Part shown: piece after piece, positions 1 to 64,000 of the stretch | How the letters are laid out: each line of letters starts with the position of its first letter | How positions within the stretch are numbered: the first letter of the stretch is position 1 | Source of the DNA: Microbacterium psychrotolerans | GTDB lineage: Bacteria; Actinomycetota; Actinomycetes; Actinomycetales; Microbacteriaceae | Direction: 5' to 3' | Assembly: GCF_031085295.1 (NCBI RefSeq) | Contig: NZ_JAVFWO010000002.1 | Coordinates: 868,001-932,000 of the forward strand | Length of the DNA: 64,000 nt | Notes under the pieces: model-generated | The model's input: the letters and a program-made list of their open reading frames with translations, nothing else | Told to the model about the DNA's origin: nothing | Database searches by the model: none | Position numbers and translations under genes: made by a program

Positions 1-1
1 G

Positions 2-625
2 ATCGACGCCGACAAGGTCATGATGTCGATCGGCTTCGCCGCCAACGTCGAGGGCTTCGGGCTCGAGAACACCGGCGTGAAGCTCACCGACCGCGGCGCC
101 ATCGACATCGACGACCACATGCGCACCAACGTGCCGCACATCTACGCGATCGGAGACGTCACGGCCAAGCTGCAGCTGGCCCACGTGGCCGAGGCGCAGG
201 GCGTCGTGGCCGCCGAGACGATCGGCAAGGCCGAGACGATGACCCTCGGCGACTACCGCATGATGCCGCGCGCGACGTTCTGCTCGCCGCAGGTGGCTTC
301 GTTCGGCCTCACCGAGCAGCAGGCGCGCGACGCCGGCTACGACGTCAAGGTCGCGAAGTTCCCGTTCTCGGCGAACGGCAAGGCGAACGGCCTGGGCGAG
401 CCCATCGGCTTCGTCAAGCTCATCGCGGACGGCGAGCACCTCGAGCTGCTCGGCGGTCACCTCATCGGCCCCGACGTCTCGGAGCTGCTGCCCGAGCTGA
501 CGCTGGCGCAGAAGTGGGACCTCACCGCTCTCGAGGCCGCGCGCAACGTCCACACGCACCCGACGCTGTCGGAGGCCGTGCAGGAGGCCTTCCACGGCCT
601 CGCCGGCCACATGATCAACCTCTGA
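2..625 (+). CDS. lpdA: Dihydrolipoamide dehydrogenase, C-terminal part (5' end outside window)
   Basis: The reading frame is open from base 2, so this is the last ~207 residues of the flavoprotein E3 subunit of the 2-oxoacid dehydrogenase complexes, which reoxidises dihydrolipoamide with NAD+. Visible: the FAD-binding segment YAIGDVT followed by [14 protein letters not shown], then the dimerisation domain with the catalytic dyad HTHPTLSE (His-x4-Glu) near the C-terminus. The motifs and their spacing are canonical and nothing looks broken. It ends 16 bases before a bidirectional hairpin and converges on the CYTH gene. The actinobacterial Lpd that serves PDH and OGDH is the most likely identity. 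Confidence 0.93.
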
Positions 626-640
626 TCACAGCCTGACGCC

Positions 641-679
641 GAAACGCCCCGGATCCTCTCGAAGGGTCCGGGGCGTTTC
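641..679. terminator. Bidirectional Rho-independent terminator between lpdA and the CYTH gene
   Basis: Inverted repeat with 13-bp arms GAAACGCCCCGGA / TCCGGGGCGTTTC. Because the arms start with GAAA and end with TTTC, each strand has a short U-tract, so it can stop transcription from both converging genes. Confidence 0.8.
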
Positions 680-708
680 CTCGTCGAGCGAGCCTGCGAG
701 GCGAAGTG

Positions 709-1362
709 TCAGGCGCCGAGCGCGCGGGCCAGTTTCGAGGCGGATGCCGCGGGCCGGCCTCCTGCGCGTCGCACCGCGGCGTCGGCGGCGCCGAAGAGCG
801 CCGCACGGTCGTCCGCGGCACCGGGTGCGGCGGGGCCGAGCTCGAACTCCCACTCCCGCCAGGTGCGTTCCACGCCGTCGCGCTCGTCGGTGGCGACCAC
901 CCGGTCGTCGACGAACTCGGCGACGACGCCGCCCTCGGCATCGCACAGGGCGTACGCCGTGCGCTGGTTGCGGATGCGCGCGATCGGCGCGAGGTGCGAT
1001 GTCACCGAGACCGCCGCGAGGGCGTCGGCGACGGCATCCGGAACCGTGTCGTCGGTGCCGAGCGGCCAGTGCAGCTCGACCCGGCCGCCCTCCGCGTCGC
1101 GGGGACCCTTGATGTGCCAGCCCTCGTCGGGACCGCCGGTGCGGCGGCGCACCGCGTAGCCGGCGTGCGCAAGGGCGAGGTCGTCACTGTCGAGGTACAC
1201 GGCGTCGAGCGCGCGAGGCTCGGCCGCGCCGACAGACGACACCCCGGGCAGACCCGACCAGTCGGGCAGCGGGGTGTCGTCCTCGACGTCGAACTTCAGC
1301 TCGACCTCGACCGAATGGCTCGGTTCGGTCGGCTCCGCAGGGTGCTTGTCAGCGGCGCTCAC
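709..1362 (-). CDS. CYTH domain protein (triphosphate tunnel metalloenzyme)
   Basis: About 217 residues. The family signature ExExK is seen as VEVELKF at residues 18-24, followed by alternating acidic/basic strands such as YAVRRRTGG and WHIKGPRD that would line the tunnel binding a triphosphate and divalent metal. Members hydrolyse inorganic triphosphate or thiamine triphosphate or make cAMP; the substrate cannot be told here. I chose the GTG at 1362 because it lies just ahead of the CYTH core and overlaps the upstream gene by 14 bases; an in-frame ATG at 1434 would lie deep inside that gene. Actinobacterial homologues often carry a C-terminal CHAD domain; this one has none. Confidence 0.8.
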   Translation of the reverse strand: MSAADKHPAEPTEPSHSVEVELKFDVEDDTPLPDWSGLPGVSSVGAAEPRALDAVYLDSDDLALAHAGYAVRRRTGGPDEGWHIKGPRDAEGGRVELHWPLGTDDTVPDAVADALAAVSVTSHLAPIARIRNQRTAYALCDAEGGVVAEFVDDRVVATDERDGVERTWREWEFELGPAAPGAADDRAALFGAADAAVRRAGGRPAASASKLARALGA

Positions 1363-1582
1363 GAGCGGTGTCGCTGTACGGATCGATGTCGTCTTCGGCC
1401 TCGATGAACCAGAACTCGGCTTCGGTCGGTCCATCGCCGTCGCCCGTGTTCTCGGGCGCTCCCTTGCGCTCGTAGACGACCTGCGTCTCGCTGTAGGGGA
1501 CGATCAAGCGGTCGAGCTCGGGGTCTTCGAGGGGCAGGAGCTGCCCGTCGAGCGGGCCTCCGTGAAGTCGTGCGATGGCCAT
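1349..1582 (-). CDS. Small conserved-type hypothetical protein, 77 aa
   Basis: A 77-residue acidic soluble protein starting MAIARLHGGPLDGQ and ending in an Asp/Glu-rich tail (FWFIEAEDDIDP). The Gly-rich LHGGPLDGQ start and YSETQVVYERKG core resemble small proteins of unknown function often seen in Microbacteriaceae; I cannot name a family. The ATG at 1582 is preceded by a TACGCT -10 box only 6 nt away and has no Shine-Dalgarno, which argues for a leaderless start there rather than any upstream in-frame codon. It heads a two-gene unit with the CYTH gene. Confidence 0.65.
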   Translation of the reverse strand: MAIARLHGGPLDGQLLPLEDPELDRLIVPYSETQVVYERKGAPENTGDGDGPTEAEFWFIEAEDDIDPYSDTARERR

Positions 1583-1588
1583 GACCCC

Positions 1589-1594
1589 AGCGTA
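1589..1594 (-). promoter_or_regulatory. -10 element of the 77-aa gene, leaderless start
   Basis: TACGCT on the minus strand, six bases before the ATG at 1582. Transcription would begin at or next to the start codon. Confidence 0.45.
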
Positions 1595-1706
1595 GACCCG
1601 GCGCCCGACGCCATCCGCACCCTTGCACTCCGCAGGTGGCCGTGTCAGCGTACCGGCGATGTTCCCCGCGGCGACTCGCGTTGTTCGGCCGCCGCGGCGA
1701 CAGCGG

Positions 1707-1720
1707 TGCAAGCGCTTCCA
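1707..1720 (+). promoter_or_regulatory. LacI/cre-type operator ahead of glgP
   Basis: TGCAAGCGCTTCCA: perfect AAGCGCTT core with a near-symmetric TGnAAGCGCTTnCA frame, the usual target of sugar-responsive LacI-family repressors. It covers the -35 region of the glgP promoter, so binding should repress. Confidence 0.55.
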
Positions 1721-1731
1721 GCTTCTGCCCC

Positions 1732-1737
1732 TAGAAT
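1732..1737 (+). promoter_or_regulatory. -10 element of glgP, leaderless start
   Basis: TAGAAT, seven bases before the GTG at 1745. No Shine-Dalgarno precedes the GTG, so the mRNA probably begins at the start codon. Confidence 0.55.
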
Positions 1738-1744
1738 CGCGAGC

Positions 1745-4303
1745 GTGAAGGCCATCCGAACGTTCACGGTCCGCCCTGTGCTGGCCGAAACCCTCGCCCC
1801 GCTCGATCGCCTCGCCTCGAACTGGCGCTGGTCGTGGAGTCGCGCGACGCACGCGCTGTTCGCCTCGATGGATCCCGCACTGTGGGACGACATCGGCGCC
1901 AACCCCGCACGCATGCTCGGCGCACTCGGTCAGTCTCGCCTCGACGAGCTCTCACGCGACGAGGAGTTCCTCGCGCGGGTCCGCGAAGAGGACGAGCGAC
2001 TCACCGCGTACCTCGAGGGCGACCGCTGGTTCCAGCGCCTCGAGGGAGACAAGCCGGTCCACATCGCCTACTTCTCCCCCGAGTTCGGCGTCGACGGCTC
2101 GCTGCCGCAGTACTCCGGCGGACTCGGCATCCTCGCCGGCGACCACCTCAAGAGCGCGTCCGATCTGGGCGTGCCGCTGACCGGCGTCGGGCTCTTCTAT
2201 CGCGCGGGATACTTCCGCCAGTCGATCGGCGATGACGGGTGGCAGCGCGAGGCCTATCCCCTGCTGGACCCGTACGGCCTCGGGCTGACGCTGCTGCGCG
2301 ACCGCGCCGGCACACCGGTCGAGATCGCGCTCGACCTGCCTGGCGACCGCCGCCTGCACGCGCGCGTGTGGATCGCCGACATCGGGCGGATCCCTTTGCT
2401 GCTCCTCGACTCCGAGACGCCGTCGAACACCGACGAGATGCGCCGGGTCACCGATCGCCTCTACGGTGGCGGCGGCGAGCACCGCCTGCTGCAGGAGCTG
2501 CTGCTCGGCGTCGGCGGCGTGCGCGCAGTGCGCGCGTGGTCCGAGTTGACCGGCCGCCCCGCGCCCGACGTCTACCACACGAACGAGGGCCACGCGGGGT
2601 TCCAGGGGCTCGAGCGGATGTCGGAGCTCATCACGCACGACGGACTCAGCTTCGACGAGGCCCTGGCCCAGGTGCGCGCGGGCACGGTGTTCACGACGCA
2701 CACTCCGGTGCCGGCGGGCATCGACCGCTTCTCGCGAGAGCTCATCGCGAACGTGCTCACGAGCGGCCTCTTCCAGGGCCTCGACGCGGGGCGCGCGATC
2801 GCGCTCGGCCTCGAGACGTGGAACGGCGGCGATCAGGGCGTCTTCAACATGGCCGTGCTCGGCCTGCACCTCGGCCAGCACGCCAACGGCGTCTCGGTGC
2901 TGCACGGCGAGGTGAGCCGCGGCATGTTCGGCATGCTGTGGCCGGGCGTCGACACCGACGAGGTGCCGATCACGTCGATCACGAACGGCGTGCACGCCCC
3001 GACGTGGGTGCATCCGGCACTCAAGGCGGTGAGCGAGCGCGCGTGGGGCGATGCGCACACCGACACCCACGACTGGACCGACCGCGCAGCCGTGACGGAT
3101 GCCGAGCTCTGGGGTGTTCGTCAGCAGATGAAGGGCGGGCTCGTCGCCGAGGCACGGCGGCGCGTCGCGGCATCCCTGTCCACCGGAGGCAACCACACAC
3201 CCGCTTGGGTGGACGATCTGCTCGACCCCGAGGTGCTGACGATCGGCTTCGCGCGACGCGTGCCCACATACAAGCGACTCACGCTGATGCTGCGCGATCC
3301 CGAGCGGCTCACGAAGCTGCTGACCGACCCCGAGCGGCCGGTGCAGATCGTGATCGGCGGCAAGTCGCACCCGGCCGACGACTCCGGCAAGATCCTCATC
3401 CAGCAGCTCGTGCGCTTCAGCCGCGACCCGAAGGTGCGCGGGCGGATCGTCTTCCTGCCCGACTACGACATCACGCTCGCCAAGGACCTGTACCCCGGCT
3501 GCGACGTGTGGCTCAACAACCCGCTGCGCCCGCTCGAGGCCTGCGGCACGAGCGGCATGAAGGCCGCGCTCAACGGCGCGCTGAACCTCTCGATCCTCGA
3601 CGGCTGGTGGGACGAGTGGTTCGACGGCGAGAACGGCTGGGCGATCCCGACGGCCGACACCGCGTCGAACGACGAGGAGCGCGACGACGCGGAGGCCGCG
3701 GCGCTGTACGACCTCATCGAGCACCAGCTCGTGCCGAAGTTCTACGAGCGCGAGGGCGGCATCCCGACCGCGTGGCTGGGCATGGTGCGACACACCATGA
3801 CCGATCTCGGCAAGAAGGCGACGAGCGACCGCATGGTGCGCGACTACGTCCAGCGGCTGTACGTGCCTGCTGCCGCGCACGACGTGGCGCTGCGCGCGAA
3901 CGGGTTCGCCCTGGCCCGCGAGGTCGCCGCGTTCGTCGGGCGAATCAAGGGCGCCTGGAACCGGATCTCGATCGCGAGCGTCGACAGCTCCGGCATCCCG
4001 GCGCAGGCGCAAGCCGGCGACGCGCTCGAGGTGCGCGCCGACGTGAGGCTCGACGGCCTCTCACCCGACGATGTCGCGGTGGAGCTCCTCTACGGCCGCA
4101 CCGACGAGGACGACGCGCTCGCGCGCGACCATTCGGTGTACCGCCTCTCCCCCACCGGCGAGGGCGTCGACGGGATCCGCACTTTCACCGGCACCCTGCC
4201 GCTCAGCGTCACGGGCACGTTCGGGTACACGGTCCGCGTCCGGCCCGCGCACCCGCAGCTCGTGTCGCCGGTGGAGCTCGGCTACGTCACGTACGCCTCG
4301 TAA
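1745..4303 (+). CDS. glgP: Alpha-glucan (glycogen/maltodextrin) phosphorylase
   Basis: 852 residues, matching the actinobacterial alpha-glucan phosphorylase group. It cleaves alpha-1,4-glucans with phosphate to glucose 1-phosphate in the cytoplasm. Landmarks: YFSPEFGVDGSLPQYSGGLG near residue 100, HTNEGHAGF in the middle, and the PLP-lysine region EACGTSGMKAALNG with the lysine near residue 606, followed by DGWWDEWFDGENGW. The frame is open well upstream, but the GTG at 1745 (protein starting VKAIRTFTVRP) is the family-like start and sits 7 nt after a TAGAAT box. A LacI-type operator in the promoter suggests maltodextrin control. A strong hairpin follows. No glycogen synthase or branching enzyme is nearby. 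Confidence 0.93.
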   Translation: MKAIRTFTVRPVLAETLAPLDRLASNWRWSWSRATHALFASMDPALWDDIGANPARMLGALGQSRLDELSRDEEFLARVREEDERLTAYLEGDRWFQRLEGDKPVHIAYFSPEFGVDGSLPQYSGGLGILAGDHLKSASDLGVPLTGVGLFYRAGYFRQSIGDDGWQREAYPLLDPYGLGLTLLRDRAGTPVEIALDLPGDRRLHARVWIADIGRIPLLLLDSETPSNTDEMRRVTDRLYGGGGEHRLLQELLLGVGGVRAVRAWSELTGRPAPDVYHTNEGHAGFQGLERMSELITHDGLSFDEALAQVRAGTVFTTHTPVPAGIDRFSRELIANVLTSGLFQGLDAGRAIALGLETWNGGDQGVFNMAVLGLHLGQHANGVSVLHGEVSRGMFGMLWPGVDTDEVPITSITNGVHAPTWVHPALKAVSERAWGDAHTDTHDWTDRAAVTDAELWGVRQQMKGGLVAEARRRVAASLSTGGNHTPAWVDDLLDPEVLTIGFARRVPTYKRLTLMLRDPERLTKLLTDPERPVQIVIGGKSHPADDSGKILIQQLVRFSRDPKVRGRIVFLPDYDITLAKDLYPGCDVWLNNPLRPLEACGTSGMKAALNGALNLSILDGWWDEWFDGENGWAIPTADTASNDEERDDAEAAALYDLIEHQLVPKFYEREGGIPTAWLGMVRHTMTDLGKKATSDRMVRDYVQRLYVPAAAHDVALRANGFALAREVAAFVGRIKGAWNRISIASVDSSGIPAQAQAGDALEVRADVRLDGLSPDDVAVELLYGRTDEDDALARDHSVYRLSPTGEGVDGIRTFTGTLPLSVTGTFGYTVRVRPAHPQLVSPVELGYVTYAS

Positions 4304-4314
4304 GGCACCGATCA

Positions 4315-4357
4315 CGGATGCCTCGACCCGGCGTGCTGCGCCGGGTCGAGGCATCCG
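4315..4357 (+). terminator. Rho-independent terminator of glgP
   Basis: Perfect 18-bp inverted repeat, arms beginning CGGATGCCTCGACC and ending GGTCGAGGCATCCG, 7-nt loop, then TTT. The ends of the stem are the GGATGCC/GGCATCC motif common in this window. Confidence 0.9.
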
Positions 4358-4498
4358 TTTCGTTCATGGTGGGCCGCTGCGCGCGGGCGTTCCCTCATCT
4401 GGGGACTTGCGCCGAGATGAGGGGCGAGACGCCGTGCGACCGCCCTCAGCCCGGCTCCGCTCCTCATCTGTGGATCCGGTCACCACAGACCAGACGCG

Positions 4499-4512
4499 TT
4501 AAATCGTTCCAA
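4499..4512. promoter_or_regulatory. Upstream LacI-like operator half of a pair (PL11 promoter)
   Basis: TTAAATCGTTCCAA. It matches the reverse complement of the site at 4586-4599 at 11 of 14 positions, including the central ATCGTT. It ends 17 bases before the -35 box. Confidence 0.45.
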
Positions 4513-4529
4513 TGTTGACGCCGGAAGCC

Positions 4530-4559
4530 TTGACCTCCTCGAGACACCGGGACTAGGGT
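4530..4559 (+). promoter_or_regulatory. Promoter of the PL11 lyase gene
   Basis: TTGACC at 4530-4535 and TAGGGT at 4554-4559, spaced 18 bp. It lies between the two operator-like sites, leaving a leader of about 80 nt before the ATG at 4647. Confidence 0.5.
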
Positions 4560-4585
4560 CGCTCGGGAAAACGTATTCCCTACGT

Positions 4586-4599
4586 TTGAAACGATGCAA
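4586..4599. promoter_or_regulatory. Downstream LacI-like operator of a pair (PL11 promoter)
   Basis: TTGAAACGATGCAA, about 20-30 bases downstream of the expected transcription start. With the upstream site 87 bp away it could support a repression loop. Confidence 0.45.
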
Positions 4600-4646
4600 C
4601 GGTCCGTACCCCACGCGGCCCACAACCTCGGGAGAGCGATTCGACG

Positions 4647-7190
4647 ATGAATCTCCACAGAACCTCCGTACGCGCGATGGTGGCCGGCACGGCCGCCTGC
4701 GCCCTGACCCTCGGCCTGGCGTCCCCCGCGCTGGCGCAGCAGGCGCCGCCGCCCTCCGGCGACGCGTCCGCGGGCGCGCAGCTCGAAGCCCTCGATCGCG
4801 GCCTCGTCGCGGTCGCGACCGGCGAAGGCGTCTTCCTCAGCTGGCGCCTGCTGGCGACCGAGGCCGGACCGGCGACCGAGACCGGCGTCAGCGGCCCGTC
4901 GTTCGCCGTGTTCCGCGACGGCGAGCGGATCGCCACGGTCGACGACAGCACGAACTATGCCGACCCGGACGGGTCGGCGGCATCCGTCTACACGGTCGCC
5001 GCCGCCTGGCACGACGTCACCGGCGAGCAGTCCGCACCGGTGTCGGTGTGGGGCGACGGGTTCTACGACCTGCCGCTGCAGAAGCCCGCCGACGGCGTCA
5101 CACCCGCCGGTGAGGCGTTCACCTACTCGGCGAACGACGCGTCGGTGGCCGACGTCGATGGCGACGGCGCCTACGAGTTCGTCGTGAAGTGGGATCCGTC
5201 CAACTCCAAGGACGTGTCGCAGAAGGGCTACACAGGCACGGTGTACGTCGACACGTACGAGCTCGACGGCACGCTGCTGAACCGCATCGATCTCGGCGTC
5301 AACATCCGCGCCGGAGCGCACTACACGCAGTTCATGGTCTACGACTTCGACGGCGACGGCCGCTCCGAGACCATGCTCAAGACGGCGCCCGGCACGAAGT
5401 CCACGCGCTACAACGCCGATGGCACCGTCGCGGCATCCGCGAACATCACGATGCTCGCCGACGACCTCGCTGCCGGGTACAAGGCCACCGACGACTACCG
5501 CATGAGCGCCGCCGACTACCGCCGGCACCTCATCGAAGTGTTCGAGGGCTGGTCGGATCACCCCGAGGTCGTCGCGGGCCACTGGCCGGCGACGCTGGAA
5601 GAGGCGTTCGGCATCCCCGTGCCGCACGAGTATCCGCTGTCAGAGGCGTCGGCGACCGAGCTCGTGGACTACTTCATCACCACCTACGCGCCGTCGCGCA
5701 GCGCCCGCAACGACCTCACGACATTCGAGGGCTTCATCGTGGACGGGCCTGAGTACCTGACCGTCTTCGACTCGGCGACCGGCGAAGAGCTCGAGACCGT
5801 GCGCTACGAGCCGGGCCGCGACGACGACGGCCTGCTGTGGGGCGACTACGCGATGGCGCGCATCGAGCCGGGCAACCGCGTGGATCGCTTCCTCGCCGGC
5901 GTCGCGTACTTCGACGGCACGCACCCCTCGGCGGTCTTCGCCCGCGGCTACTACACGCGCACGACGATCCACGCCTATGACTGGGACGGCGAGCACCTCA
6001 CGACCCGCTGGGCGGTCGACAGCGGCCACGTGCCGATGACGAACCCGTTCAACGACGGCCCCCACGGCCGCGACGGCACCGACCCCGTGTTCGGCACGAT
6101 CACGACGCAGGGCTTCCACTCGCTGAGCGCGGCCGACGTGGACGGCGACGGCAAGCACGAGATCGTCTACGGCGCGGCCACGATCGACGACGACGGCGGA
6201 CTGCTCTACAGCTCGTTCGACACGCTGCCGGAGGGCAGCGCCGCTCCTGGCGACGTCGTCCGTCTCGGCCACGGCGATGCGATGCACGTCACGGACATCG
6301 ACCCGACCCGCCCCGGTCTCGAGATCTGGACGGCGCACGAGGGTGCGACGTACGCGCCGTACGGGTCGGCGATGCGGGATGCCGCGACCGGCGAGGTGCT
6401 CTTCGGGGCGTACTCGGGGCGTGACACCGGCCGGAGCATGATCGGCGATGTGCGGGCGGACGTGCCCGGCATCGAGGTGTGGGCGAGCATGCCGAACGGT
6501 ACCGAAGGATCCGGCCTGCTGAGCGCGTCCGGGTCTCCCCTCGAGGCGGGCACGCCGGGCACCAACCAGTCGATCCGCTGGGCGGGCGACCTGACCACCC
6601 AGATCGTCGACGGCGCGCAGGAAGTGACGCCGACGATCAAGGACTGGACGCGCGGGACGCTGCTCACCGCAGACGGCACTCGCACCAACAACGGGACGAA
6701 GGGCAACCCCTCGCTCGTCGCCGACGTGTTCGGCGACTGGCGGGAGGAGCTGCTGGTGCGCACCGTCGACTCGAGCGCCCTGCGTGTCTACACGAGCACC
6801 GAGGCGACGACGCACAAGCTGCCGACCCTGATGCACGACGTGCAGTACCGCGCCGAGGTGGCCCGCCAGAACACCACCTACAACCAGCCGTCGTACACGA
6901 GCTACCACCTCGCGAGCGGCATGGACTTCGCGAACGTGCCCACGCGCACGACGGCGGCGACCCCCCGCGAGCCGAAGTTCGTCGACCCGCGCGGTTCGCG
7001 CTCCGACCACGTGATCGTCGCGCCCGACCCGGCGTTCGATTACTACGTGAACGGCGTGAAGGCCGAGAAGCCGCTGGTCAAGGTTCCCGCCGGATCCGAG
7101 GTCCGCGTGACGGCGGTGCCGAAGGCCGGCTTCGCGGTCGACGCCGGTGCGGTGTCGAGCTGGACCCACCGGTTCGAGCCGAACGACTGA
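4647..7190 (+). CDS. Secreted rhamnogalacturonan lyase, PL11 family
   Basis: 847 residues. Signal peptide at 1-31 (basic start, hydrophobic core, SPALAQQ cleavage region), so it is exported. The body is the eight-bladed propeller of PL11 rhamnogalacturonan lyases: repeated calcium-type loops VADVDGDGAYEF, VYDFDGDGRSE and AADVDGDGKHEI, plus family blocks VVKWDPSNSKD, GAHYTQFMVYDFDG, WDGEHLTTRW, GVRADV-like and ADVFGDWREELLVRT. It should cut rhamnogalacturonan I of pectin by beta-elimination outside the cell. It has no carbohydrate-binding module or sortase motif. The ATG at 4647 follows GGGAGAGCG. The two operator-like sites imply repression without substrate. Whether it acts endo or exo cannot be read from sequence. 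Confidence 0.9.
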   Translation: MNLHRTSVRAMVAGTAACALTLGLASPALAQQAPPPSGDASAGAQLEALDRGLVAVATGEGVFLSWRLLATEAGPATETGVSGPSFAVFRDGERIATVDDSTNYADPDGSAASVYTVAAAWHDVTGEQSAPVSVWGDGFYDLPLQKPADGVTPAGEAFTYSANDASVADVDGDGAYEFVVKWDPSNSKDVSQKGYTGTVYVDTYELDGTLLNRIDLGVNIRAGAHYTQFMVYDFDGDGRSETMLKTAPGTKSTRYNADGTVAASANITMLADDLAAGYKATDDYRMSAADYRRHLIEVFEGWSDHPEVVAGHWPATLEEAFGIPVPHEYPLSEASATELVDYFITTYAPSRSARNDLTTFEGFIVDGPEYLTVFDSATGEELETVRYEPGRDDDGLLWGDYAMARIEPGNRVDRFLAGVAYFDGTHPSAVFARGYYTRTTIHAYDWDGEHLTTRWAVDSGHVPMTNPFNDGPHGRDGTDPVFGTITTQGFHSLSAADVDGDGKHEIVYGAATIDDDGGLLYSSFDTLPEGSAAPGDVVRLGHGDAMHVTDIDPTRPGLEIWTAHEGATYAPYGSAMRDAATGEVLFGAYSGRDTGRSMIGDVRADVPGIEVWASMPNGTEGSGLLSASGSPLEAGTPGTNQSIRWAGDLTTQIVDGAQEVTPTIKDWTRGTLLTADGTRTNNGTKGNPSLVADVFGDWREELLVRTVDSSALRVYTSTEATTHKLPTLMHDVQYRAEVARQNTTYNQPSYTSYHLASGMDFANVPTRTTAATPREPKFVDPRGSRSDHVIVAPDPAFDYYVNGVKAEKPLVKVPAGSEVRVTAVPKAGFAVDAGAVSSWTHRFEPND

Positions 7191-7200
7191 CGCCAGTCAG

Positions 7201-7246
7201 ACGGATGCCTCGGCCCGGCGCAGATGCGCGGGGCCGAGGCATCCGT
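7201..7246. terminator. Terminator between the PL11 gene and the DUF559 gene
   Basis: Inverted repeat with 16-bp arms ACGGATGCCTCGGCCC / GGGCCGAGGCATCCGT and a 14-nt loop. Same GGATGCC design as the glgP terminator; it lies between converging genes. Confidence 0.85.
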
Positions 7247-7272
7247 CCGTGGGGAAGGTGTCGGACCCACAG

Positions 7273-7346
7273 TCGGATGTTCTGCACGACACGCCGGGGC
7301 GGGATGTTGCCACCCGGCGCGTCGCCGAAAGGCTCCGATCCTGTGC
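7273..7346 (+). repeat. REP-like imperfect palindrome, copy C
   Basis: 74 bp, same length and about 73% identical to copy A with no gaps. Shared blocks: TCGGA, GCACGACACGCCG, CCGGCGCGTCGCCGA, CTCCGA and CTGTGC. It starts downstream of the 3' end of the DUF559 gene, ten bases away. Confidence 0.7.
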
Positions 7347-7355
7347 GCGCACTTC

Positions 7356-8186
7356 TTACGCGAGGTGCAGCCCGCGGTCGACGAGGCCGAGAATCGCGAG
7401 TTCGACCGTCTCCCAGTCGTGGACGACCATGGCGTAGTCGAAGCGAAGACTGACGAGCCCCCACGCCGCGGCGTTCGCGTCGCGAACGAGGTCCTTATGC
7501 CGGTGTGACGCGCCGTCATGGTTCGGCGCCCCGTCGACTTCAACGATCAACCGCTCGCCGATCACGAAGTCGACCCGGCCGACCGAGACGATCTCCTGCT
7601 GAGTCCGCACATCGAGCCGATGCCGTCGGAGCCGCCAGCGGAACAGAGACTCGAGGCCACTGTCCGCATCACGATGCGCGAAAGCGATCGCGTCGCGCGC
7701 CTGCCGGTTCGTGTTGTTCCGCAACCACGCGAGGTCGGCGCTCGTGAGCTTGCGCTGCCGCAGTGCCGACTCGAGTGACACAAAGAACGACTCGAGCCCC
7801 TGGCACCGAAGAATCTGCCGCAACACCACGCGAACCGAGGGCACACCGAAAGCGCTGCCCTTCGTTTCCTCGTCGTTCCAGTGGACGACGCAGGAGCAGT
7901 CTTGATGCTCGTAGACGCGCCCGTGGGGCCGGAGTCCGACATGGAGTTCGGCGCCGTGTTCCGCAACCCAGAGACCCAGATGCTCTGCCGCGCTGACGCA
8001 GGCGATCGATCCACCATGGGCTGCCGCGATCTTGAGGTCCTCGCACGCTCCGACGCGTTCGTACACTCCTCGCCGAAGCGACGAGAGCGCGCCCGTCTGC
8101 AGCGCCTCTGCGATCTTCGACCTGGGGATTCCCGACGCGCGCAGCTCCCCGAACGTCGTGACGCCAGGAGATGGGCAAGTGCACAC
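7356..8186 (-). CDS. DUF559-type endonuclease-like protein with N-terminal AbiEi-like winged helix
   Basis: 276 residues from a GTG at 8186. The N-terminal ~60 residues (TFGELRASGIPRSKI, LSSLRRGVYERVG) look like the small winged helix found in front of many actinobacterial DUF559 proteins, as in AbiEi antitoxins. The C-terminal ~100 residues carry the Vsr/PD-(D/E)xK-like core: LESLFRWRLRR, VSVGRVDFVIGERLIVEVDG (catalytic-type D and ExD), then RHKDLVRDANAAAWG. A DNA-acting role is inferred from the fold; no biological function is established for this group. It has no methylase or toxin partner. The start is uncertain: no Shine-Dalgarno; a weak GAGCAT lies 7 nt upstream. The gene is bracketed by related repeats on both sides. 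Confidence 0.75.
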   Translation of the reverse strand: MCTCPSPGVTTFGELRASGIPRSKIAEALQTGALSSLRRGVYERVGACEDLKIAAAHGGSIACVSAAEHLGLWVAEHGAELHVGLRPHGRVYEHQDCSCVVHWNDEETKGSAFGVPSVRVVLRQILRCQGLESFFVSLESALRQRKLTSADLAWLRNNTNRQARDAIAFAHRDADSGLESLFRWRLRRHRLDVRTQQEIVSVGRVDFVIGERLIVEVDGAPNHDGASHRHKDLVRDANAAAWGLVSLRFDYAMVVHDWETVELAILGLVDRGLHLA

Positions 8187-8296
8187 GCGCTCAATGCTCA
8201 GCGGCGATGCCCTCGACCTCGACCGTGTTCCTGGAATCTGTGCACAAGGCGTGGGCCGTGCCGTCTGGGAAGGAACCCCGGCGCTCGCACAAAACA

Positions 8297-8370
8297 TCGG
8301 AGACCCCGCACGACACGCCGACCCCGGACGCCTCACCCCGGCGCGTCGCCGAGAACCTCCGAATCTGTGC
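8297..8370 (+). repeat. REP-like imperfect palindrome, copy A
   Basis: 74 bp. The ends TCGGA...TCCGA and the inner CGACACGCC...GGCGCGTCG pair, so 16 of 23 outer positions can form a stem. The tail is ATCTGTGC. Confidence 0.75.
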
Positions 8371-8402
8371 ACCCCGCCCACGCAAGGCCGCGACGCACAA
8401 CA

Positions 8403-8477
8403 TCGGAAACCCCGCACGACACGCCGACCCCGGATGCCGCACACCGGCGCGTCGCCGAGAACCCTCCGATTCTGTGC
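8403..8477 (+). repeat. REP-like imperfect palindrome, copy B
   Basis: 75 bp, direct repeat of copy A at a 106-bp interval, differing at only about ten positions. Same orientation as copies A and C. Confidence 0.75.
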
Positions 8478-8524
8478 ACCCGGCCCACGCGAAGCCGCAC
8501 GCGAAACGCCGGCGCCCGCCCACG

Positions 8525-8530
8525 TAGGCT
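8525..8530 (+). promoter_or_regulatory. -10 element of the amidotransferase gene, leaderless start
   Basis: TAGGCT, six bases before the GTG at 8537, with no Shine-Dalgarno. Confidence 0.45.
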
Positions 8531-8536
8531 GGTGCG

Positions 8537-9268
8537 GTGAAGCCGTTCGTCCTCCTCGCCACCCGTGCCGAGGACGTGCCCGCCGACGAGGAGTACGCGC
8601 TGTTCCTGCGCTACACCGGGCTCACGCCCGATGAGCTCGTGCGGGTGCGGCTGGAGGCGGAGCCGATGCCGCGGTTCGATCTCGACGCGCTGTCGGGCAT
8701 CTTCGTGGGCGGTGGCCCGTTCAACGCGTCCGACCCGCTCGAGAAGAAGTCGAAGGTGCAGCGGCGCGTGGAGGCGGAGTTCGCAACGCTGCTCGACGAG
8801 GTCGTGGACCGCGACTTCCCGTTCCTCGGCGCCTGCTACGGGATCGGCACGCTCGGCGCGCACCAGAACGCGGTGATCGACCGCACCTACCCCGAGCCGA
8901 TCAGCGTCGTTCCGGTGACGATCACGGAGGCCGGGGCATCCGATCCGCTGCTCGAGGGCATGCCGACGACGTTCGATGCATTCGTCGGACACAAGGAGGC
9001 GATCTCGCAGCTGCCCGCTTCGGCGACGCTGCTGGCGTCGTCGCCCGGCTGCCCGGTGCAGATGTTCCAGGTCGGAGAGAACGTGTACGCGACGCAGTTC
9101 CACCCCGAGCTCGACGTCGAGGGCATCACCACGCGCATCCACGCGTACGCGGATTACGGGTACTTCGCCGCCGACGAGCTCGAGCTCACCCTCGCCGCGG
9201 TGCGGCGCGCGGCGGTCTCGCATCCGAGTCGGATGCTGCGCACTTTCGTCACGCGCTACGCGCGCTAG
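8537..9268 (+). CDS. Class I glutamine amidotransferase (GMP synthase-like)
   Basis: 243 residues, a free-standing GATase1 domain. The nucleophile elbow is GACYGIG with Cys100; the His and Glu of the triad are in QFHPEL near residue 195; FVGGGPFNAS is the oxyanion-side loop. Such proteins hydrolyse glutamine and pass ammonia to a partner, or hydrolyse gamma-glutamyl compounds; no synthetase partner is adjacent, so the acceptor is unknown. Length and Cys-His-Glu order fit the COG0518 stand-alone group. The GTG start sits 6 nt after a TAGGCT box. It is usually annotated simply as glutamine amidotransferase. Confidence 0.85.
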   Translation: MKPFVLLATRAEDVPADEEYALFLRYTGLTPDELVRVRLEAEPMPRFDLDALSGIFVGGGPFNASDPLEKKSKVQRRVEAEFATLLDEVVDRDFPFLGACYGIGTLGAHQNAVIDRTYPEPISVVPVTITEAGASDPLLEGMPTTFDAFVGHKEAISQLPASATLLASSPGCPVQMFQVGENVYATQFHPELDVEGITTRIHAYADYGYFAADELELTLAAVRRAAVSHPSRMLRTFVTRYAR

Positions 9269-9348
9269 CCGAGGCCCTTCGCACTGCGCCTCGGCGGTGG
9301 TACGCTCCCCGCACCGGCTGCCTCCGCCGCCCGAAACCGAGGTGCGTC

Positions 9349-9801
9349 ATGGGTTCGAAGAAGCTGCTCCTCACGGGCGCCGCGATCGCCGTCGTCGTGG
9401 CGGCCGCGATCCTGGTGCCGAGCGTCGCGACCGGCGCTCCGCTCCCCCAGCTGATCCCTGCGACGTTCGCCGCCACGTCGGATGACGGCCCCGGCGGGAA
9501 CGGCCGCGGCAACGCGTTCGGGCACGACAAGGGCGACCCCGACTTCCCTGGTGATAGCGGAAGCCGCGGGGATGGGAACAAGGGCGGCAACGGCAACGGC
9601 GGGAACGGGAACGCGTTCGGTCATGACAAGGACTCCCCTGACTTCCCGGGGAACAACGGTCGCGGCACCGGCGGCAGCGACGCCTCGGGCGATGATGGGC
9701 CCGGCGAAAACGGCCGCGGCAACGCGTTCGGGCACGACAAGGACTCCCCCGACTTCCCCGGCAACAACGGTCGCGGGCAGGACGACTCCGACGACGAGTG
9801 A
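9349..9801 (+). CDS. Small secreted Gly/Asn/Asp-rich protein with three NAFGHDK-PDFPG repeats
   Basis: 150 residues. A single N-terminal hydrophobic segment (residues 6-24) reads as a signal peptide or anchor with cleavage near ATGA-P. The remainder has almost no hydrophobic residues and carries three copies of NAFGHDKxxPDFPG at residues 55-68, 88-101 and 125-138, linked by Gly/Asn runs, ending DDSDDE. The repeated His-Asp and Asp-Phe pairs could bind metal or another polymer, but that is a guess. I do not recognise a family. The ATG follows GAGG at a normal distance. It is preceded by the amidotransferase gene and converges on nnrE. Confidence 0.75.
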   Translation: MGSKKLLLTGAAIAVVVAAAILVPSVATGAPLPQLIPATFAATSDDGPGGNGRGNAFGHDKGDPDFPGDSGSRGDGNKGGNGNGGNGNAFGHDKDSPDFPGNNGRGTGGSDASGDDGPGENGRGNAFGHDKDSPDFPGNNGRGQDDSDDE

Positions 9802-9837
9802 GGCACTGACGGGTCCCCGGGCGCCGCGCGGGGTTGG

Positions 9838-10605
9838 TCAGTCGCCCTGCGCTGCGACCACGCGCGAGACGGTTGCCTCGCCCGCGGGTTCAACCGACTC
9901 CAGCGCCGCGCCGAGTCCGATGTCGACGAGCACGAGCTCGCCGGTGAGCTCAGGGCCGCGCCCGGCGACGAGTCCCTGCTTGACGGCGCCGAATGTGACG
10001 GTGACGGATGCCGGGAGCACGGCGTCATCCGCGACGCCGGTGTCGGGGTGCAGGCCGCTCGGGATGTCGACGGCCACGATCCGCGGCCTGCTGCCGTCGC
10101 TCGAGATGGCCGAGAGGAGCGCAGGGACCGCCTCTCTCGCGGTGCCACGCAGCGCCGGGTCGCGCGAAGCGCCGATGCCGAGGATGCCATCGATGATGAG
10201 ACCGTAGCGGTGGGCCGTGTCGCCGACCTCAGCGAGGTCGACCCTCCTCACTCCGGCGCCGACGGCTGTGACAAGGGCCCCCTCGTGGAAGCGGTCGGCG
10301 ACGAGCAGCGCGTCGACATCGGCGCCAGCGGCGACCTGTGCGGCGGCGTACAGCGCGTCGCCTCCGTTGTCGCCGCTTCCCGCGAGCACGAGCACGCGCG
10401 GGCGGGGCGTGTCGAGATGATCGAGCGTCATGGGTTCCAGCGCGCCGGTGACGGTCGTGGCGGTCTGCGACGATGTCAGCTCCGCGCGGACGATGTCGGC
10501 CAGAGCCGCCGCGGCGCGGCGCATGAGAGGCGCGCCGGCGTCGAGGAGGGGGCGCTCGGCTGCGCGGACCTGCTCGGCCGTGTACGTCGACACGCGGTGG
10601 CTCAC
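9838..10605 (-). CDS. nnrE: NAD(P)H-hydrate epimerase (YjeF N-terminal domain)
   Basis: 255 residues, the epimerase half only; the ADP-dependent dehydratase domain that is often fused is absent. It interconverts R- and S-NAD(P)HX, damaged forms of NADH/NADPH, for repair. Visible: TAEQVRAAERPLL at the N-terminus, the dinucleotide loop VLAGSGDNGGDALYAA, IIDGILGIGASRDPALRG and VAVDIPSGLHPDTG, all family signatures. The GTG at 10605 overlaps the stop of the YihY gene as GTGA; the longer open frame upstream is a shadow of that gene. Co-transcribed with it. Confidence 0.88.
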   Translation of the reverse strand: MSHRVSTYTAEQVRAAERPLLDAGAPLMRRAAAALADIVRAELTSSQTATTVTGALEPMTLDHLDTPRPRVLVLAGSGDNGGDALYAAAQVAAGADVDALLVADRFHEGALVTAVGAGVRRVDLAEVGDTAHRYGLIIDGILGIGASRDPALRGTAREAVPALLSAISSDGSRPRIVAVDIPSGLHPDTGVADDAVLPASVTVTFGAVKQGLVAGRGPELTGELVLVDIGLGAALESVEPAGEATVSRVVAAQGD

Positions 10606-11711
10606 GACTGCTCTTTCCCGGCCCCGACCTGTTCCTGTTCCGCCGGCGCGGCTGCCGTCTCGTCGGCCTGCTTCTTCTCGTCCGCCTGCTTCTTCTCGTC
10701 CAACTGCTTCTTCTGCGCGGCGAGGCGCTCGCGGTCGGCGTCGGCGCGCGCGTGCGCGAGCTCCTCGGTGGCGACGCGCACGGCATCCTCCGCCTGCCGC
10801 ACCCGTCGCAGCGCGAACGTCGGCGAGCCGAACCGCTCGCGGACTCGGTCGACGTGCTCGCGCTCGCTGACGATGATCCAGGTCGAGGCGAGCAGGATCA
10901 CCTGGGCGGACAGGTTCAGCCACAGCAGCAGCGCGATGAGGCTGGCGAAGGTGGTGAGGAGAGGGTTGGAGCCGGCGCCTGCGACGAAGAGTCCCGACAG
11001 CTGCTGGAGGACCGTGAGCCCGACCGCGCCGAGGAAGGCCCCCGACCACAGCGCGCGTTGACGCGCGCGCACACCGCTCAAGCTGACGAACGCGAGGGCG
11101 ACGACGGCCATGTCGAGCAGGAACACGACGCCGATCGAGACACTGCGCGTGGCGATCGTCGCAAAGTCGTCTTGGGCGATCCCCGCCCAGTCGAGCACGG
11201 CGCCGATGAACGAGGTGCCGACGAACGTCGCGCCAGCGGAGAGGACGAAGCCGCCGCCGATGGCGATGGCGAGCAGCAGGTTGCGCAGCAGCACCCAGAC
11301 GAAGAAGACGTCGTCGTGCACCCGGTCGGCCAGGGTGCGTATGGCCACGCGCAGCGATCCGATCGCGCCGATCGCCGCTCCGACGAGCGCGACGAGCGCG
11401 ATGATCCCTGCCACGGTCAGTCCCGCAGGCGCCTGGATGTCGGAGACGTCGACGAGCCCGTCCTCGCCGACGAGCCCCGGGATCGCGGCATCCACCGCGT
11501 CCACCAGCGATTTCCACGCCGCGGGGTTGTCGCTCAGCCAGATGGCCGCGAACGAGAATCCCAGCAGCACGCCCGCGAACACGGAGAAGAGGGAACGGTA
11601 GGTGATGCTGTCCGAGAGCATCGGGCCGCGCCGCTCGGCGTAGTGCAGCCACACCCGCACGAGCCGCAGCGACAGCGCCCAGGCCGTCAGCTTCGCGATC
11701 AGGTCCGCCAT
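10602..11711 (-). CDS. YihY/BrkB-family inner membrane protein
   Basis: 369 residues. Six hydrophobic segments spread over residues ~30-290 with family motifs SDSITYRSLFSVFAG near the N-terminus and LWLNLSAQVILLAS near the end of the membrane domain. The C-terminal ~60 residues are a charged, likely coiled-coil cytoplasmic tail with KKQxDEKKQADEKKQADE repeats. The family was once called ribonuclease BN by mistake; its transport or membrane role is unresolved. The ATG has TAGGGT six bases upstream, so it is probably leaderless. Followed by nnrE with a 4-base overlap. Confidence 0.82.
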   Translation of the reverse strand: MADLIAKLTAWALSLRLVRVWLHYAERRGPMLSDSITYRSLFSVFAGVLLGFSFAAIWLSDNPAAWKSLVDAVDAAIPGLVGEDGLVDVSDIQAPAGLTVAGIIALVALVGAAIGAIGSLRVAIRTLADRVHDDVFFVWVLLRNLLLAIAIGGGFVLSAGATFVGTSFIGAVLDWAGIAQDDFATIATRSVSIGVVFLLDMAVVALAFVSLSGVRARQRALWSGAFLGAVGLTVLQQLSGLFVAGAGSNPLLTTFASLIALLLWLNLSAQVILLASTWIIVSEREHVDRVRERFGSPTFALRRVRQAEDAVRVATEELAHARADADRERLAAQKKQLDEKKQADEKKQADETAAAPAEQEQVGAGKEQS

Positions 11712-11717
11712 GGCGTC

Positions 11718-11723
11718 ACCCTA
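11718..11723 (-). promoter_or_regulatory. -10 element of the yihY-nnrE unit, leaderless start
   Basis: TAGGGT on the minus strand, six bases before the ATG at 11711. Confidence 0.45.
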
Positions 11724-11798
11724 TCGAGTGCGTGCAGGTCCCCTGCCCAGGCTTGACGCGCGGCACATAGTATGTCCCATGGGGATAGGGGAATCACC

Positions 11799-13472
11799 AT
11801 GAGAGGTCTCGCTCAGACGCTCGTGCTCACCGGAGCCGTACGAGCCGCCGACATGTCAGCCGCGATCGCGCAAGCCGGTGGCGCCGACGGGCCGGAGCTG
11901 CAGCGCTTGCTGGTGAGCTCGAAGCTCGTGACCGAGGGGCAGGTCGCCGAGGCGATCGCCCTGCATACAGGCCACCGCTACGTCGACCTCGCGAGCATGC
12001 CGCTCGACCCGAACGTGGTCGCCCTCGTCCCGGGCAACCTCTGCCGCAAGTATGGCCTCATCCCGGTCGACCTCCGCGGCGAACGCCTCACCGTGGGCGT
12101 GCTCGACCCGACCGACATCGTCGCGCTCGACGACGTCGCGAGCATCACCGACCTTTTCGTCGAGCCCGTCGTCGTCGCCGAGGACGCGCTGACACAGATG
12201 TTCGAGCGGTTCCTGCGTTCCGACGAAGAGCTCAGCGAGCTGTCGATGTCGATGGAGGAATCGAGCGAGGCGAACCAGACCGCGTTCACCGAGAACCTCG
12301 AGGAGCAGGACAACGACGCGCCGATCGTCCGTTTCGTGAACCTGCTCATCGCGCAGGCCATCAACGACCGTGCCAGCGACATCCACGTCGAGCCCGGCGA
12401 GAAGCAGCTGACGGTGCGGTTCCGCATCGACGGGGTGCTGCACGAGATGCAGAAGGCCGACCGCGCCATCCAGGACGGCATCATCTCGCGCCTGAAGATC
12501 ATGTCGTCGATCGACATCGCTGAGAAGCGCAAGCCGCAGGACGGCCGTCTGTCGGTCACGCACGAGAACCGCACCGTCGACCTCCGCGTGGCGACGCTCC
12601 CTACCGTGTGGGGCGAGAAGATCGTGATGCGCATCCTCGACAACACCGGCCAGGTCATGACGATGCGCGACCTGCTGTTCTCGAGCACCAACGAGAAGCG
12701 GTTCCGCGAGGCGATCACAAAGCCCCACGGCATGATCCTCGCGACCGGCCCGACGGGTTCGGGCAAGTCGACGAGCCTCTACACGGCGCTGCGTTCGATC
12801 GCGAACCCGAAGATCAACGTCATCACCGTCGAAGACCCGGTCGAGTATCGCATCGGCGGCATCAACCAGGTGCAGGTGAACAACCGCGCCGGCCTCACCT
12901 TCGCTACGGCACTGCGGTCGATCCTCCGCTCCGATCCCGACGTCGTGCTCGTCGGTGAGATCCGCGACTTCGAGACCGCGAACATCTCCATCGAGGCCGC
13001 CCTCACCGGTCACCTCGTGCTGTCGACGCTGCATACGAACGACGCGCCGTCCGCGCTGACGCGCCTGACCGAAATCGGCTGCGAGCCGTTCCTCGTCGCC
13101 ACGGCACTGTCGGCAGTGATCGCGCAGCGCCTCTCACGCCGCCTGTGTATGCGGTGCCGCGAGCCGCTCGTCGAGACCAGCGACGTGCTGACCTCCCTCG
13201 GCTTCCCGCACGACCCGGCCGATCCGCCGCAGCTGTACAGGGCAGCCGGGTGTCAGGCCTGCTCGAACACCGGATATCGCGGTCGCGTCGCGCTCCACGA
13301 GATCATGACGCTGAGCGACGAGATCGAGACGCTCGTGGTGACGCGGGCGACCGGCAGTGAGATCCGCCAGGTCGCCCTGGAGCAGGGCATGATCTCGCTG
13401 CGCGAGGACGGCTGGTCGAAGGTCGCTCAAGGGTTGACGACGATCGAAGAGGTGCTTCGGGTCACTGTGTGA
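11799..13472 (+). CDS. pilB: Type IV pilus extension ATPase PilB (GspE family)
   Basis: 557 residues. An N-terminal MshEN-like domain (~1-150) precedes the hexameric motor domain. Walker A GPTGSGKST lies at about residues 317-325, Asp-box region and the Walker B block LRSDPDVVLVGEIRD follow, then the His box STLHTNDAPSALTR and a zinc site made by two pairs CMRC and CQAC. It powers pilin polymerisation from the cytoplasmic face with PilC. I chose ATG 11799, which follows AGGGGAAT at 5 nt, over the ATG at 11772. It is the only pilus gene on the plus strand and converges on pilC. Confidence 0.92.
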   Translation: MRGLAQTLVLTGAVRAADMSAAIAQAGGADGPELQRLLVSSKLVTEGQVAEAIALHTGHRYVDLASMPLDPNVVALVPGNLCRKYGLIPVDLRGERLTVGVLDPTDIVALDDVASITDLFVEPVVVAEDALTQMFERFLRSDEELSELSMSMEESSEANQTAFTENLEEQDNDAPIVRFVNLLIAQAINDRASDIHVEPGEKQLTVRFRIDGVLHEMQKADRAIQDGIISRLKIMSSIDIAEKRKPQDGRLSVTHENRTVDLRVATLPTVWGEKIVMRILDNTGQVMTMRDLLFSSTNEKRFREAITKPHGMILATGPTGSGKSTSLYTALRSIANPKINVITVEDPVEYRIGGINQVQVNNRAGLTFATALRSILRSDPDVVLVGEIRDFETANISIEAALTGHLVLSTLHTNDAPSALTRLTEIGCEPFLVATALSAVIAQRLSRRLCMRCREPLVETSDVLTSLGFPHDPADPPQLYRAAGCQACSNTGYRGRVALHEIMTLSDEIETLVVTRATGSEIRQVALEQGMISLREDGWSKVAQGLTTIEEVLRVTV

Positions 13473-13490
13473 GGCGCCTGTCGCGATCCC

Positions 13491-13552
13491 GGTCGCTGAG
13501 CCTGTCGAAGCGCGCCACTGCCCCAGCACCCGGTCGCTAAACGAGCGAGACC
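13491..13552. repeat. Extragenic repeat of the TGAGCCTGTCGAAG type between pilB and pilC
   Basis: Contains GCTGAGCCTGTCGAAGC followed 20 bases on by GGTCGCTAAACGAGCGAGACC-like sequence with partly paired ends (GGTCGCT / AGCGAGACC). The first block resembles a short sequence I recall as dispersed in Microbacteriaceae intergenic regions. It sits exactly in the gap between two converging genes. Confidence 0.45.
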
Positions 13553-13562
13553 CAGCCTCCTC

Positions 13563-14798
13563 CTACTGCTTGGCGAGCTCCCCGTACAGCGTGAAGATCG
13601 GCAGGTAGAGCGAGACAACCATGCCGCCGATCACGATGCCGAGACCGACGATGAGGATCGGCTCGATCGTCGACGAGAGCTGGGCTGTCGCCGTCTCGAC
13701 CTCGTCTTCGTAGAAGTCCGCGATCGACGAGAGCATGTCGACGAGCGTGCCCGACTCCTCGCCGACCGACACCATCTGCGGCACCATGGTCGGGAAGACC
13801 TCGGCCTTGGCGAGCGGCCCCGCGAATGAGCGGCCCTGGCGGATCGACTCCTGCACGTCGCGCACGGCCTCCTCGATCTTCCAGTTGTTCGACGCCTGGC
13901 CGACGATCGAGAGCGCCTGGATGATGGGCACACCCGCGTTGAGCATCATGGAGAGGTTGCGTGCGAACCGCGCGACCGCGATCTTCGTGGTCAGCTTGCC
14001 GAAGACGGGCATCTTCAGCTTGATGGGATCGAAGACCTTCCGGTACTGCAAGGTGTGGCGGTTCGCGCGCCACCATATGACCGCGACGGTCACGAGGATC
14101 ACAATGGCGGGGATGATCCACCACATGTTGTTCGAGATTGACACGAGGATCTGCGTCGGCAGCGGCAGCGAGCTGCCGAGTCCCTTGAACATGCCCTCGA
14201 AGATCGGCACAACGAAAGTCACCATCACGAGCACACCGATGATCGCGATGACGAGAACGATCGCGGGGTAGGTGACGGCCGCGCGGATCTTGTTCTGCAA
14301 CTCGGCCTCGCGCTGATAGTTGTCGGCGATCGAGCTGAGCGCGCTGCCGAGGAAGCCGCCGGCCTCACCCACCTTCACGATGCTGAGCATCAGCGGCGGG
14401 AAGGTCTGGGGGTGCCGCGCGAGCGCCGCCGAGAACGACGAGCCCGACTCGACGTCTGCTTGAACCTGCACGAGCGCGGGCTGCAGGCGCTTGTCGTCTG
14501 TCTGCTCGATGAGGATCGCGAGCGTCCGCATGAGCGGAAGACCGGCGTTGATCAGGCCGGCCATCTGCCGCGAAAACACTGCGAGCGTGCGCGCAGAGAC
14601 GGTCTTGGTGCCTCCCGGCAGCTTGATGTCGCGGTTCAGGCCGGTGTTCGACTTCAGAGTGACCTCGAGAGGCGTGAGGCCCTGAGCCTTGAGCTTTCCC
14701 GTGACGGCAGACTCGCTCGCCGCTTCGATCGTCCCTTTCACGACCGATCCGCCGCGCGGGTCCACGGCTCGATAGACGAACTCCTGTACGACAGCCAT
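13563..14798 (-). CDS. pilC: Type IV pilus inner membrane platform protein PilC (GspF family)
   Basis: 411 residues. Two repeated T2SSF domains: the first around residues 65-190 (FSRQMAGLINAGLPL, VGEAGGFLGSALSSIA), the second around 270-400 (FARNLSMMLNAGVPI, VGEESGTLVDMLSSIADFYEDEVE), each followed by long membrane helices (VLVIAIIGVLVMVTFVVPIFE and the C-terminal segment). It couples PilB/PilT rotation to pilin insertion. The ATG at 14798 gives MAVVQEFVYRAVD, the normal N-terminus; the codon at 14852 lies in pilT. It is the last gene of the operon and follows pilT by one base. Confidence 0.92.
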   Translation of the reverse strand: MAVVQEFVYRAVDPRGGSVVKGTIEAASESAVTGKLKAQGLTPLEVTLKSNTGLNRDIKLPGGTKTVSARTLAVFSRQMAGLINAGLPLMRTLAILIEQTDDKRLQPALVQVQADVESGSSFSAALARHPQTFPPLMLSIVKVGEAGGFLGSALSSIADNYQREAELQNKIRAAVTYPAIVLVIAIIGVLVMVTFVVPIFEGMFKGLGSSLPLPTQILVSISNNMWWIIPAIVILVTVAVIWWRANRHTLQYRKVFDPIKLKMPVFGKLTTKIAVARFARNLSMMLNAGVPIIQALSIVGQASNNWKIEEAVRDVQESIRQGRSFAGPLAKAEVFPTMVPQMVSVGEESGTLVDMLSSIADFYEDEVETATAQLSSTIEPILIVGLGIVIGGMVVSLYLPIFTLYGELAKQ

Positions 14799-14799
14799 G

Positions 14800-16128
14800 T
14801 CAGGCCCCCTTCTCGGGCGCGGGCAGGCCGAGCTCGGCCCACGATTCGGCATCGTTCAGATACGTGTCGTCGTCGACACCGGACCAGTCGACGTCGCGCG
14901 CGGTCGGGTCCACGCGCCCGCCCACGGTCGGCGTGCCGAAGCGCGAGCCCATGCCTACGCCGGTTCCCGCTGCGGCATTGGCAGGGACGGATGCCGCGGC
15001 ATCCGCCTGCCGCCATTCGCCGGCGTGGTGCGCCCACTCCTCGGCGTCGAGGTCGCGCGGCTTGATGTAGACGCCGTCGAGGCTCTTCGGGTCGACCGCG
15101 AAGTCCATCGCGACGTTGCGCGCGATGGTGCCGTCGGCGACGAGGCGGCGCAGATCCTGGTCGAGCGTGTGCATGCCGACCTCCGACCCGGCTTGCATGG
15201 CCGAGTAGATCTGTGCGACCTGACCCTCGCGGATCATGTTCGCGACCGCGGGGGTGTTGATGAGCACCTCGGTCGCGATGGTGCGCCCGTTCACCTGCGC
15301 GAGCGGCAGCAGCGTCTGGCTGATGATGCCCTGCAGCGTGTCGCCCAGCTGCGTCCGGATCTGGTGCTGCTGGTCGGCGGGGAATACGTCGATGATGCGG
15401 TTAATGCTCTTCGCCGCGCCCTGCGTATGCAGCGTCGACAGCACGAGGTGTCCGGTCTCGGCAGCCGACAGCGCCGTCGAGATGGACTCTGGGTCGCGCA
15501 GCTCGCCGATGAGGATCACGTCGGGGTCCTGTCGCAGCACCCGGCGCAGCGCTTCGGCGAACGAGTTGGTGTCGCGGCCGACCTCGCGCTGGTGGATGAG
15601 CGCGCGCTTGGACTGGTGATGGAACTCGATCGGGTCCTCGATCGTGATGATGTGCGCGGCCACCAGCTGGTTGACGATGTCGACCATCGCCGTGAGGGTG
15701 GTCGACTTGCCCGACCCGGTCGGCCCCGTCAGCAGCACGAGCCCGCGCGGCCGCAGCGCGAGGTCGCGCGCGATCGGCGGAGCGCCGAGCTCTTCGAGCG
15801 TGTACACGCGGTCGGGGATGTACCGCAGCGCGATCGCGATCGACCCGAGCTGGCGGTACACGTTCGTGCGGAAGCGACCGATGCCCGCCGTCGCGTGGGC
15901 GAGGTCGACCTCGCCCTGCTCGAGGAACTCCCGCTTCTGCCCCTCGCTCATCATGCCGAACGCGGTGCGCTCGACCCACTCGTCCGATAGCACCTCGGGG
16001 TACCCGGGCACCGGCACGAGATCGCCGTCGACGCGGAGCAGCGGCGATGCGCCGGCGGTGATGTGCACGTCCGATGCGCGGTAGCGCGCGCCCCGCGCCA
16101 GGAGCGTCTCGAAGTCCAGTTCGTCCAT
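14800..16128 (-). CDS. pilT: Type IV pilus retraction ATPase PilT
   Basis: 442 residues. Core motifs: ASDVHITAGASPLLRVDG near the N-terminus, Walker A GPTGSGKSTTLTAM, IITIEDPIEFHHQSK, the PilT signature REVGRDTNSFAEALRR, Walker B DPDVILIGELRDPES and the His box. It drives pilus disassembly and hence twitching or DNA uptake. About 90 extra C-terminal residues after the ATPase are low-complexity and proline/alanine-rich. Two starts are possible: GTG at 16137 in a GTGA overlap with the previous stop, or ATG at 16128, which has GGAAGG nine bases upstream; I prefer the ATG. A retraction motor implies dynamic pili rather than a secretion pseudopilus. Confidence 0.9.
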   Translation of the reverse strand: MDELDFETLLARGARYRASDVHITAGASPLLRVDGDLVPVPGYPEVLSDEWVERTAFGMMSEGQKREFLEQGEVDLAHATAGIGRFRTNVYRQLGSIAIALRYIPDRVYTLEELGAPPIARDLALRPRGLVLLTGPTGSGKSTTLTAMVDIVNQLVAAHIITIEDPIEFHHQSKRALIHQREVGRDTNSFAEALRRVLRQDPDVILIGELRDPESISTALSAAETGHLVLSTLHTQGAAKSINRIIDVFPADQQHQIRTQLGDTLQGIISQTLLPLAQVNGRTIATEVLINTPAVANMIREGQVAQIYSAMQAGSEVGMHTLDQDLRRLVADGTIARNVAMDFAVDPKSLDGVYIKPRDLDAEEWAHHAGEWRQADAAASVPANAAAGTGVGMGSRFGTPTVGGRVDPTARDVDWSGVDDDTYLNDAESWAELGLPAPEKGA

Positions 16129-16133
16129 CGCCG

Positions 16134-16814
16134 TCACCCTTCCGCGTCCATGAAGGTCAGCGCGGTGATCTGCATGTCGAACGTGCCTTCACTGCCCTGA
16201 CTCGTCGTCGCCGTCACGCTGTTGAGCAAGCGCGGCCCGGCCCGCAGCGCGTCGAGGAACGCGGTGGCCTGCGCCATGTCGGTCGCGCTGGCGGTGATCA
16301 CGAAGTCGACCTGCTGGCGGCCTGCGGCGTCGGCGATTCCTGCACCGGCCGCGGCTTCCGTCGTGGTTCCCGTGATGGTGTCGGTTGCACCCTCCGTCGC
16401 CGCCGGCGTCGGCTCGGGAGTCGGCGCGGGAGCGACCGCCGCGGTGTCTCCGTCGATGACGCCGATGCGGGTCGTGAACAGCACCTGTTCTCCGGCGGTG
16501 ACGGAGGTGAGGGAGACTCCGGAGGCCTCCGCCGCCCGTCCGACAACCTCGAAGACGTCGTCGAGCTGCGCGGTGGCGGGAATCTGCGAACGAAGCTCAG
16601 CGACCTCGGCATTGATCCGCTCGAGGTTCTCCTCTTCCTCGGTGAGGTGGTCGACCTGGGCCTGGTAGATCGCATTGGTGTTCGTGACGGTAGCTGTCTG
16701 CCCGTCGACGCCGACCGCCTGGAAGTACAGCGGCATGGCGACGAGGAACACGCCGAGGGCGATGACACCGAGCGAGACGATCAGTCCGATGGCTGTGACG
16801 AGCTGCTTGGGCAT
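16134..16814 (-). CDS. pilO: PilO-like pilus assembly protein
   Basis: 226 residues. One membrane helix at about residues 5-30 after a three-residue cytoplasmic start, a coiled coil (HLTEEEENLERINAEVAELRSQ), then an alpha/beta domain interrupted by a Pro/Thr/Ala linker (PAPTPEPTPAATEG). Topology and position between pilN and pilT identify it as PilO, which pairs with PilN under the membrane platform. Sequence conservation is low in this family, so the call relies on context. GTG 16817 and ATG 16814 are both possible; AGGGGG sits six bases before the ATG. Stop overlaps pilT. Confidence 0.75.
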   Translation of the reverse strand: MPKQLVTAIGLIVSLGVIALGVFLVAMPLYFQAVGVDGQTATVTNTNAIYQAQVDHLTEEEENLERINAEVAELRSQIPATAQLDDVFEVVGRAAEASGVSLTSVTAGEQVLFTTRIGVIDGDTAAVAPAPTPEPTPAATEGATDTITGTTTEAAAGAGIADAAGRQQVDFVITASATDMAQATAFLDALRAGPRLLNSVTATTSQGSEGTFDMQITALTFMDAEG

Positions 16815-17461
16815 CACTCGCCCCCTTCTTCGGCCGCGAACTGATTCGAGTACACGGTCTGGTCGAACTCGACGTCGAGCAGATACGCGTACCGTGCCTC
16901 CGACGCCTCACTCGAAGTGAGCGACTGGCCGTCCGCGTACAACACGCCATCGACGCCGCGCAGCGAGCGGATGATCGCGACGATGTCGAGCGGTGTCGGG
17001 CTGTCGATCGTGACCGTGCCGACGACGCCCTGCTCTGCGGTCGGGTCATCGCCTTGCGCCACGCCGCCGACGTTGAAATCGAAGGCGGTGAGGGTGGTCT
17101 CGGCGGGGAGGATGCCGGTGATCTTGGCGATCACCGGCGTCCAGGCGAGGTCCGCAGCCGTCGCCTCGGTGCGATAGTCGGTGAGCTCCGACTCGGTCGC
17201 GAGCGCCCGGCTCACCTCCGACAGCGACGAGATCTCGACGAGGAGTGCGTTCGTCTCTGCCTGTTCGGCGGCCAGGCGCTGATCGGCGAGGAACTTGAAC
17301 GCAAAGGCGCCCACGATGATGAGGAGCGCGACGACGATGGCGCCGAGCACGATCCAGACCCATTGACGCACGAGCTTGTCGCGTTCGCGGCGCACGACCT
17401 CGCTGCGCGGCATCAGGTTGACGCGGGGGACCCCCGAGAACGGGGCGGGGATGGCGGTCAT
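16814..17461 (-). CDS. pilN: PilN-like pilus assembly protein
   Basis: 215 residues. The N-terminal cytoplasmic motif VNLMPRSEVVRRER matches the conserved PilN peptide (INLLP-type) that binds the PilM groove. A membrane helix spans about residues 35-60, then a coiled coil and a ferredoxin-like domain. ATG overlaps the pilM stop by four bases (ATGA), so translation is probably coupled. Together PilM-PilN-PilO form the ring linking the motor to the fibre; in this monoderm no PilP is found. Confidence 0.82.
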   Translation of the reverse strand: MTAIPAPFSGVPRVNLMPRSEVVRRERDKLVRQWVWIVLGAIVVALLIIVGAFAFKFLADQRLAAEQAETNALLVEISSLSEVSRALATESELTDYRTEATAADLAWTPVIAKITGILPAETTLTAFDFNVGGVAQGDDPTAEQGVVGTVTIDSPTPLDIVAIIRSLRGVDGVLYADGQSLTSSEASEARYAYLLDVEFDQTVYSNQFAAEEGGE

Positions 17462-18474
17462 CGGCCGACCTCCCCGAGTGCGATGCCGATGGTGCCCACG
17501 AGGTTGAGCGAGACGTCGCCCGCGGGTGGCGGCGTCGACATCGAGACGACGTCTCCCGCCGACACGATGGTCATCGGCGTGTCGATGGCCGCCGCGAGCG
17601 CCGCCATGACGCCCTCGACTGCAGCGCCGGCGCCGGTGACGAACAGCCGTGTCAGCGGCGCCGCGCCCGCTCGGCTGCCGAAGAACGCCAGCGTGCTCCG
17701 GACGCGTGCCGCGAGATCTGAGGCTCCGGGCGGCGTTGCCGCGCGGATCGCGCCGCGCGTGCGACCCGTGACCGCAGCGCCGTTGCCGGCCGCAGCGAGC
17801 TCGAGTTCGGGTTCGGCGATCTCCGCGTTGTGCCGGCGAACCGCTGCGGTGGCCACGTCGATGGGCAGGAGGCGCACGAAGAGCGGCACCCCGCCTCGCG
17901 AGATCACGACCTGCGTGGTGTGGTCGCCGATGCTGACGGTCGCCACAGTCTCATCGGGTGCCGCGAGCGATGCCGTCGCGCGGGCGAGTCCGAAGGCGCC
18001 GAGGTCGACGGCCTGGGCGCGCACCTTGACCTTCGCAAGGGTCGAGATGATCTGCTCGATGCTGTCCGATACGGCGGCCACCAGCAGGCCCGACACCTGG
18101 TCGCCGTTCTGCGCGAGCGGGAAGAAGTCGAGCACTGCCTGGCTCGCGGGCACGGGGAGCAGGTCCTGCACCTGGTAGGGCAGGGCCTCCCGCAGCAGGT
18201 CGGGCCGCATCGCCTGGGTCGTGTATTCGCGCACCAGGATGCGGCGGCTGGCGACGCCGAGCACGGCATCCTTGCTCTTGAATTTTGCGCCGGTCCACAG
18301 CTGCCGGAGCGCGACGGCGACGGCGCCCGGGTCGAGGACCTCCGAGTCCTTCGCAGCGTCAGGCGGCAGCGGCACCTCGCCGTATGCGATGAGCTGTGGC
18401 TTGCGACCTAGTGAGAGCTCCGCAGCGCGCACGCTCTCTTCGGTCACCTCCAGCCCCACGATCGTCTTCGCCAT
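17458..18474 (-). CDS. pilM: PilM, actin-like pilus assembly ATPase
   Basis: 338 residues of the FtsA/actin fold. Start MAKTIVGLEVTEESVRAAEL is the PilM phosphate-1-type loop; YQVQDLLPVP, VSIGDHTTQVVISRGG and LFVTGAGAAVEGVMAAL are the further nucleotide-binding segments. Cytoplasmic; binds PilN. The ATG at 18474 is preceded by GGGAAGAAC, so it has a good Shine-Dalgarno; the longer frame upstream overlaps pilD in another frame and is spurious. Confidence 0.9.
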   Translation of the reverse strand: MAKTIVGLEVTEESVRAAELSLGRKPQLIAYGEVPLPPDAAKDSEVLDPGAVAVALRQLWTGAKFKSKDAVLGVASRRILVREYTTQAMRPDLLREALPYQVQDLLPVPASQAVLDFFPLAQNGDQVSGLLVAAVSDSIEQIISTLAKVKVRAQAVDLGAFGLARATASLAAPDETVATVSIGDHTTQVVISRGGVPLFVRLLPIDVATAAVRRHNAEIAEPELELAAAGNGAAVTGRTRGAIRAATPPGASDLAARVRSTLAFFGSRAGAAPLTRLFVTGAGAAVEGVMAALAAAIDTPMTIVSAGDVVSMSTPPPAGDVSLNLVGTIGIALGEVGR

Positions 18475-18503
18475 GTTCTTCCCTTCCCCAAGATCCGCCG
18501 GGC

Positions 18504-19388
18504 CTACGCGCCGACGAAGAGATTCACGTACCATCGGCCGACGGCTTCGCCGGCGAACACTCCCGTCCAGGCGCCGAGGATCATCCACGGGCCGAACGGG
18601 ATGGCGGTCTTTCGCCCTGCTCGCCGGAGCAGCAGCAGTGCGATGCCGAACAGTCCCCCGTAGAGGAATGCGGCGAACGCGCCCACGGCGAGGGCTCCCC
18701 AGCCCACCCAGCCGAGGTACACACCGATGACTCCGGCGAGCTTGACGTCTCCCCCGCCCATCCCGCCGCGTCGCACCGAACGCAGCAGGAAGTAGAACAC
18801 GTACATGACGACCATGCCGATCGCGGCCCGCAGCAGCAGCTCCCAGTCGCCGATCAGCCAGGCCGATACGGTGAACAGGATGCCGGCGACCAGGTAACTC
18901 GGCAGCACGATGCTGTTCGGCAGCCGGTGCGTGTCGAGGTCGATGAGCGTCAGCACGATCGAGATCGCCGCGAAGTACAGAAACGCGACGATGACGAGCA
19001 CGGCAGCCCACACGTCGGAGGGCACGACCACGCCGTCCCACGCCGTCGAGGCGAGGTACGTCAGCAGCGTGGAACCGAGGAGCCCCTCGTAGACCGCCAG
19101 CCCCCACCAGGTGACGACGGCGAACGCGACGCCCGTCACGGCTTCGACGATCGGATACCGCGCCGAGATCGGCGCCTTGCAGTTCGCGCACTTCCCACGC
19201 AGGGCGATCCATGACACGACCGGCACGTTCTGCCACGGCTTGATCGGCGAGTCGCAGTGCGGGCACCGGCTCTCGCGCGTCAGCGAGATGTGCGCCGGCA
19301 CGCGATAGGCGACGACGTTGAGGAACGACCCGATGAGGAGGCCGAAGATTCCTGCGACGACGACGAGGAATATGGTGAACTCGGCCAT
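18504..19388 (-). CDS. pilD: Prepilin leader peptidase / N-methyltransferase
   Basis: 294 residues with about eight membrane helices. The cytoplasmic methylase loop carries the four-cysteine zinc site (CPHC ... CANC) at residues ~43-70 after GSFLNVVAYRVP. The two catalytic aspartates of the aspartyl protease are in LIDLDTHRLPN and GGGDVKLAG. It cleaves prepilins after the Gly of the G-F/L motif and methylates the new N-terminus; substrates encoded here are the three prepilins and perhaps the PilX-like protein. It starts four bases after the preceding gene ends. Confidence 0.93.
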   Translation of the reverse strand: MAEFTIFLVVVAGIFGLLIGSFLNVVAYRVPAHISLTRESRCPHCDSPIKPWQNVPVVSWIALRGKCANCKAPISARYPIVEAVTGVAFAVVTWWGLAVYEGLLGSTLLTYLASTAWDGVVVPSDVWAAVLVIVAFLYFAAISIVLTLIDLDTHRLPNSIVLPSYLVAGILFTVSAWLIGDWELLLRAAIGMVVMYVFYFLLRSVRRGGMGGGDVKLAGVIGVYLGWVGWGALAVGAFAAFLYGGLFGIALLLLRRAGRKTAIPFGPWMILGAWTGVFAGEAVGRWYVNLFVGA

Positions 19389-19391
19389 GGG

Positions 19392-21035
19392 CTAGCGCTC
19401 TGACTGGTAGGCGAGGTTGTCCAGTCGCGTGACAGTGTTCGAGGGATCGAAGATTCCGCCCGTGCCCTTGATTCCGCAGCTGATAGTAGGGAGTGTCGGC
19501 GCCCACGACATGGGCATGCAGGTGAACGTGCCACCGTTGAGGTGTAGGCCGTCGCTGCCCATGTAGAGCTGACCCGACATGGTGAGCGACATCGTGCTGT
19601 TGATTCCACACGCGCTGTAGATCAAGGTCCGTACGTTGATCGTGGTTCCGGCGGTGAACTTGTCCAGCGCCGAGGACGAGCATGTCGGCGGCCTTCCGTC
19701 GCTGCCGTTCGGGTCGAGATGCACGATGAGCAGTTGCGGCCCCGTCGCCAGAGTTGTTCCCACGGGCCTAGAGATCGTATCGGTGAGCTCCAGGTCCATC
19801 TTCTCGCTGGCTGGGACGAGAAGGACGACATCGCGCGCCAGCGTGACATTGCCTGGCGCCACCTTGATGCCGCTACCCCCCGCGGGGCACCCCGTCATAT
19901 CTATGACGGCACGAGTTCCGGTGGCGCTCAAAACCGCCTGGAGCTGCGTCGTCGTGCAAACTGTCCCCGCGGCAGGCGCAACGACCGGCAGCGCTGCGGA
20001 ACTCCACGACGTGCTCGCGGTGAGTTCGATCCAGGCCGTCGCACTGAATACCTGGGCGAGCGTTGGCGAAATCACCGGTGTCGGTTCTCCTGTGACGACG
20101 GGCACAGGGCTGACGCCATCTGCCTTCTTCCAGTCCGCCGAAACGTGGTCGACCATCGCAAGATGGGTGCGGAAGGAACCGTCAACCGTGCCCTTGCCGT
20201 TTTTCGTGTCGATGTTGCCGGCCGCGTAGACATCCCCACCGATCGTCACCCCGTTTACGTTGAGTTTGATCTGACCCGCGACCGAGATCACATCGCCACC
20301 GACCGTGAACCTCTTATTCTTGATCTCGATCGTGTCGCGCGTGTAGACACTGCCGGTAACAGTGCAATCGTCGGTGATCGTCAATCCGCCGCGCAGCACC
20401 CAGAGATCACCGTCGATGGCCCCGGTCGCACCGTTGTTGCACTCGTAGTCGCCCTCACGGATCACCAGATCACCGGTGTAGGTGGACTTGGTTGCTTTGA
20501 ACTCGCCTTCGAAGAATGCGACCGTGCCGGACGGAGTCGTCGCAGGCCCGTGATACCAAGGATAGATCGCGTCGATCGTCGCTTGCGCGTCGTCGGTACC
20601 CGTGCCAGTGGACCTGATCACGACCCATTTCGTCGTTGCGCTGGGGCACGTGGCGGTGACTCCGCCCGCGTCCCAGGCGGACGGCCGAACTGGCACGTCC
20701 GTGGAACGGATGGAGTAGGAGTATTTCGGGTAGGCGCCAGCCGCGGAGTTGGCGGACATCACCACCGCACCGCAGTTCAGCCCTGTGGAGGTGATGGCGC
20801 TCTTCAACGAGGCAACGGCGACGTCGCGACCCGATTCGGCGGCGATGAATGCCTGTGTCTGGTCTTTGTTGTCGACGTTCGCGCCGATCGTGAAGATCAC
20901 AGACGCCGCGATGGTTGCGGCGATGATGAAGCCGACGAACATGACCACGACGACAGTCACTAGTACTGCGCCGTCCTCGTCGAGACCGGGGTTCTTGCGT
21001 TGCTGCGGGTTGCGCAGTCGATCGATCACCAGCAT
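19392..21035 (-). CDS. PilX-like pilus protein with a bactofilin-like beta-helix region
   Basis: 547 residues. The N-terminus DEDGAVLVTVVVVMFVGF resembles the PilX_N type of minor pilin (Gly, then hydrophobic helix, no Glu at +5). After a variable part, residues ~165-290 show short repeating turns GDLVI, GDLWVLRGG, GSVYTRDTI, GGDVISVAG, GGDVYAAGNI, typical of a right-handed beta-helix such as bactofilin or polymer-forming proteins. The C-terminal half is extracellular-type, Thr/Ser-rich with several cysteines. It may be a tip adhesin or priming minor pilin. Overlaps the upstream gene by 10 bases. The base composition in this region is less GC-extreme than in neighbours, as for surface proteins. 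Confidence 0.65.
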   Translation of the reverse strand: MLVIDRLRNPQQRKNPGLDEDGAVLVTVVVVMFVGFIIAATIAASVIFTIGANVDNKDQTQAFIAAESGRDVAVASLKSAITSTGLNCGAVVMSANSAAGAYPKYSYSIRSTDVPVRPSAWDAGGVTATCPSATTKWVVIRSTGTGTDDAQATIDAIYPWYHGPATTPSGTVAFFEGEFKATKSTYTGDLVIREGDYECNNGATGAIDGDLWVLRGGLTITDDCTVTGSVYTRDTIEIKNKRFTVGGDVISVAGQIKLNVNGVTIGGDVYAAGNIDTKNGKGTVDGSFRTHLAMVDHVSADWKKADGVSPVPVVTGEPTPVISPTLAQVFSATAWIELTASTSWSSAALPVVAPAAGTVCTTTQLQAVLSATGTRAVIDMTGCPAGGSGIKVAPGNVTLARDVVLLVPASEKMDLELTDTISRPVGTTLATGPQLLIVHLDPNGSDGRPPTCSSSALDKFTAGTTINVRTLIYSACGINSTMSLTMSGQLYMGSDGLHLNGGTFTCMPMSWAPTLPTISCGIKGTGGIFDPSNTVTRLDNLAYQSER

Positions 21036-21556
21036 CCGTCGCTCCCTGATTCCTGCAGCGACCGAGGCGCTACGTCAGCGGAAAACCTCACCGGCGATGC
21101 TTCGGTCGTGATCTTGAACGTGTAGGTCAGCGAGTTGGCCGCCGTACGAACGAAGTACGGCGTCGTTCCTTGCTTCGTGATGCCCGTCTGCCAGCTCGGC
21201 CAAGTGGTGTTTGGCGACGGCAGCATGGCGGCGTCGGCAGCGAACTGTGCCCCAGGGTCGGTGAGGCGGAACCCCTGGCACTTCTGATTGCCCGCGAGCG
21301 AGGTGCTCACCCGCAGCACCGTACCGCTTTCGGTTACTTCGAAGTAGAGCGCGTTCCGCATTGCACGTTCGATTGTCGAAGAGACGAGTTGGCCGCGGTT
21401 GGTCGCCTGGGTAACGCTGGTCACCTGTTCTTGCGTCCGCCAGGAGTTGACGAGGATGGTCGCAATCGCCGCGATCACCAGACCGCTCACAACCATGGCG
21501 ACGACCAGTTCAATCAAGCCGAGGCCGTCGTCGTTCGTGCTGGAGCGAGGAGTCAT
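21026..21556 (-). CDS. Minor prepilin, PilW-like
   Basis: 176 residues. Prepilin cleavage motif DDG-LGLIELVVAM with Gly at -1 and Glu at +5, then a ~20-residue hydrophobic helix. The globular part is short with a Cys near residue 118 and a C-terminal GSDGCW that may form a disulphide. Likely PilD substrate and part of the initiating pilin complex. ATG overlaps the stop of the upstream prepilin (ATGA). Confidence 0.82.
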   Translation of the reverse strand: MTPRSSTNDDGLGLIELVVAMVVSGLVIAAIATILVNSWRTQEQVTSVTQATNRGQLVSSTIERAMRNALYFEVTESGTVLRVSTSLAGNQKCQGFRLTDPGAQFAADAAMLPSPNTTWPSWQTGITKQGTTPYFVRTAANSLTYTFKITTEASPVRFSADVAPRSLQESGSDGCW

Positions 21557-21933
21557 GGGATGTAGACCAGCGCTCTGCTAGAGGCAAGGGCGCGACCCTC
21601 GCCCACGATGGTCACCGTGAGGGTAGCGGTCGCGCCGATGGCGCAGCCCGTTACAGAGCTCGTTGACGCGGAGAGTGAGACGCCACGACCGTCGGACACC
21701 GTGGGAAGTGATGAGATCGAGTTGAGGTACGCACAGGTCGGCGTTGCTCGCGCATCGTCGATGATGGAGTTCATATAGCGCGTTGCGGTCGCTGTGGAAG
21801 CCTGTTGCGACGACAGAACGATCCCCTGCCAAAGAGCGGGCAGGATGGCCACCGCGACAATGCCCAGCAAGAACATCGCGATGATCACCTCGACGAGGCT
21901 GAACCCCGCAGCATCGATGCCACGATCCCTCAT
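21553..21933 (-). CDS. Minor prepilin, PilV/PulG-like
   Basis: 126 residues. Leader MRDRGIDAAG followed by FSLVEVIIAMFLLGIVAVA: canonical G-F cleavage site, Glu at +5, hydrophobic helix. Small globular domain with two cysteines (PTCAY, VTGCA). First gene after the terminator downstream of pilA, so its expression probably depends on read-through or its own promoter. Confidence 0.85.
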   Translation of the reverse strand: MRDRGIDAAGFSLVEVIIAMFLLGIVAVAILPALWQGIVLSSQQASTATATRYMNSIIDDARATPTCAYLNSISSLPTVSDGRGVSLSASTSSVTGCAIGATATLTVTIVGEGRALASSRALVYIP

Positions 21934-21976
21934 CCGCGCACCTCCCCAAGTGGCAGAATCCCCAAGCCAATCATGC

Positions 21977-22012
21977 CACGAGGGCCGAGGAGTACATCCC
22001 TCGGCCCTCGTG
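21977..22012 (-). terminator. Intercistronic terminator after pilA
   Basis: Perfect 14-bp arms CACGAGGGCCGAGG / CCTCGGCCCTCGTG with an 8-nt loop. It lies 15 bases after the pilA stop and before the minor pilin genes, which would keep major pilin mRNA in large excess over the rest of the operon. Confidence 0.82.
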
Positions 22013-22026
22013 ATGCCGATGGTCGA

Positions 22027-22452
22027 TCACCAACTGTCGCTGTTGCAGGCGGTCAGAGTGCCCGCCTGCGCCCACTCAGGCGTCGTCTCGTTGTTTGTGG
22101 CGCGCACGCAGATTGCCGACGCATCTGATGTCGAACCCGCGGGAGTGGTAGCAATCGTTACCGTGATGGCGGGCGGCGTGCCGGCCGACGCGGCGGCGGC
22201 GGTTACGTCCGCCGCCGCCTTGTTGTTTGCGATCGCGGCTGCAACTGCGGTAGCGCCGTTGGCAGCCGCCGCCGACAGCGCGTTATGCCGGGCGGTGGTC
22301 TGAATGTTTGCGAAGATCGGAATCGCAACCGCGACGAGGATGCCGAGAATCACGACGACGATGATTAGCTCGATGAGCGAGAAGCCCTTCTCGCCCTCTT
22401 CCTCGCGGCGAGCCTTCTCGGCCCCGAGATAGTTCTTGATGAATGCACGCAT
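22027..22452 (-). CDS. pilA: Major type IV pilin
   Basis: 141 residues. A long 23-residue basic/acidic leader ending EEEGEKG is followed by FSLIELIIVVVILGILVAVAI, the textbook class IV prepilin helix with Glu at +5 and Pro22. The mature globular part is Ala/Thr-rich with a C-terminal pair of cysteines (AICVRA, LTACNSDSW) framing a D-region. It is polymerised by PilB/PilC after PilD processing. ATG 22452 follows GGGGAGA. A terminator comes directly after the gene, consistent with being the abundant subunit. Confidence 0.93.
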   Translation of the reverse strand: MRAFIKNYLGAEKARREEEGEKGFSLIELIIVVVILGILVAVAIPIFANIQTTARHNALSAAAANGATAVAAAIANNKAAADVTAAAASAGTPPAITVTIATTPAGSTSDASAICVRATNNETTPEWAQAGTLTACNSDSW

Positions 22453-22755
22453 GGCGTGGTGTCTCCCCAGTGTGTGAATTGATTGGTCAGCTCTGACCCG
22501 CCGGCACAGCAAGTACCGGTTCACATGTAACCCCAGTAACGAACTCCCAGACTCTGTCAGAGCTGGGTTCGAGACACGCGCCCAAACGCGAATCCCCTCC
22601 CACGGACGACGGTGTCAGCCCGGGCGGTTCTTGTCAACGCGAACGCACACAGTGTTGCCTCAGGACTTCCTCAAGACGAATAGCGCTGGCACCGGCCGCG
22701 GGTGGCCGGCGCCGCATCCACCTATGTGCCGGACCGCCCCGTCGTGCGGAACGCA
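22453..22755. other. 303-bp region upstream of pilA
   Basis: Non-coding. On the minus strand it has a TTGACA (22632-22637) without a good -10 partner, a 22-bp palindrome at 22546-22567 and a near-palindrome GGTTCACATGTAACC at 22518-22532 close to the pilA start. The size suggests a regulated pilA promoter; the exact transcription start is not evident. Confidence 0.5.
22546..22567. promoter_or_regulatory. Palindrome in the pilA upstream region
   Basis: CCCAG-A-CTCTG-T-CAGAG-CTGGG: two nested 5-bp arm pairs, only one base off perfect symmetry. About 95 bases upstream of the pilA ATG. Candidate operator or leader hairpin. Confidence 0.4.
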
Positions 22756-23649
22756 TCAAGCCAGAATCGCGAGCGCCAGGTCGGTCGCGACGAAGACCAG
22801 CCACGCCACGAGCACGACCGACACGGCTAGTGCCACCAGCGACATCACCCGGCCCGTTCCGCGCTGCCGGGAGACGATAAGTCCGCCGATCGCGAGGAAG
22901 AATGCACCGGCCGCGAGAGCCACGCTGACCAAGCTCACCATGCCCGCAATCGTCTGATCACGGCTCCCCAGCCACACAACCACCGCCACGCCCCCGATTG
23001 CCGCAAGCGCGATCAGGACGACTGCCGCTCGGGCCGGAATGTTCGCGGGCGCGGCTTCGGGAATCGGCGGCCGCATCCCGCCGATGTACGCGCTCGAGAC
23101 CGGCTCGTACACGATCGGCGTAGGCATGCGATCGTCGGGCGGCGCGGTCCGACGCGGCACGATCTGGTCAGGAAAGCCGCCGGCTCGCGGTGCGCGCGCC
23201 CCAGCCGTCATCGGCCCGCCGGGCGACGCGGCGTCTGGCTCAGCAGGCGGCACGACGGATTCCGAATCGGATGCCACATGGCCGGCTTCCGCAGCGGCGG
23301 GAGTCGTACCCCGCGCCGGTGCCGGCACCGCGAGTGACGACGGCGCAGGCCACGCCGGCGCCGCACCCTGCGCCCGGCCGCGCATCTCGTCACTCACGTC
23401 CGCGACGCCTGGCGCTTCATCCGCCTCCGTCTCCTCGTGAGCCGGCAACGAATGCGAAGCGCGGAACTGCGCGCGACTCATCGGCGCCGCAGGGTTGCCG
23501 GGCTGGTCAGCCGCGGCTGCGGCATCCGCTTCCTGCAGACGGAACTGGTCCGTCCAGGCAGCACCGTCCCACCACCGCAGGCGGTCGGGGCGCGATGTGT
23601 CCGCGTACCACCCGGGCGGCGGTCCCCCCTGAGACCCTTCCGACATCAT
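22756..23649 (-). CDS. DUF2510 membrane protein
   Basis: 297 residues. N-terminal DUF2510 module (PPPGWYADTSRPDRLRWWDG...WTDQF, residues ~9-37), a short domain common in actinobacterial envelope proteins; then a ~150-residue disordered Pro/Ala/Glu-rich linker; then three or four membrane helices in the last 90 residues (VVLIALAAIGGVAVVVWLG, LVSVALAAGAFFLAIGGLIV, LVALAVSVVLVAWLVFVA). Function unknown. It lies upstream of pilA in the same direction but across 300 bases, so a pilus link is not established. ATG 23649 and 23646 are both possible. Confidence 0.75.
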   Translation of the reverse strand: MMSEGSQGGPPPGWYADTSRPDRLRWWDGAAWTDQFRLQEADAAAAADQPGNPAAPMSRAQFRASHSLPAHEETEADEAPGVADVSDEMRGRAQGAAPAWPAPSSLAVPAPARGTTPAAAEAGHVASDSESVVPPAEPDAASPGGPMTAGARAPRAGGFPDQIVPRRTAPPDDRMPTPIVYEPVSSAYIGGMRPPIPEAAPANIPARAAVVLIALAAIGGVAVVVWLGSRDQTIAGMVSLVSVALAAGAFFLAIGGLIVSRQRGTGRVMSLVALAVSVVLVAWLVFVATDLALAILA

Positions 23650-23852
23650 GCTCCCCAGCAGAATGATTCTCGCTGCGGCCCAACCTACCGGACCGATGAG
23701 ACTGCGAGTGCCATAGCTCGGCTCGTTACCTCACGTCCAGTGTGAACGTGGAACAGCGAGCGCGCCATCGCCTTCCCTACAACCACCCCCGCCGGCGGGC
23801 GTCGGCTACCGAGTGACGACCGCCGCTCGGATGGGGCGCTCCGACGACGGGC

Positions 23853-24152
23853 TCAGCCGTCCAGCACCTCGAGCCGCACGGTCACCGGGCCGCCGTCGAC
23901 GAGCTGCTCGGCATCCCGCACCGCCTTCTTGAGCGGAAGCACGTACGAACCCGAGTCCGACGACGGGAAGATCGACGTCGTCCACTCGCTGCCACCGACC
24001 CGCGCGCGCACGCGCACCGAACCGAATCCGCGGTACGGCCGCGGGATCTCGCGGATCTCCTCGCTCAGCTCGGGCGGGACGGCGGTGAAGAACCACGCCG
24101 AGTCTTCGCGCGCCGCCCAGCGGAACACATCGCTGTCGAACTCGATGATCAC
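23853..24152 (-). CDS. DUF1905 domain protein
   Basis: 99 residues covering one DUF1905 domain: VIIEFDSDVFRW at the start, AWFFTAVPPELSEEI, GFGSVRVRARVGGSEWTTSIFP and the closing VRLEVLDG. These small beta-barrel proteins have no known activity. The GTG at 24152 is the right start: it is 7 nt from a TAGCGT box and matches the family N-terminus, whereas the upstream GTG at 24182 adds a Gly-rich stub. Confidence 0.8.
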   Translation of the reverse strand: MIIEFDSDVFRWAAREDSAWFFTAVPPELSEEIREIPRPYRGFGSVRVRARVGGSEWTTSIFPSSDSGSYVLPLKKAVRDAEQLVDGGPVTVRLEVLDG

Positions 24153-24159
24153 GCCACCG

Positions 24160-24165
24160 ACGCTA
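24160..24165 (-). promoter_or_regulatory. -10 element of the DUF1905 gene, leaderless start
   Basis: TAGCGT on the minus strand, seven bases before the GTG at 24152; it decides the start. Confidence 0.45.
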
Positions 24166-24185
24166 CCGCCGGCCGGCGACACGCA

Positions 24186-24614
24186 TCACAGGTGCTCGCC
24201 GGGAGCCCCACCGTGCCGGTCGACCAGGCGCTGCAGGCAGCTCGACCAACCGTCGATGTGCTGGTCGCGCTCCTCGCCGCTCGCGAATCCGGATTGGCGC
24301 ACGATGACGCGCGTCGCGGCATCCGCTGCCGACTCCAGCGCGATCTCGACGTCGGTGGCGTGCTCCTCCCCCGCCCACCGCCACCCGAGTCGCAGCACGC
24401 GCGGCGCCTCGAACGTCAGCACGGTGGCCTCCACGGCGATGTCGGCCGGCTCCGACCGCACCTCCCAGCGACCCAGCTCGCGCACCTCGACGACCGCGGT
24501 CGTCTCGAACCGGGGCGGCCAGAACCACTCGGCGAGCAGGTCGGCGATCGTGAACTCGCGCCACACAACATCCACGGATGCCGCCACCAGCGCCTCTTCG
24601 GTGAGCTCATGCAT
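24186..24614 (-). CDS. SRPBCC/AHSA1-family protein
   Basis: 142 residues with the START-like AHSA1 layout: ALVAASVDVVWREFTIADLLAEWFWP at the N-terminus, LGWRWAGEEHATDVEIALES in the sheet, and a C-terminal helix ERDQHIDGWSSCLQRLVDRHG that closes the hydrophobic cavity. Ligand unknown. Divergent from the DUF1294 gene with only 41 bp between start codons. Confidence 0.82.
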   Translation of the reverse strand: MHELTEEALVAASVDVVWREFTIADLLAEWFWPPRFETTAVVEVRELGRWEVRSEPADIAVEATVLTFEAPRVLRLGWRWAGEEHATDVEIALESAADAATRVIVRQSGFASGEERDQHIDGWSSCLQRLVDRHGGAPGEHL

Positions 24615-24620
24615 GCTGAC

Positions 24621-24648
24621 ACCGTACGCCGGGCGTCCCCCATAGGAT
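24621..24648. promoter_or_regulatory. Divergent leaderless promoters
   Basis: TACGGT (minus strand, 24621-24626) is six bases from the ATG at 24614; TAGGAT (plus strand, 24643-24648) is seven bases from the ATG at 24656. Both genes of this divergent pair lack a Shine-Dalgarno. Confidence 0.5.
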
Positions 24649-24655
24649 CAAGCGC

Positions 24656-25087
24656 ATGTCGAACGCGCGCCCCCGGCCCTCCCTCGCCACGCCGGACCGC
24701 CCGGGCCGCGACCTCTCGAAGCCGCTTCCGCCGGCGCTCAGCTGGATCACGCTCGTCGTCTTCGCCGCGGCGTTCGCGGTCACCTGCTTCGTGTTCGGAC
24801 TCGCGTGGTGGGTGCCGGCGCTCTATGGCGCCGCGAGCCTCGTGACCTTCGCCGCGTACGGGATCGACAAGTCCGCCGCCCGCCGCGGTGCGGGGCGCAT
24901 CCCGGAGCAGACCCTGCTGCTGCTCGGACTCATCGGCGGCTGGCCCGGAGCGCTCGTCGCGCAGCAGCTGTTCCGACACAAGACGTGCAAGCGCTCGTTC
25001 CGCCGGGCGTTCTGGGGCACGGTCGGAGTGAACGTCCTCGTGCTCGCCGCGGGCGTGTACGTCGTCGCCGGCGCGCCCCTGTTCTGA
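24656..25087 (+). CDS. DUF1294 membrane protein
   Basis: 143 residues. Basic, proline-rich N-terminus, then three to four membrane helices enclosing the family block YGIDKSAARRGAGRIPE, LLLGLIGGWPGALVAQQ and LFRHKTCKRSF, and a last helix. In other bacteria DUF1294 is often fused to a cold-shock domain; here it stands alone. Function unknown. Confidence 0.82.
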   Translation: MSNARPRPSLATPDRPGRDLSKPLPPALSWITLVVFAAAFAVTCFVFGLAWWVPALYGAASLVTFAAYGIDKSAARRGAGRIPEQTLLLLGLIGGWPGALVAQQLFRHKTCKRSFRRAFWGTVGVNVLVLAAGVYVVAGAPLF

Positions 25088-25395
25088 CACCTCGCGCCAG
25101 CGATTTCTCCGCGCCGTCGCGAGAAGCGACCCGGGGGCGGGTATTCGGGTTACTCCACCCTCGGGTCGCCGTCCTTCTCGCGTCCGGGATGGATTCGTCA
25201 ACGACGAAAACCCCTCCCACGCCGGAGGTTAAGTCCGCACCGAGCGGCGACGACTGGGGGTTGACAAACGTGCGACGACCCCCATTCGGTGCAGCGCGGG
25301 CGCAGACCGGTGCGACGGCATCAACGCCCGTGCTCTGCCGCCATGTCAGCGCCGGCCCGCACCCGCTGCGTCAGCGCCCGCACTCCGCCGCCACG
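25088..25395. other. 308-bp intergenic region with an inverted repeat and a 25-bp tandem array
   Basis: No coding sequence supported. Contains an imperfect long hairpin at 25118-25182 (arms CGCGAGAAGCGACCCG and CGGGTCGCCGTCCTTCTCGCG-like) that may end DUF1294 transcription, about 130 bp without recognised signals, and the array at 25321-25420. Confidence 0.55.
25118..25182. terminator. Imperfect inverted repeat downstream of the DUF1294 gene
   Basis: Arms start CGCGAGAAGCGACCC and end GGGTCGCCGTCCTTCTCGCG; matching blocks are CGCGAGAA/TTCTCGCG and GCGACCC/GGGTCGC with a 5-base bulge on one side and a ~30-nt loop. There is no U-tract, so terminator or extragenic palindrome are both possible. 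Confidence 0.35.
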
Positions 25396-25420
25396 TCAGC
25401 GCCCGTACTCGGCCGCCCAG
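25321..25420. repeat. Four tandem 25-bp repeats spanning the 3' end of the glycosyltransferase gene
   Basis: Units start at 25321, 25346, 25371 and 25396, each beginning TCA(A/G)CGCC and containing CGC..GCCGCC-like ends. The last unit starts exactly at the stop codon of the minus-strand gene, so the other three are copies of its final eight codons. Confidence 0.75.
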
Positions 25421-26193
25421 TCGTCTCCGTCGGGAACCCACTCGGCGGAGGATGCCGTACCGGCCGACGGCTGCGCACGGCGCCACCTGGCACCCTCGGG
25501 CCAGCTCACCGCGAAGGTCGACGCGACCTTGAACACCCGGCGCGACAGGCCCGACAGGGTCTGCACCGGACGCGCCGACACGGGCATGCGCAGCTGCGGG
25601 TCGTACCGGACCCCGTCGGACGGCCTCAGGCGGATGGTCAGGTCGAGGTCGTCGTGGATGCGGGCGTTGTCGCGGTCGACGTGTTCGCGCACCCGCTGCC
25701 ACACCTGCGCGCGCATCGCGAAGTTCGACCCGAAGACAAGCGGGATACCGAGCCACTTCTTGATCCAGTAGTGGCCGCCGCCGATGTACCAGCGCTCGCC
25801 GAGGTAGTTCTGCAGCGGCGTGCCGCCGTAGAACTCGGCACCTCCGGTGAGAACGCCGAGAGTGGGGTCCGAGACGAAGGCACGGACCAGCTTCGCGATC
25901 CAGTCGGGATGCGGGCGCGAGTCGGCGTCGAGCCGCGCGATGATGTCCGCCCGCTCCAGCGCCTCGTCGTAGCCGCGCGCGGCAGCCGGCCAGATACCGA
26001 TCGACGACTCGGGCACGACGACCGCGTCGTAGACGCGTGCGACGGCGGCCGAGGCATCCGTGCTGGCGTTGTCGACGACGATCACGACGTCGGCGGGGTG
26101 CGTCTGCACCGCGAGCGCGGCGAGGCACGCATCGAGATATTCCGCGTCGTTCCGGCACGGAATGACCACGGCGACGCGAGGGGCGAGGGGCAC
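25396..26193 (-). CDS. Family 2 glycosyltransferase
   Basis: 265 residues, GT-A fold. VAVVIPCRNDAEYLDACL at the N-terminus, VVDNASTD (nucleotide site), IIARLDADSRPHPDW (DxD metal site), and a WYIGGGHYWIKKW/IHDDLDLTIRLR acceptor region where a Gln/Arg-rich motif is usual. Transfers a sugar from a nucleotide donor to an unknown lipid or wall acceptor; no hydrophobic tail is present, so it is cytoplasmic. Start: GTG 26193 is seven bases from TAGGGT; the GTG at 26202 lies inside that -10 box, so the shorter form is preferred. The last eight codons are tandemly repeated downstream. Confidence 0.85.
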   Translation of the reverse strand: MPLAPRVAVVIPCRNDAEYLDACLAALAVQTHPADVVIVVDNASTDASAAVARVYDAVVVPESSIGIWPAAARGYDEALERADIIARLDADSRPHPDWIAKLVRAFVSDPTLGVLTGGAEFYGGTPLQNYLGERWYIGGGHYWIKKWLGIPLVFGSNFAMRAQVWQRVREHVDRDNARIHDDLDLTIRLRPSDGVRYDPQLRMPVSARPVQTLSGLSRRVFKVASTFAVSWPEGARWRRAQPSAGTASSAEWVPDGDDWAAEYGR

Positions 26194-26200
26194 AAGCGCC

Positions 26201-26206
26201 ACCCTA
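26201..26206 (-). promoter_or_regulatory. -10 element of the glycosyltransferase gene, leaderless start
   Basis: TAGGGT on the minus strand, seven bases before GTG 26193. It overlaps the alternative GTG at 26202 and thereby argues against it. Confidence 0.45.
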
Positions 26207-26231
26207 CTCCCGCCGTGTCGGCGGGCGGCGC

Positions 26232-26237
26232 TACCCT
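26232..26237 (+). promoter_or_regulatory. -10 element of the GNAT gene, leaderless start
   Basis: TACCCT, six bases before the ATG at 26244, no Shine-Dalgarno. Confidence 0.4.
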
Positions 26238-26243
26238 GCCGAC

Positions 26244-26831
26244 ATGGACGGACTGCGCGTCGTGCCCGCCAATGAGGCGTCGTGGGACGACCTGCAAGCC
26301 ATCCTCACGGGCGTCGCCGGGCGCTGCCAGTGCCAGCGCCAGCGCCTCGGCGATCGCGACTGGTGGTACATGCCCGAATCGGAACGCGCCGCCATTCTGC
26401 GCGCCGAGACCCACTGCGACGACCCGCGCGCGACCGAGACGATCGGCATCGTCGCCTACCAGGACGACGAGCCCGTCGCATGGTGCGCGGTGGACCGCCG
26501 CGGAGTCTACGGACGCGTCCGAGGATCGCCCGTGCCGTGGCAGGGACGACACGAAGACCCCGACGACGAGACCGTCTGGGCGATCGCCTGCATGATCGTG
26601 CGCAAGGGCTACCGCCGTCAGGGCCTCACGTACGCGCTCGTCGCCGCGGCCGCCGAACACGCCCGTTCGCGCGGCGCGGCGGCCGTCGAGGGCTACCCGA
26701 TGCTGACCGGGGGCGGCAACGTGATCTGGGACGAACTCAACGTCGGGCCCGTCGGGTCGTTCCTCGCGGCCGGCTTCCGCGAGGTGTCGCATCCCACGAA
26801 GCGGCGGCTCGTGATGCGCCTCGACTTCTGA
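26244..26831 (+). CDS. GNAT N-acetyltransferase with a CQCQ motif
   Basis: 195 residues. The acetyl-CoA loop is MIVRKGYRRQGLTYALVAAAAEHAR (V-x-x-x-R-x-x-G-type), followed by GAAAVEGYP and the C-terminal FLAAGFREVSHPTKRRLVMRLDF. An N-terminal GRCQCQRQRLGDRDWW segment with two cysteines is shared with the GNAT gene at 45575, so the two are paralogues. Substrate unknown. Confidence 0.82.
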   Translation: MDGLRVVPANEASWDDLQAILTGVAGRCQCQRQRLGDRDWWYMPESERAAILRAETHCDDPRATETIGIVAYQDDEPVAWCAVDRRGVYGRVRGSPVPWQGRHEDPDDETVWAIACMIVRKGYRRQGLTYALVAAAAEHARSRGAAAVEGYPMLTGGGNVIWDELNVGPVGSFLAAGFREVSHPTKRRLVMRLDF

Positions 26832-26863
26832 CGACACGAGCAAACGCTCTCCGAAACTGGTGC

Positions 26864-26892
26864 TTGAGACCGCTCCCACGTTTGGTTACATT
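26864..26892 (+). promoter_or_regulatory. Promoter of the secreted beta-helix gene
   Basis: TTGAGA at 26864-26869 and TACATT at 26887-26892, spaced 17 bp, leaving a ~48-nt leader before the ATG at 26947. Confidence 0.5.
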
Positions 26893-26946
26893 CCAGTAAG
26901 TAATCGGCATCCCCGCCGTGCACTCCCTCAACGGAGAGGACTCCCC

Positions 26947-28851
26947 ATGCCCGCCCCCGTTCCCCGCCTCGTGGCGCCGACAACGCGTGCCGCTCGCACC
27001 GCACGCATCGCGGCGCTCGCGACCGGCACCGCACTGATCGCGAGCGCACTGCTGGCGACGCCCGCCACCGCGGCTCCGCCGCGCACGGTCGACCCGTTCC
27101 ACCCCGACTTCGGACCGAACGTGACGATCTACTCCCCCGACACGCCCGTCGCCGACATCCGCGCCGATCTCGACGCCCTGCACGCTCGGCAGGTCGACGC
27201 CGAGATGAGCACCGAGCGCCAGGCGGTCTACTTCCTGCCCGGCGAGTACGGGTCGGCCGCGGATCCGCTGCAGGTGAAGGTCGGCTACTACACCGAGATC
27301 GCGGGCCTCGGCGCGTCACCCGAGGACGTCACCGTTCACGGCGCCGTCGAGGTCTACAACCGCTGCCTCGCCGATGGCGGCACCGGCAACTGCCTCGCTC
27401 TCGTCAACTTCTGGCGGACCATCGCCAACCTGTCGATCGACATCCAGGCCGCGGACCGCGGCTGCCGGACGGGCACCGACTTCTGGGCGGTGTCGCAGGC
27501 GGTCTCGATGCGACGTCTCGACGTCGCCGGCGGCAACCTGTCGCTGATGGACTACTGCACGGCCGGGCCGCAGTACGCCAGCGGTGGCTTCATCGCGGAC
27601 TCGCGCCTGCCGAACGTGATCAACGGCTCGCAGCAGCAGTGGCTGATCCGCAACAGCGAGGTTGCGAACTGGTCGAACGCCGTCTGGAACCAGGTGTTCT
27701 CGGGCGTCGTCGGTGCACCGGACGACGCCGGCTTCCCGAACCCGCCGTACACGACGCTCGATACGACGCCGGTCAGCCGCGAGAAGCCGTACCTGTACGT
27801 CGACGCCGACGGCCGCTACAGCGTCCGCGTGCCGGCTGCACAGCACGAGTCGAGCGGCGTCACCTGGGCCGACGGCGAGACCGCGGGGCGCAGCATCCCG
27901 ATCACCGATTTCTACATCGCCACCCCGGCGGACTCGGTGAAGGACATCAACAACGCGCTCGCACGCGGCCAGCACCTGATCCTGACGCCCGGCGTGTACG
28001 ACGTCGCTCAGACGATCAAGGTCAAGCGCGCCGACACCGTGGTGCTCGGACTCGGGCACGCGACCCTCACCGCGGTGGGCGGTGCGGTGCCGCTGGAGGT
28101 GAAGGATGCCGAAGGCATCGTCATCGCGGGCGTAACGATCGATGCGGGCACCCAGCTCTCGCCCGTGCTGCTGCGCGTGGGCGCGGCCGACAGCGACAAG
28201 GTGCTCGACCCGGCGAACCCGATCACGCTCAGCGACGTGTACTTCCGCGTCGGCGGGCCGCACATCGGCAAGGCGACCACGGCGCTCGAGGTGAACGCCG
28301 ATGACGTGCTCATCGACCACACCTGGGTGTGGCGCGGCGACCACGGCGTCGAGGGTTTCACGAACGGCGTCAACGGCGACACGGACCGGTGGCAGACCAA
28401 CACCGGCACCACCGGCGTCATCGTCAACGGCGACGACGTGACCGCGACGGGCTTGTTCGTCGAGCACTTCCAGACGTACAACACGCTCTGGAACGGCGAG
28501 AACGGCCGCGTCGTGCTGTACCAGAACGAGCTGCCGTACGACCCGCCGACGCAGGCCGACTGGACGCAGCCGAACGGCACGCTCGGCTATCCCGGGTACA
28601 AGGTCGCCGATGGCGTCACGACGCATCGCCTCGACGGCGCAGGCGTGTACGTGTTCAACCAGAACAACCCGTCGATCCTGACGGCCAACGGGTTCGAGGT
28701 ACCGGAGACGCCCGGCGTGCGGCTGCACCACATCATGACGGTGAACCTGTCGGCGGGCACGGTCCAGCACGTCGTGGACGGCATCGGCGGCCAGGCCGAC
28801 AACACGAACACGGGCACCCCGCAGTTCGTGATCGACTACCCGGCACCGTAA
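26947..28851 (+). CDS. Secreted right-handed beta-helix protein, probable carbohydrate-active enzyme
   Basis: 634 residues. Signal peptide 1-40 (RTARIAALATGTALIASALL, cleavage after ATA). Features: YFLPGEYGS, GYYTEIAGLGASPEDVTVHG, NFWRTIANLSI, LILTPGVYDVAQTIKVKR and HATLTAVGGAVPLEV, which are repeated rungs typical of pectate-lyase-like helices, with several conserved Trp/Tyr/Asp. Close relatives in Streptomyces are, as far as I recall, often labelled adenylyl cyclase or coagulation-factor-like, which the sequence does not support. GH55-type or a related beta-helix glycosidase is a possibility; the substrate is unknown. ATG 26947 follows ACGGAGAGG. Another plant-polymer type enzyme besides the PL11 lyase. 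Confidence 0.72.
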   Translation: MPAPVPRLVAPTTRAARTARIAALATGTALIASALLATPATAAPPRTVDPFHPDFGPNVTIYSPDTPVADIRADLDALHARQVDAEMSTERQAVYFLPGEYGSAADPLQVKVGYYTEIAGLGASPEDVTVHGAVEVYNRCLADGGTGNCLALVNFWRTIANLSIDIQAADRGCRTGTDFWAVSQAVSMRRLDVAGGNLSLMDYCTAGPQYASGGFIADSRLPNVINGSQQQWLIRNSEVANWSNAVWNQVFSGVVGAPDDAGFPNPPYTTLDTTPVSREKPYLYVDADGRYSVRVPAAQHESSGVTWADGETAGRSIPITDFYIATPADSVKDINNALARGQHLILTPGVYDVAQTIKVKRADTVVLGLGHATLTAVGGAVPLEVKDAEGIVIAGVTIDAGTQLSPVLLRVGAADSDKVLDPANPITLSDVYFRVGGPHIGKATTALEVNADDVLIDHTWVWRGDHGVEGFTNGVNGDTDRWQTNTGTTGVIVNGDDVTATGLFVEHFQTYNTLWNGENGRVVLYQNELPYDPPTQADWTQPNGTLGYPGYKVADGVTTHRLDGAGVYVFNQNNPSILTANGFEVPETPGVRLHHIMTVNLSAGTVQHVVDGIGGQADNTNTGTPQFVIDYPAP

Positions 28852-28865
28852 GGCATGGAGTGAAC

Positions 28866-28906
28866 GGATGCCCCGGACCGGCGCTCTTGGCCGGGCCGGG
28901 GCATCC
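28866..28906. terminator. Bidirectional terminator between the beta-helix gene and the aldo/keto reductase
   Basis: 17-bp arms beginning GGATGCCCCGG and ending CCGGGGCATCC, one mismatch. Same GGATGCC design as the terminators at 4315 and 7201. Confidence 0.82.
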
Positions 28907-28908
28907 TG

Positions 28909-29910
28909 TCACCAGAGCGGGTGGATGGCGTCCCGCAGGTCGCGGTCGTAGACCTCGTGCACGACACGGTCGAACGCGGCGACGTCGAACCCCTGAGCAG
29001 AAGCGGCGAGGAGCGCACCGGCGGCCGCGTTGCTCTCGGCCTGCCGCACGTTGCGGGCGCCAGGGATGACGCTCGTCACCCCCTGCTGCGAGGCGATCCA
29101 CGCGAGGGTCGCGGCGGGCAGCGTCACGCCGTCGGGCAGGGCGCCCGCGAGCTCGGCGGCCGCCTGGACGCCGGTCTCGAAGTCGACGCCCGAGAACGTC
29201 TCGCCCCGATCGAACGCCTCGCCGTGCCTGTTGTACGTGCGGTGGTCGTCGGCGGCGAACGTCGTCTGCGCGGTGTACCTGCCCGACAGCAGCCCCGAGG
29301 CCAGCGGCACGCGAGCGAAGATGGCGACGCCCGCCGCCTCTGCTGCCGGAAGCACCTCGTCGAGCGGCTTGAGCCGGAACGGGTTGAAGATGATCTGCAC
29401 GTTGGTCACGTTCGGCCGCGCGATGGCCGCGAGCGCCTGTGCGCACGTCTCGACCGACACGCCGTACGCGGCGATCGCTCCCCCGGCGACGAGGTCGTCG
29501 AGCGCGTCGTAGGTGGCGTCGTCTTCGATCACCGCGGTCGGCGGGCAGTGCAGCTGAACGAGATCGAGCGTGTCGACACCCAGGTTGCGCCGCGACCGAT
29601 CCGTCCACGCGCGGAAGTTCTCTGGCGTGTAGTTCTCGGGCTCCTGCGCCAGGCGCCGGCCCATCTTGGTGGCGACGGTGATGCCGTGGCCGGGTCGGGC
29701 GGCGAGGAAGCGCCCGATGATCGACTCGCTGCGGCCGTCGCCGTAGACGTCGGCGGTGTCGAAGAGCGTGACGCCGTTGTCGACGGATGCCGCGAGCACG
29801 GACGTCGCATCCTCCTCGGAGACCGCGCCCCAGTCGGCGCCCAGCTGCCAGGTGCCGAGCCCGATCGCCGAGACCGCGCGTCCGGTGCGGCCGAGTGCGC
29901 GCTGCTGCAT
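28909..29910 (-). CDS. Aldo/keto reductase
   Basis: 333 residues, (beta/alpha)8 barrel. Start ALGRTGRAVSAIGLGTWQLG, catalytic tetrad segments FDTADVYGDG (Asp, Tyr), ATKMGRR (Lys) and LVQLHCP (His), NADPH-binding end WIASQQGVTSVIPGARN. Reduces aldehydes or ketones of unknown identity. ATG 29910 has GGAGGATCC directly upstream; the longer open frame to 30300 is not needed. Divergent from the FUSC-like gene. Confidence 0.88.
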   Translation of the reverse strand: MQQRALGRTGRAVSAIGLGTWQLGADWGAVSEEDATSVLAASVDNGVTLFDTADVYGDGRSESIIGRFLAARPGHGITVATKMGRRLAQEPENYTPENFRAWTDRSRRNLGVDTLDLVQLHCPPTAVIEDDATYDALDDLVAGGAIAAYGVSVETCAQALAAIARPNVTNVQIIFNPFRLKPLDEVLPAAEAAGVAIFARVPLASGLLSGRYTAQTTFAADDHRTYNRHGEAFDRGETFSGVDFETGVQAAAELAGALPDGVTLPAATLAWIASQQGVTSVIPGARNVRQAESNAAAGALLAASAQGFDVAAFDRVVHEVYDRDLRDAIHPLW

Positions 29911-30084
29911 GAGGATCCTCCGGGTTGATCGATGGGTGTTTCCAGCATCGCACGGGTGACCCGGTCGAGGCCTGCCGGCCACCTCCCGAGGGCCGTTACC
30001 TGTGCACACCGACGGGCGCAAGCCCGCTGAGCCCGATGCCGGGAACGAGTACGTTGGCCTGCGACCGACGGGAGGGAGGCCGCC

Positions 30085-31167
30085 ATCGCCGAGCACACCC
30101 GGCCGCTGCGCCGTGCGGTCTCGTACACCGCGCGCCTCGCCGATCAGCCGCGCCTGCTGCTGGCCGTCAAGACCTCGCTGGCGGCGGTGCTGGCGTGGTA
30201 CCTGGCACCGCTCATCCCGTTCACCGAGGACCAGTACTCCTATTACGCCCCGCTCGGCGCGCTGGTCACCATGCACCCGACCATCGCCCGGTCCGCTCAA
30301 GTTGGTGTGCAGGTGCTGATGGGACTCGCCCTGGGCATCGCCCTCAGCCTCTGCGGCATCGCGGCACTCCGGCTGGGGGTCCCCGGCGGTGTGGTGCTGG
30401 GAGCGGTCATCGGCGTCGGTGTGCTGCTCGGCGGATGGCGGCTGCTCGGCGCCGGCGGGGACTGGGTCGCCCTCGCGGCGCTGTTCGTGCTGCTGGCCGC
30501 AGGCGGCGATCCGGAGGGCTTCTCCATCTCATACCTCGGCACAACGGCGTTCGGCGTGGTGGTGGGCATCGCGGTCAATCTCATCGTCGTGCCTCCTCTG
30601 TACCTCCGCCGTGCGAGCGAGCGGCTGTCGGCGCTGCGAGACGCCGTCACGGGACTGCTGCGCGACGCGGCGGATGCCGTCGCCGAGGACCGGCTGGATC
30701 CCGACCGCTTCCGTGAGGCGCTGGACGAACTCGGCCGGACCCGGTCGGCGGTCACCGAGGTCGTCGATGAAGCGGACGAGAGCGCCCGCGCGAATCCTCG
30801 CCGTCGGCGCCACCAGGACGAGCGCGAGGAGAACGCCCGCCGCATGAGCGCGCTCGAGCGCACGGCGTTCCTCACGCGCGACCTGATCGACCTGCTGGTC
30901 GAGCTGCAGGCGTCGGACGACGTCGCGATCACCGGTGCGGTGCGCGACCGCCTCGCCCGCGCGATCCGGGAATCAGCCGACCTCATCGCCACCCCTCTCG
31001 GCGACCCGGCGGCATCCGACCGGTTCCGCGGGGCGAGCGAGGCACTCGCCGACTATCAGAGCGCGCTGGGCACCCCGGAAGCGGGAGGCCGCGCCGAGCT
31101 GGCGGCCGGTGCCGCTGTCGAGCTGTGCCTCCGCCGCATCATCGACGTCTCCCGACCGTTCGTCTGA
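30085..31167 (+). CDS. FUSC-family (aromatic acid exporter-like) membrane protein; apparent ATC start
   Basis: About 360 residues. N-terminal membrane block with five to six helices: LLLAVKTSLAAVLAWYLAPL, YSYYAPLGALVTMHPTIARS (the family motif), LMGLALGIALSLCGIAAL, VVLGAVIGVGVLLGG and FGVVVGIAVNLIVVPPLYLRRA, then a ~180-residue helical cytoplasmic domain. Between the in-frame stop at 30028 and the GTG at 30187 there is no ATG, GTG or TTG. The strong Shine-Dalgarno GGAGGGAGG at 30071-30079 stands five bases before an in-frame ATC at 30085, and the codons from there encode the expected first helix. Starting at GTG 30187 would delete that helix. Either a rare ATC start or a sequencing/mutational change. 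Confidence 0.72.
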   Translation: MAEHTRPLRRAVSYTARLADQPRLLLAVKTSLAAVLAWYLAPLIPFTEDQYSYYAPLGALVTMHPTIARSAQVGVQVLMGLALGIALSLCGIAALRLGVPGGVVLGAVIGVGVLLGGWRLLGAGGDWVALAALFVLLAAGGDPEGFSISYLGTTAFGVVVGIAVNLIVVPPLYLRRASERLSALRDAVTGLLRDAADAVAEDRLDPDRFREALDELGRTRSAVTEVVDEADESARANPRRRRHQDEREENARRMSALERTAFLTRDLIDLLVELQASDDVAITGAVRDRLARAIRESADLIATPLGDPAASDRFRGASEALADYQSALGTPEAGGRAELAAGAAVELCLRRIIDVSRPFV

Positions 31168-31208
31168 CCCGCTCCCGGAGCGCGTGACCGCCGGCGCAGA
31201 CGCACCCG

Positions 31209-32195
31209 TCACGGATTGACGATCACCGGTGTTCCCAGGGGCAGCTCGGCGAGCTTCGTGATCGCCGTGGGATCGACCCGCAGGCAGCCGTTCGAGATGG
31301 GCCCCGACCGGTCATCGTGGTAGTGGAAGGCCGCGACCGCGACATCCGCTCCGCCGAAGCCATCCATGGTCGGCGACTGTGTCGACAGGTACACGATCGG
31401 GTATCCGCGGGTGTAGCCGTATTCGGGCACGACGCGGGTCGTCATGATGAACGCGCGCCCCATCGGCGTGGGGGTGCGATCCGTGCCCCAGGCGAAGTCC
31501 GTCGCGACCCGCTCGGCAACGCCGCCGCGGACGATGTCGATCGTGCGCCCCGAGATGCTCACCACGACGGTCGCGTCGTTCGGCGCCAGCTCGACGTCGC
31601 TCTTGCGCAGCCAGCCGGCGACCTGGGCGGGATTGCCCTGCGACGGCACCGCCTGCCGCCCGGTCAGCAGCACCTTCACCCAGTGCTCCTGCTCCTCGAC
31701 GACCGGCACGGCGGTGCCGTCGTACGGGTACTCGTGCGGCAGATACGCGACCGGCTGCGCAGTCGGGTCGGCCCACACCGGCGCACCGACTCCGAGCGCG
31801 ACCGCGCGCAGGGGCAGTGGAGCGGTGAATGCGGCGTCGTCGACGGCCAGCCCGGGAATGACGGCGAACACGTTCACCTGCGGCAGGGTGGTCACGTCGT
31901 ACCCCGCCGAGTTCGCCGGGAAGCCGGTGGGCGTCGGTGTGGGGGTCGGCGTCGGCGTCGGACTGGGCTCCGCGGTCGCCGTGCGGGTCGGCGAGGGCGA
32001 CGGCGGAGCGGATGCCTCGGTGACGGGCGGCTGCAGCAGCCACGCCGCCGCCAGCCCGCCGGCGACGATCACCGCGGCGAGCGCGGCCAGCAGCCAGACG
32101 CGCCACGGCCGACCGGCCGGCGCGGGAGCCGTCGGCTGTGCGTCCGGCGCCGCAAGCGCGTCCGCAGCCGGGCCGTCGGTCTCGGCATCCCCCAT
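31209..32195 (-). CDS. L,D-transpeptidase (YkuD domain)
   Basis: 328 residues. Cytoplasmic Asp/Ala/Pro start, one membrane helix around residues 33-52 (VWLLAALAAVIVAGGLAAAW), a PTPTPTPT spacer, an intermediate domain and the YkuD catalytic domain ending HYHDDRSGPISNGCLRVD (His and Cys of the active site, SNGCLR signature). Makes 3-3 peptidoglycan cross-links or attaches proteins outside the membrane. ATG 32195. Converges on the FUSC-like gene with a 41-bp gap. Confidence 0.88.
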   Translation of the reverse strand: MGDAETDGPAADALAAPDAQPTAPAPAGRPWRVWLLAALAAVIVAGGLAAAWLLQPPVTEASAPPSPSPTRTATAEPSPTPTPTPTPTPTGFPANSAGYDVTTLPQVNVFAVIPGLAVDDAAFTAPLPLRAVALGVGAPVWADPTAQPVAYLPHEYPYDGTAVPVVEEQEHWVKVLLTGRQAVPSQGNPAQVAGWLRKSDVELAPNDATVVVSISGRTIDIVRGGVAERVATDFAWGTDRTPTPMGRAFIMTTRVVPEYGYTRGYPIVYLSTQSPTMDGFGGADVAVAAFHYHDDRSGPISNGCLRVDPTAITKLAELPLGTPVIVNP

Positions 32196-32245
32196 CCCCC
32201 CATGGTCGGGTGCGGGGACGGATGCCGCAACTGCGCGTCGGTGAC

Positions 32246-32251
32246 TAGCCT
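32246..32251 (+). promoter_or_regulatory. -10 element of the NADPH-dependent reductase gene, leaderless start
   Basis: TAGCCT, six bases before the GTG at 32258. Confidence 0.4.
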
Positions 32252-32257
32252 GGGCCG

Positions 32258-33016
32258 GTGAGCAGTGACGGCCGAGATCCGCGGCATGCGCCGGACCGCC
32301 GCGAAGCCGACCGGACCATCCACGTCCTGGGCATCATCGGCGCAGGACGCGTCGGCCAGGTGCTCGCACGCCTCGCCGTCGCCGCCGGGTACGAGGTGCT
32401 CGTGGCGGGATCGGGCGATCCGTCGCGCATCGCGGCCACCCTCACCGCTGCGGCTCCGGGCGCGGTCCCCGCCGCCGCATCCGTGGTCGCGCGCGACGCC
32501 GACGCGGTCATCCTCGCGCTGCCGCTCCCCCAGCACCGCACCCTTCCGGTCGACGCGCTGGACGGCGCCCTCGTCATCGACGCCATGAACTACTGGTGGG
32601 AGGTCGACGGGCTCCGCGCCGACTTCGGCGACCTGCGCACCTCGACCAGCGAGACCGTGCAGCGCTTCCTCCCGGGCTCACGAGTGGTCAAGGCCTTCAA
32701 CCACATGGGCTACCGCGACCTCGACGAAGAGGCCCGCCCCGCCGGCGCTCCCGGGCGGAAGGCGATCGCCGTCGCGGGGGACCGCGCCGATGACGTGGCG
32801 CTGGTGACCCGGCTCGTCGACGATCTCGGATTCGATCCGGTGGTCGCCGGTCCGCTCGCCGCCGGCATCATGCTGGAGCCGGGCGCCGAGGCGTTCGGCG
32901 CCGACGTCGACAGCGCCGAGCTGCGCGCGATGCTCGACCGGTTCCCCGCCTCGCAGCGCGGGATCGTCGTCGCCCGTGCCCGTGCGACGGACGCCGAATC
33001 GGATGCCGGCGCCTGA
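32258..33016 (+). CDS. NADPH-dependent F420 reductase-like oxidoreductase
   Basis: 252 residues, COG2085-type. The Rossmann loop [18 protein letters not shown] with VLVAGSGDP after it fits NADP binding; the rest contains [26 protein letters not shown] and [13 protein letters not shown], as in the NADP-binding region of Fno-like proteins. Whether it uses F420 is not determined; many relatives in F420-free bacteria have other substrates. GTG start is leaderless-type. Confidence 0.75.
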
Positions 33017-33068
33017 CGTCGCGGCATCCGTCCCGTTGCTTCGTGAAACGCCGACCCTCCGACGTCTG

Positions 33069-33503
33069 TCAGCGAGCGGAACGAGTGCGCGAGGGGATGA
33101 CCGCGTCGAGTACGGTGGCGACCGCGATGGTCGCGATGTACACGACGAGGTCGCGCCCGTCGAAGACCGTCCCGAGCAGGAGCATCGCGGGGGCGAACTC
33201 GGCGCCCCACGCGAGGGGAAGGCCGGTGAGCTGGAACAGCTCGACGCCGACGCACCACAGCATGGCCACGGCGCCCACGGCGGGTGCAGGCATCCGAGGT
33301 GCGACCAGCACGACGGCGAGGTACGCGGCGACGGCGTAGAGTGCGTCCCCGGCGATGTCGGTCGCGCTGCTGTCGGGCAGCGCAGCGTGCACGACGAGCC
33401 CCGCGGCGATCGTGAGGACCAGCAGGACGGCGGCGATCACACGGCGACGGGTGCCCGGCCGCGCGCGCGCCTCCGGGATCGCTTCGCCGGTGTCGGCGCT
33501 CAC
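33069..33503 (-). CDS. DUF2809 membrane protein
   Basis: 144 residues with four helices and the family pattern AGDALYAVAAYLAVVLVAPRMP, AMLWCVGVELFQLTGLP (polar residues in the third helix) and LGTVFDGRDLVVYIATIAV. Function unknown. Overlaps mug by four bases (ATGA), so co-transcribed. Confidence 0.82.
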   Translation of the reverse strand: MSADTGEAIPEARARPGTRRRVIAAVLLVLTIAAGLVVHAALPDSSATDIAGDALYAVAAYLAVVLVAPRMPAPAVGAVAMLWCVGVELFQLTGLPLAWGAEFAPAMLLLGTVFDGRDLVVYIATIAVATVLDAVIPSRTRSAR

Positions 33504-34069
33504 GCGATCACCCCGGCCGCGCGCGCCGGTTCCGCGTAGGCCTGCGCCAAGGTGGCCACCGTGGCGTGCGCATTCAGGCCGCTCGGGTTCGGCACCACCC
33601 AGAGCTCAGCGCCTCCGAGGCTCTCCGTCTGGCGGCCGGCCACCGCCCGCGGCTTGCCGAATCCCTGCCGGTAGGCGGTGAGGCCGGCGACCGCGACGAC
33701 GCGCGCGTTCCAGCCGGCGACGTCGCGCGCGAGCCGCTGCGCACCGTCGCGTAGTTCGGCGGGGGTGAGTTCATCCGCCCGCGCGGTCGCGCGGCGCACG
33801 ACGCTCGAGATCCCGATGCCGGCGTCGAGGATCATGCGGCGGTCGGCCTCGGCCATGCCGTCGACGTCGATGTGCGGCATCCGCGGGATGATCCCGGCCT
33901 CGACGAGGGCCGGATAGAAGCGGTTGCCGGGGTGTGCGAAGGGCACCCCCGTCGCGGCGGTCCACAGACCGGGGTTGATCCCGACGAACACGAGCCGCGG
34001 ATGCGGGGGCATCAGGTCGGGGATGCTGCGCCCGCGATACGTCTGCAGCTCTGCGCGCGTGAAACCCAT
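33500..34069 (-). CDS. mug: Mismatch-specific uracil/thymine-DNA glycosylase
   Basis: 189 residues of the UDG superfamily family 2. Active-site motif I GINPGLWTAATGVPFAHPGNRFYPAL (N of GINPG activates water) and motif II NPSGLNAH are both intact. Removes U or T from G mismatches and alkylated bases. Start ATG 34069; a weak GAGACT box lies six bases upstream. Followed by the DUF2809 gene. Confidence 0.9.
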   Translation of the reverse strand: MGFTRAELQTYRGRSIPDLMPPHPRLVFVGINPGLWTAATGVPFAHPGNRFYPALVEAGIIPRMPHIDVDGMAEADRRMILDAGIGISSVVRRATARADELTPAELRDGAQRLARDVAGWNARVVAVAGLTAYRQGFGKPRAVAGRQTESLGGAELWVVPNPSGLNAHATVATLAQAYAEPARAAGVIA

Positions 34070-34123
34070 GCGCCCAGTCTCGCGTACCGGGGCCGGCGTC
34101 TTCCCGCGCGGCCCCGGTCCGGC

Positions 34124-34624
34124 TCAGCGCGCTCGCCGCTCCTCGAGGTGGAAGTCGTTCGAGCGCGACCCGTCGGCGCGCGTGGTGTCCTGGTAGACGA
34201 ACTGGTCGCCGCGTTCGTCGAAGGCGGCGAACCACTCGTCCCAGGTGACCGCCCGCAGGTCTTCGAGGTCGTTGCCGAAGTCGAAGTCCAGACGGAGCTC
34301 TCCGACGATGCCGTCGCCTTCGGCGCCGCCCACCGTGGCCGGCGTGGCGTGGCGGTCGTCGGCCCACCTGCGGATCACTTCGTGATCCGTCGTGGCGTTG
34401 TACTCGTGGGCTTCGGTCGTGGCGCCCGACATCGCGCTCGGCGTCTCGCCGGGCGTCACACCGCTCGTCACGTCTCGCGTCACACCCGTGGTCGCATCCG
34501 TCGTCGCTCCCGTCGTCGCGTCGCGCGTCACGCCCGTGGCCGCGTCCGTCGTCGCGCCGGTCATCGCGTCGCCGGCGCCGATGTTCTGCTCCGGGTTCCG
34601 CCCATCATCTGCATAGCCGCTCAT
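34124..34624 (-). CDS. Hypothetical protein with Thr-rich TTGATTDATTGVTRD repeats
   Basis: 166 residues. Residues ~20-65 are low complexity: repeated ATTGATTDA and TGVTRD units with alternating Thr, Ala, Gly and Asp. The C-terminal ~95 residues (EVIRRWADDRHATPATVGG, LRLDFDFGNDLEDLRAVTWDEWFAAFDERGDQFVYQD) form an acidic folded domain of the kind described as stress-associated small proteins in actinobacteria; I do not know its name. ATG 34624 has GAGGACGCC upstream, so it is preferred to the ATG at 34663. Intracellular; no signal peptide. Confidence 0.7.
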   Translation of the reverse strand: MSGYADDGRNPEQNIGAGDAMTGATTDAATGVTRDATTGATTDATTGVTRDVTSGVTPGETPSAMSGATTEAHEYNATTDHEVIRRWADDRHATPATVGGAEGDGIVGELRLDFDFGNDLEDLRAVTWDEWFAAFDERGDQFVYQDTTRADGSRSNDFHLEERRAR

Positions 34625-34705
34625 GGCGTCCTCCTCTGCATGTGCTTCCACCCTGGAACGCACGCGGCGCCCCGGGCAGGGGGTTGCAGACGGGGTGCGA
34701 CCGCG

Positions 34706-35683
34706 CTAGCCCTGCTCTCCGCCGTTCCGCTCGGCGCCGATCCGGGCGGCCATCAGCGTCACGAACTCATAGACGACATGACTCGCGGCGATGCCCGTCA
34801 GCTGCGCGTGGTCGTACGCCGGCGACACCTCGACCACGTCGGCCCCCACGATGTCGAGGTCGCTCAGGGCACGCAGCATCCGGAGCAGTTCCCGGCTCGT
34901 CATGCCGCCGGCCTCAGGCGTTCCGGTGCCGGGAGCATGCGCAGGGTCGAGCACGTCGATGTCGATCGAGATGTACAGCGGCCGGTCGCCGATGCGACGC
35001 CGCACGCGCTCGACCGCCGCCTCGATGCCGCGCTCCTCGATGTCGACGCTCGAGACGATCGAGAACCCGAGCCGTTCGTCGTCGTCGAGGTCCCGCTTCG
35101 AGTACAGCGGTCCGCGCGTGCCGACGTGGCAGCTGGCCGTGAGGTCGATCAGTCCCTCCTCGCTCGCGCGCCGGAACGGCGTTCCGTGCGTGATGGGCGC
35201 GCCGAAGTAGGTGTCCCAGGTGTCCAGGTGCGCGTCGAAGTGCAGCACGGCGACCGGGCCGTGCTTCCGGTTGACGGCGCGCAGCAGCGGCAGGGCGATC
35301 GTGTGATCGCCGCCCACCGTGACGATGCGCTCGACCCGGGAGCCCAGGTCGAGGGCGGCCTGCTCGATCTCGGCGACCGCCGCGCCGATGTCGAACGGAT
35401 TCGCGGGGATGTCACCGGCGTCGACGACCTGAGCCTCGGCGAAGGGCGACACGTCCTGCGCCGGGTTATAGGGACGCAGCAGCCGCGACGAGTCGCGCAC
35501 GTGCGAAGGGCCGAAGCGAGCGCCGGGGCGGTAGCTGACGCCGGTGTCGAACGGGATGCCGACGATCGCGATGTCGGCGCGCGGCACGTCTTCGATGCGC
35601 GGCAACCGCGCGAACGTCGCGATGCCGGCGTAGCGGGGATGGACGGACGCGTCGACGGGGCCGACGGGCCGGTGTTCGGTCAT
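34706..35683 (-). CDS. Ureohydrolase: agmatinase or guanidinobutyrase
   Basis: 325 residues, arginase fold with all Mn2+ ligands: [15 protein letters not shown] and [12 protein letters not shown], and the signature [19 protein letters not shown] region. It hydrolyses a guanidino group to urea. Members are commonly called agmatinase (SpeB), but here the next gene is an AruI-like decarboxylase of the arginine transaminase pathway, so guanidinobutyrase (GbuA-like, 4-guanidinobutanoate to GABA + urea) is at least as likely. Its ATG overlaps the stop of the TPP gene by four bases. Confidence 0.85.
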
Positions 35684-37344
35684 GACTCATCCTTCGAAGT
35701 GGACGACGCGGCGCTCGGGACGCTGCTCGTCTGCGGAATGTGGACCAGCTGCACGCCGCCTGCGGCGAGCGCTGCGGCGAGCGCCGACGTGATCTCATCG
35801 TGGGTTTCGGCGCGTCGCCCGGTGGCACCGAACGCCTGGGCGAGCGCCACCCAGTCGGGCTGAACGAGATCGACGCCGACCGGACGGATGCCGCGGTCCA
35901 CCTCGTTCTGCTTGATCTCGGCGTACCCGCCGTTGTCGACGCACACCACGGTCAGGTCGAGCCGCTGCTCGACCGCGGTGGCGAGCTCATTGACGCTGAA
36001 CATGAGCGCCCCATCGCCGACCACCGCGACGACGGGTCGTGCGCCCTCGGCCGGCTGCGCCACGCGTGCGCCGATCGCCGCAGGCAGGCCGTAGCCCAGC
36101 GTCGCGTAGGTCGGCGTGTACAGCAGCGAGTGCGGCGCAGACTGCCTCAGCACGTTGGCGAGCGCCATGTAGACGATCTGCGAGGAGTCCCCCGCCACGA
36201 TGGCGTCATGCGGCAGCGCGGCGGCGATCACCTTCGCCAGCTCGACTGTGTCGGGCAGCGCGGCACGGGTCTCGTCGGCTATCGCGGCGCGTTCATCCGC
36301 GAGGTGTCGAGGCGGGCGCGGTGCTGCGGGAATACCCGACAGCAGCTCCTCGACGACCGCGGCGCACTCCCCGACGATGCCGACCGTGGCATCGAGGTTC
36401 TTGTGCAGCTGCTCGGCCGAGATGTCGACGCGCACGACCGCACCGCGAGCCTCGAGCCGGGGCGCCCACAGCTCGGCCTCGCCGAGCTTCGACCCCAGCA
36501 CCACGAGCACGTCGGCGTCTTCGGCGACGCGGCGGGCGGACTCCAGCCGCAGATTCGATCCGAGCGAGAGGGGGTGGTGCTCGTCCACGGTCGCCTTGCC
36601 GTTGAGGGTCGTGACGACCGGCGCTCCGAGCCGCTCCGCGAGCGCGGTCACCTGCCGGCCGGCGCGGGTCGAGCCGCCGCCCGCCACGATCACCGGCCGC
36701 TGGGCCGAAGTCAGGAGCGCGACCGCCTCGCGCACGGCGTCGGCGTTGCCGCGGACGGCTACCGGCAACGGACGCGCCGCCCGTGCCGCCGCGGGAACGT
36801 CGGCGGCCGCCTCCAGCACGTCGAGCGGGATCTCGATGTGCACGGGGCGGGGGCGCCCGGTGCGGAACAGCGCGAAGGCGTCGTGCACGGCGTCGACGGC
36901 ATCCGTTCCGCTCGTCACGCGCCGCGACCACTCGGCGATCGCGCCGACCATGGCTGTCGCGTCCTTCGTCTCGTGCAGCGTGCCGACGTCCTGGAACTCG
37001 GCGCCGAGCGGCACGCCCGGCGAGATCACCAGCAGCGGCCGGGATTCGCAGAACGCCGTGCCGATGGCGCTCATGGCGTTCTGCAGCCCCGGACCTGACG
37101 TCGTGATCACCACACCCGGCAGCCCGGTCTGCTGCGCCCAGCCGTCGGCACCGTACCCCGAGCCCTGCTCGTGGCGATTGGTGACCGCGCGCAGGCCCAG
37201 GTCTGCGAGCGGCCGGTAGAGCTCGAGATTGTGCGTGCCGGGGATGCCGAAGACCGCTGTCACGCCGTAGGCGCGCACGGTCTCGAGCACGGCCCGACCG
37301 GTGGTGTCGGCGTACGCCGCCGCGATCTCGTCGTATGCGTCCAT
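35680..37344 (-). CDS. ThDP-dependent decarboxylase, AruI-like (5-guanidino-2-oxopentanoate decarboxylase?)
   Basis: 554 residues in the acetolactate synthase/pyruvate decarboxylase fold. N-terminal PYR domain: [32 protein letters not shown] (Glu activating the thiazolium) and [11 protein letters not shown]; middle domain [13 protein letters not shown]-terminal PP domain [20 protein letters not shown] (GDG...N ThDP site). The [12 protein letters not shown] form is what I associate with the AruI family, which decarboxylates 5-guanidino-2-oxopentanoate to 4-guanidinobutanal; acetolactate synthases differ at that point. ATG 37344 is the family start; the longer frame is spurious. It overlaps the ureohydrolase gene, implying one pathway. 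Confidence 0.78.
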
Positions 37345-37357
37345 GCCAGCCCCCGCC

Positions 37358-39028
37358 TCAGGATGCCGCGAATCGGCGCACGCCGCCGACCCATGTCTCG
37401 AGCACCGGGATCCGCGAGATCTCCGACGCATCCACGGCCAGCGGATCGCCGCCGAGCACAGCGAAGTCCGCGTGCTTGCCGACCTCGAGCGAGCCGAGGT
37501 CGTCCTCACGGCCGAGCGACACTGCCCCCTCGATCGTGTGCCCGCGCAGTGCGGCGCGCGCCGACACGCGCAGGCCGTCGGGCCCCAGCTTGTGCCCACG
37601 GCGAGTGACCCGCGTCACGGCCGTCTGGATCGCCTCGAGCGGGATGGGCTCGGCGACCGGCGCGTCCGACGAGATCGTGAACGGCACCCCCGCCGCCTCG
37701 AACTCACCCATGGGGTTGAACCGCTCCCCCGGCGTGCCGATCGCCTGCTCGACCCCCTCGCCCCAGTTGAAGTAGTGCTGGGTCTGGTTCACCGGACGGA
37801 TGCCGGCCGCAGCCATCCGCTGGATCTGCTCCGGTGTCGGCAGCCCGCAGTGCTCGATGCGGTGGCGCGCATCGTCGTCGGGGCGCTCGGCGAGCGCCGC
37901 CTCGATCGCCGACACGACCATCTCGATCGCGGTCGGGGACTGCGCGTGCGTCGCCGTCTGCAGCCCCGCGGCGTGCGCCTTGCGGATGAGCTCGGTGTAC
38001 TCGGCGGGCTCGTGGTACAGCTGGCCGGTGCGGCACGGGTCGCCGACGTAGCCGTCGGGGAAGTACGCCGTCCACCCGCCGAGCGTGCCGTCGGCGTACA
38101 GCTTGATGCCGGCGAAGCTCAGGTGCGCGTTGCCGAACTGGCCGACCAGCCCCATCTCGAGCGCCTCGTCGAGCAGATGCGAGAGCAGGTACATCGACAC
38201 CCGCAGCTCCAGCCGCCCGGCCTCGGCGAGCCGCAGGTACATGTCGAACTCGCGGCGCGACACCTGCGCGTCGCCGAGCGTCGTCACTCCCCCGGCGAGG
38301 AAGCGCTGCGTCGCGGCATCCAGCTGACGCAGATGCTCTTCCGGCTCGTCGGCGAGGTGGAAGTTCGGGCCGTGGTGGCCGATCTTCACGCCGTGCACGC
38401 CCGTGAGCATGTTGCACGCGGCATCCGAGATCTCCCCGGTCAGCTCCCCGTCGGCGTCGCGGAAGATCTCGCCGCCGTCGGGGTTCGGGGTGTCGCGATC
38501 GATGCCGTTCTGCGCGAACGTGTACGAGTTCACGACCCCGCCGTGCCCCGACGCGTTCATGAGGTAGACCTCGCGATCGCTCGCGACCGCGTCGAGCTCG
38601 AACCGCGTCGGATGCCGCTGCTCCGCCAGGTTCCGGTGCTCGTAGCCGTACCCGCGCACCGGCCGTCCCGCGGGCTGCTCGGCCGCGGCGGCCTGCAGCA
38701 GCGCCACGATCTCGGGGATGCTGCCCGCCTTCTCGGGTCCGCAGTCCACCCACGTCATGAGCTGCCCGTACATGAGCGGGTGGGCGTGCGCGTCGACGAA
38801 CCCCGGCACGACCACCGCGTCGCCGAGATCGACGACCTCGGGGTCGAGGCCGGCGGCGGCTGCGGCATCCCGGCACTCCGCCGCCGTGCCGATCGCGACG
38901 ATCCGCCCGCGGTCGGTGAGCATCGCCGTGGCGGTGCGGTCGAGCTCATCGACGGTGTGGATCGCGGCGGCCGTCAGCAGACGCGGGGTCTGCTGCGCGG
39001 GGCGGTCGAACGGGGCGAGCTTGCGCAT
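37358..39028 (-). CDS. YtcJ-type amidohydrolase
   Basis: 556 residues, Amidohydrolase_3 fold. Metal ligands HxH in FVDAHAHPLMYG, later HIEHCGLPTP (His) and the DAPVAEPIP region (Asp). Hydrolyses an amide or formamide of unknown structure; relatives range from formamidases to dipeptidases. ATG 39028 has GAGGAAGAC just before it. The same strand and 43-bp distance to the MHS gene put it in the catabolic unit, where it might release the guanidino substrate from a precursor (inference). Confidence 0.8.
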   Translation of the reverse strand: MRKLAPFDRPAQQTPRLLTAAAIHTVDELDRTATAMLTDRGRIVAIGTAAECRDAAAAAGLDPEVVDLGDAVVVPGFVDAHAHPLMYGQLMTWVDCGPEKAGSIPEIVALLQAAAAEQPAGRPVRGYGYEHRNLAEQRHPTRFELDAVASDREVYLMNASGHGGVVNSYTFAQNGIDRDTPNPDGGEIFRDADGELTGEISDAACNMLTGVHGVKIGHHGPNFHLADEPEEHLRQLDAATQRFLAGGVTTLGDAQVSRREFDMYLRLAEAGRLELRVSMYLLSHLLDEALEMGLVGQFGNAHLSFAGIKLYADGTLGGWTAYFPDGYVGDPCRTGQLYHEPAEYTELIRKAHAAGLQTATHAQSPTAIEMVVSAIEAALAERPDDDARHRIEHCGLPTPEQIQRMAAAGIRPVNQTQHYFNWGEGVEQAIGTPGERFNPMGEFEAAGVPFTISSDAPVAEPIPLEAIQTAVTRVTRRGHKLGPDGLRVSARAALRGHTIEGAVSLGREDDLGSLEVGKHADFAVLGGDPLAVDASEISRIPVLETWVGGVRRFAAS

Positions 39029-39071
39029 GTCTTCCTCAGGGTCGGTCGTGCCGGGCGGTGCCGAGCCGGGC

Positions 39072-40394
39072 TCAGGCGGTCCGCGCCGTCGTGGTGTCGG
39101 TGCGCGGCGTGAACGAGTCCGTCACGGGCGCCTCGTCCGAGTGCTGCGGTGCGAGCCACGTGCAGATGCCGGCGAGGATCGCCATGCCGGTGAACATCGC
39201 GATGACCGACCAGATGCTGCCCGTCCACGCGATGAGCTGCGTGGCGAACCACGGCGAGAATCCGGCCCAGATCGCGGCGCCGACGCCGTACGACAGCGCG
39301 ATCGACGTGTAGCGCGCCTGCGGCCGGAACATCTGCGCGAGTATCGCGGCGATCGGCGCGTAGGTGGCGCTCATGGCGATGCGCACGAGCGACGCCAGCA
39401 GGAAGATCACCGGCTCGACCTTGCCGGGCAGCACGAGCATGAAGGGCACGAAGGTGAGCACAGATGTCACCAGGCCGATGTACATGACGTTCTTGCGGCC
39501 CCACTTGTCGCCGAGCCATGCGACCGGCAGGGTCACCACGAACTCGATGAACGACGCGATGGTCATGGCGTCGAGAATCAGCTGCGGGCTCATGCTGATC
39601 GGCTCACTCGTGGCGTAGGCGGTCGCGAAGGTCGTCGCGAGGTAGTACCCGCCGGTCGAGATCGGCAGCACGCCGATGCCGAGGAGGATCGGCTTCCAGT
39701 TGACGCGCAGGGCGTAGGCGAGCGGCATGCTCTGCTTGCGCCCCTCCACCTTCTGCTCGAACACCGGCGACTCCTCGACGCGGTAGCGCACCCAGAAGCC
39801 CACGGCGATGAGCACGATCGACAGGAGGAACGGGATGCGCCATCCGCCGTTCATGATGAAGTCGTCACCGAAGCGCGACATGATCGCGAAGATGCCCGAG
39901 GCGAGCAGCGCGCCGGCGGGGTTGCCCAGCTGCGTGAAGCCGCCGTAGAAGGTCTTCTTGCCGGCCGGTGCGTGCTCGACGCTCATCAGCACGGCGCCGC
40001 CCCACTCTCCGCCGACGGCGAGGCCCTGCATCGCCCGCAGGAGGATGAGCAGGATCGGCGCGACGATGCCGATCGTCTCGTAAGTCGGCAGGCAGCCCAC
40101 GAGCACGGTGGAGATCCCCATCAGCAGCAGCGTGATGACGAGCGACACGCGCCGCCCGAGCTTGTCGCCGATGTGCCCGAAGATGATGCCGCCGAGCGGG
40201 CGGACGAGGAACGCCACGGCGAACGTCGCGAACGCCGCCGCCGTCTCGGCCAGCGGGTCGCCGCTGGGGAAGAACAGCGGTCCGAACACGAGCGCCGCGG
40301 CGGTCGCGTAGACGTAGAAGTCGTACCACTCGATGGTGGTCCCCACGAACGCGGCGATTCCTGCGCGCCGCGCCCTGCTGCTGGTCGTGGTCAT
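39072..40394 (-). CDS. MFS transporter, metabolite:H+ symporter (MHS) family
   Basis: 440 residues, 12 helices. MHS marks: FVGTTIEWYDFYVYATAAAL at the N-terminus, RPLGGIIFGHIGDKLGRR (loop 2-3), WGGAVLMSVEHAP in helix 5 and WLGDKWGRKNV in loop 8-9. The family imports shikimate, citrate, proline/betaine and related organic acids with protons. Here the cargo is likely the substrate of the downstream ureohydrolase/decarboxylase genes. ATG 40394 has AAGGAGCGG. Divergent from the Lrp regulator. Confidence 0.87.
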   Translation of the reverse strand: MTTTSSRARRAGIAAFVGTTIEWYDFYVYATAAALVFGPLFFPSGDPLAETAAAFATFAVAFLVRPLGGIIFGHIGDKLGRRVSLVITLLLMGISTVLVGCLPTYETIGIVAPILLILLRAMQGLAVGGEWGGAVLMSVEHAPAGKKTFYGGFTQLGNPAGALLASGIFAIMSRFGDDFIMNGGWRIPFLLSIVLIAVGFWVRYRVEESPVFEQKVEGRKQSMPLAYALRVNWKPILLGIGVLPISTGGYYLATTFATAYATSEPISMSPQLILDAMTIASFIEFVVTLPVAWLGDKWGRKNVMYIGLVTSVLTFVPFMLVLPGKVEPVIFLLASLVRIAMSATYAPIAAILAQMFRPQARYTSIALSYGVGAAIWAGFSPWFATQLIAWTGSIWSVIAMFTGMAILAGICTWLAPQHSDEAPVTDSFTPRTDTTTARTA

Positions 40395-40490
40395 GGCCGC
40401 TCCTTTGCGGATGTGTCGGGATGGATTGGATGCTAGGGACGATCGGATGCGGCAGGCAAGGGCAGAACTCCAGCAGTGAGCGCTTGTGAC

Positions 40491-40524
40491 CGGTGTTCTG
40501 TGCGCTGGTGTGCACAGAACACCG
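40491..40524. promoter_or_regulatory. Lrp-type operator between the MHS gene and the regulator gene
   Basis: Perfect 13-bp inverted repeat CGGTGTTCTGTGC ... GCACAGAACACCG with an 8-nt spacer. It is 97 bp from the MHS ATG and 89 bp from the regulator ATG, ideal for control of both divergent units. Confidence 0.68.
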
Positions 40525-40612
40525 CGTCACGTCCGGCGAAATCCGCCCTAGACTCGATTTCTGCGCACGACAGCGTGCGATCTCGGGAAAATCGACGAAA
40601 TTGAGGATCGGG

Positions 40613-41539
40613 ATGGATTTCGACGCCGAACTCATCCGCGAGCTGCAGATCGACGGCCGCGCCAGCATTCACTCCCTCGCCGGCCGCCTGGGTCAGTCGC
40701 GCGCCGCGGTCTCGTCGCGCCTGAGCGCGATGCTGGCCGACGGCACCGTGCGGGTCGTCGCCGCCGTCGACCCGGTGTTCCTCGGACAGCACGTGCTCGC
40801 GCACGTCTCCATCCGCACCCGCGGCGGCGTCGAGCCCGTCGCGCAGCACCTGCGCGGGCTCAGCGAGACGGTGCTCGTGTCGGCCGTCGGCGGCGCCCAC
40901 GACCTCGTGACCGAGGTGCGACTGGGGTCCATGCCCGCCCTGCACGACCTGCTCGCACAGATCCGTGCGCTCCCGGGTGTGGCCGACATCAACACCCTCA
41001 TCTATACCGACGTGGTCAAGGGGTTCTTCGTCTCGGAATACCACGGCGACGTCACCATCGACGCCATCGACACCGCCCTCATCGAGCAGCTGCAGCGCGA
41101 CGGCCGCAAGAGCTACCGAGCGCTCGGCGAGGCCGTGCGGCTCTCGCCGTCGGCGGTGACAACGCGCGTGCAGCGGCTCGTCGACGGCGGGGTGATCAAG
41201 ATCAGCGCCGTCGAGGCACGCGGGCTCGTGCACCGGCAGCTCTCGATGGGAGTCGGCCTCAACCTCGCCGGGGCGGACGACCGCGTGACCGAGGCCCTGC
41301 GCACCTGGCGCGGCGTGGACTTCGCCGCGCGCACGCTCGGCCGCTTCGACGTCGTCACGACGCTGGTCGAGCCCTCCGCCGGCGCCCTGTACGCGAGCCT
41401 CGAGCGCATCCGGGCGATCCCCGGCGTGGCGAACGTCGAGGCCTGGTTCCACCTCGCGGTGCTCAAGGAGGACTACGCCCGCACACTCCGTCCCGCCGGC
41501 GGCGGCATCCCGCAGCCGCTCGGCTCGACCGGCGGCTGA
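40613..41539 (+). CDS. Lrp/AsnC-family regulator with two Lrp modules
   Basis: 308 residues, twice the usual length. First HTH at residues ~1-60 (IRELQIDGRASIHSLAGRLGQSRAAVSSRL), followed by an AsnC ligand-binding domain; second HTH at ~155-205 (LIEQLQRDGRKSYRALGEAVRLSPSAVTTRVQRL), then a second AsnC domain. Fused tandem Lrp proteins are known in actinobacteria. It probably senses an amino acid or guanidino compound and regulates the divergent catabolic genes through the perfect palindrome. ATG 40613 follows GAGGATC. Confidence 0.88.
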   Translation: MDFDAELIRELQIDGRASIHSLAGRLGQSRAAVSSRLSAMLADGTVRVVAAVDPVFLGQHVLAHVSIRTRGGVEPVAQHLRGLSETVLVSAVGGAHDLVTEVRLGSMPALHDLLAQIRALPGVADINTLIYTDVVKGFFVSEYHGDVTIDAIDTALIEQLQRDGRKSYRALGEAVRLSPSAVTTRVQRLVDGGVIKISAVEARGLVHRQLSMGVGLNLAGADDRVTEALRTWRGVDFAARTLGRFDVVTTLVEPSAGALYASLERIRAIPGVANVEAWFHLAVLKEDYARTLRPAGGGIPQPLGSTGG

Positions 41540-41544
41540 CCCGA

Positions 41545-42258
41545 TCAGCCTCCGGCGAGCGCCGCGATCAGGGCGTCCTCGGCCGTGGTGCGCGGGAGCC
41601 CCGACGTCTCCGCGCCGAGACTCCCGAAGGTCGCCGGGTCCCACTCCAGTCCGAGAGCCGCGTTCACCTCGAGGAGCACATCGGCGAACCGCTCGACCCC
41701 GGCGAGCGGCAGCATCCCGCTGAGCAGCCGGGCGCCGCGCACCGCCCGCTGCGAGGTGCCGACGAGCTTGACCGCACCTCGCGCGTTGATGCTGAACTCG
41801 CCCGGGCAGTACTCCCCCGGCACATCGCCGACCCGCGCGTCGACGCCGAGCCCACGCAGCGCTGCGGCGAGCGCACCGCCGATCTCCCGGAAGAACCGCG
41901 CCTGATCGATCGCGCCGTCCTCCTCGCGCTGGATCACGTCGAACACGATGCACGTCTCGTCGTACGCGACGGCCCGGCCTCCGGTAGGACGGATGACCGG
42001 CGCGAAGCCGTGCGCGATGGACGCCCGGCTCGCGGTAATGAATCCGGGCAGGCGGCTCTCGCGGCGGCTCATCGCGACCGTGGGCGCGGGGGCGTGCACG
42101 CGCACGACGCGATCCTGTGCGATCACGCCGGTGGCGACGTCCCTCAGGAGTTCGACCGAGCGCTCGAGGTCGGCCTCGGCATCCGCTCGCTCTTGCTGGC
42201 GGATGACGAGAGCCGGGCCGTGCGACGGGAGCGGAGCAGACGATGCCACGCGCACCAC
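41545..42258 (-). CDS. Lipoate-protein ligase A-like protein
   Basis: 237 residues of the biotin/lipoate protein ligase fold. Visible: RPTGGRAVAYDETCIVFDVI (RxxGGxAV motif), the lysine segment GAVKLVGTSQR and PGEYCPGEFSINARG. It could attach lipoate or octanoate to E2/H proteins, or be a non-lipoate relative. It has no C-terminal LplB domain. It converges on the regulator gene with only a 5-bp gap. GTG 42258 or GTG 42252 could start it. Confidence 0.78.
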   Translation of the reverse strand: MVRVASSAPLPSHGPALVIRQQERADAEADLERSVELLRDVATGVIAQDRVVRVHAPAPTVAMSRRESRLPGFITASRASIAHGFAPVIRPTGGRAVAYDETCIVFDVIQREEDGAIDQARFFREIGGALAAALRGLGVDARVGDVPGEYCPGEFSINARGAVKLVGTSQRAVRGARLLSGMLPLAGVERFADVLLEVNAALGLEWDPATFGSLGAETSGLPRTTAEDALIAALAGG

Positions 42259-42286
42259 ACTCTCACGGTCTTGCGCGGGGGTGACC

Positions 42287-43000
42287 TCAGCGCGATCCCC
42301 ACTGCGCCGGCGGCCCCGAGCTCGGTCGCCTGGGGGTGTAGGTCTGCCACGCGCCCCTGAAGCGGTAGCCCCCGTACCAGGCGGTGGTGGCGACGATCGC
42401 CAGCCCCACGACGACGCCGATGGTCACCGCCCCGCCGGTCGGCATGCCCAGCGCCGCGCACAGGCCGCCGGCGAACATCCCGCCCACCGACCCCGTGACG
42501 AGGGCGCTCATGATCAGGGACGAGCCCAGCACCTGCTCGAACCCGCCGCGATGCCGGAGGAACGAATACGTGACGGCCATTCCCACGAAATCGTCGTGGG
42601 TCGAGGCGAGGAAGTACTCGGCCGCCGTCGGGTCGACGTCTGCGTAGCCGCCCCGGATGCGGTTCATCGCGACGACGAACATCATGTCCTCTTCCGAGAC
42701 CGTGAGCATGCGGATCAGTGTCAGCAGGCCGACGACGGTCAGGAAGCCGAGGATCGCGAGCGCGGCGACCGGGAACCACGATCGGAACTGGGTGGCCTGG
42801 CCGAGCAGGCCGATGGTGACGAGCCCCGCCGACACCAACGTGAGGTAGATGCTGATACGGGTGAGCACCTCGTTCTGCGCGGTGCTGCGCGCCGCGAGCA
42901 ATCCCCAATGCTCGGTCGCAAGGATCTGCAGTCTGCGGGCGAGGGCCGCGTCAGTGCGGGCGTCGCCGGTGTCGTCGCGGTGCTCGGCCCCAGTCGCCAT
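42287..43000 (-). CDS. Membrane protein of unknown function
   Basis: 237 residues. Soluble N-terminal stretch (LARRLQILATEHWGLLAARSTAQNE), then helices at ~50-70 and ~76-97, a loop of ~40 residues, and two helices at ~140-160 and ~166-186, with a basic tail. This four-helix layout with the EHWGLLAARSTAQNE block is one I have seen as an unnamed family in actinobacteria; no function known. It lies between the lipoate ligase and the amine oxidase genes. Confidence 0.65.
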   Translation of the reverse strand: MATGAEHRDDTGDARTDAALARRLQILATEHWGLLAARSTAQNEVLTRISIYLTLVSAGLVTIGLLGQATQFRSWFPVAALAILGFLTVVGLLTLIRMLTVSEEDMMFVVAMNRIRGGYADVDPTAAEYFLASTHDDFVGMAVTYSFLRHRGGFEQVLGSSLIMSALVTGSVGGMFAGGLCAALGMPTGGAVTIGVVVGLAIVATTAWYGGYRFRGAWQTYTPRRPSSGPPAQWGSR

Positions 43001-43127
43001 GGTTCATCGTCCCACTGGCCCTCAACGAGGGGTAGAGCGGTGTCTCGGCCGAATACCGTTCGCGCCCTCGGCGCCGTGCCGATAGCGTCGGAGCGCGCGG
43101 TGCTGCGCGAGCGGGAGGACGGTGCAC

Positions 43128-44450
43128 ATGGACCATTTCGACACGATCGTCGTCGGCGCGGGGGTCGCGGGCCTCATCGCGGCACGTCTGCTCGTCGAGG
43201 CCGGGCGCGATGTCGTCGTGCTCGAGGCGCGCGACCGCGTCGGGGGCCGGGTGTCGACCGACCGCCGCTTCGGGCTCGTCACCGATATGGGCGCGTCCTG
43301 GATCCACGGAATCACAGACTCCCCGGTCGCCGCCGCGGCCGAGGCGTTCGGCATGCGCATGGTCGAGTTCACCGTCGGGGGCTTCCAGCCCGACAGCCGT
43401 CCGATCGCGTACTACGGCCCCGACGGCGTTCGGTTGACGGATGCCGCCGCGCGGGCGTTCGTCGACGACATCCACGCGCTCGACGCCGCCCTGCTCGAGG
43501 TGGTCGCCGCATCCGCTCCTGATGCCTCCTATCGGGACGCCACCGAGACCGCGCTCGCCGCACAAGGGTGGGACGCCGAACGGACCGAGCGCGTGCGCGA
43601 GTACCTGGAGCACCGCTCCGAGGAGCAGTACGGGGCCTGGATCGAGGATCTCGCCGCCCACGGCCTCGACGACGACTCGATCGACGGCGACGAGGTCGTG
43701 TTCCCCGACGGGTACGACCGCCTCCCGCGGCGGCTGGCCGAGGGCATCGACATCCGTCTCATCCATGTCGTCTCCCGTGTGCAGTGGTCGGCGGACGGGG
43801 TCGTCGTCACGACGGACCACGGCGCGTTCTCCGCCGACACCGCCGTCGTCACGGTGCCGGTCGGGGTGCTGCAGTCGGATGACTTCGTCATCGAGCCTGC
43901 GCTGCCCGAGCCGGTCGCCGGCGCTCTGGCCCGGCTGCGCATGAACGCCTTCGAGAAGGTGTTCCTGCGCTTCCCGACCAGGTTCTGGGACGACGGCGTC
44001 TACGCCATCCGGCAGCAGGGGCCCGAGAGCCGATGGTGGCACTCGTGGTACGACCTCACCGCGCTGCACGAGACCCCGACGCTGTTGACGTTCGCCGCGG
44101 GACCTGCGGCCGTCGAGACACGCGACTGGGCCGAGGAGGAGATCGTCGAGTCGATCCTCGTGCAGCTGCGGCGTCTGTACGGGGATCGCGTCGAGAAGCC
44201 CACGTACGTGCACGTCACCGACTGGCAGGACGACCCATGGTCGCACGGGTCGTATGCCTACATGACCGTGGGGTCGATGACATCCGACCACGACGATCTC
44301 GCGACGCCGATCGGCGGCGTCCTGCACCTCGCCGGGGAAGCGACCTGGACCGAGGATCCAGCCACGGTGACCGCGGCCGTGTACTCCGGCCACCGCGCGG
44401 CCGTCAACGTGCTCGGCCACGACATCCCGATCGACAGCGCCTGGACCTGA
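43128..44450 (+). CDS. Flavin-dependent amine oxidase
   Basis: 440 residues. GxGxxG FAD loop in DTIVVGAGVAGLIAARLL, then VVVLEARDRVGGRV (E and GGR), the Tyr/Trp-rich region with WWHSWYD, and the terminal FAD motif LAGEATWTEDPATVTAAVYSGHRAA. Oxidises a primary or polyamine, or an amino acid. The gap to the guanidino cluster makes a polyamine link possible but unproved. ATG 43128 is preceded by GGGAGG at nine bases, favoured over GTG 43122. Confidence 0.85.
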   Translation: MDHFDTIVVGAGVAGLIAARLLVEAGRDVVVLEARDRVGGRVSTDRRFGLVTDMGASWIHGITDSPVAAAAEAFGMRMVEFTVGGFQPDSRPIAYYGPDGVRLTDAAARAFVDDIHALDAALLEVVAASAPDASYRDATETALAAQGWDAERTERVREYLEHRSEEQYGAWIEDLAAHGLDDDSIDGDEVVFPDGYDRLPRRLAEGIDIRLIHVVSRVQWSADGVVVTTDHGAFSADTAVVTVPVGVLQSDDFVIEPALPEPVAGALARLRMNAFEKVFLRFPTRFWDDGVYAIRQQGPESRWWHSWYDLTALHETPTLLTFAAGPAAVETRDWAEEEIVESILVQLRRLYGDRVEKPTYVHVTDWQDDPWSHGSYAYMTVGSMTSDHDDLATPIGGVLHLAGEATWTEDPATVTAAVYSGHRAAVNVLGHDIPIDSAWT

Positions 44451-44502
44451 GCATTTCCCGGCATTTTCGCTTTCTCGCGGCGATCAGGGCAGGCTTGGGC
44501 AG

Positions 44503-45300
44503 ATGCAGCGCACGGCCACCAGCACCATCGTCCTCGACATCACCGAGCCCGCCGACCTGGTCTTCTCGATCGCGGCGGCCGGCGTCTACCAACTGAGCAG
44601 GGAGCGCATCACCGCGACTCTGGACGGCGCTCCCGTCTCGATCGCCGAGCTGACCGATGTGCACTCCACGCGCCTCCATCGGGTTGAGAGCGGCATCGGC
44701 GAGCTCGTGATGAGCTACGAGGCGACCATCGAGGGCGAGGCCGAGCCGATGGCCCGCGACGACGTGGAGCTGCTGACGTACCTGCGCCCCAGCAGGTACT
44801 CCGAGTCCGACGAGCTCGCCGAGACCTCTGCCGCGGAGTTCCGCGGCATCCGGGGTGCCGCCGAACTGCTGACGGCGGTGTCGTCGTGGGTCGGCACGCG
44901 CCTGAGCTACATGCCGGGCTCCTCCCTTCCGACAGACGGCGCGGTGCGCACGCTGCTCGCCCGGCGCGGCGTCTGCCGCGACTACTCCCACCTGTGCGTG
45001 GCGCTGCTGCGCGCCCAGGGGGTGCCGGCGAGGTCGGTCGCGGTCTACGCGCCCGGCCTCGACCCGATGGACTTCCACGCGGTCGCCGAGGCATGGGTGG
45101 ACCGTGCGTGGCGGGCGGTCGATGCGACGACGCTGGCGCCGCGATCGACTCTCGTGAGGATCGCCACCGGCAGGGATGCCGCCGACACGGCGTTCCTCAA
45201 CGTCATCTCGGGCCGCGCACGCCTGGTGAGCACGGCGGTCGCCGCCGTCGCCGACGAACTGCCGAACGACGATCTCGACCAGCTGGCCAGCGTGCTCTGA
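44503..45300 (+). CDS. Transglutaminase-like protein
   Basis: 265 residues. N-terminal beta-sandwich, then a papain-like core with the triad Cys (RRGVCRDYSHL), His (DFHAVAEAWV) and Asp (RAVDATTL). May act as peptidase or amidase on gamma-glutamyl bonds. No signal peptide. Lies just upstream of a strong terminator and converges with tRNA-Pro. Confidence 0.85.
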   Translation: MQRTATSTIVLDITEPADLVFSIAAAGVYQLSRERITATLDGAPVSIAELTDVHSTRLHRVESGIGELVMSYEATIEGEAEPMARDDVELLTYLRPSRYSESDELAETSAAEFRGIRGAAELLTAVSSWVGTRLSYMPGSSLPTDGAVRTLLARRGVCRDYSHLCVALLRAQGVPARSVAVYAPGLDPMDFHAVAEAWVDRAWRAVDATTLAPRSTLVRIATGRDAADTAFLNVISGRARLVSTAVAAVADELPNDDLDQLASVL

Positions 45301-45330
45301 CCGCGCGGGACGGATGACGGAAACGACGAA

Positions 45331-45365
45331 GCCCTGATGAGGAGCGAATCCTCATCAGGGCTTTT
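45331..45365. terminator. Bidirectional terminator between the transglutaminase gene and tRNA-Pro
   Basis: Perfect 13-bp arms GCCCTGATGAGGA / TCCTCATCAGGGC with a 5-nt loop; a U-tract (CTTTT) follows on the plus strand, while the minus-strand copy follows the tRNA. Confidence 0.88.
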
Positions 45366-45368
45366 CCG

Positions 45369-45442
<74 letters not shown>

Positions 45443-45562
45443 ATGCCCTCGCTTGCGCGCGGACAACTCCCCCATCCTACCCGCTCCGCGGTGGCCTCGC
45501 GAACCGGTGTGGCGCCCGGGCGTGGCACCTGTCGGTCCTTTGCCGGTGTCAGCGGGAGGCAC

Positions 45563-45568
45563 TAGCGT
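45563..45568 (+). promoter_or_regulatory. -10 element of the second GNAT gene, leaderless start
   Basis: TAGCGT, six bases before the ATG at 45575. Confidence 0.4.
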
Positions 45569-45574
45569 CGCGGC

Positions 45575-46162
45575 ATGACCACGATCACCATCGAACCGGC
45601 CACCGCAGATCGCTTCGACGACGCCCAGCACGCCCTCAGCGGCGGGGGCGACGGGTACGGCTGCCAGTGCCAGTGGTGGATGATGCCGAACAGCGAGTGG
45701 CAGAAGACATCGCGCGAGGAGCGGGAGGGGCGGCTGCGCACCGAGATCGACGCCGGGCCGCCACCGGCCCTCATCGCCTACGTCGACGGCGAGGCCGCGG
45801 GCTGGGTGCGGGTGGGACCCCGCACGCGCCAGGTGCGCATCGGCCGCACCCGCAATATCACCGCGCACTCCGAAGAGCCGTGGGACGACGACTCGGTGTG
45901 GACGGTGAGCTGCTTCGTGGTCCGCAAGGACCACCGCAAGCAGGGCCTCAACGCGCGTCTCCTCGACGCGGCGATCAACTACGCCCGCACCAGCGGCGCA
46001 CGTGTCATCGAGGCGTACCCGCTCGATCCCGGCGCGGGCAAGAAGATCCCCGTCAACGACCTCTACCACGGCGTGCTGTCCACGTTCGAGGAGGCCGGCT
46101 TCCGCGAGGTCGCCCGCCCGCAGCCCCACCTCGCGATCGTCTCACTCGAGCTCGCGGAGTGA
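45575..46162 (+). CDS. GNAT N-acetyltransferase with a CQCQ motif (paralogue of 26244)
   Basis: 195 residues, exactly as long as the one at 26244. N-terminal YGCQCQWWMMPNSEWQ, acetyl-CoA motif FVVRKDHRKQGLNARLLDAAINYAR, end FEEAGFREVARPQPHLAIV. Substrate unknown. The shared Cys-x-Cys plus Trp pattern suggests a common family with a specific acceptor. Confidence 0.82.
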   Translation: MTTITIEPATADRFDDAQHALSGGGDGYGCQCQWWMMPNSEWQKTSREEREGRLRTEIDAGPPPALIAYVDGEAAGWVRVGPRTRQVRIGRTRNITAHSEEPWDDDSVWTVSCFVVRKDHRKQGLNARLLDAAINYARTSGARVIEAYPLDPGAGKKIPVNDLYHGVLSTFEEAGFREVARPQPHLAIVSLELAE

Positions 46163-46235
46163 GCCGCGTCCACTCGCGTTCGCAGCGGCCTCCGGCGTGC
46201 GACGATGATGGTCGGCCTGCATCTCGAGGAGGACC

Positions 46236-46913
46236 ATGCGTCGGCTGTGGCTCGGCTTCGTGCCGTACATCGCGGTGTCCCTCGTGCACGTGACGGCTCT
46301 CGCGGTGGGCGCGACGGCCATCGCCGGGCCCACGAAGCTCGCGCTGATGCCGCTCCTCGTCGTCGCCGTCGCGTGGGGCACGAGCGGTTCCGGCTGGACC
46401 CGTGCGCAGACGCTCCTCGTCGTGGCGCTCGGGCTGTCCTGGCTCGGTGACGGCGCCGGCACCTTCCTGCCGTGGCTGCCCACCGTGCCCGCCATGCTGC
46501 TCTTCTTCGGACTCGCCCACCTCGGTTACATCTGGCTCTTCTGGCGGATGCTCGCGGTCCGGCGCGTGCCGCCCTGGGCAGCCGTCTACGCCGTGTGGTG
46601 GATCGTGCTCCTCGCGGTGCTGTGGCCGCACCTCGGCGGCCTCGCCCTCGCCGTCGCGCTCTACGGGGTCGTGCTCGGCGGCACGGCGGTGGCGGCATCC
46701 CGATGCCACCCGCTGGTCGTGTGGGGCAGCGTGTTCTTCCTCGCCTCGGATTCGGTGCTCGCGTTCCGGCTGTTCCTGCCCGACGTGATGCCGGACTGGA
46801 CGAGCCCGCTCGTCATGCTGACGTACTGCCTCGGACAGGGACTCATCGTCGCTGGCGTGCTCGTCAGTGTCCACGCGCGGCGACCGATCCCCACGCCGGT
46901 GGTGACCGCATGA
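46236..46913 (+). CDS. YhhN/TMEM86-family membrane protein (lysoplasmalogenase-like)
   Basis: 225 residues with eight predicted helices. Family pattern: PTKLALMPLLV in helix 2, LSWLGDGAGTF in helix 3 (conserved Gly-Asp), LGYIWLFWRM and FFLASDSVLAFRLF (Asp). The animal homologue hydrolyses the vinyl-ether bond of lysoplasmalogen; the bacterial role is unclear. ATG 46236 has GGAGG six bases upstream. Overlaps the S4 gene by four bases (ATGA). Confidence 0.8.
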   Translation: MRRLWLGFVPYIAVSLVHVTALAVGATAIAGPTKLALMPLLVVAVAWGTSGSGWTRAQTLLVVALGLSWLGDGAGTFLPWLPTVPAMLLFFGLAHLGYIWLFWRMLAVRRVPPWAAVYAVWWIVLLAVLWPHLGGLALAVALYGVVLGGTAVAASRCHPLVVWGSVFFLASDSVLAFRLFLPDVMPDWTSPLVMLTYCLGQGLIVAGVLVSVHARRPIPTPVVTA

Positions 46914-47290
46914 CCGACTCCTCGACAGCCGGCAAGGCGGTGCGTGTGGACGCCTGGCTGTGGGCGGTGCGCGTCTACAAGACCCGGTCGGCCGCGACCA
47001 CCGCCTGCCGCGCCGGCCACGTGCGCGTCGGCGGCGAGCGCGCGAAAGCGGCGCAGCCGGTGCGGATCGGCGACGAGATCCGCGTGCGCATTGACGGCTT
47101 CGACCGGATGCTCGTCGTGAAGCAGCCGATCTCCAAGCGGGTCGGCGCCCCGCTGGTCGCCACCGCCATGGAGGACCGCACGCCCCCGCGCGATCCCACC
47201 CCGGTGATGGCGCAGCGCGACCGCGGAGCCGGCCGGCCGACCAAGCGGGAACGCCGCGAGATCGACCGGCTGCGCGGCCAGGACCGTTGA
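46910..47290 (+). CDS. S4-domain RNA-binding protein (HslR/RqcP-like)
   Basis: 126 residues. VRVDAWLWAVRVYKTRSAATTACRAGHVRV is the S4 motif, with VGGERAKAAQPVRIGDEIRV as its second strand-turn. A basic tail (PTKRERREIDRLRGQDR) follows. The HslR/Hsp15 group binds stalled 50S-nascent chain-tRNA complexes. Whether this is the HslR or RqcP type is not decided. Start ATG 46910 overlaps YhhN. Confidence 0.8.
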   Translation: MTDSSTAGKAVRVDAWLWAVRVYKTRSAATTACRAGHVRVGGERAKAAQPVRIGDEIRVRIDGFDRMLVVKQPISKRVGAPLVATAMEDRTPPRDPTPVMAQRDRGAGRPTKRERREIDRLRGQDR

Positions 47291-47311
47291 GTGCCGCCGA
47301 CGCGCCGCGTG

Positions 47312-47497
47312 TCATGCCGCGGTGGGCACCGCGACCCGGCCCTGCAGGTACTCGGCCCACGTGCGCGATCCGCGCACGGCGCTCGGCCCCGCGAGATTCA
47401 CGCCATCGCGCGCCTCGACGTGCTCAGCGACCTCGCACGTGTCGACGAGACCGGGGCGAGCGCGGCCGTAGCGTGATCCGCGCCGCGCGTCGGGGGA
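47312..47497 (-). pseudogene. Possible start-less small ORF in frame behind the NUDIX-NYN stop codon
   Basis: After the TGA of the NUDIX-NYN gene the same frame stays open for 61 more codons on the minus strand and ends at 47312. It looks coding: balanced amino acids, G/C third positions, e.g. GLVDTCEVAEHVEARDGVNL and GSRTWAEYLQGRV. It has no ATG or TTG; the first GTG leaves only 28 residues. A decayed or start-less small gene is more plausible than stop read-through, but the latter is not excluded. The opposite-strand ORF here looks less coding-like. Confidence 0.3.
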
Positions 47498-48403
47498 TCA
47501 GGAGGCGGGCAGCAGGTCGAGCAGCCAGCGTGCGCCGCGGACGGCGGCCCCGGCATCCGTCGCTCTCTCCGCCAGTCCGCGATCGCTCGTGACGATCGTC
47601 ACCAGGCGCCCGCGCGCGACCGCCTGCTCGGCGGCCACGACGATCGCGTCGTCACCGGATGCCTGGGCCCGCACCACGTCGACGCCGTCGACGTCCGCCA
47701 CCGAACGCGCCTGGCCCTCGACGACCGCGGTCCACTCGGGGTACCAGGTGTGCTCGGGGAGTTCGAGAGCGGATGCCGGCACGCCATGCTGCGCGAGCTC
47801 GACGACCCGGGCGATAAGGCGGCTGGCTGCAGCTGGGCGGTCGTTCCACCAGCCGTCGGGCACCGAGCCCATGACGTTCGCGACGTCCACGATCACGGCC
47901 GGCCGGACGTCGACGAGACCGCGCAGCGCCTCCCATGATGCGGCGAAACCGGGATGCAGCGGATAGCCGATGACCTCGGCGACCGGCACCCATGCCAGCT
48001 CGCGGCTCTCGGGGTCGCTGATGACGGGCTCGAAGGGCTGGACGACATCGCCGACGACGGTGGTGTAGCTCCAGTAGCCGAGGTCAAACACGCTCAGCAC
48101 GCGCGGCTGCACGGCGGCGTCCGGCACGCCGGCCTCTTCGGCGGCCTCGCGGAGGGCTCCATCGCACGCCGATTCGCCCTCGTGGCGCGCTCCTCCCGGG
48201 AGCGCCCAGGTGTCGCCGAAGTGACTCCACGAGACCCGGTGCTGCAACAGCACCCCTCGCTGGGCATCCACTGCGAGCAGTCCGGCAGCGCCGAAGCGAC
48301 CCCAGTAGCGCTCCCCCGTGGGTGCGACCACCCAGGCGTCGCCCGGGTCGCGCGGCCCGTGAGGGCGCCGGGGCTCACCGGGGGCGGGGGGCTCGATCGT
48401 CAC
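47498..48403 (-). CDS. NUDIX hydrolase fused to a NYN/PIN-like domain
   Basis: 301 residues. NUDIX part ~35-160: GGARHEGESACDGALREAAEEAGV fits the Nudix box GX5EX7REUXEEXGU with the metal ligands EAAEE. The second half (~170-300) has VIVDVANVMGS, SGDDAIVVAAEQ and VTIVTSDRGLAE: the Asp-rich pattern of NYN/PIN nucleases. A fusion of a nucleotide-sanitising and an RNase-like domain suggests action on RNA ends or nucleotide caps (inference). GTG start at 48403. Convergent to the S4 gene. Confidence 0.78.
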   Translation of the reverse strand: MTIEPPAPGEPRRPHGPRDPGDAWVVAPTGERYWGRFGAAGLLAVDAQRGVLLQHRVSWSHFGDTWALPGGARHEGESACDGALREAAEEAGVPDAAVQPRVLSVFDLGYWSYTTVVGDVVQPFEPVISDPESRELAWVPVAEVIGYPLHPGFAASWEALRGLVDVRPAVIVDVANVMGSVPDGWWNDRPAAASRLIARVVELAQHGVPASALELPEHTWYPEWTAVVEGQARSVADVDGVDVVRAQASGDDAIVVAAEQAVARGRLVTIVTSDRGLAERATDAGAAVRGARWLLDLLPAS

Positions 48404-48495
48404 AGTGCCGGCCTTTCGTTCACCGCCAGCCTGTCATACCACCGAGCCACCGGCCGAGGACCGGACCGCCGCTCGTCACGAGAGGACTCGTCAGA

Positions 48496-48930
48496 ATGGA
48501 CGCCATGGACTACGACCTCGACGACGACCCCGCCCGCATCCAGCACGACGTCGTGTGGGCCTGGCTGTCGACGGAGGCCTACTGGGGGCGCTGGCGCACA
48601 CGTGCCGACGTCGAGACCCAGATCGGCAACGCCTGGCGCGTCGTGGGCGCGTACCGGAGCGACACCGGCGAGCAGGTCGGGTTCGCCCGCGCGGTGTCCG
48701 ACGGCGTCGGCTTCGCGTACCTCGCCGACGTGTTCGTGCTCGAGGCCCACCGCGGCCACGGGCTCGGCAAGCGGCTGCTGCAGCTCATGATCGACGACGG
48801 GCCCGGCGCCGACATGCGCTGGACGCTGTTCACCGGCGACGCCCACGGGCTGTACCGGCAGTTCGGCTTCGCCGAGCCCGACCAGAGCGCCATGGTGCGG
48901 CCGGCGCTCGCGCGCCGCACCAGCGGGTGA
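48496..48930 (+). CDS. GNAT acetyltransferase, small type
   Basis: 144 residues. N-terminal WAWLSTEAYWGRWRTRADVETQI is the typical YWGRWRT-region of small actinobacterial GNATs; the CoA loop is VLEAHRGHGLGKRLLQLMID; TLFTGDAHGLYRQFGFAEPD is the YxxxGF-type C-terminal motif. Substrate unknown. ATG 48496 or 48505; GAGG ten bases upstream favours 48496. Faces the gene der. Confidence 0.85.
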   Translation: MDAMDYDLDDDPARIQHDVVWAWLSTEAYWGRWRTRADVETQIGNAWRVVGAYRSDTGEQVGFARAVSDGVGFAYLADVFVLEAHRGHGLGKRLLQLMIDDGPGADMRWTLFTGDAHGLYRQFGFAEPDQSAMVRPALARRTSG

Positions 48931-49041
48931 CGGTCCCCCGCGCTGTTCACGCAGCGCCGGCGCGCTGCGGGAAGGCTCGAGGCCCGTGCGCCCAGCCGCG
49001 GCCGGCGGCATCCGTCAGCCGCACGATCGCAGCGCTCGGTG

Positions 49042-50583
49042 TCAGCGCTGGCGGCGTTCGCGCACCCGCATGTTGATGACGATAGGGGTTCCCTCGAAGC
49101 CGTACAGCTCCCGGAGACGGCGCTGGATGAAGCGGCGGTAGCCGGGGTCGAGGAAGCCCGTCGTGAACAGCACGAAGGTCGGCGGGCGCGTGGACGCCTG
49201 GGTGCCGAACAGGATGCGCGGCTGCTTGCCGCCCCGCAGGGGGTGCGGGTGCTCGGCGATGAGCTCGGAGAGGAAGGCGTTGAACTTTCCCGTCGGGATG
49301 CGCTGATCCCACGACTCGAGCGCGGTCTCGAGCGCCGGCACGAGCTTGTCGAGGTGACGGCCGGTGCGCGCCGAGATGTTCACACGGGGTGCCCAGGCGA
49401 CGTGCGCGAGGTCCTGCTCGATCTCGCGCTCGAGGTAGCGACGGCGGTCCTGCCCGTCCATGTCGTCGTCGTTGAGGCGGTCCCACTTGTTGAACGCGAG
49501 CACGAGCGCGCGCCCCGACTCCAGCACCAGGTCGATGATGCGTACGTCCTGCTCGCTGAGCGGCTGGGTGACGTCGAGCACCACGACGGCGACCTCCGCC
49601 TTCTCCAGCGCGGCCGACGTGCGCAGCGACGCGTAGAAGTCCGCGCCCTGCTGCAGGTGCACGCGGCGACGGATGCCGGCGGTGTCGACGAAGCGCCACA
49701 GCTTGCCGCCGACCTCGACGATCTCGTCGACGGGATCGCGGGTCGTGCCGGCGAGCTCGTTGACGACGACGCGCTCCTCGCCGGCGGCCTTGTTGAGAAG
49801 GGACGACTTTCCGACGTTCGGGCGCCCGAGGATCGCGACGCGGCGCGGGCCGCCGATCTCATGCTTGGCGACCGCCGACACGTCGGGCAGCACCTTGACG
49901 ATCTCATCGAGCAGGTCGGCGACGCCACGGCCATGGATGGCCGAGACCGGGTACGGCTCGCCCAGGCCGAGGTTCCACAGTGCTGCGGCCTCGGGCTCCT
50001 GACGGGCGTCGTCGATCTTGTTGGCGACGAGGAAGACGGGCTTGCCGGCCTTGCGGAGGAGGCGCACGACGTGCTCGTCGGTCGAAGTGGCGCCGACCAT
50101 CGCGTCGACGACGAACATCACGACGTCCGACAGGTCGATCGCGACCTCGGCCTGCAGGGCGACGGAGCGGTCGATTCCCTTGGCGTCGGGCTCCCACCCG
50201 CCGGTGTCGACGATCGTGAACCGGCGATCCATCCACTCCGCCTTGTACGTGACGCGGTCGCGCGTGACGCCGGGGGTGTCCTCGACGACGGCCTCGCGGC
50301 GGCCGAGGATGCGGTTCACGAGGGCGGACTTGCCGACGTTCGGCCGGCCGACGATGGCGACGACGGGCAGCGCCGGAAGGAACTCGATGCCGTCCTCGCC
50401 GCGCACCAGCCCTTCGAGGAGCTCGGCGTCCTCCGGGTCGAGGTCGTAGTCCTCGAGACCGGCGCGCAGCGCCGCGGCACGCTGTTCGGCAAGATCGTCG
50501 TCGAGCGCGGCGAGGTTCTCCGCGAGGTGGTCGTCGCCGGTGTCTTCGAACTCGTCGAAGTCGGCGGGGTTGTCAGCGGCCAT
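49042..50583 (-). CDS. der: Ribosome-assembly GTPase Der (EngA)
   Basis: 513 residues. Two consecutive Era-type G domains: [17 protein letters not shown] with DTGGW and NKID in the first, and [25 protein letters not shown] in the second, then the KH-like C-terminal domain. An N-terminal ~70-residue Asp/Glu-rich extension is common in actinobacteria. Essential for 50S maturation. Starts one base after the cmk stop; last gene of the housekeeping run. Confidence 0.95.
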
Positions 50584-50584
50584 C

Positions 50585-51349
50585 TCAGGCTCCTGTCTGC
50601 AGTGGGTCGACCGCGGGGGTGCCCTGGATCATCGGGGCCGGCTGCGCGGCCCGGATCACGCCGAGCACGGCGTCCACGGTCTGGTCGAAATCGAGGTGGG
50701 TCGAGTCGACGACGTCGACGCCGGGTGCGGCGGTGAGGAAGTCGACGACGGCCGAGTCCGAGGCGTCGCGCCGGTGGAGTGCGGCGGCGACGGCTGCGGC
50801 ATCCTGAGTCGTCACCTCGGCACTCCGACGAGCCGCGCGCACCTCGGGTGCGGCGGTGAGGAGGATGCGCACGGGGGCGTCGGGCGCGACGACCGTGGTG
50901 ATGTCGCGGCCTTCGACGACGACACCGGGACGCCCGGAGTCTGCCACCAGCGCGCGGAACATCCGGTTGACGGACTCGCGCACCGCCGGCACACGGGCGA
51001 CGCCGCTCACGGCGTCCGACACCCGGGGCTCGCGGATCGCCTCGGTCACGTCGGCCGCGCCGACACGCACCCAGTACGCATCGGGATCGAGCGAGATCGC
51101 GTAGTCGAAATCGCCGGTGACGTCGAGGACGGATGCCGCATCCGACGTGTCGATGCCACGCTCGAGGGCGTGCCACGCCAGTGCGCGGTACGCAGCGCCG
51201 GTGTCGAGGTACCCGTAGCCGAGACGGCGGGCCACCTGCTTCGACACGCTCGACTTGCCGCTGCCGGCCGGCCCGTCGATGGCGACGACCACGACGTCGG
51301 CTCCGCCGGAGCCGCCCTCGGTCGTGGCGGATGTCGAGGGGTCAGTCAT
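50585..51349 (-). CDS. cmk: Cytidylate kinase
   Basis: 254 residues. P-loop [43 protein letters not shown] and the lid region [21 protein letters not shown] are CMP kinase blocks. Phosphorylates CMP and dCMP. Start ATG 51349 overlaps the tyrA stop by eight bases. Confidence 0.93.
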
Positions 51350-52484
51350 TGGTGGTGCTCGCAATCTTCCAGCCGCGTGACTCGAGGCCGTCGACGGCCC
51401 GGCGCACGGCGCTCGGGACGACGCTGATCTCGGCGAGGCCGAACTGGGCGCCCGGCGAGTGCTCGAGGCGCAGGTCTTCCACGTTCACGCCGAGCTCCCC
51501 GAGCTCGCCGAACAGGCGGCCGAGCTGGCCGGGGGTGTCGTCGACCATGACGACGACCTGCTCGAAGCGGCGGTTCTGGCCGTGCTTGCCGGGCAGGCGC
51601 TCGACGCCGTCGTTGCCGCGGCGGATCGTGTCGGCGACGGCGCGCCGCGAGCCGGGGGCGTCGGGGGCGCGCAGCGCGTCGGCGACGGCCGTCAGGTCGG
51701 CTGCCAGCAGGTCCAGCACGTCCACGACGGGCGCCGCGTTCGCGCCGAGGATCTGCACCCACAGCTCGGGGGCGGATGCCGCGATGCGGGTGGTGTCGCG
51801 GACGCCCTGGCCCGCGAGGCGCAGCGACCCGTCGGGGGCGTCGACGAAGCGACCGGCCAGAAGGCTGGCGATCAGCTGCGGCACGTGCGAGACGAGCGCG
51901 ACGGCGCGGTCGTGGTCTTCGGGACTCATCTCGAGCGGCGTGGCGCCGAGATCGAGCGCCAGGCCCTCCACCAGAGCGAGGTCGGCCGACGGCGTCTCCT
52001 CGTCGCGGCACACCACCCACGGCCGTCCGACGAAGATATCGGCGCGGGCAGAGATCGCTCCCCCGCGCTCGCGTCCGGCGAGCGGGTGCGAGCCGATGTA
52101 GTGCGTGAGGTCGACGCCGCGTTCGCGGAGCGTGCGGAGAGGCTCGAGCTTGACGCTCGCGACATCCGTCACGACCGCGCGCGGGTAGCGCGCGAGCTCG
52201 CGCTGGATGACGTCAGCGGTGACGTCCGGCGGCACCGCGACCACGACGAGGGACGGATCGTCGGAGTCGGTGGCGTGCCGACCGGCCCCGTAGTCGACAG
52301 CGAGGCGCAGCTGCGACGGCGAGGTGTCGTCGAGTGCCACGTCGACGCCCCGGGCGGTCAGCGCGTGACCGATGCTGGCGCCGAGAAGGCCTGCGCCGAC
52401 GATCCGCACCGTGCCCTGCACGCGCGGGGCGAGCGCGGACTCTGCGGCGCGCTCGCGCGCCGAGGTCGGCCTCGTGTCGGTCAC
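51342..52484 (-). CDS. tyrA: Prephenate dehydrogenase
   Basis: 380 residues. NAD loop [45 protein letters not shown] (conserved His/Arg), [17 protein letters not shown], then a C-terminal ACT-like regulatory domain ([18 protein letters not shown]). Makes 4-hydroxyphenylpyruvate for tyrosine. GTG 52484 follows GGAGACGCAA. The longer in-frame extension to 52586 overlaps rluB and is not needed. Confidence 0.9.
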
Positions 52485-52518
52485 TTGCGTCTCCTGTTCG
52501 CCCCGCAGGGAGGGATCT

Positions 52519-53352
52519 TCACTCCGCGGACGGATCGCCATCGCGGGTATCGGGCGCGTCCTCCGCCGGCGTGGAAGAAGTCGCACTGCGCGCGAGAGTC
52601 AGCAGAGCGCCCCGCTCCACTTTAGTCAACTCGCGGGCGCGCCCGGCTGGCAGGGTTCCCAGGTGGAGCGGCCCGAACTGCCGGCGGACCAGCTCGACCA
52701 CCGGATGCCCGACGGCCGCCATCATGCGGCGCACGATCCGGTTGCGCCCCGAGTGGAGGGTGAGCTCCACGAGCGACCCGCCGCCTTCGGCTGACGACGA
52801 CAGCAGACGGGCCTTGTCGGCAGCGATCGGGCCGTCCTCGAGCTCGACGCCGCGGACGAGCTTCTGGATTGTCTGCGGCGTCACCCGGCCGTCCACCTTG
52901 GCGATGTACACCTTGGTGACGCCGAACGAGGGGTGGGCCAGCACGTGCGCCAGCTCGCCGTCGTTCGTCAGGACGAGCAGACCGCTGGTCTCGGCATCCA
53001 ATCGGCCCACGTTGTAGAGCCGCTCGTCCCAGTCCTTCGTGAAGCGGCGCAGGTCGGGACGGCCGCGGTCGTCCTTCATCGAGCTCACGACGCCGGTGGG
53101 CTTGTTGAGCATGACGTAGCGCTTGGACTGGTCGAGCTGCACAGCGGTGCCGTCGACGTCCACCAGGTCGTTCTCCGGATCGATGCGCGAGCCGAGTTCG
53201 GTGACGACCTCGCCGTTGACGCGGACGCGGCCCGCGACGATGAGGTCCTCCGCGACCCGTCGCGACGCGACCCCGGCGTTCGCCAGCACCTTCTGCAGGC
53301 GCACGCCCTCGGTGGATTCCGCGCCCGGGCCCTGTGCTGCTCCGCCGGTCAT
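52519..53352 (-). CDS. rluB: 23S rRNA pseudouridine synthase RluB
   Basis: 277 residues. S4 domain VRLQKVLANAGVASRRVAEDLI at the N-terminus, catalytic GRLDAETSGLLVLTND (the Asp) and LELTLH-type SGRNRIVRRMMAAVGHPV motif. RsuA/RluB/E/F family. The position beside scpAB fits RluB. Overlaps scpB by four bases. Confidence 0.9.
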   Translation of the reverse strand: MTGGAAQGPGAESTEGVRLQKVLANAGVASRRVAEDLIVAGRVRVNGEVVTELGSRIDPENDLVDVDGTAVQLDQSKRYVMLNKPTGVVSSMKDDRGRPDLRRFTKDWDERLYNVGRLDAETSGLLVLTNDGELAHVLAHPSFGVTKVYIAKVDGRVTPQTIQKLVRGVELEDGPIAADKARLLSSSAEGGGSLVELTLHSGRNRIVRRMMAAVGHPVVELVRRQFGPLHLGTLPAGRARELTKVERGALLTLARSATSSTPAEDAPDTRDGDPSAE

Positions 53353-54014
53353 CGACGTATCCCTTCGTCCAGGCTGTCGCCGACTTCGTCCGCGCCGTCC
53401 AGCAGCGGTGAGATGTGCGGCAGTTCGTCCAGTGAGTTGATGCCGAGGTGCACGAGCAGCGCGTCGGTCGTGCCGTAGTTGATGGCGCCGGTCTCGGCAT
53501 CCGCGAACAGCTCGGTGATGAGCCCGCGCGCGAGGAGCGTCCGCACGACCGAGTCCACGTTCACCGCGCGGATCGACGCGACCTGGCTGCGGGTGACCGG
53601 CTGCTTGTAGGCGATGACGGCGAGCGTCTCGAGCGCGGCCTGCGACAGCCGCGACGGCGCCTGGCCGCCGACGAACTCGCTGACGAGGTCGTCGAGCTCC
53701 TCGCGGACGTACAGGCGCCAGCCGCCGCCGACCTCGCGCAGTTCGAAGCCGCGCACCGGGCCGCCCGCCTTGCCGTCGTAGTCGTCGACGAGCGTCTCGA
53801 TCGCCTGCCGTACCGCGGGCACGGGGGCGCCGACGGCGGCGGCAAGGCTCACCAGGCTCTGCGGCTCCTCGACGATCAGCAGGATCGCCTCGAGCCGTCG
53901 CGCGACGTCGGTCGTCGCCACGGCGGGGTGTGCGCCATCGCCGGCCGGGCGTGCGCCCTCGGCGGCCGGGCTCCCGCCTGCGGTCGCGGAGCTTGTCGTT
54001 GCGTCATCGGTCAT
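53349..54014 (-). CDS. scpB: Segregation and condensation protein B
   Basis: 221 residues. Two winged helices: RRLEAILLIVEEPQSLVSLAAAVG and the C-terminal QAALETLAVIAYKQPVTRSQVASIRAVNVDSVVRTLL block that is diagnostic for ScpB. Partner of ScpA in the SMC condensin. A ~30-residue disordered N-terminus precedes. ATG 54014 overlaps scpA by eleven bases. Confidence 0.93.
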   Translation of the reverse strand: MTDDATTSSATAGGSPAAEGARPAGDGAHPAVATTDVARRLEAILLIVEEPQSLVSLAAAVGAPVPAVRQAIETLVDDYDGKAGGPVRGFELREVGGGWRLYVREELDDLVSEFVGGQAPSRLSQAALETLAVIAYKQPVTRSQVASIRAVNVDSVVRTLLARGLITELFADAETGAINYGTTDALLVHLGINSLDELPHISPLLDGADEVGDSLDEGIRR

Positions 54015-54963
54015 AGTCGGCTCCCAAGCTGGCGAGGTTCTCGTCGCTCCAGCGCTGCGCGCTCCAGCGGAGCGTCAGCTCGCCGAGCGGCTCGAGCTGT
54101 TCGAAGGACAGGGCGGCGTGGCGATACAGCTCCAGCACCGACAGGAATCGCGCCACGACGACACCCGGCTGCCCGACCCCCGCGATGAGCTCGCGGAAGG
54201 TCAGGGACCCGGCATCCCGCAGCAGCGTCACCACGATCGCGGCCTGCTCGCGGATGCTGACCAGTGGCGCATGCAGATGGTCGAAGCCGATGCGCGGGAT
54301 CTCCTTCGGGGTCATCGCCAGCAGCGCGAGGGCCGCGAAGTCGTCGGGGCTCAGCGACCAGACCAGCTCAGGAACGGCCTGCCGGTACTTCTCGTCGAGC
54401 CGCACCGACCGCGTGTGGCGCACCCCCTCACGGCGAAGGCAGCGCTCGAACCACGCGGAGACCTCCTTGAACGCGCGGTACTGCAGCAGTCGCGCGAAGA
54501 GTAGATCGCGCGCCTCGAGCAGGGCGACGGACTCGGCATCCACCAGCTCCCCCTGCGGCAGCAGCCCGGCGACCTTCATGTCGAGGAGGGTCGCGGCGAC
54601 GACAAGGAATTCGGACGCCTCGTCTAGGTCCTCGTCGGGGCCCAGATCGCGCAGGTACGCGATGAACTCGTTCGTCACGAGCGACAGCGACACCTCGGTG
54701 ATGTCGAGCTCGTGCTTCGAGATCAGCGTGAGCAGCAGGTCGAACGGTCCGTCGAAGTTGGCCAGCGCGACGCGGAATCCCTGCCCGGCATCGACCATCG
54801 CCTCGGTCGCCGGCGAGGAGTCCTCGACAGCGGGCGACGAGGAGTCCTCGACAGCGGGCGACGAGGAGTCCTCGACAGCGGGCGACGCGGAATCTTCGAG
54901 CGGGGGCGCGGCGCCCTCGCCGTTCGCGGATGAGCCTGTCGAGGCCTCAGGCGACAGCGCCAC
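54004..54963 (-). CDS. scpA: Segregation and condensation protein A, with a repeat-bearing N-terminal extension
   Basis: 319 residues from GTG 54963. The kleisin N-domain FRVALANFDGPFDLLLTLISKHELDITEVSLS starts near residue 62; LLEARDLLFARLLQYRAFKEVSAWF and the C-terminal winged helix RFLSVLELYRHAALSFEQLEPLGEL follow. It closes the SMC ring. Before the core is an acidic Ser/Glu-rich extension with three exact copies of EDSS(S)PAV coded by 24-bp repeats at 54815-54886. The GTG overlaps parA by 17 bases; an ATG (MVDAGQGFRVALANF) closer to the core is an alternative start. Confidence 0.85.
   Translation of the reverse strand: MALSPEASTGSSANGEGAAPPLEDSASPAVEDSSSPAVEDSSSPAVEDSSPATEAMVDAGQGFRVALANFDGPFDLLLTLISKHELDITEVSLSLVTNEFIAYLRDLGPDEDLDEASEFLVVAATLLDMKVAGLLPQGELVDAESVALLEARDLLFARLLQYRAFKEVSAWFERCLRREGVRHTRSVRLDEKYRQAVPELVWSLSPDDFAALALLAMTPKEIPRIGFDHLHAPLVSIREQAAIVVTLLRDAGSLTFRELIAGVGQPGVVVARFLSVLELYRHAALSFEQLEPLGELTLRWSAQRWSDENLASLGADYDR
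54815..54886. repeat. Three exact 24-bp tandem repeats inside scpA
   Basis: Unit starts GAGGAGTCCTCGACAG and ends CGGGCGAC; copies at 54815, 54839 and 54863 with a decayed fourth. Frame-preserving (eight codons). Confidence 0.88.
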
Positions 54964-55837
54964 GGGCGACCAGCTCTCGCGCCAGCCGCAGGTAGGCCTG
55001 CGCGGCAGCGTGCTCCGGCGCGAATTCGGTGATCGGCATGCCCGAGACCGAGGCATCCGGGAACTTGACCGTACGGCCGATGACCGTCTCGAGGACGTCG
55101 TCGCCGAACGCGTCGACCACGCGCTCGAGCACCTCGCGCGAGTGCAGGGTGCGTGCGTCGTACATCGTCGCGAGCACGCCGTCGAGGGTGATCGTCGGGT
55201 TGAGGCGGTCCCGCACCTTGTCGATCGTCTCGATCAGCATCGCGACGCCGCGCAGGGCGAAGAACTCGCACTCGAGCGGGATCACCACGCCGTGGCTGGC
55301 GGTGAGCGCGTTGACGGTCAGCAGGCCCAGCGATGGTTGGCAGTCGATGAGCACGACGTCGTAGTCGGCGGACACCTTGCGCAGCGCGCGCGACAGCGTC
55401 TGCTCACGCGCGACCTCGTTGACGAGGTGGACCTCGGCGGCCGACAGGTCGATGTTCGCCGGGATGACGTCGAGGTTCTCGACGCGCGAGTGGACGATGA
55501 CGTCGTGCGGGTCGCGCTTGCCGTCGAGCAGCAGGTCGTAGATCGTCGGGATCTCGTGCGTCTGGATGCCGAGACCGGCCGACAGCGCACCCTGCGGGTC
55601 GAAGTCGACCGCGAGCACCTTGCGGCCGTAGTTCGCCAGCGCGGCGGCGAGGTTGATGGTGGTCGTCGTCTTGCCGACGCCGCCCTTCTGGTTGCAGAGG
55701 GCGATGATACGAGCAGGACCGTGGCCGTCGAGCTTCGGCGGAGTGGGGAAGCCCTGGTAGGGACGCCCGGTAGGCCCGATGGGAACCTCGGACTCCGAGG
55801 CCTTCCCCGATCTGGTCTTCGCCGTGCTGTCAGCCAC
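54947..55837 (-). CDS. parA: ParA-family ATPase, orphan type linked to scpAB
   Basis: 296 residues. Deviant Walker A KGGVGKTTTTINLAAAL, VDFDPQGALSAGLG, and Walker B-type DYDVVLIDCQPSLG. N-terminal ~45-residue extension. Not next to parB or an origin; this second ParA beside ScpA is conserved in actinobacteria and its role is distinct from ParABS partition. GTG 55837 has GGAAGCGGGAG upstream, with TAGGAT about 30 bases before the start. Confidence 0.9.
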   Translation of the reverse strand: MADSTAKTRSGKASESEVPIGPTGRPYQGFPTPPKLDGHGPARIIALCNQKGGVGKTTTTINLAAALANYGRKVLAVDFDPQGALSAGLGIQTHEIPTIYDLLLDGKRDPHDVIVHSRVENLDVIPANIDLSAAEVHLVNEVAREQTLSRALRKVSADYDVVLIDCQPSLGLLTVNALTASHGVVIPLECEFFALRGVAMLIETIDKVRDRLNPTITLDGVLATMYDARTLHSREVLERVVDAFGDDVLETVIGRTVKFPDASVSGMPITEFAPEHAAAQAYLRLARELVARGAVA

Positions 55838-55924
55838 CGTGCTCCCGCTTCCTCGTGCTCGCTCGATCCTAGTGGCCCCTAGGCGAATCCTTCAGCAAAG
55901 CGCCGCGGCAGCGGGACATGCGCG

Positions 55925-55961
55925 CGTCATGGCGCCCGCGTCGAGCGCGGGCGCCATGACG
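55925..55961 (-). terminator. Terminator of the septum-formation lipoprotein gene
   Basis: Perfect 16-bp arms CGTCATGGCGCCCGCG / CGCGGGCGCCATGACG with a 5-nt loop, four bases downstream of the minus-strand stop. Confidence 0.82.
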
Positions 55962-55965
55962 TCGA

Positions 55966-56484
55966 TCAGCGCGCGGCGCCGGCGAGGGTGCCGGTCAGCT
56001 TCGCACCCGACGGATCCCACGCGATGCACAGCACCTCGCGGTCGCCGTTCTCCCACGACCCGCTCGTCGGGTACATCGGCCAGTAGTCGAGCGTGGACGA
56101 CTCGTACGCCAGGCCGATGAACGTCGCGAACTCCGCCACGCAGGTGGTGTCGGCATCCGCGATGATGGCATCCTCGCCCGGGAACTCGCCGTCGGCCAGC
56201 GAGTACGAGTAGTACACCTCGTCGTCGTGCGGCTCGTCGCACGGAACGACGGGCACGTCGCTCACCTCTTCGGTCGTGTCCATGTCCGCGGTGTTGAGGC
56301 AGTCGCCGACGCGGATGGCGAACACGTCCGCGTTGTCCACCTGCTCGGTCACCTCGCCGGTCTCGGCGTCGCGGACCGGCTGCGACGACGGCAGGAACTG
56401 GTCGATGATCGAGCAGCCGCTGAGCGAGACCGCCGCCGCCACGACGACGGCAGCCAGCGAGATGCGGGCACGTCTGTTGTTCAT
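55966..56484 (-). CDS. Lipoprotein with septum-formation (Septum_form) domain
   Basis: 172 residues. Lipoprotein signal SLAAVVVAAAVSLSGC with lipobox LSGC (Cys23), so anchored to the outer leaflet of the membrane. The body has the Septum_form pattern: VGDCLN, VPCDEPHDDEVYYSY, ADTTCVAEFATFIG, LDYWPMYPTSGSWENGDREVLCIAW, i.e. spaced Cys residues forming disulphides. Role in septum formation is assumed from family name only. Stands alone between xerD and parA with its own terminator. Confidence 0.82.
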   Translation of the reverse strand: MNNRRARISLAAVVVAAAVSLSGCSIIDQFLPSSQPVRDAETGEVTEQVDNADVFAIRVGDCLNTADMDTTEEVSDVPVVPCDEPHDDEVYYSYSLADGEFPGEDAIIADADTTCVAEFATFIGLAYESSTLDYWPMYPTSGSWENGDREVLCIAWDPSGAKLTGTLAGAAR

Positions 56485-56571
56485 TCGATCCCCCCGGAGA
56501 TCGTTGGTCCGCCCGGGTGGCGGATCCCCAATCGCACAGTCTGGCCGACTTTCGAACTCCGTGAGAAATCC

Positions 56572-57522
56572 TTAACGTGCCCGCGGATGCGACGTGGCGT
56601 AGACGTCGCGCAGCGCGTCGACCGACACGTACGTGTAGATCTGCGTCGTCGCCACGGAGGCATGCCCGAGGAGCTCCTGTACGACCCGCACGTCGGCGCC
56701 GCCCTGCAGCAGGTGGGTGGCGAACGAGTGCCTCAGGGTGTGCGGCGAGACGTGCGCGGTGAGGTGGGCGCGCTCGGCCGCGGACTGGATGATCAGCCAC
56801 GCGCTCTGGCGCGACAGCGGAGCGCCGCGCGCCCCGAGGAACAGCTTCGGCGTCGCCCGCCCGCGGAGCGACAGCTCGGGACGCGAGCGGGTGAGATAGG
56901 CGTCCACCGCGGCCCGCGCATACGAGCCCACCGGCACGATCCGCTCCTTCGAGCCCTTGCCGCGCACGCGGAGCACATCCCCGTGCGCGACGTCGTCGAC
57001 GTCGAGCTGCACGATCTCGGATACCCGGGCCCCGGTCGCGTAGAGCAGCTCCAGGAGCGCGCGATCCCGCGTCGCGAGCAGGTCGCCCGGCGCTCCGCCC
57101 GCGGTGCCCGCCACGTCGGCGTCGGTCGACGGCGCGGGGCCGGACGCATCCAGCAGCGACTCGACCTGCTCGATGGTGAGCGCCTTCGGAAGCCGTCGCG
57201 CCTGTTTCGGCGGCCGCAGGTTCATCGACGGATCGGCCGGCTCGATGCCCTCGCGCGCGAGGAAGCGGTGCAGCCCCCGCACCGACGACTGCAGGCGCGC
57301 CAGCGACGATGCCGCGATCGGCGGCTGCCCGGCCGCCCTGTCGGCGACGAAGCTGGCCAGCGTCACCGAGGTGACCGCGGCCGTGTCATCGATGCCCTGC
57401 TCCCGCAGCCACTCCGCATAGCCGGCGAGATCACGCCGGTACGCCGCGACCGTGTTCTCCGACAGTCCGCGCTCGATCGCGACATGACGCAGGTAGGCGT
57501 CGACGGCGAGATCGATCCTCAT
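56572..57522 (-). CDS. xerD: Tyrosine recombinase XerD
   Basis: 316 residues. N-terminal core-binding domain (YLRHVAIERGLSENTVAAYRRDL) and catalytic domain with Arg in ATGARVSEI, Lys in RGKGSKERIVP, His/Arg in HTLRHSFATHL, His in LLGHASVATTQIYTY, nucleophile Tyr in that last block. Resolves chromosome dimers at dif with XerC. Between the NUDIX and lipoprotein genes as in related genomes; not a prophage integrase. Confidence 0.92.
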   Translation of the reverse strand: MRIDLAVDAYLRHVAIERGLSENTVAAYRRDLAGYAEWLREQGIDDTAAVTSVTLASFVADRAAGQPPIAASSLARLQSSVRGLHRFLAREGIEPADPSMNLRPPKQARRLPKALTIEQVESLLDASGPAPSTDADVAGTAGGAPGDLLATRDRALLELLYATGARVSEIVQLDVDDVAHGDVLRVRGKGSKERIVPVGSYARAAVDAYLTRSRPELSLRGRATPKLFLGARGAPLSRQSAWLIIQSAAERAHLTAHVSPHTLRHSFATHLLQGGADVRVVQELLGHASVATTQIYTYVSVDALRDVYATSHPRAR

Positions 57523-57539
57523 GTCAGGTCGTCTTCATA

Positions 57540-58172
57540 TCAGGCGCCCGAGGACTCCTTCGCGCCGCGCAGCCGCTCCGCGGCTGCCAGCACGCCGACA
57601 GTGAGGATGCCGTTGCGGAGCCGTCCGGCGAAGATGCCGGCGACGGCATCGGCGAGCGGCACCCATTCGAGGCGGATGTCGGCCTCCTCGTCCGTGCGCG
57701 CGTGCACGTCATCGGCGGGCATGAGGTCGCGGGCGAGGAACAGATGGACGATCTCGTCGTTCCCGCCGGGTGTGGTGAAGATGCTCACCAGCGGCTCCCA
57801 GGAGAAGGCGACCAGGTCAGCCTCCTCCGCGAGTTCGCGGCGGGCCGTCTCGAGCGGCGACTCCCCTGCGATATCGAGCAGTCCCGCCGGGATCTCCCAG
57901 TCGCGCAGGCGGATCGGATGCCGGTACTGCTGGATCAGCAGCACCCGCCCATCCTCGTCCACCGCGACGACGGCGGCCGCCCCCGGATGGTCGACGTATT
58001 GGCGCACGATCTGGCCGTCACCATAGGCGACGGTGTCGCTGCGCACATCCCACACGCGACCCTCGTAGACCAGCTCGCTCTCGAGGATCGCTGCGTCGAC
58101 GGGCTCGTCCGCGAGAAGCGCCGGCCCGGGCGTCGCGGGAGCGCCGGGCTGCGGCGCGCGCTCGTCCGTCAC
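57540..58172 (-). CDS. NUDIX hydrolase, ADP-ribose pyrophosphatase type
   Basis: 210 residues. ELVYEGRVWDVRSDTVAYGDG at the N-terminus, QQYRHPIRLRDWEIPAGLLD and the Nudix box AGESPLETARRELAEEADL. Hydrolyses ADP-ribose or similar. GTG 58172 starts one base after pyrG; ATG 58193 is the alternative. Co-transcribed with pyrG. Confidence 0.88.
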   Translation of the reverse strand: MTDERAPQPGAPATPGPALLADEPVDAAILESELVYEGRVWDVRSDTVAYGDGQIVRQYVDHPGAAAVVAVDEDGRVLLIQQYRHPIRLRDWEIPAGLLDIAGESPLETARRELAEEADLVAFSWEPLVSIFTTPGGNDEIVHLFLARDLMPADDVHARTDEEADIRLEWVPLADAVAGIFAGRLRNGILTVGVLAAAERLRGAKESSGA

Positions 58173-58173
58173 G

Positions 58174-59898
<1,725 letters not shown>

Positions 59899-59900
59899 TT

Positions 59901-59927
59901 ATCCTATCAGTCGACTTCGGTGCGCAA
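59901..59927 (-). promoter_or_regulatory. Promoter of pyrG, leaderless
   Basis: On the minus strand TTGCGC (59922-59927), 15-bp gap, TAGGAT (59901-59906), eight bases before GTG 59892. The -35 lies within the last codons of recN. Confidence 0.45.
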
Positions 59928-61598
59928 GCTCAGCAACTCGCGGGCATGGGTCAGCGCGGCATCCGAGTCGGGCATGCCCGACAGCAGGCGGGCCATCTCG
60001 GCCTCGCGATCGGCTCCTTCGAGACGACGGACATCGGATGCCGTCACCGAGCCGTCGTTCGCCTTCACGACGGTCAGGTGGTTGGCGGCGAACGCGGCGA
60101 CCTGTGCGAGATGGGTGACGGCGATCACCTGCGAGGACTCCGACAGGCGGGCGAGCCGCCGGCCCACCTCGATCGCCGCGGCGCCGCCGATGCCGGCATC
60201 CACCTCGTCGAAGACGAAGGTCGGCACCGGGTCGACGGCGGCGATGACGACCTCGATCGCGAGCATGACGCGGCTGAGCTCTCCCCCGCTCGCGCCGCGC
60301 GAGACCGCGCGCGGCTCGGCACCCGGGTGCGGGGCGAGCAGGATCGCGACGTCGTCGCGCCCCGACGCCGTCTCGGCGCCGGCGGTGACCGCGACCTCGA
60401 GGCGGGCATCGGGCATCGCAAGGGCACGCAGCTCGGCCGTGACGGCGGAGCCCAGGCGCGCGGCCGCTTCGGTCCTGGCGGCGGTGAGCACGGCGGCGGC
60501 CTCGTCGAGAGCGGCGGCCGCGGCATCCCGCTCCTCGGTCAGCCGTTCGATCCGATCGGAGTCGTCGTCCAGCTCCGCCAGACGCGACGAGCCGGTGTCG
60601 AGCAGGTCGATCGCGGCGTCGAGCGTGCCGTGGGCCCGCACGAGCCCTGCCAGCACCGCGCGACGCTCCTCGACGGCGGCGAGCTCGTGCGGACCCGACT
60701 CGTCGAGGTCGGCGAGATAGCCGGCGAGTGCGGCGGCGACGTCGGCGACGCGATACCCGAGGTCGGCGAGCTGGCCGGCGAGCTCTTCGAGCACCGGATC
60801 GTGCACGCGCTCGAGGACTCGACGGGACTCGGCCAGCAGCGTGGCGGCGTCAGGCTCGTCACCCTCGCCCGACAGGCCGTCGTGGGCGGTCGCAGCGGCG
60901 ACGCGCAGCTCCTCGGCGTTCGCCAGCCGCTCGGCGCGCGCAGCGAGCTCGGTGTCCTCACCGGGCTGCGGAGCCGCCTGCTCGATCTCGGACAGCTGGG
61001 CCCGCAGGTCTTCGGCCTCGCGCGCACGCATGTCGCGATCGTCGGTGAGCTGCGACAGCTCGCGATCGATCGCACGCCAATGCTCGAACGACCGCCGGTA
61101 CGCGTCTCGCGCGGTGTGGACGGCCTCGCCGCCGAACCTGTCGAGCGCGTCGCGCTGCGCCGCCGCCGAGCGCAGGCGCAGCTGGTCGGACTGGCCGTGC
61201 ACCACCACGAGCTCGTCGGCGAGGTCGGCGAGCACACCGGCCGGCGCGGCGCGCCCGCCGACGGAGGCCCGGCCACGGCCCTCGCTCGAGATCGAGCGGC
61301 CGATGTAGAGCTCGGCGCGGCCGCCGCCGATGGGCTCGACGTCGCCGCCCGCCTCGCGCACGCGCGCGGCGACGGGCCCGTCCTCGGGCACGATCCATAC
61401 ACCGTCGACGGTCGCCTGCGAGGCGCCGGCGCGCACGGCGCCGGAGTCGGCGCGCTGGCCGAGCAGCAGGCCCAGGCCGGTGACGACCATCGTCTTGCCC
61501 GCGCCGGTCTCGCCAGTGATCGCCGTGAAGCCCGCGCCGATGGGCAGCGTCGCCTCGGCGATCACGCCGAGGTCGCGCAGGCGCATCTCCTCGATCAC
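59907..61598 (-). CDS. recN: DNA repair protein RecN
   Basis: 563 residues, SMC-like ATPase. IEEMRLRDLGVIAEATLPIGAGFTAITGETGAGKTMVV (Walker A), coiled-coil middle part with long Arg/Glu/Ala-rich helices, C-terminal ABC signature SGGELSRVMLAIEVV and Walker B TFVFDEVDAGIGG. Involved in double-strand break repair. GTG 61598 overlaps the nadK stop (GTGA). Confidence 0.93.
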   Translation of the reverse strand: MIEEMRLRDLGVIAEATLPIGAGFTAITGETGAGKTMVVTGLGLLLGQRADSGAVRAGASQATVDGVWIVPEDGPVAARVREAGGDVEPIGGGRAELYIGRSISSEGRGRASVGGRAAPAGVLADLADELVVVHGQSDQLRLRSAAAQRDALDRFGGEAVHTARDAYRRSFEHWRAIDRELSQLTDDRDMRAREAEDLRAQLSEIEQAAPQPGEDTELAARAERLANAEELRVAAATAHDGLSGEGDEPDAATLLAESRRVLERVHDPVLEELAGQLADLGYRVADVAAALAGYLADLDESGPHELAAVEERRAVLAGLVRAHGTLDAAIDLLDTGSSRLAELDDDSDRIERLTEERDAAAAALDEAAAVLTAARTEAAARLGSAVTAELRALAMPDARLEVAVTAGAETASGRDDVAILLAPHPGAEPRAVSRGASGGELSRVMLAIEVVIAAVDPVPTFVFDEVDAGIGGAAAIEVGRRLARLSESSQVIAVTHLAQVAAFAANHLTVVKANDGSVTASDVRRLEGADREAEMARLLSGMPDSDAALTHARELLSLRTEVD

Positions 61599-62584
61599 GG
61601 CGCCACCTCGGCTGAGACGGGCAGCACGCCGGTGATCGCCGCCGGGCCGCGCCAGCCCTCGACCGGAAGGCGGAACTTGCGCACGAGGCGATCGGTGAAC
61701 TGCGCGGGGTGCAGGCGCGCCAGGCGCACCGGACGCTCGGACCGACGCACCACCACGCGGGCGCCCGGTGGCAGGTCGTGCGACCGGCGCCCATCGCACC
61801 ACAGGATGCCCGTGCCGTTCGTGCGCTCGAGCACCTCGATCGCTACAGAGTGCTCCGGGCCCACCACGAGCGGCTTCGCGAAGAGCGCGTGCGCCGACAG
61901 TGGCACCACGGCGATCGCCTCGACGGTCGGCCAGATGACCGGGCCGCCGGCGGAGAAGTTGTAGGCGGTCGACCCGGTGGGGGTCGACACGACCATGCCG
62001 TCGCAGCCGAACGTCGACAGCGGCCGCCCGTCGATCTCGACCACGACCTCGAGCATGCGCTCGCGGCTCGCCTTCTCGACCGTCGCCTCGTTGAGCGCCC
62101 AGGTCTCGTAGATCACTGAGTCGACCGTGTCCTTCACCCGCACCTGCAGCGCCATGCGCTCTTCGACCTCGTACTCGCGGGCGATGACGCGGCGGACGGC
62201 CTCGTCCATGTCGTCGCGCTCGGTCTCGGCGAGGAAGCCGACGTGGCCCATGTTGATGCCCAGCACCGGCGCGCGTCCGTCTCGCACCAGCTCGGCGGCG
62301 CGCAGGATGGTGCCGTCGCCGCCCAGCACGATCGCGAGCTCGACCTCGCCGACCGGCACATCGCGTCCGAGCAGCGCCACATCGCCGAGCGTGGAACCTG
62401 CGGCCAGCAGCTCCTCCGCGTCGTCGGGGGCGAACACCGGCCGGGCACCCGCCGCGCGCAGTGCGTCGACGACCCGCTCAGCGGCAGTGACGGTCTCGGC
62501 GCGATGCGCGTGCGCCACGACCAGGATGCTGCGCTCGGCCTGCGCGTGATCCTGCGTGTCGTGCGGTGCGTCGGCGTTGTTCAT
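61595..62584 (-). CDS. nadK: NAD kinase
   Basis: 329 residues. GGDGTILRAAELV (GGDG), GINMGHVGFLAE, WALNEATVEK, CDGMVVSTPTGSTAYNFSAGGP and the C-terminal WCDGRRSHDLPPG. Makes NADP+. ATG 62584 overlaps the tlyA stop by four bases (ATGA). The frame upstream to 63427 is spurious. Confidence 0.95.
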   Translation of the reverse strand: MNNADAPHDTQDHAQAERSILVVAHAHRAETVTAAERVVDALRAAGARPVFAPDDAEELLAAGSTLGDVALLGRDVPVGEVELAIVLGGDGTILRAAELVRDGRAPVLGINMGHVGFLAETERDDMDEAVRRVIAREYEVEERMALQVRVKDTVDSVIYETWALNEATVEKASRERMLEVVVEIDGRPLSTFGCDGMVVSTPTGSTAYNFSAGGPVIWPTVEAIAVVPLSAHALFAKPLVVGPEHSVAIEVLERTNGTGILWCDGRRSHDLPPGARVVVRRSERPVRLARLHPAQFTDRLVRKFRLPVEGWRGPAAITGVLPVSAEVAP

Positions 62585-63381
62585 CGGCTCCCCGCCAGTC
62601 GGTTCACAGTGCCTGACCATTCTGTCGGATTGCTCCCCCGCCCCGGCGCGAGGTGGGCTATGAACTCGGAATTGCCGTGCGTGCCCGCTATCGGGGAGGA
62701 GACGATGCCGCACGTGCCGAGTCCCGCATCCCATGCCGACCAGAGGACCCGCGCGACGGCGTCGGCACGCAGCACCGGGTTGGTGACGAGGCCGCCCTTC
62801 ACCGCGGTGCGCCCCACCTCGAACTGAGGCTTCACGAGCAGCACGAGATCGGCATCGGATGCCGCCACCGCCACCGCCGCCGGCAGCACGTGGGACAGCG
62901 AGATGAAGGACAGGTCGCCGGTGATCACCGACGGCGCCGCCGCGACGCCGCTCGCCTCGGCGAGCGATTCGGGCGTCATGTAGCGGACGTTGAACCCTTC
63001 GATCGAGACGACGCCGGGGTCGTCGGCGACGGACGGGGCGAGCTGTCCGTGTCCGACATCGACCGCGATGACGGGCTCGGCGCCGCGTTCGCGGAGCACC
63101 TGGGTGAACCCGCCAGTGGAAGCGCCCATGTCGAGCGCCACACGGCCGCGGACGTCGACGGCGAACGCGTCCAGCCCGGCGATCAGCTTGTGAGCGGCGC
63201 GGCTGACGTAGTGATCGGCGCCGGCGACCTCGATCAGGCTGTCGTCGCGCACGGGCGTCGAGGCCTTCACCACGGGGCGTCCGTCGACGGTCACCAGCCC
63301 CTCGGCGATCAGCGTCGCGGCATGCGTGCGCGAGCGCGCGAGACCGCGGGCGGCGAGAGCGGCGTCGAGCCGGCTCGTCAT
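62581..63381 (-). CDS. tlyA: TlyA 16S/23S rRNA 2'-O-methyltransferase
   Basis: 266 residues. S4 domain (RLDAALAARGLARSRTHAATLI) then a Rossmann methyltransferase of the RrmJ kind: VALDMGASTGGFTQVL (SAM loop), VITGDLSFISLSHVLP and LVKPQFEVGRT (KDKE-type residues). Methylates C1409 of 16S and C1920 of 23S rRNA in mycobacteria; the product is linked to capreomycin sensitivity there. Position before nadK and recN is classic. Confidence 0.93.
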   Translation of the reverse strand: MTSRLDAALAARGLARSRTHAATLIAEGLVTVDGRPVVKASTPVRDDSLIEVAGADHYVSRAAHKLIAGLDAFAVDVRGRVALDMGASTGGFTQVLRERGAEPVIAVDVGHGQLAPSVADDPGVVSIEGFNVRYMTPESLAEASGVAAAPSVITGDLSFISLSHVLPAAVAVAASDADLVLLVKPQFEVGRTAVKGGLVTNPVLRADAVARVLWSAWDAGLGTCGIVSSPIAGTHGNSEFIAHLAPGRGSNPTEWSGTVNRLAGSR

Positions 63382-63536
63382 GACGGGGAGCCGGGCGTCG
63401 CCTCGAGGCGGCGCGCGAGCGTGTCATGCAGCGTGTCGTACGCGTCGGCGCGCGTGGCCAGGGGCTGCGCCTCGATCACCTCGAGGGTCGACAGGAGGTC
63501 GCCGGTCTCGTCGTCGTGCGGGCTGGCCTGGTCCAT
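63378..63536 (-). CDS. Small conserved protein upstream of tlyA, 52 aa
   Basis: 52 residues, acidic: MDQASPHDDETGDLLSTLEV followed by IEAQPLATRADAYDTLHDTLARRLE. A short protein of this kind (an LATRADAYDTLHDTL-type helix) often precedes tlyA in Micrococcales, function unknown. The ATG at 63536 has TATTCT six bases upstream, so it heads the tlyA-nadK-recN unit and overlaps tlyA by four bases. Confidence 0.75.
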   Translation of the reverse strand: MDQASPHDDETGDLLSTLEVIEAQPLATRADAYDTLHDTLARRLEATPGSPS

Positions 63537-63542
63537 GCCCCC

Positions 63543-63548
63543 AGAATA
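63543..63548 (-). promoter_or_regulatory. -10 element of the tlyA-nadK-recN unit, leaderless start
   Basis: TATTCT on the minus strand, six bases before the ATG at 63536; no Shine-Dalgarno. Confidence 0.5.
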
Positions 63549-63594
63549 CGGGGGCACCGGGACAGTCGACCGGATTCGGCGCGGCGGTAGCCGG

Positions 63595-64000
63595 TCAGGG
63601 CCGGTGGAACGGGTCGGCGTACAGCCGCTCGGGCACGCGGAATCCGAAGATCGCACGACCGGTCGACCAGATGGCCGCGGCGCCCGCTCGCACCAGGTCG
63701 ACCGCGCGGTCCCCCTCGCTGAGGATGCGGATGTCGGCACCGTCGATCGCCACGCGCGCACCGCGGACGGTGGCGACGCCGTCCTTCACGTGCACTTCGG
63801 GGTACGGCTCGTGAAGCTCGCGAAGATCGCCGAGGATGTAGGTCGGACGCGAGCTCTCCGGCGCCGCCAGCACGTGCTTGGGCCTGTCCACCCCCGTCAG
63901 CACGAGCGCCGACGCGATGCCCGCACGGTTCGCGCCGAGGATGTCGGTGTCCAGCCGGTCGCCCAGGAAGAGCGGATGCCGCGCTTCGAAGCGCGCGACG
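63595..64000 (-). CDS. HAD-superfamily IIA hydrolase, C-terminal part
   Basis: The last ~135 residues of a NagD/AraL-like phosphatase; the rest lies beyond the window. HPLFLGDRLDTDILGANRAG is HAD motif IV with Gly-Asp-x-x-x-x-Asp, followed by a SALVLTGV turn. The final ~80 residues (WSTGRAIFGFRVPERL) extend past the canonical fold. Lies just upstream of the 52-aa gene. Confidence 0.8.
   Translation of the reverse strand, partial: VARFEARHPLFLGDRLDTDILGANRAGIASALVLTGVDRPKHVLAAPESSRPTYILGDLRELHEPYPEVHVKDGVATVRGARVAIDGADIRILSEGDRAVDLVRAGAAAIWSTGRAIFGFRVPERLYADPFHRP

Follow-up and report, generated by a model that had tools for sequence, protein, structure and literature searches.

A nuclease gene bracketed by its own palindromic repeats in Microbacterium suggests an unrecognised type of small mobile DNA

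The window, i.e. the whole stretch of 64,000 nucleotides of Microbacterium psychrotolerans DNA that was analysed, contains a gene encoding an AbiEi-DUF559 protein between the genes of a rhamnogalacturonan lyase and a GATase (Table 1). We placed its start at an M-C pair common to six of seven aligned relatives. This makes the gene shorter than the longest open reading frame, so that it does not contain two of the palindromic elements described below (R2 and R3), which are upstream of it. No DUF1814 toxin gene was present among the two genes adjoining it. In Pfam, DUF559 (PF04480) scored over the cut-off and AbiEi_4 below the cut-off in the same protein; NCBIfam has no family for it, and PADLOC returned weak AbiEi models only. 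Searches of plasmids and phages yielded four and two distant relatives, respectively.

Table 1. Positions of the gene, the palindromic elements and the candidate mobile unit within the window
Feature	Position	Strand	Remark
AbiEi-DUF559 fusion gene	7356..8186	-	276 aa; GTG start inferred from M-C conserved among relatives
R1 palindromic element, beyond stop codon	7268..7345	+	78 bp
R1 inner palindrome	7287..7324		CGACACGCCG-N18-CGGCGCGTCG
Lone right-arm-like sequence, between gene start and R2	8234..8250	+	GAATCTGTGCAC
R2 palindromic element, upstream of gene	8287..8370	+	84 bp
R2 inner palindrome	8311..8348		
R3 palindromic element, upstream of gene	8395..8477	+	83 bp
R3 inner palindrome	8417..8454		
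Candidate mobile unit	7247..8522		DNA in excess of the shortest empty site (8 bp in G100)

The protein was modelled with AlphaFold (AF2; pLDDT 90.7, pTM 0.86). Residues 9-171 of the model match the AbiEi antitoxin (6y8q; Z 8.4, rmsd 4.2 over 158 residues; Foldseek E 9e-6) and also Rv2827c. For residues 175-275, the closest nuclease fold is the EDxHD homing endonuclease I-Bth0305I (3r3p; Z 10.5, rmsd 2.7, 96 residues), with further matches to NGO0050 (Z 10.1) and Vsr (1vsr; Z 8.7). Four residues, D206, D218, D232 and D236, are invariant in 53 sequences, and E216 and H223 are conserved at 90% or more; a catalytic role of all six is inferred from the fold comparison. The gene product can thus be described as an AbiEi-like DNA-binding module fused to a Vsr/EDxHD-type nuclease, both binding and cleavage being inferred in the absence of biochemical data. 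The Pfam and fold matches agree with the first-pass annotation, which had proposed a nuclease-type gene combining an AbiEi wing with DUF559.

Three elements in the same direction flank the gene, as had been proposed, but with the outer arms included they are slightly longer than the 74-75 bp initially assigned to them (Table 1). R1 ends 10 bases past the stop codon and the inner parts of R2 and R3 are spaced 106 nt start to start, both in line with the initial description. Over 68 nt, R3 is 93% and R1 66% identical to R2. The lone GAATCTGTGCAC is possibly an operator half-site or a relic, a role that is inferred only. The ends of the elements had also been thought to pair into an imperfect hairpin. 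R1-R3 are indeed symmetric imperfect palindromes, but not exceptional hairpins: folded as single-stranded DNA, they were not clearly more stable than their shuffles (z -0.31, -1.67 and -0.86), and the exceptional-hairpin reading was dropped. Membership in a known RNA family was dropped as well, as the best Rfam matches stayed far under the gathering scores. A further palindrome, terminator-like and of the form GACGGATGCCTCGGCCC..GGGCCGAGGCATCCGTC, follows the lyase gene at 7200-7247; this stretch matches many places in three related genomes (G098-G100) and belongs to another family of dispersed hairpins.

The exact double core GCACGACACGCCG...CGGCGCGTCGCCGA has three copies in the 4.54-Mb genome, all of them at the window gene (none for the reversed control), and one diverged copy of the element lies elsewhere, at C11:184673. 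This full-length copy (L002:1491-1582) is located inside a long reading frame which, by eye, resembles two fused ABC-transporter ATPases, with the element between the halves and apparently translated.

We then scanned 98 genomes (the genome of the window, 58 of the genus and 39 of the order) for the inner palindrome, CGACACGCCG-N(6-28)-CGGCGYGTCG. It was present in 31 of them, with no more than 15 sites per genome, and the reversed control gave no match. According to the genus pattern derived from 73 copies, the inner arms are conserved and the loop of 18-19 nt is variable, while an outer arm of about 10-17 nt, more or less paired within the element, varies between genomes (for example CACAACTTCGGAG, AACTGCAAGG, CGAAACGTCGGAG and GGATCCGC). 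Exceptions were L115, with a loop of 7, and seven copies of G066 and G067, whose loop was longer or whose surroundings differed. The arm-to-arm length of 22 elements (20 loci, three near relatives) was 80-82 bp in a scan that admitted 60-92 bp. In contigs C1 and C2 of G066, from another family of the order, the palindrome is conserved over a greater length, GTGCACGACACGCCG..CGGCGTGTCGTGCAC (L104-L108); the sole DUF559 gene of that genome is not bracketed by it, and the flanks of this gene share another repeat.

As for the surroundings of isolated copies, 58 of the 73 copies, in 50 loci, were considered after removal of the three window copies, four that flank a DUF559 gene, and the exceptions named above (L115 and the seven of G066 and G067). 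Although the DNA concerned is 86% coding according to a simple gene caller, 54 of the 58 isolated copies are intergenic. Only one of these 54 occupies a divergent gap, as against 20.3% of gap bp (p 1e-4), and 23 occupy convergent gaps, as against 17.8% (p 2e-5). This placement is REP-like and speaks against promoter operators. Terminator-like hairpins were seen by eye beside the window unit and one dispersed copy; terminator adjacency was nevertheless dropped, not being enriched for elements (11/92) over random positions (45/460; p 0.57).

Next, the presence of elements was compared with that of the gene. We defined the gene clade by a score of at least 369 bits with model A3, a limit set after viewing the scores, the next lower of which was 340. 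Across the 59 genus genomes compared, 17 of the 19 with the clade and 11 of the 40 without it had exact copies of the inner arms (Fisher 1.2e-5); two clade-carrying genomes thus had no exact copy. The clade gene is single in 18 of the 19 genomes. The 20 clade genes were represented by 19 loci, 15 of which have elements on both sides (L253 by a weak match), two on one side and two (L267 and L269) on neither; loci of the sister clade are bracketed on both sides in one case out of 11. The best 80 of 158 named relatives gave a similar picture, with elements on both sides of 52 genes, on at least one side of 63 and on neither side of 17. As controls, 10 copies were counted at other places of these loci, and shuffled loci (40) had none. 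The named set and the genus sample share species and are therefore not independent. The distance between the upstream element and the start varies little (median -174, IQR -185 to -164, 58 loci).

In a relaxed scan of DUF559 loci, one element-flanked DUF559 gene was detected in each of nine out of 16 genomes, that of G067 having an element on one side only. The scan and the accompanying tree covered 77 of 91 DUF559 matches. In this tree, the eight flanked proteins of the window genus group with L042 of G001 (support 0.43), with a core of seven supported at 0.99, and the ninth flanked protein, from another family, falls elsewhere. Most dispersed copies are not located beside a DUF559 gene, as is the case in REP systems. 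One genome without a clade gene at 369 bits (G011) contains six element sites, one of them of another type, with an outer arm of its own (GTGCAGATCGGCGGGAG); this looks like a repeat family orphaned by gene loss. The first-pass annotation, which had linked the repeat to the gene, would have been refuted by a widespread repeat with no tie to DUF559 genes. This was not observed, although most dispersed copies do lie away from such genes, and other DUF559 genes turned out to be flanked likewise (see below). The pairing of gene and repeat is real, being neither due to chance nor a quirk of one locus.

One could argue that the palindromes next to the gene are self-repression operators of AbiEi style, that the copies dispersed in the genome form a regulon or are duplicates in decay, and that the nuclease has an unrelated role. 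AbiEi and Rv2827c, the proteins matched by residues 9-171, are autoregulators that bind inverted repeats upstream of their own genes, according to the part of the source available to us (PMC7319586), and the tight distance of the upstream copy from the start speaks for an operator. Yet at most loci a copy is also present downstream of the gene, the isolated copies avoid the promoter-rich divergent gaps in favour of convergent ones, and one copy has an empty site, as described below. We consider this explanation unlikely, without dismissing it.

Repeats of other sequence were found around other DUF559 genes. Both immediate flanks share a repeat in 48 of 77 DUF559 genes (16 genomes, mostly Microbacterium), compared with one of 84 control stretches; in the remaining 29 no shared repeat exceeded the cut-off, which was the 99th percentile of 302 mispaired flanks. 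The 84 controls are ORF-like stretches of similar length and not verified genes, which leaves the mispaired-flank control unaffected. Except in related genes, the shared repeats differ from gene to gene. Of the shared elements, 36 have a 6-mer direct repeat, the strongest being spaced 18-19 nt in 19 of them, a preference not seen in shuffles, and 12 of the 48 have no such repeat. The shared elements thus follow a common plan of four half-sites written in different letters. A second family, TCGCAG-N13-TCGCAG...CTGCGA-N13-CTGCGA, which is unrelated to the first, has six copies in the window genome, three of which bracket a DUF559 gene (C9:327517-328326) and three of which are dispersed. It was present in five of 58 genomes, with 11 copies in G009, and gave no control match. 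Elements of the form TGACTTGGCGTATATG..CGACACG, which contain part of the inner motif, stand on both sides of a different DUF559 gene (L143, G028 C45:186933). The signal was weaker across the phylum: in a sample of 198 genomes, of which 51 had DUF559 at E 1e-6, 45 of 49 loci were tested, and 12 of these 45 passed the same cut-off and 16 their own 99th percentile. Repeats of another kind may account for some of these shared stretches.

Several observations bear on whether the protein recognises the elements. Upstream and downstream arms of the same locus are more alike (mean score 16.4) than arms of different loci (8.1; 52 loci), the same-locus score exceeding the 95th percentile of different loci in 30 of the 52, and arms are common to related species. 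For 43 of 53 rows (the other 10 had no usable arm), outer-arm distance was correlated with distances of protein segments, giving Mantel coefficients of 0.59 for residues 10-60, 0.57 for residues 61-165 and 0.35 for the nuclease. The partial coefficient was 0.52 (p 0.0005) for the N-terminal half given the nuclease and 0.09 (p 0.03) for the nuclease given the N-terminus. Since the nuclease is also the more conserved part, this covariation counts as support and not as proof. Two clade genes were found both in M. helvum (L173 and L174) and in G015; the outer arms of L173 and L174 differ, as expected if paralogues diverge in specificity. From the fold, the covariation and the precedent of the autoregulators, it can be inferred that the protein likely binds the elements.

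The same data bear on a further possibility, namely that what adjoins a Vsr-like repair nuclease is either a chance repeat or a set of ordinary bidirectional terminators. The preference of copies for 3' ends and the Vsr-like fold are compatible with it, but the hairpins are not unusually stable, the species-specific outer arms are common to both sides of the gene, shared flank repeats are far more frequent around DUF559 genes than around controls (48/77 vs 1/84), and the arms covary with the N-terminus. This possibility, already disfavoured, hardly deserves further credence.

The genomic position of the gene was examined in 76 loci, i.e. 75 of the best 80 named loci, those longer than 6 kb, and the window. 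Judged by Pfam labels taken from representatives, its neighbours are an ABC ATPase and a class-IV aminotransferase, presumably pstB and pabC, in 36 loci, and in five it lies on the other side of the class-IV aminotransferase gene. Other neighbours are dihydrofolate reductase and dihydrodipicolinate synthase (nine loci), a PucR regulator and a class-III aminotransferase (eight), phosphorylase, lyase and GATase (five), and a solute-binding protein and TetR (four); nine loci had unclear or other neighbours. At least 13 changes of position label are needed on the gene tree, a figure that includes unclear labels. At the same time, the gene is often inherited in place, as seen from the 36 loci in which it has the same pair of neighbours.

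At the window locus, the distance between the lyase end and GATase was 252, 34 and 8 bp in G098, G099 and G100, against 1274, 1248 and 1276 bp in the window, and the other three of the six relatives searched for an empty site gave no lyase-end match. The empty site that the first-pass annotation had suggested looking for was therefore found in three of six relatives. In G098, G099 and G100 the unit is found across the lyase gene, at a place that is empty in the window, and in M. helvum the gene lies between phosphorylase and GATase without any lyase. As M. helvum has this arrangement, it might be the lyase rather than the unit that has moved or been inserted at the window locus. The lyase-GATase gaps of G098 and G099 contain GGTCGTTGAGCG..GACGAAACG stretches, which may belong to a repeat-rich region with many short genome-wide matches (L360:~10830-11520 and its matches in G099-G101).

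The empty-site case is cleaner for a dispersed element than for the unit. The orthologous gap of the window genome lacks copy 1 of L360 (G098, ~86 bp) and measures 57 bp compared with 145 bp; at this copy, just one side aligns in G099, G100 and G101, which were not counted. Copy 2 of L360 is common to G098-G100, and the matching window site is too diverged to be called empty. Thus, of two dispersed copies compared, one has a clean empty site. At the junctions, neither the unit nor the dispersed copy allowed a target-site duplication to be defined. The initial suggestion of a mobile or repeat-processing unit is supported by the association and the empty sites, although mobilisation by the nuclease has not been demonstrated.

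Empty sites of the unit would also be produced by a selfish gene of the homing type, whose nuclease cuts the unoccupied site so that the unit is copied in by recombination, the dispersed elements being leftovers of old insertions. That the closest nuclease fold is a homing endonuclease (I-Bth0305I, Z 10.5) fits such a scheme. Homing, however, would be expected to target an allelic site with homologous flanks, and the dispersed elements occupy unrelated sites and keep a constant length, 80-82 bp among the 22 elements measured. We regard homing as very improbable.

The arrangement was compared with known systems, the closest of which are the REPtrons formed by REPs and RAYTs; their layout resembles that of our gene and elements, as far as can be judged from the accessible parts of two sources (PMC3733652, PMC8266576). 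In both, there is usually one gene per genome, with short palindromes on either side of it and at scattered extragenic sites, and the abundance of these palindromes is tied to the gene. The dispersal expected of REPs is met, with up to 15 exact copies per genome, even though the window genome itself has only one diverged copy elsewhere. The differences are that i) a Y1/HUH protein is replaced by an AbiEi-nuclease fusion, ii) the elements are four-part palindromes of ~80 bp with a species-specific outer arm, and iii) the AbiEi-DUF559 gene occupies several genomic positions. As for i), the Y1 (HUH) transposase PF01797 was not detected at E<=0.01 in any of 11 genomes, while six of 14 control genomes matched; the elements are therefore not RAYT-borne REPs. 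The GTAG tetranucleotide described at the foot of REP palindromes in the portion of PMC3733652 at hand is absent from R1-R3. These results are in keeping with the first-pass annotation, which had recognised a layout like that of REP and TnpA-REP with a different protein.

With type IV toxin-antitoxin systems of the AbiE type (AbiEi, Rv2827c), our system shares the fold of residues 9-171 and inverted repeats upstream of the gene, but it differs in the nuclease fusion, in the lack of a DUF1814 partner beside it in the window and in having repeats downstream and at dispersed sites as well. The nuclease fold, with conserved acidic and histidine residues, is common to EDxHD homing endonucleases and to Vsr; these lack the N-terminal AbiEi module, the free-standing intergenic gene and the genome-wide palindromes. 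The resemblance to Vsr, a mismatch-repair endonuclease that cleaves at T-G mismatches, is one of fold alone. MITEs are likewise short, fixed-length inverted-repeat elements without a gene, but a conserved inner palindrome combined with a changing outer arm, and the absence of a known parent transposase, in a search limited to Y1, set our elements apart. In the literature, of which mainly titles and beginnings of abstracts were covered, with few subscription papers and no preprints, no link between DUF559 and palindromic repeats was found; PMC12907096, which names DUF559, contains none in the part available.

It remains conceivable that an unidentified transposase spreads the elements and that the DUF559 gene is merely a passenger between two of them or a defence nuclease. 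The AbiEi-DUF559 protein has no known DNA-joining activity, 11 of the 40 genus genomes that lack the clade contain copies, 29 of 77 DUF559 genes have no shared repeat above the cut-off, and our search for transposases covered Y1 only. On the other hand, genes of the same kind are repeatedly bracketed by different, unrelated repeat families, and the arm sequence covaries with the protein, neither of which is expected of a passenger. We therefore think this explanation distinctly doubtful.

The best reading, to which we assign a probability of roughly 0.55, is that of a REPtron-like mobile unit built on an AbiEi-nuclease fusion. It starts from the observed bracketing, dispersed copies, co-occurrence with the clade, covariation of arms and N-terminus, several gene positions and the empty site of a dispersed copy. 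In the proposed model, the N-terminal half would recognise the species-specific outer arms, both at the two sides of the gene and at dispersed intergenic sites, and the nuclease would cut or nick the bound elements. Repair might then occasionally move or copy a single ~80-bp element or the whole element-gene-element unit, and the upstream copy would probably double as an autoregulatory operator. Binding, cleavage and the dispersal caused by the nuclease are all inferred. That the nuclease drives the spread of the elements is the best single reading at the same odds; no experiment supports it, and how the DNA is rejoined is open, because a restriction-fold nuclease does not join DNA by itself, leaving the joining step unexplained. 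Several other points count against the REPtron-like reading: there is no biochemical evidence of binding or cutting, no target-site duplication was defined, the gene is often inherited in place, elements occur in genomes without the clade (11/40), 17 of the 80 named loci are elementless, and the phylum-wide signal is weaker.

Taken together, a gene accompanied by its own repeats suggests an unrecognised type of small mobile DNA. More tentatively, and with somewhat less than even confidence, we propose that AbiEi-DUF559 proteins, without being related to HUH transposases, form a class that mobilises repeats: a restriction-fold nuclease and a repressor-like DNA-binding module would jointly make, spread and keep private palindromes of four half-sites, and several such pairs of gene and repeat would exist side by side in one actinobacterial genome, each with its own specificity. 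CGTC-type REPs reportedly have no dedicated transposase, as stated in the accessible part of PMC3733652; the class may supply the enzyme that they seem to lack, a link that is untested. DUF559, a widespread domain of unknown function, thereby gains a testable role, and together with their repeats the AbiEi-DUF559 proteins would parallel the REP/RAYT system without relying on an HUH protein and would offer a natural series of pairs of protein and palindrome whose specificity changes. If a restriction-fold nuclease does spread palindromes, dispersed repeats would also reach bacterial genomes by a new route.
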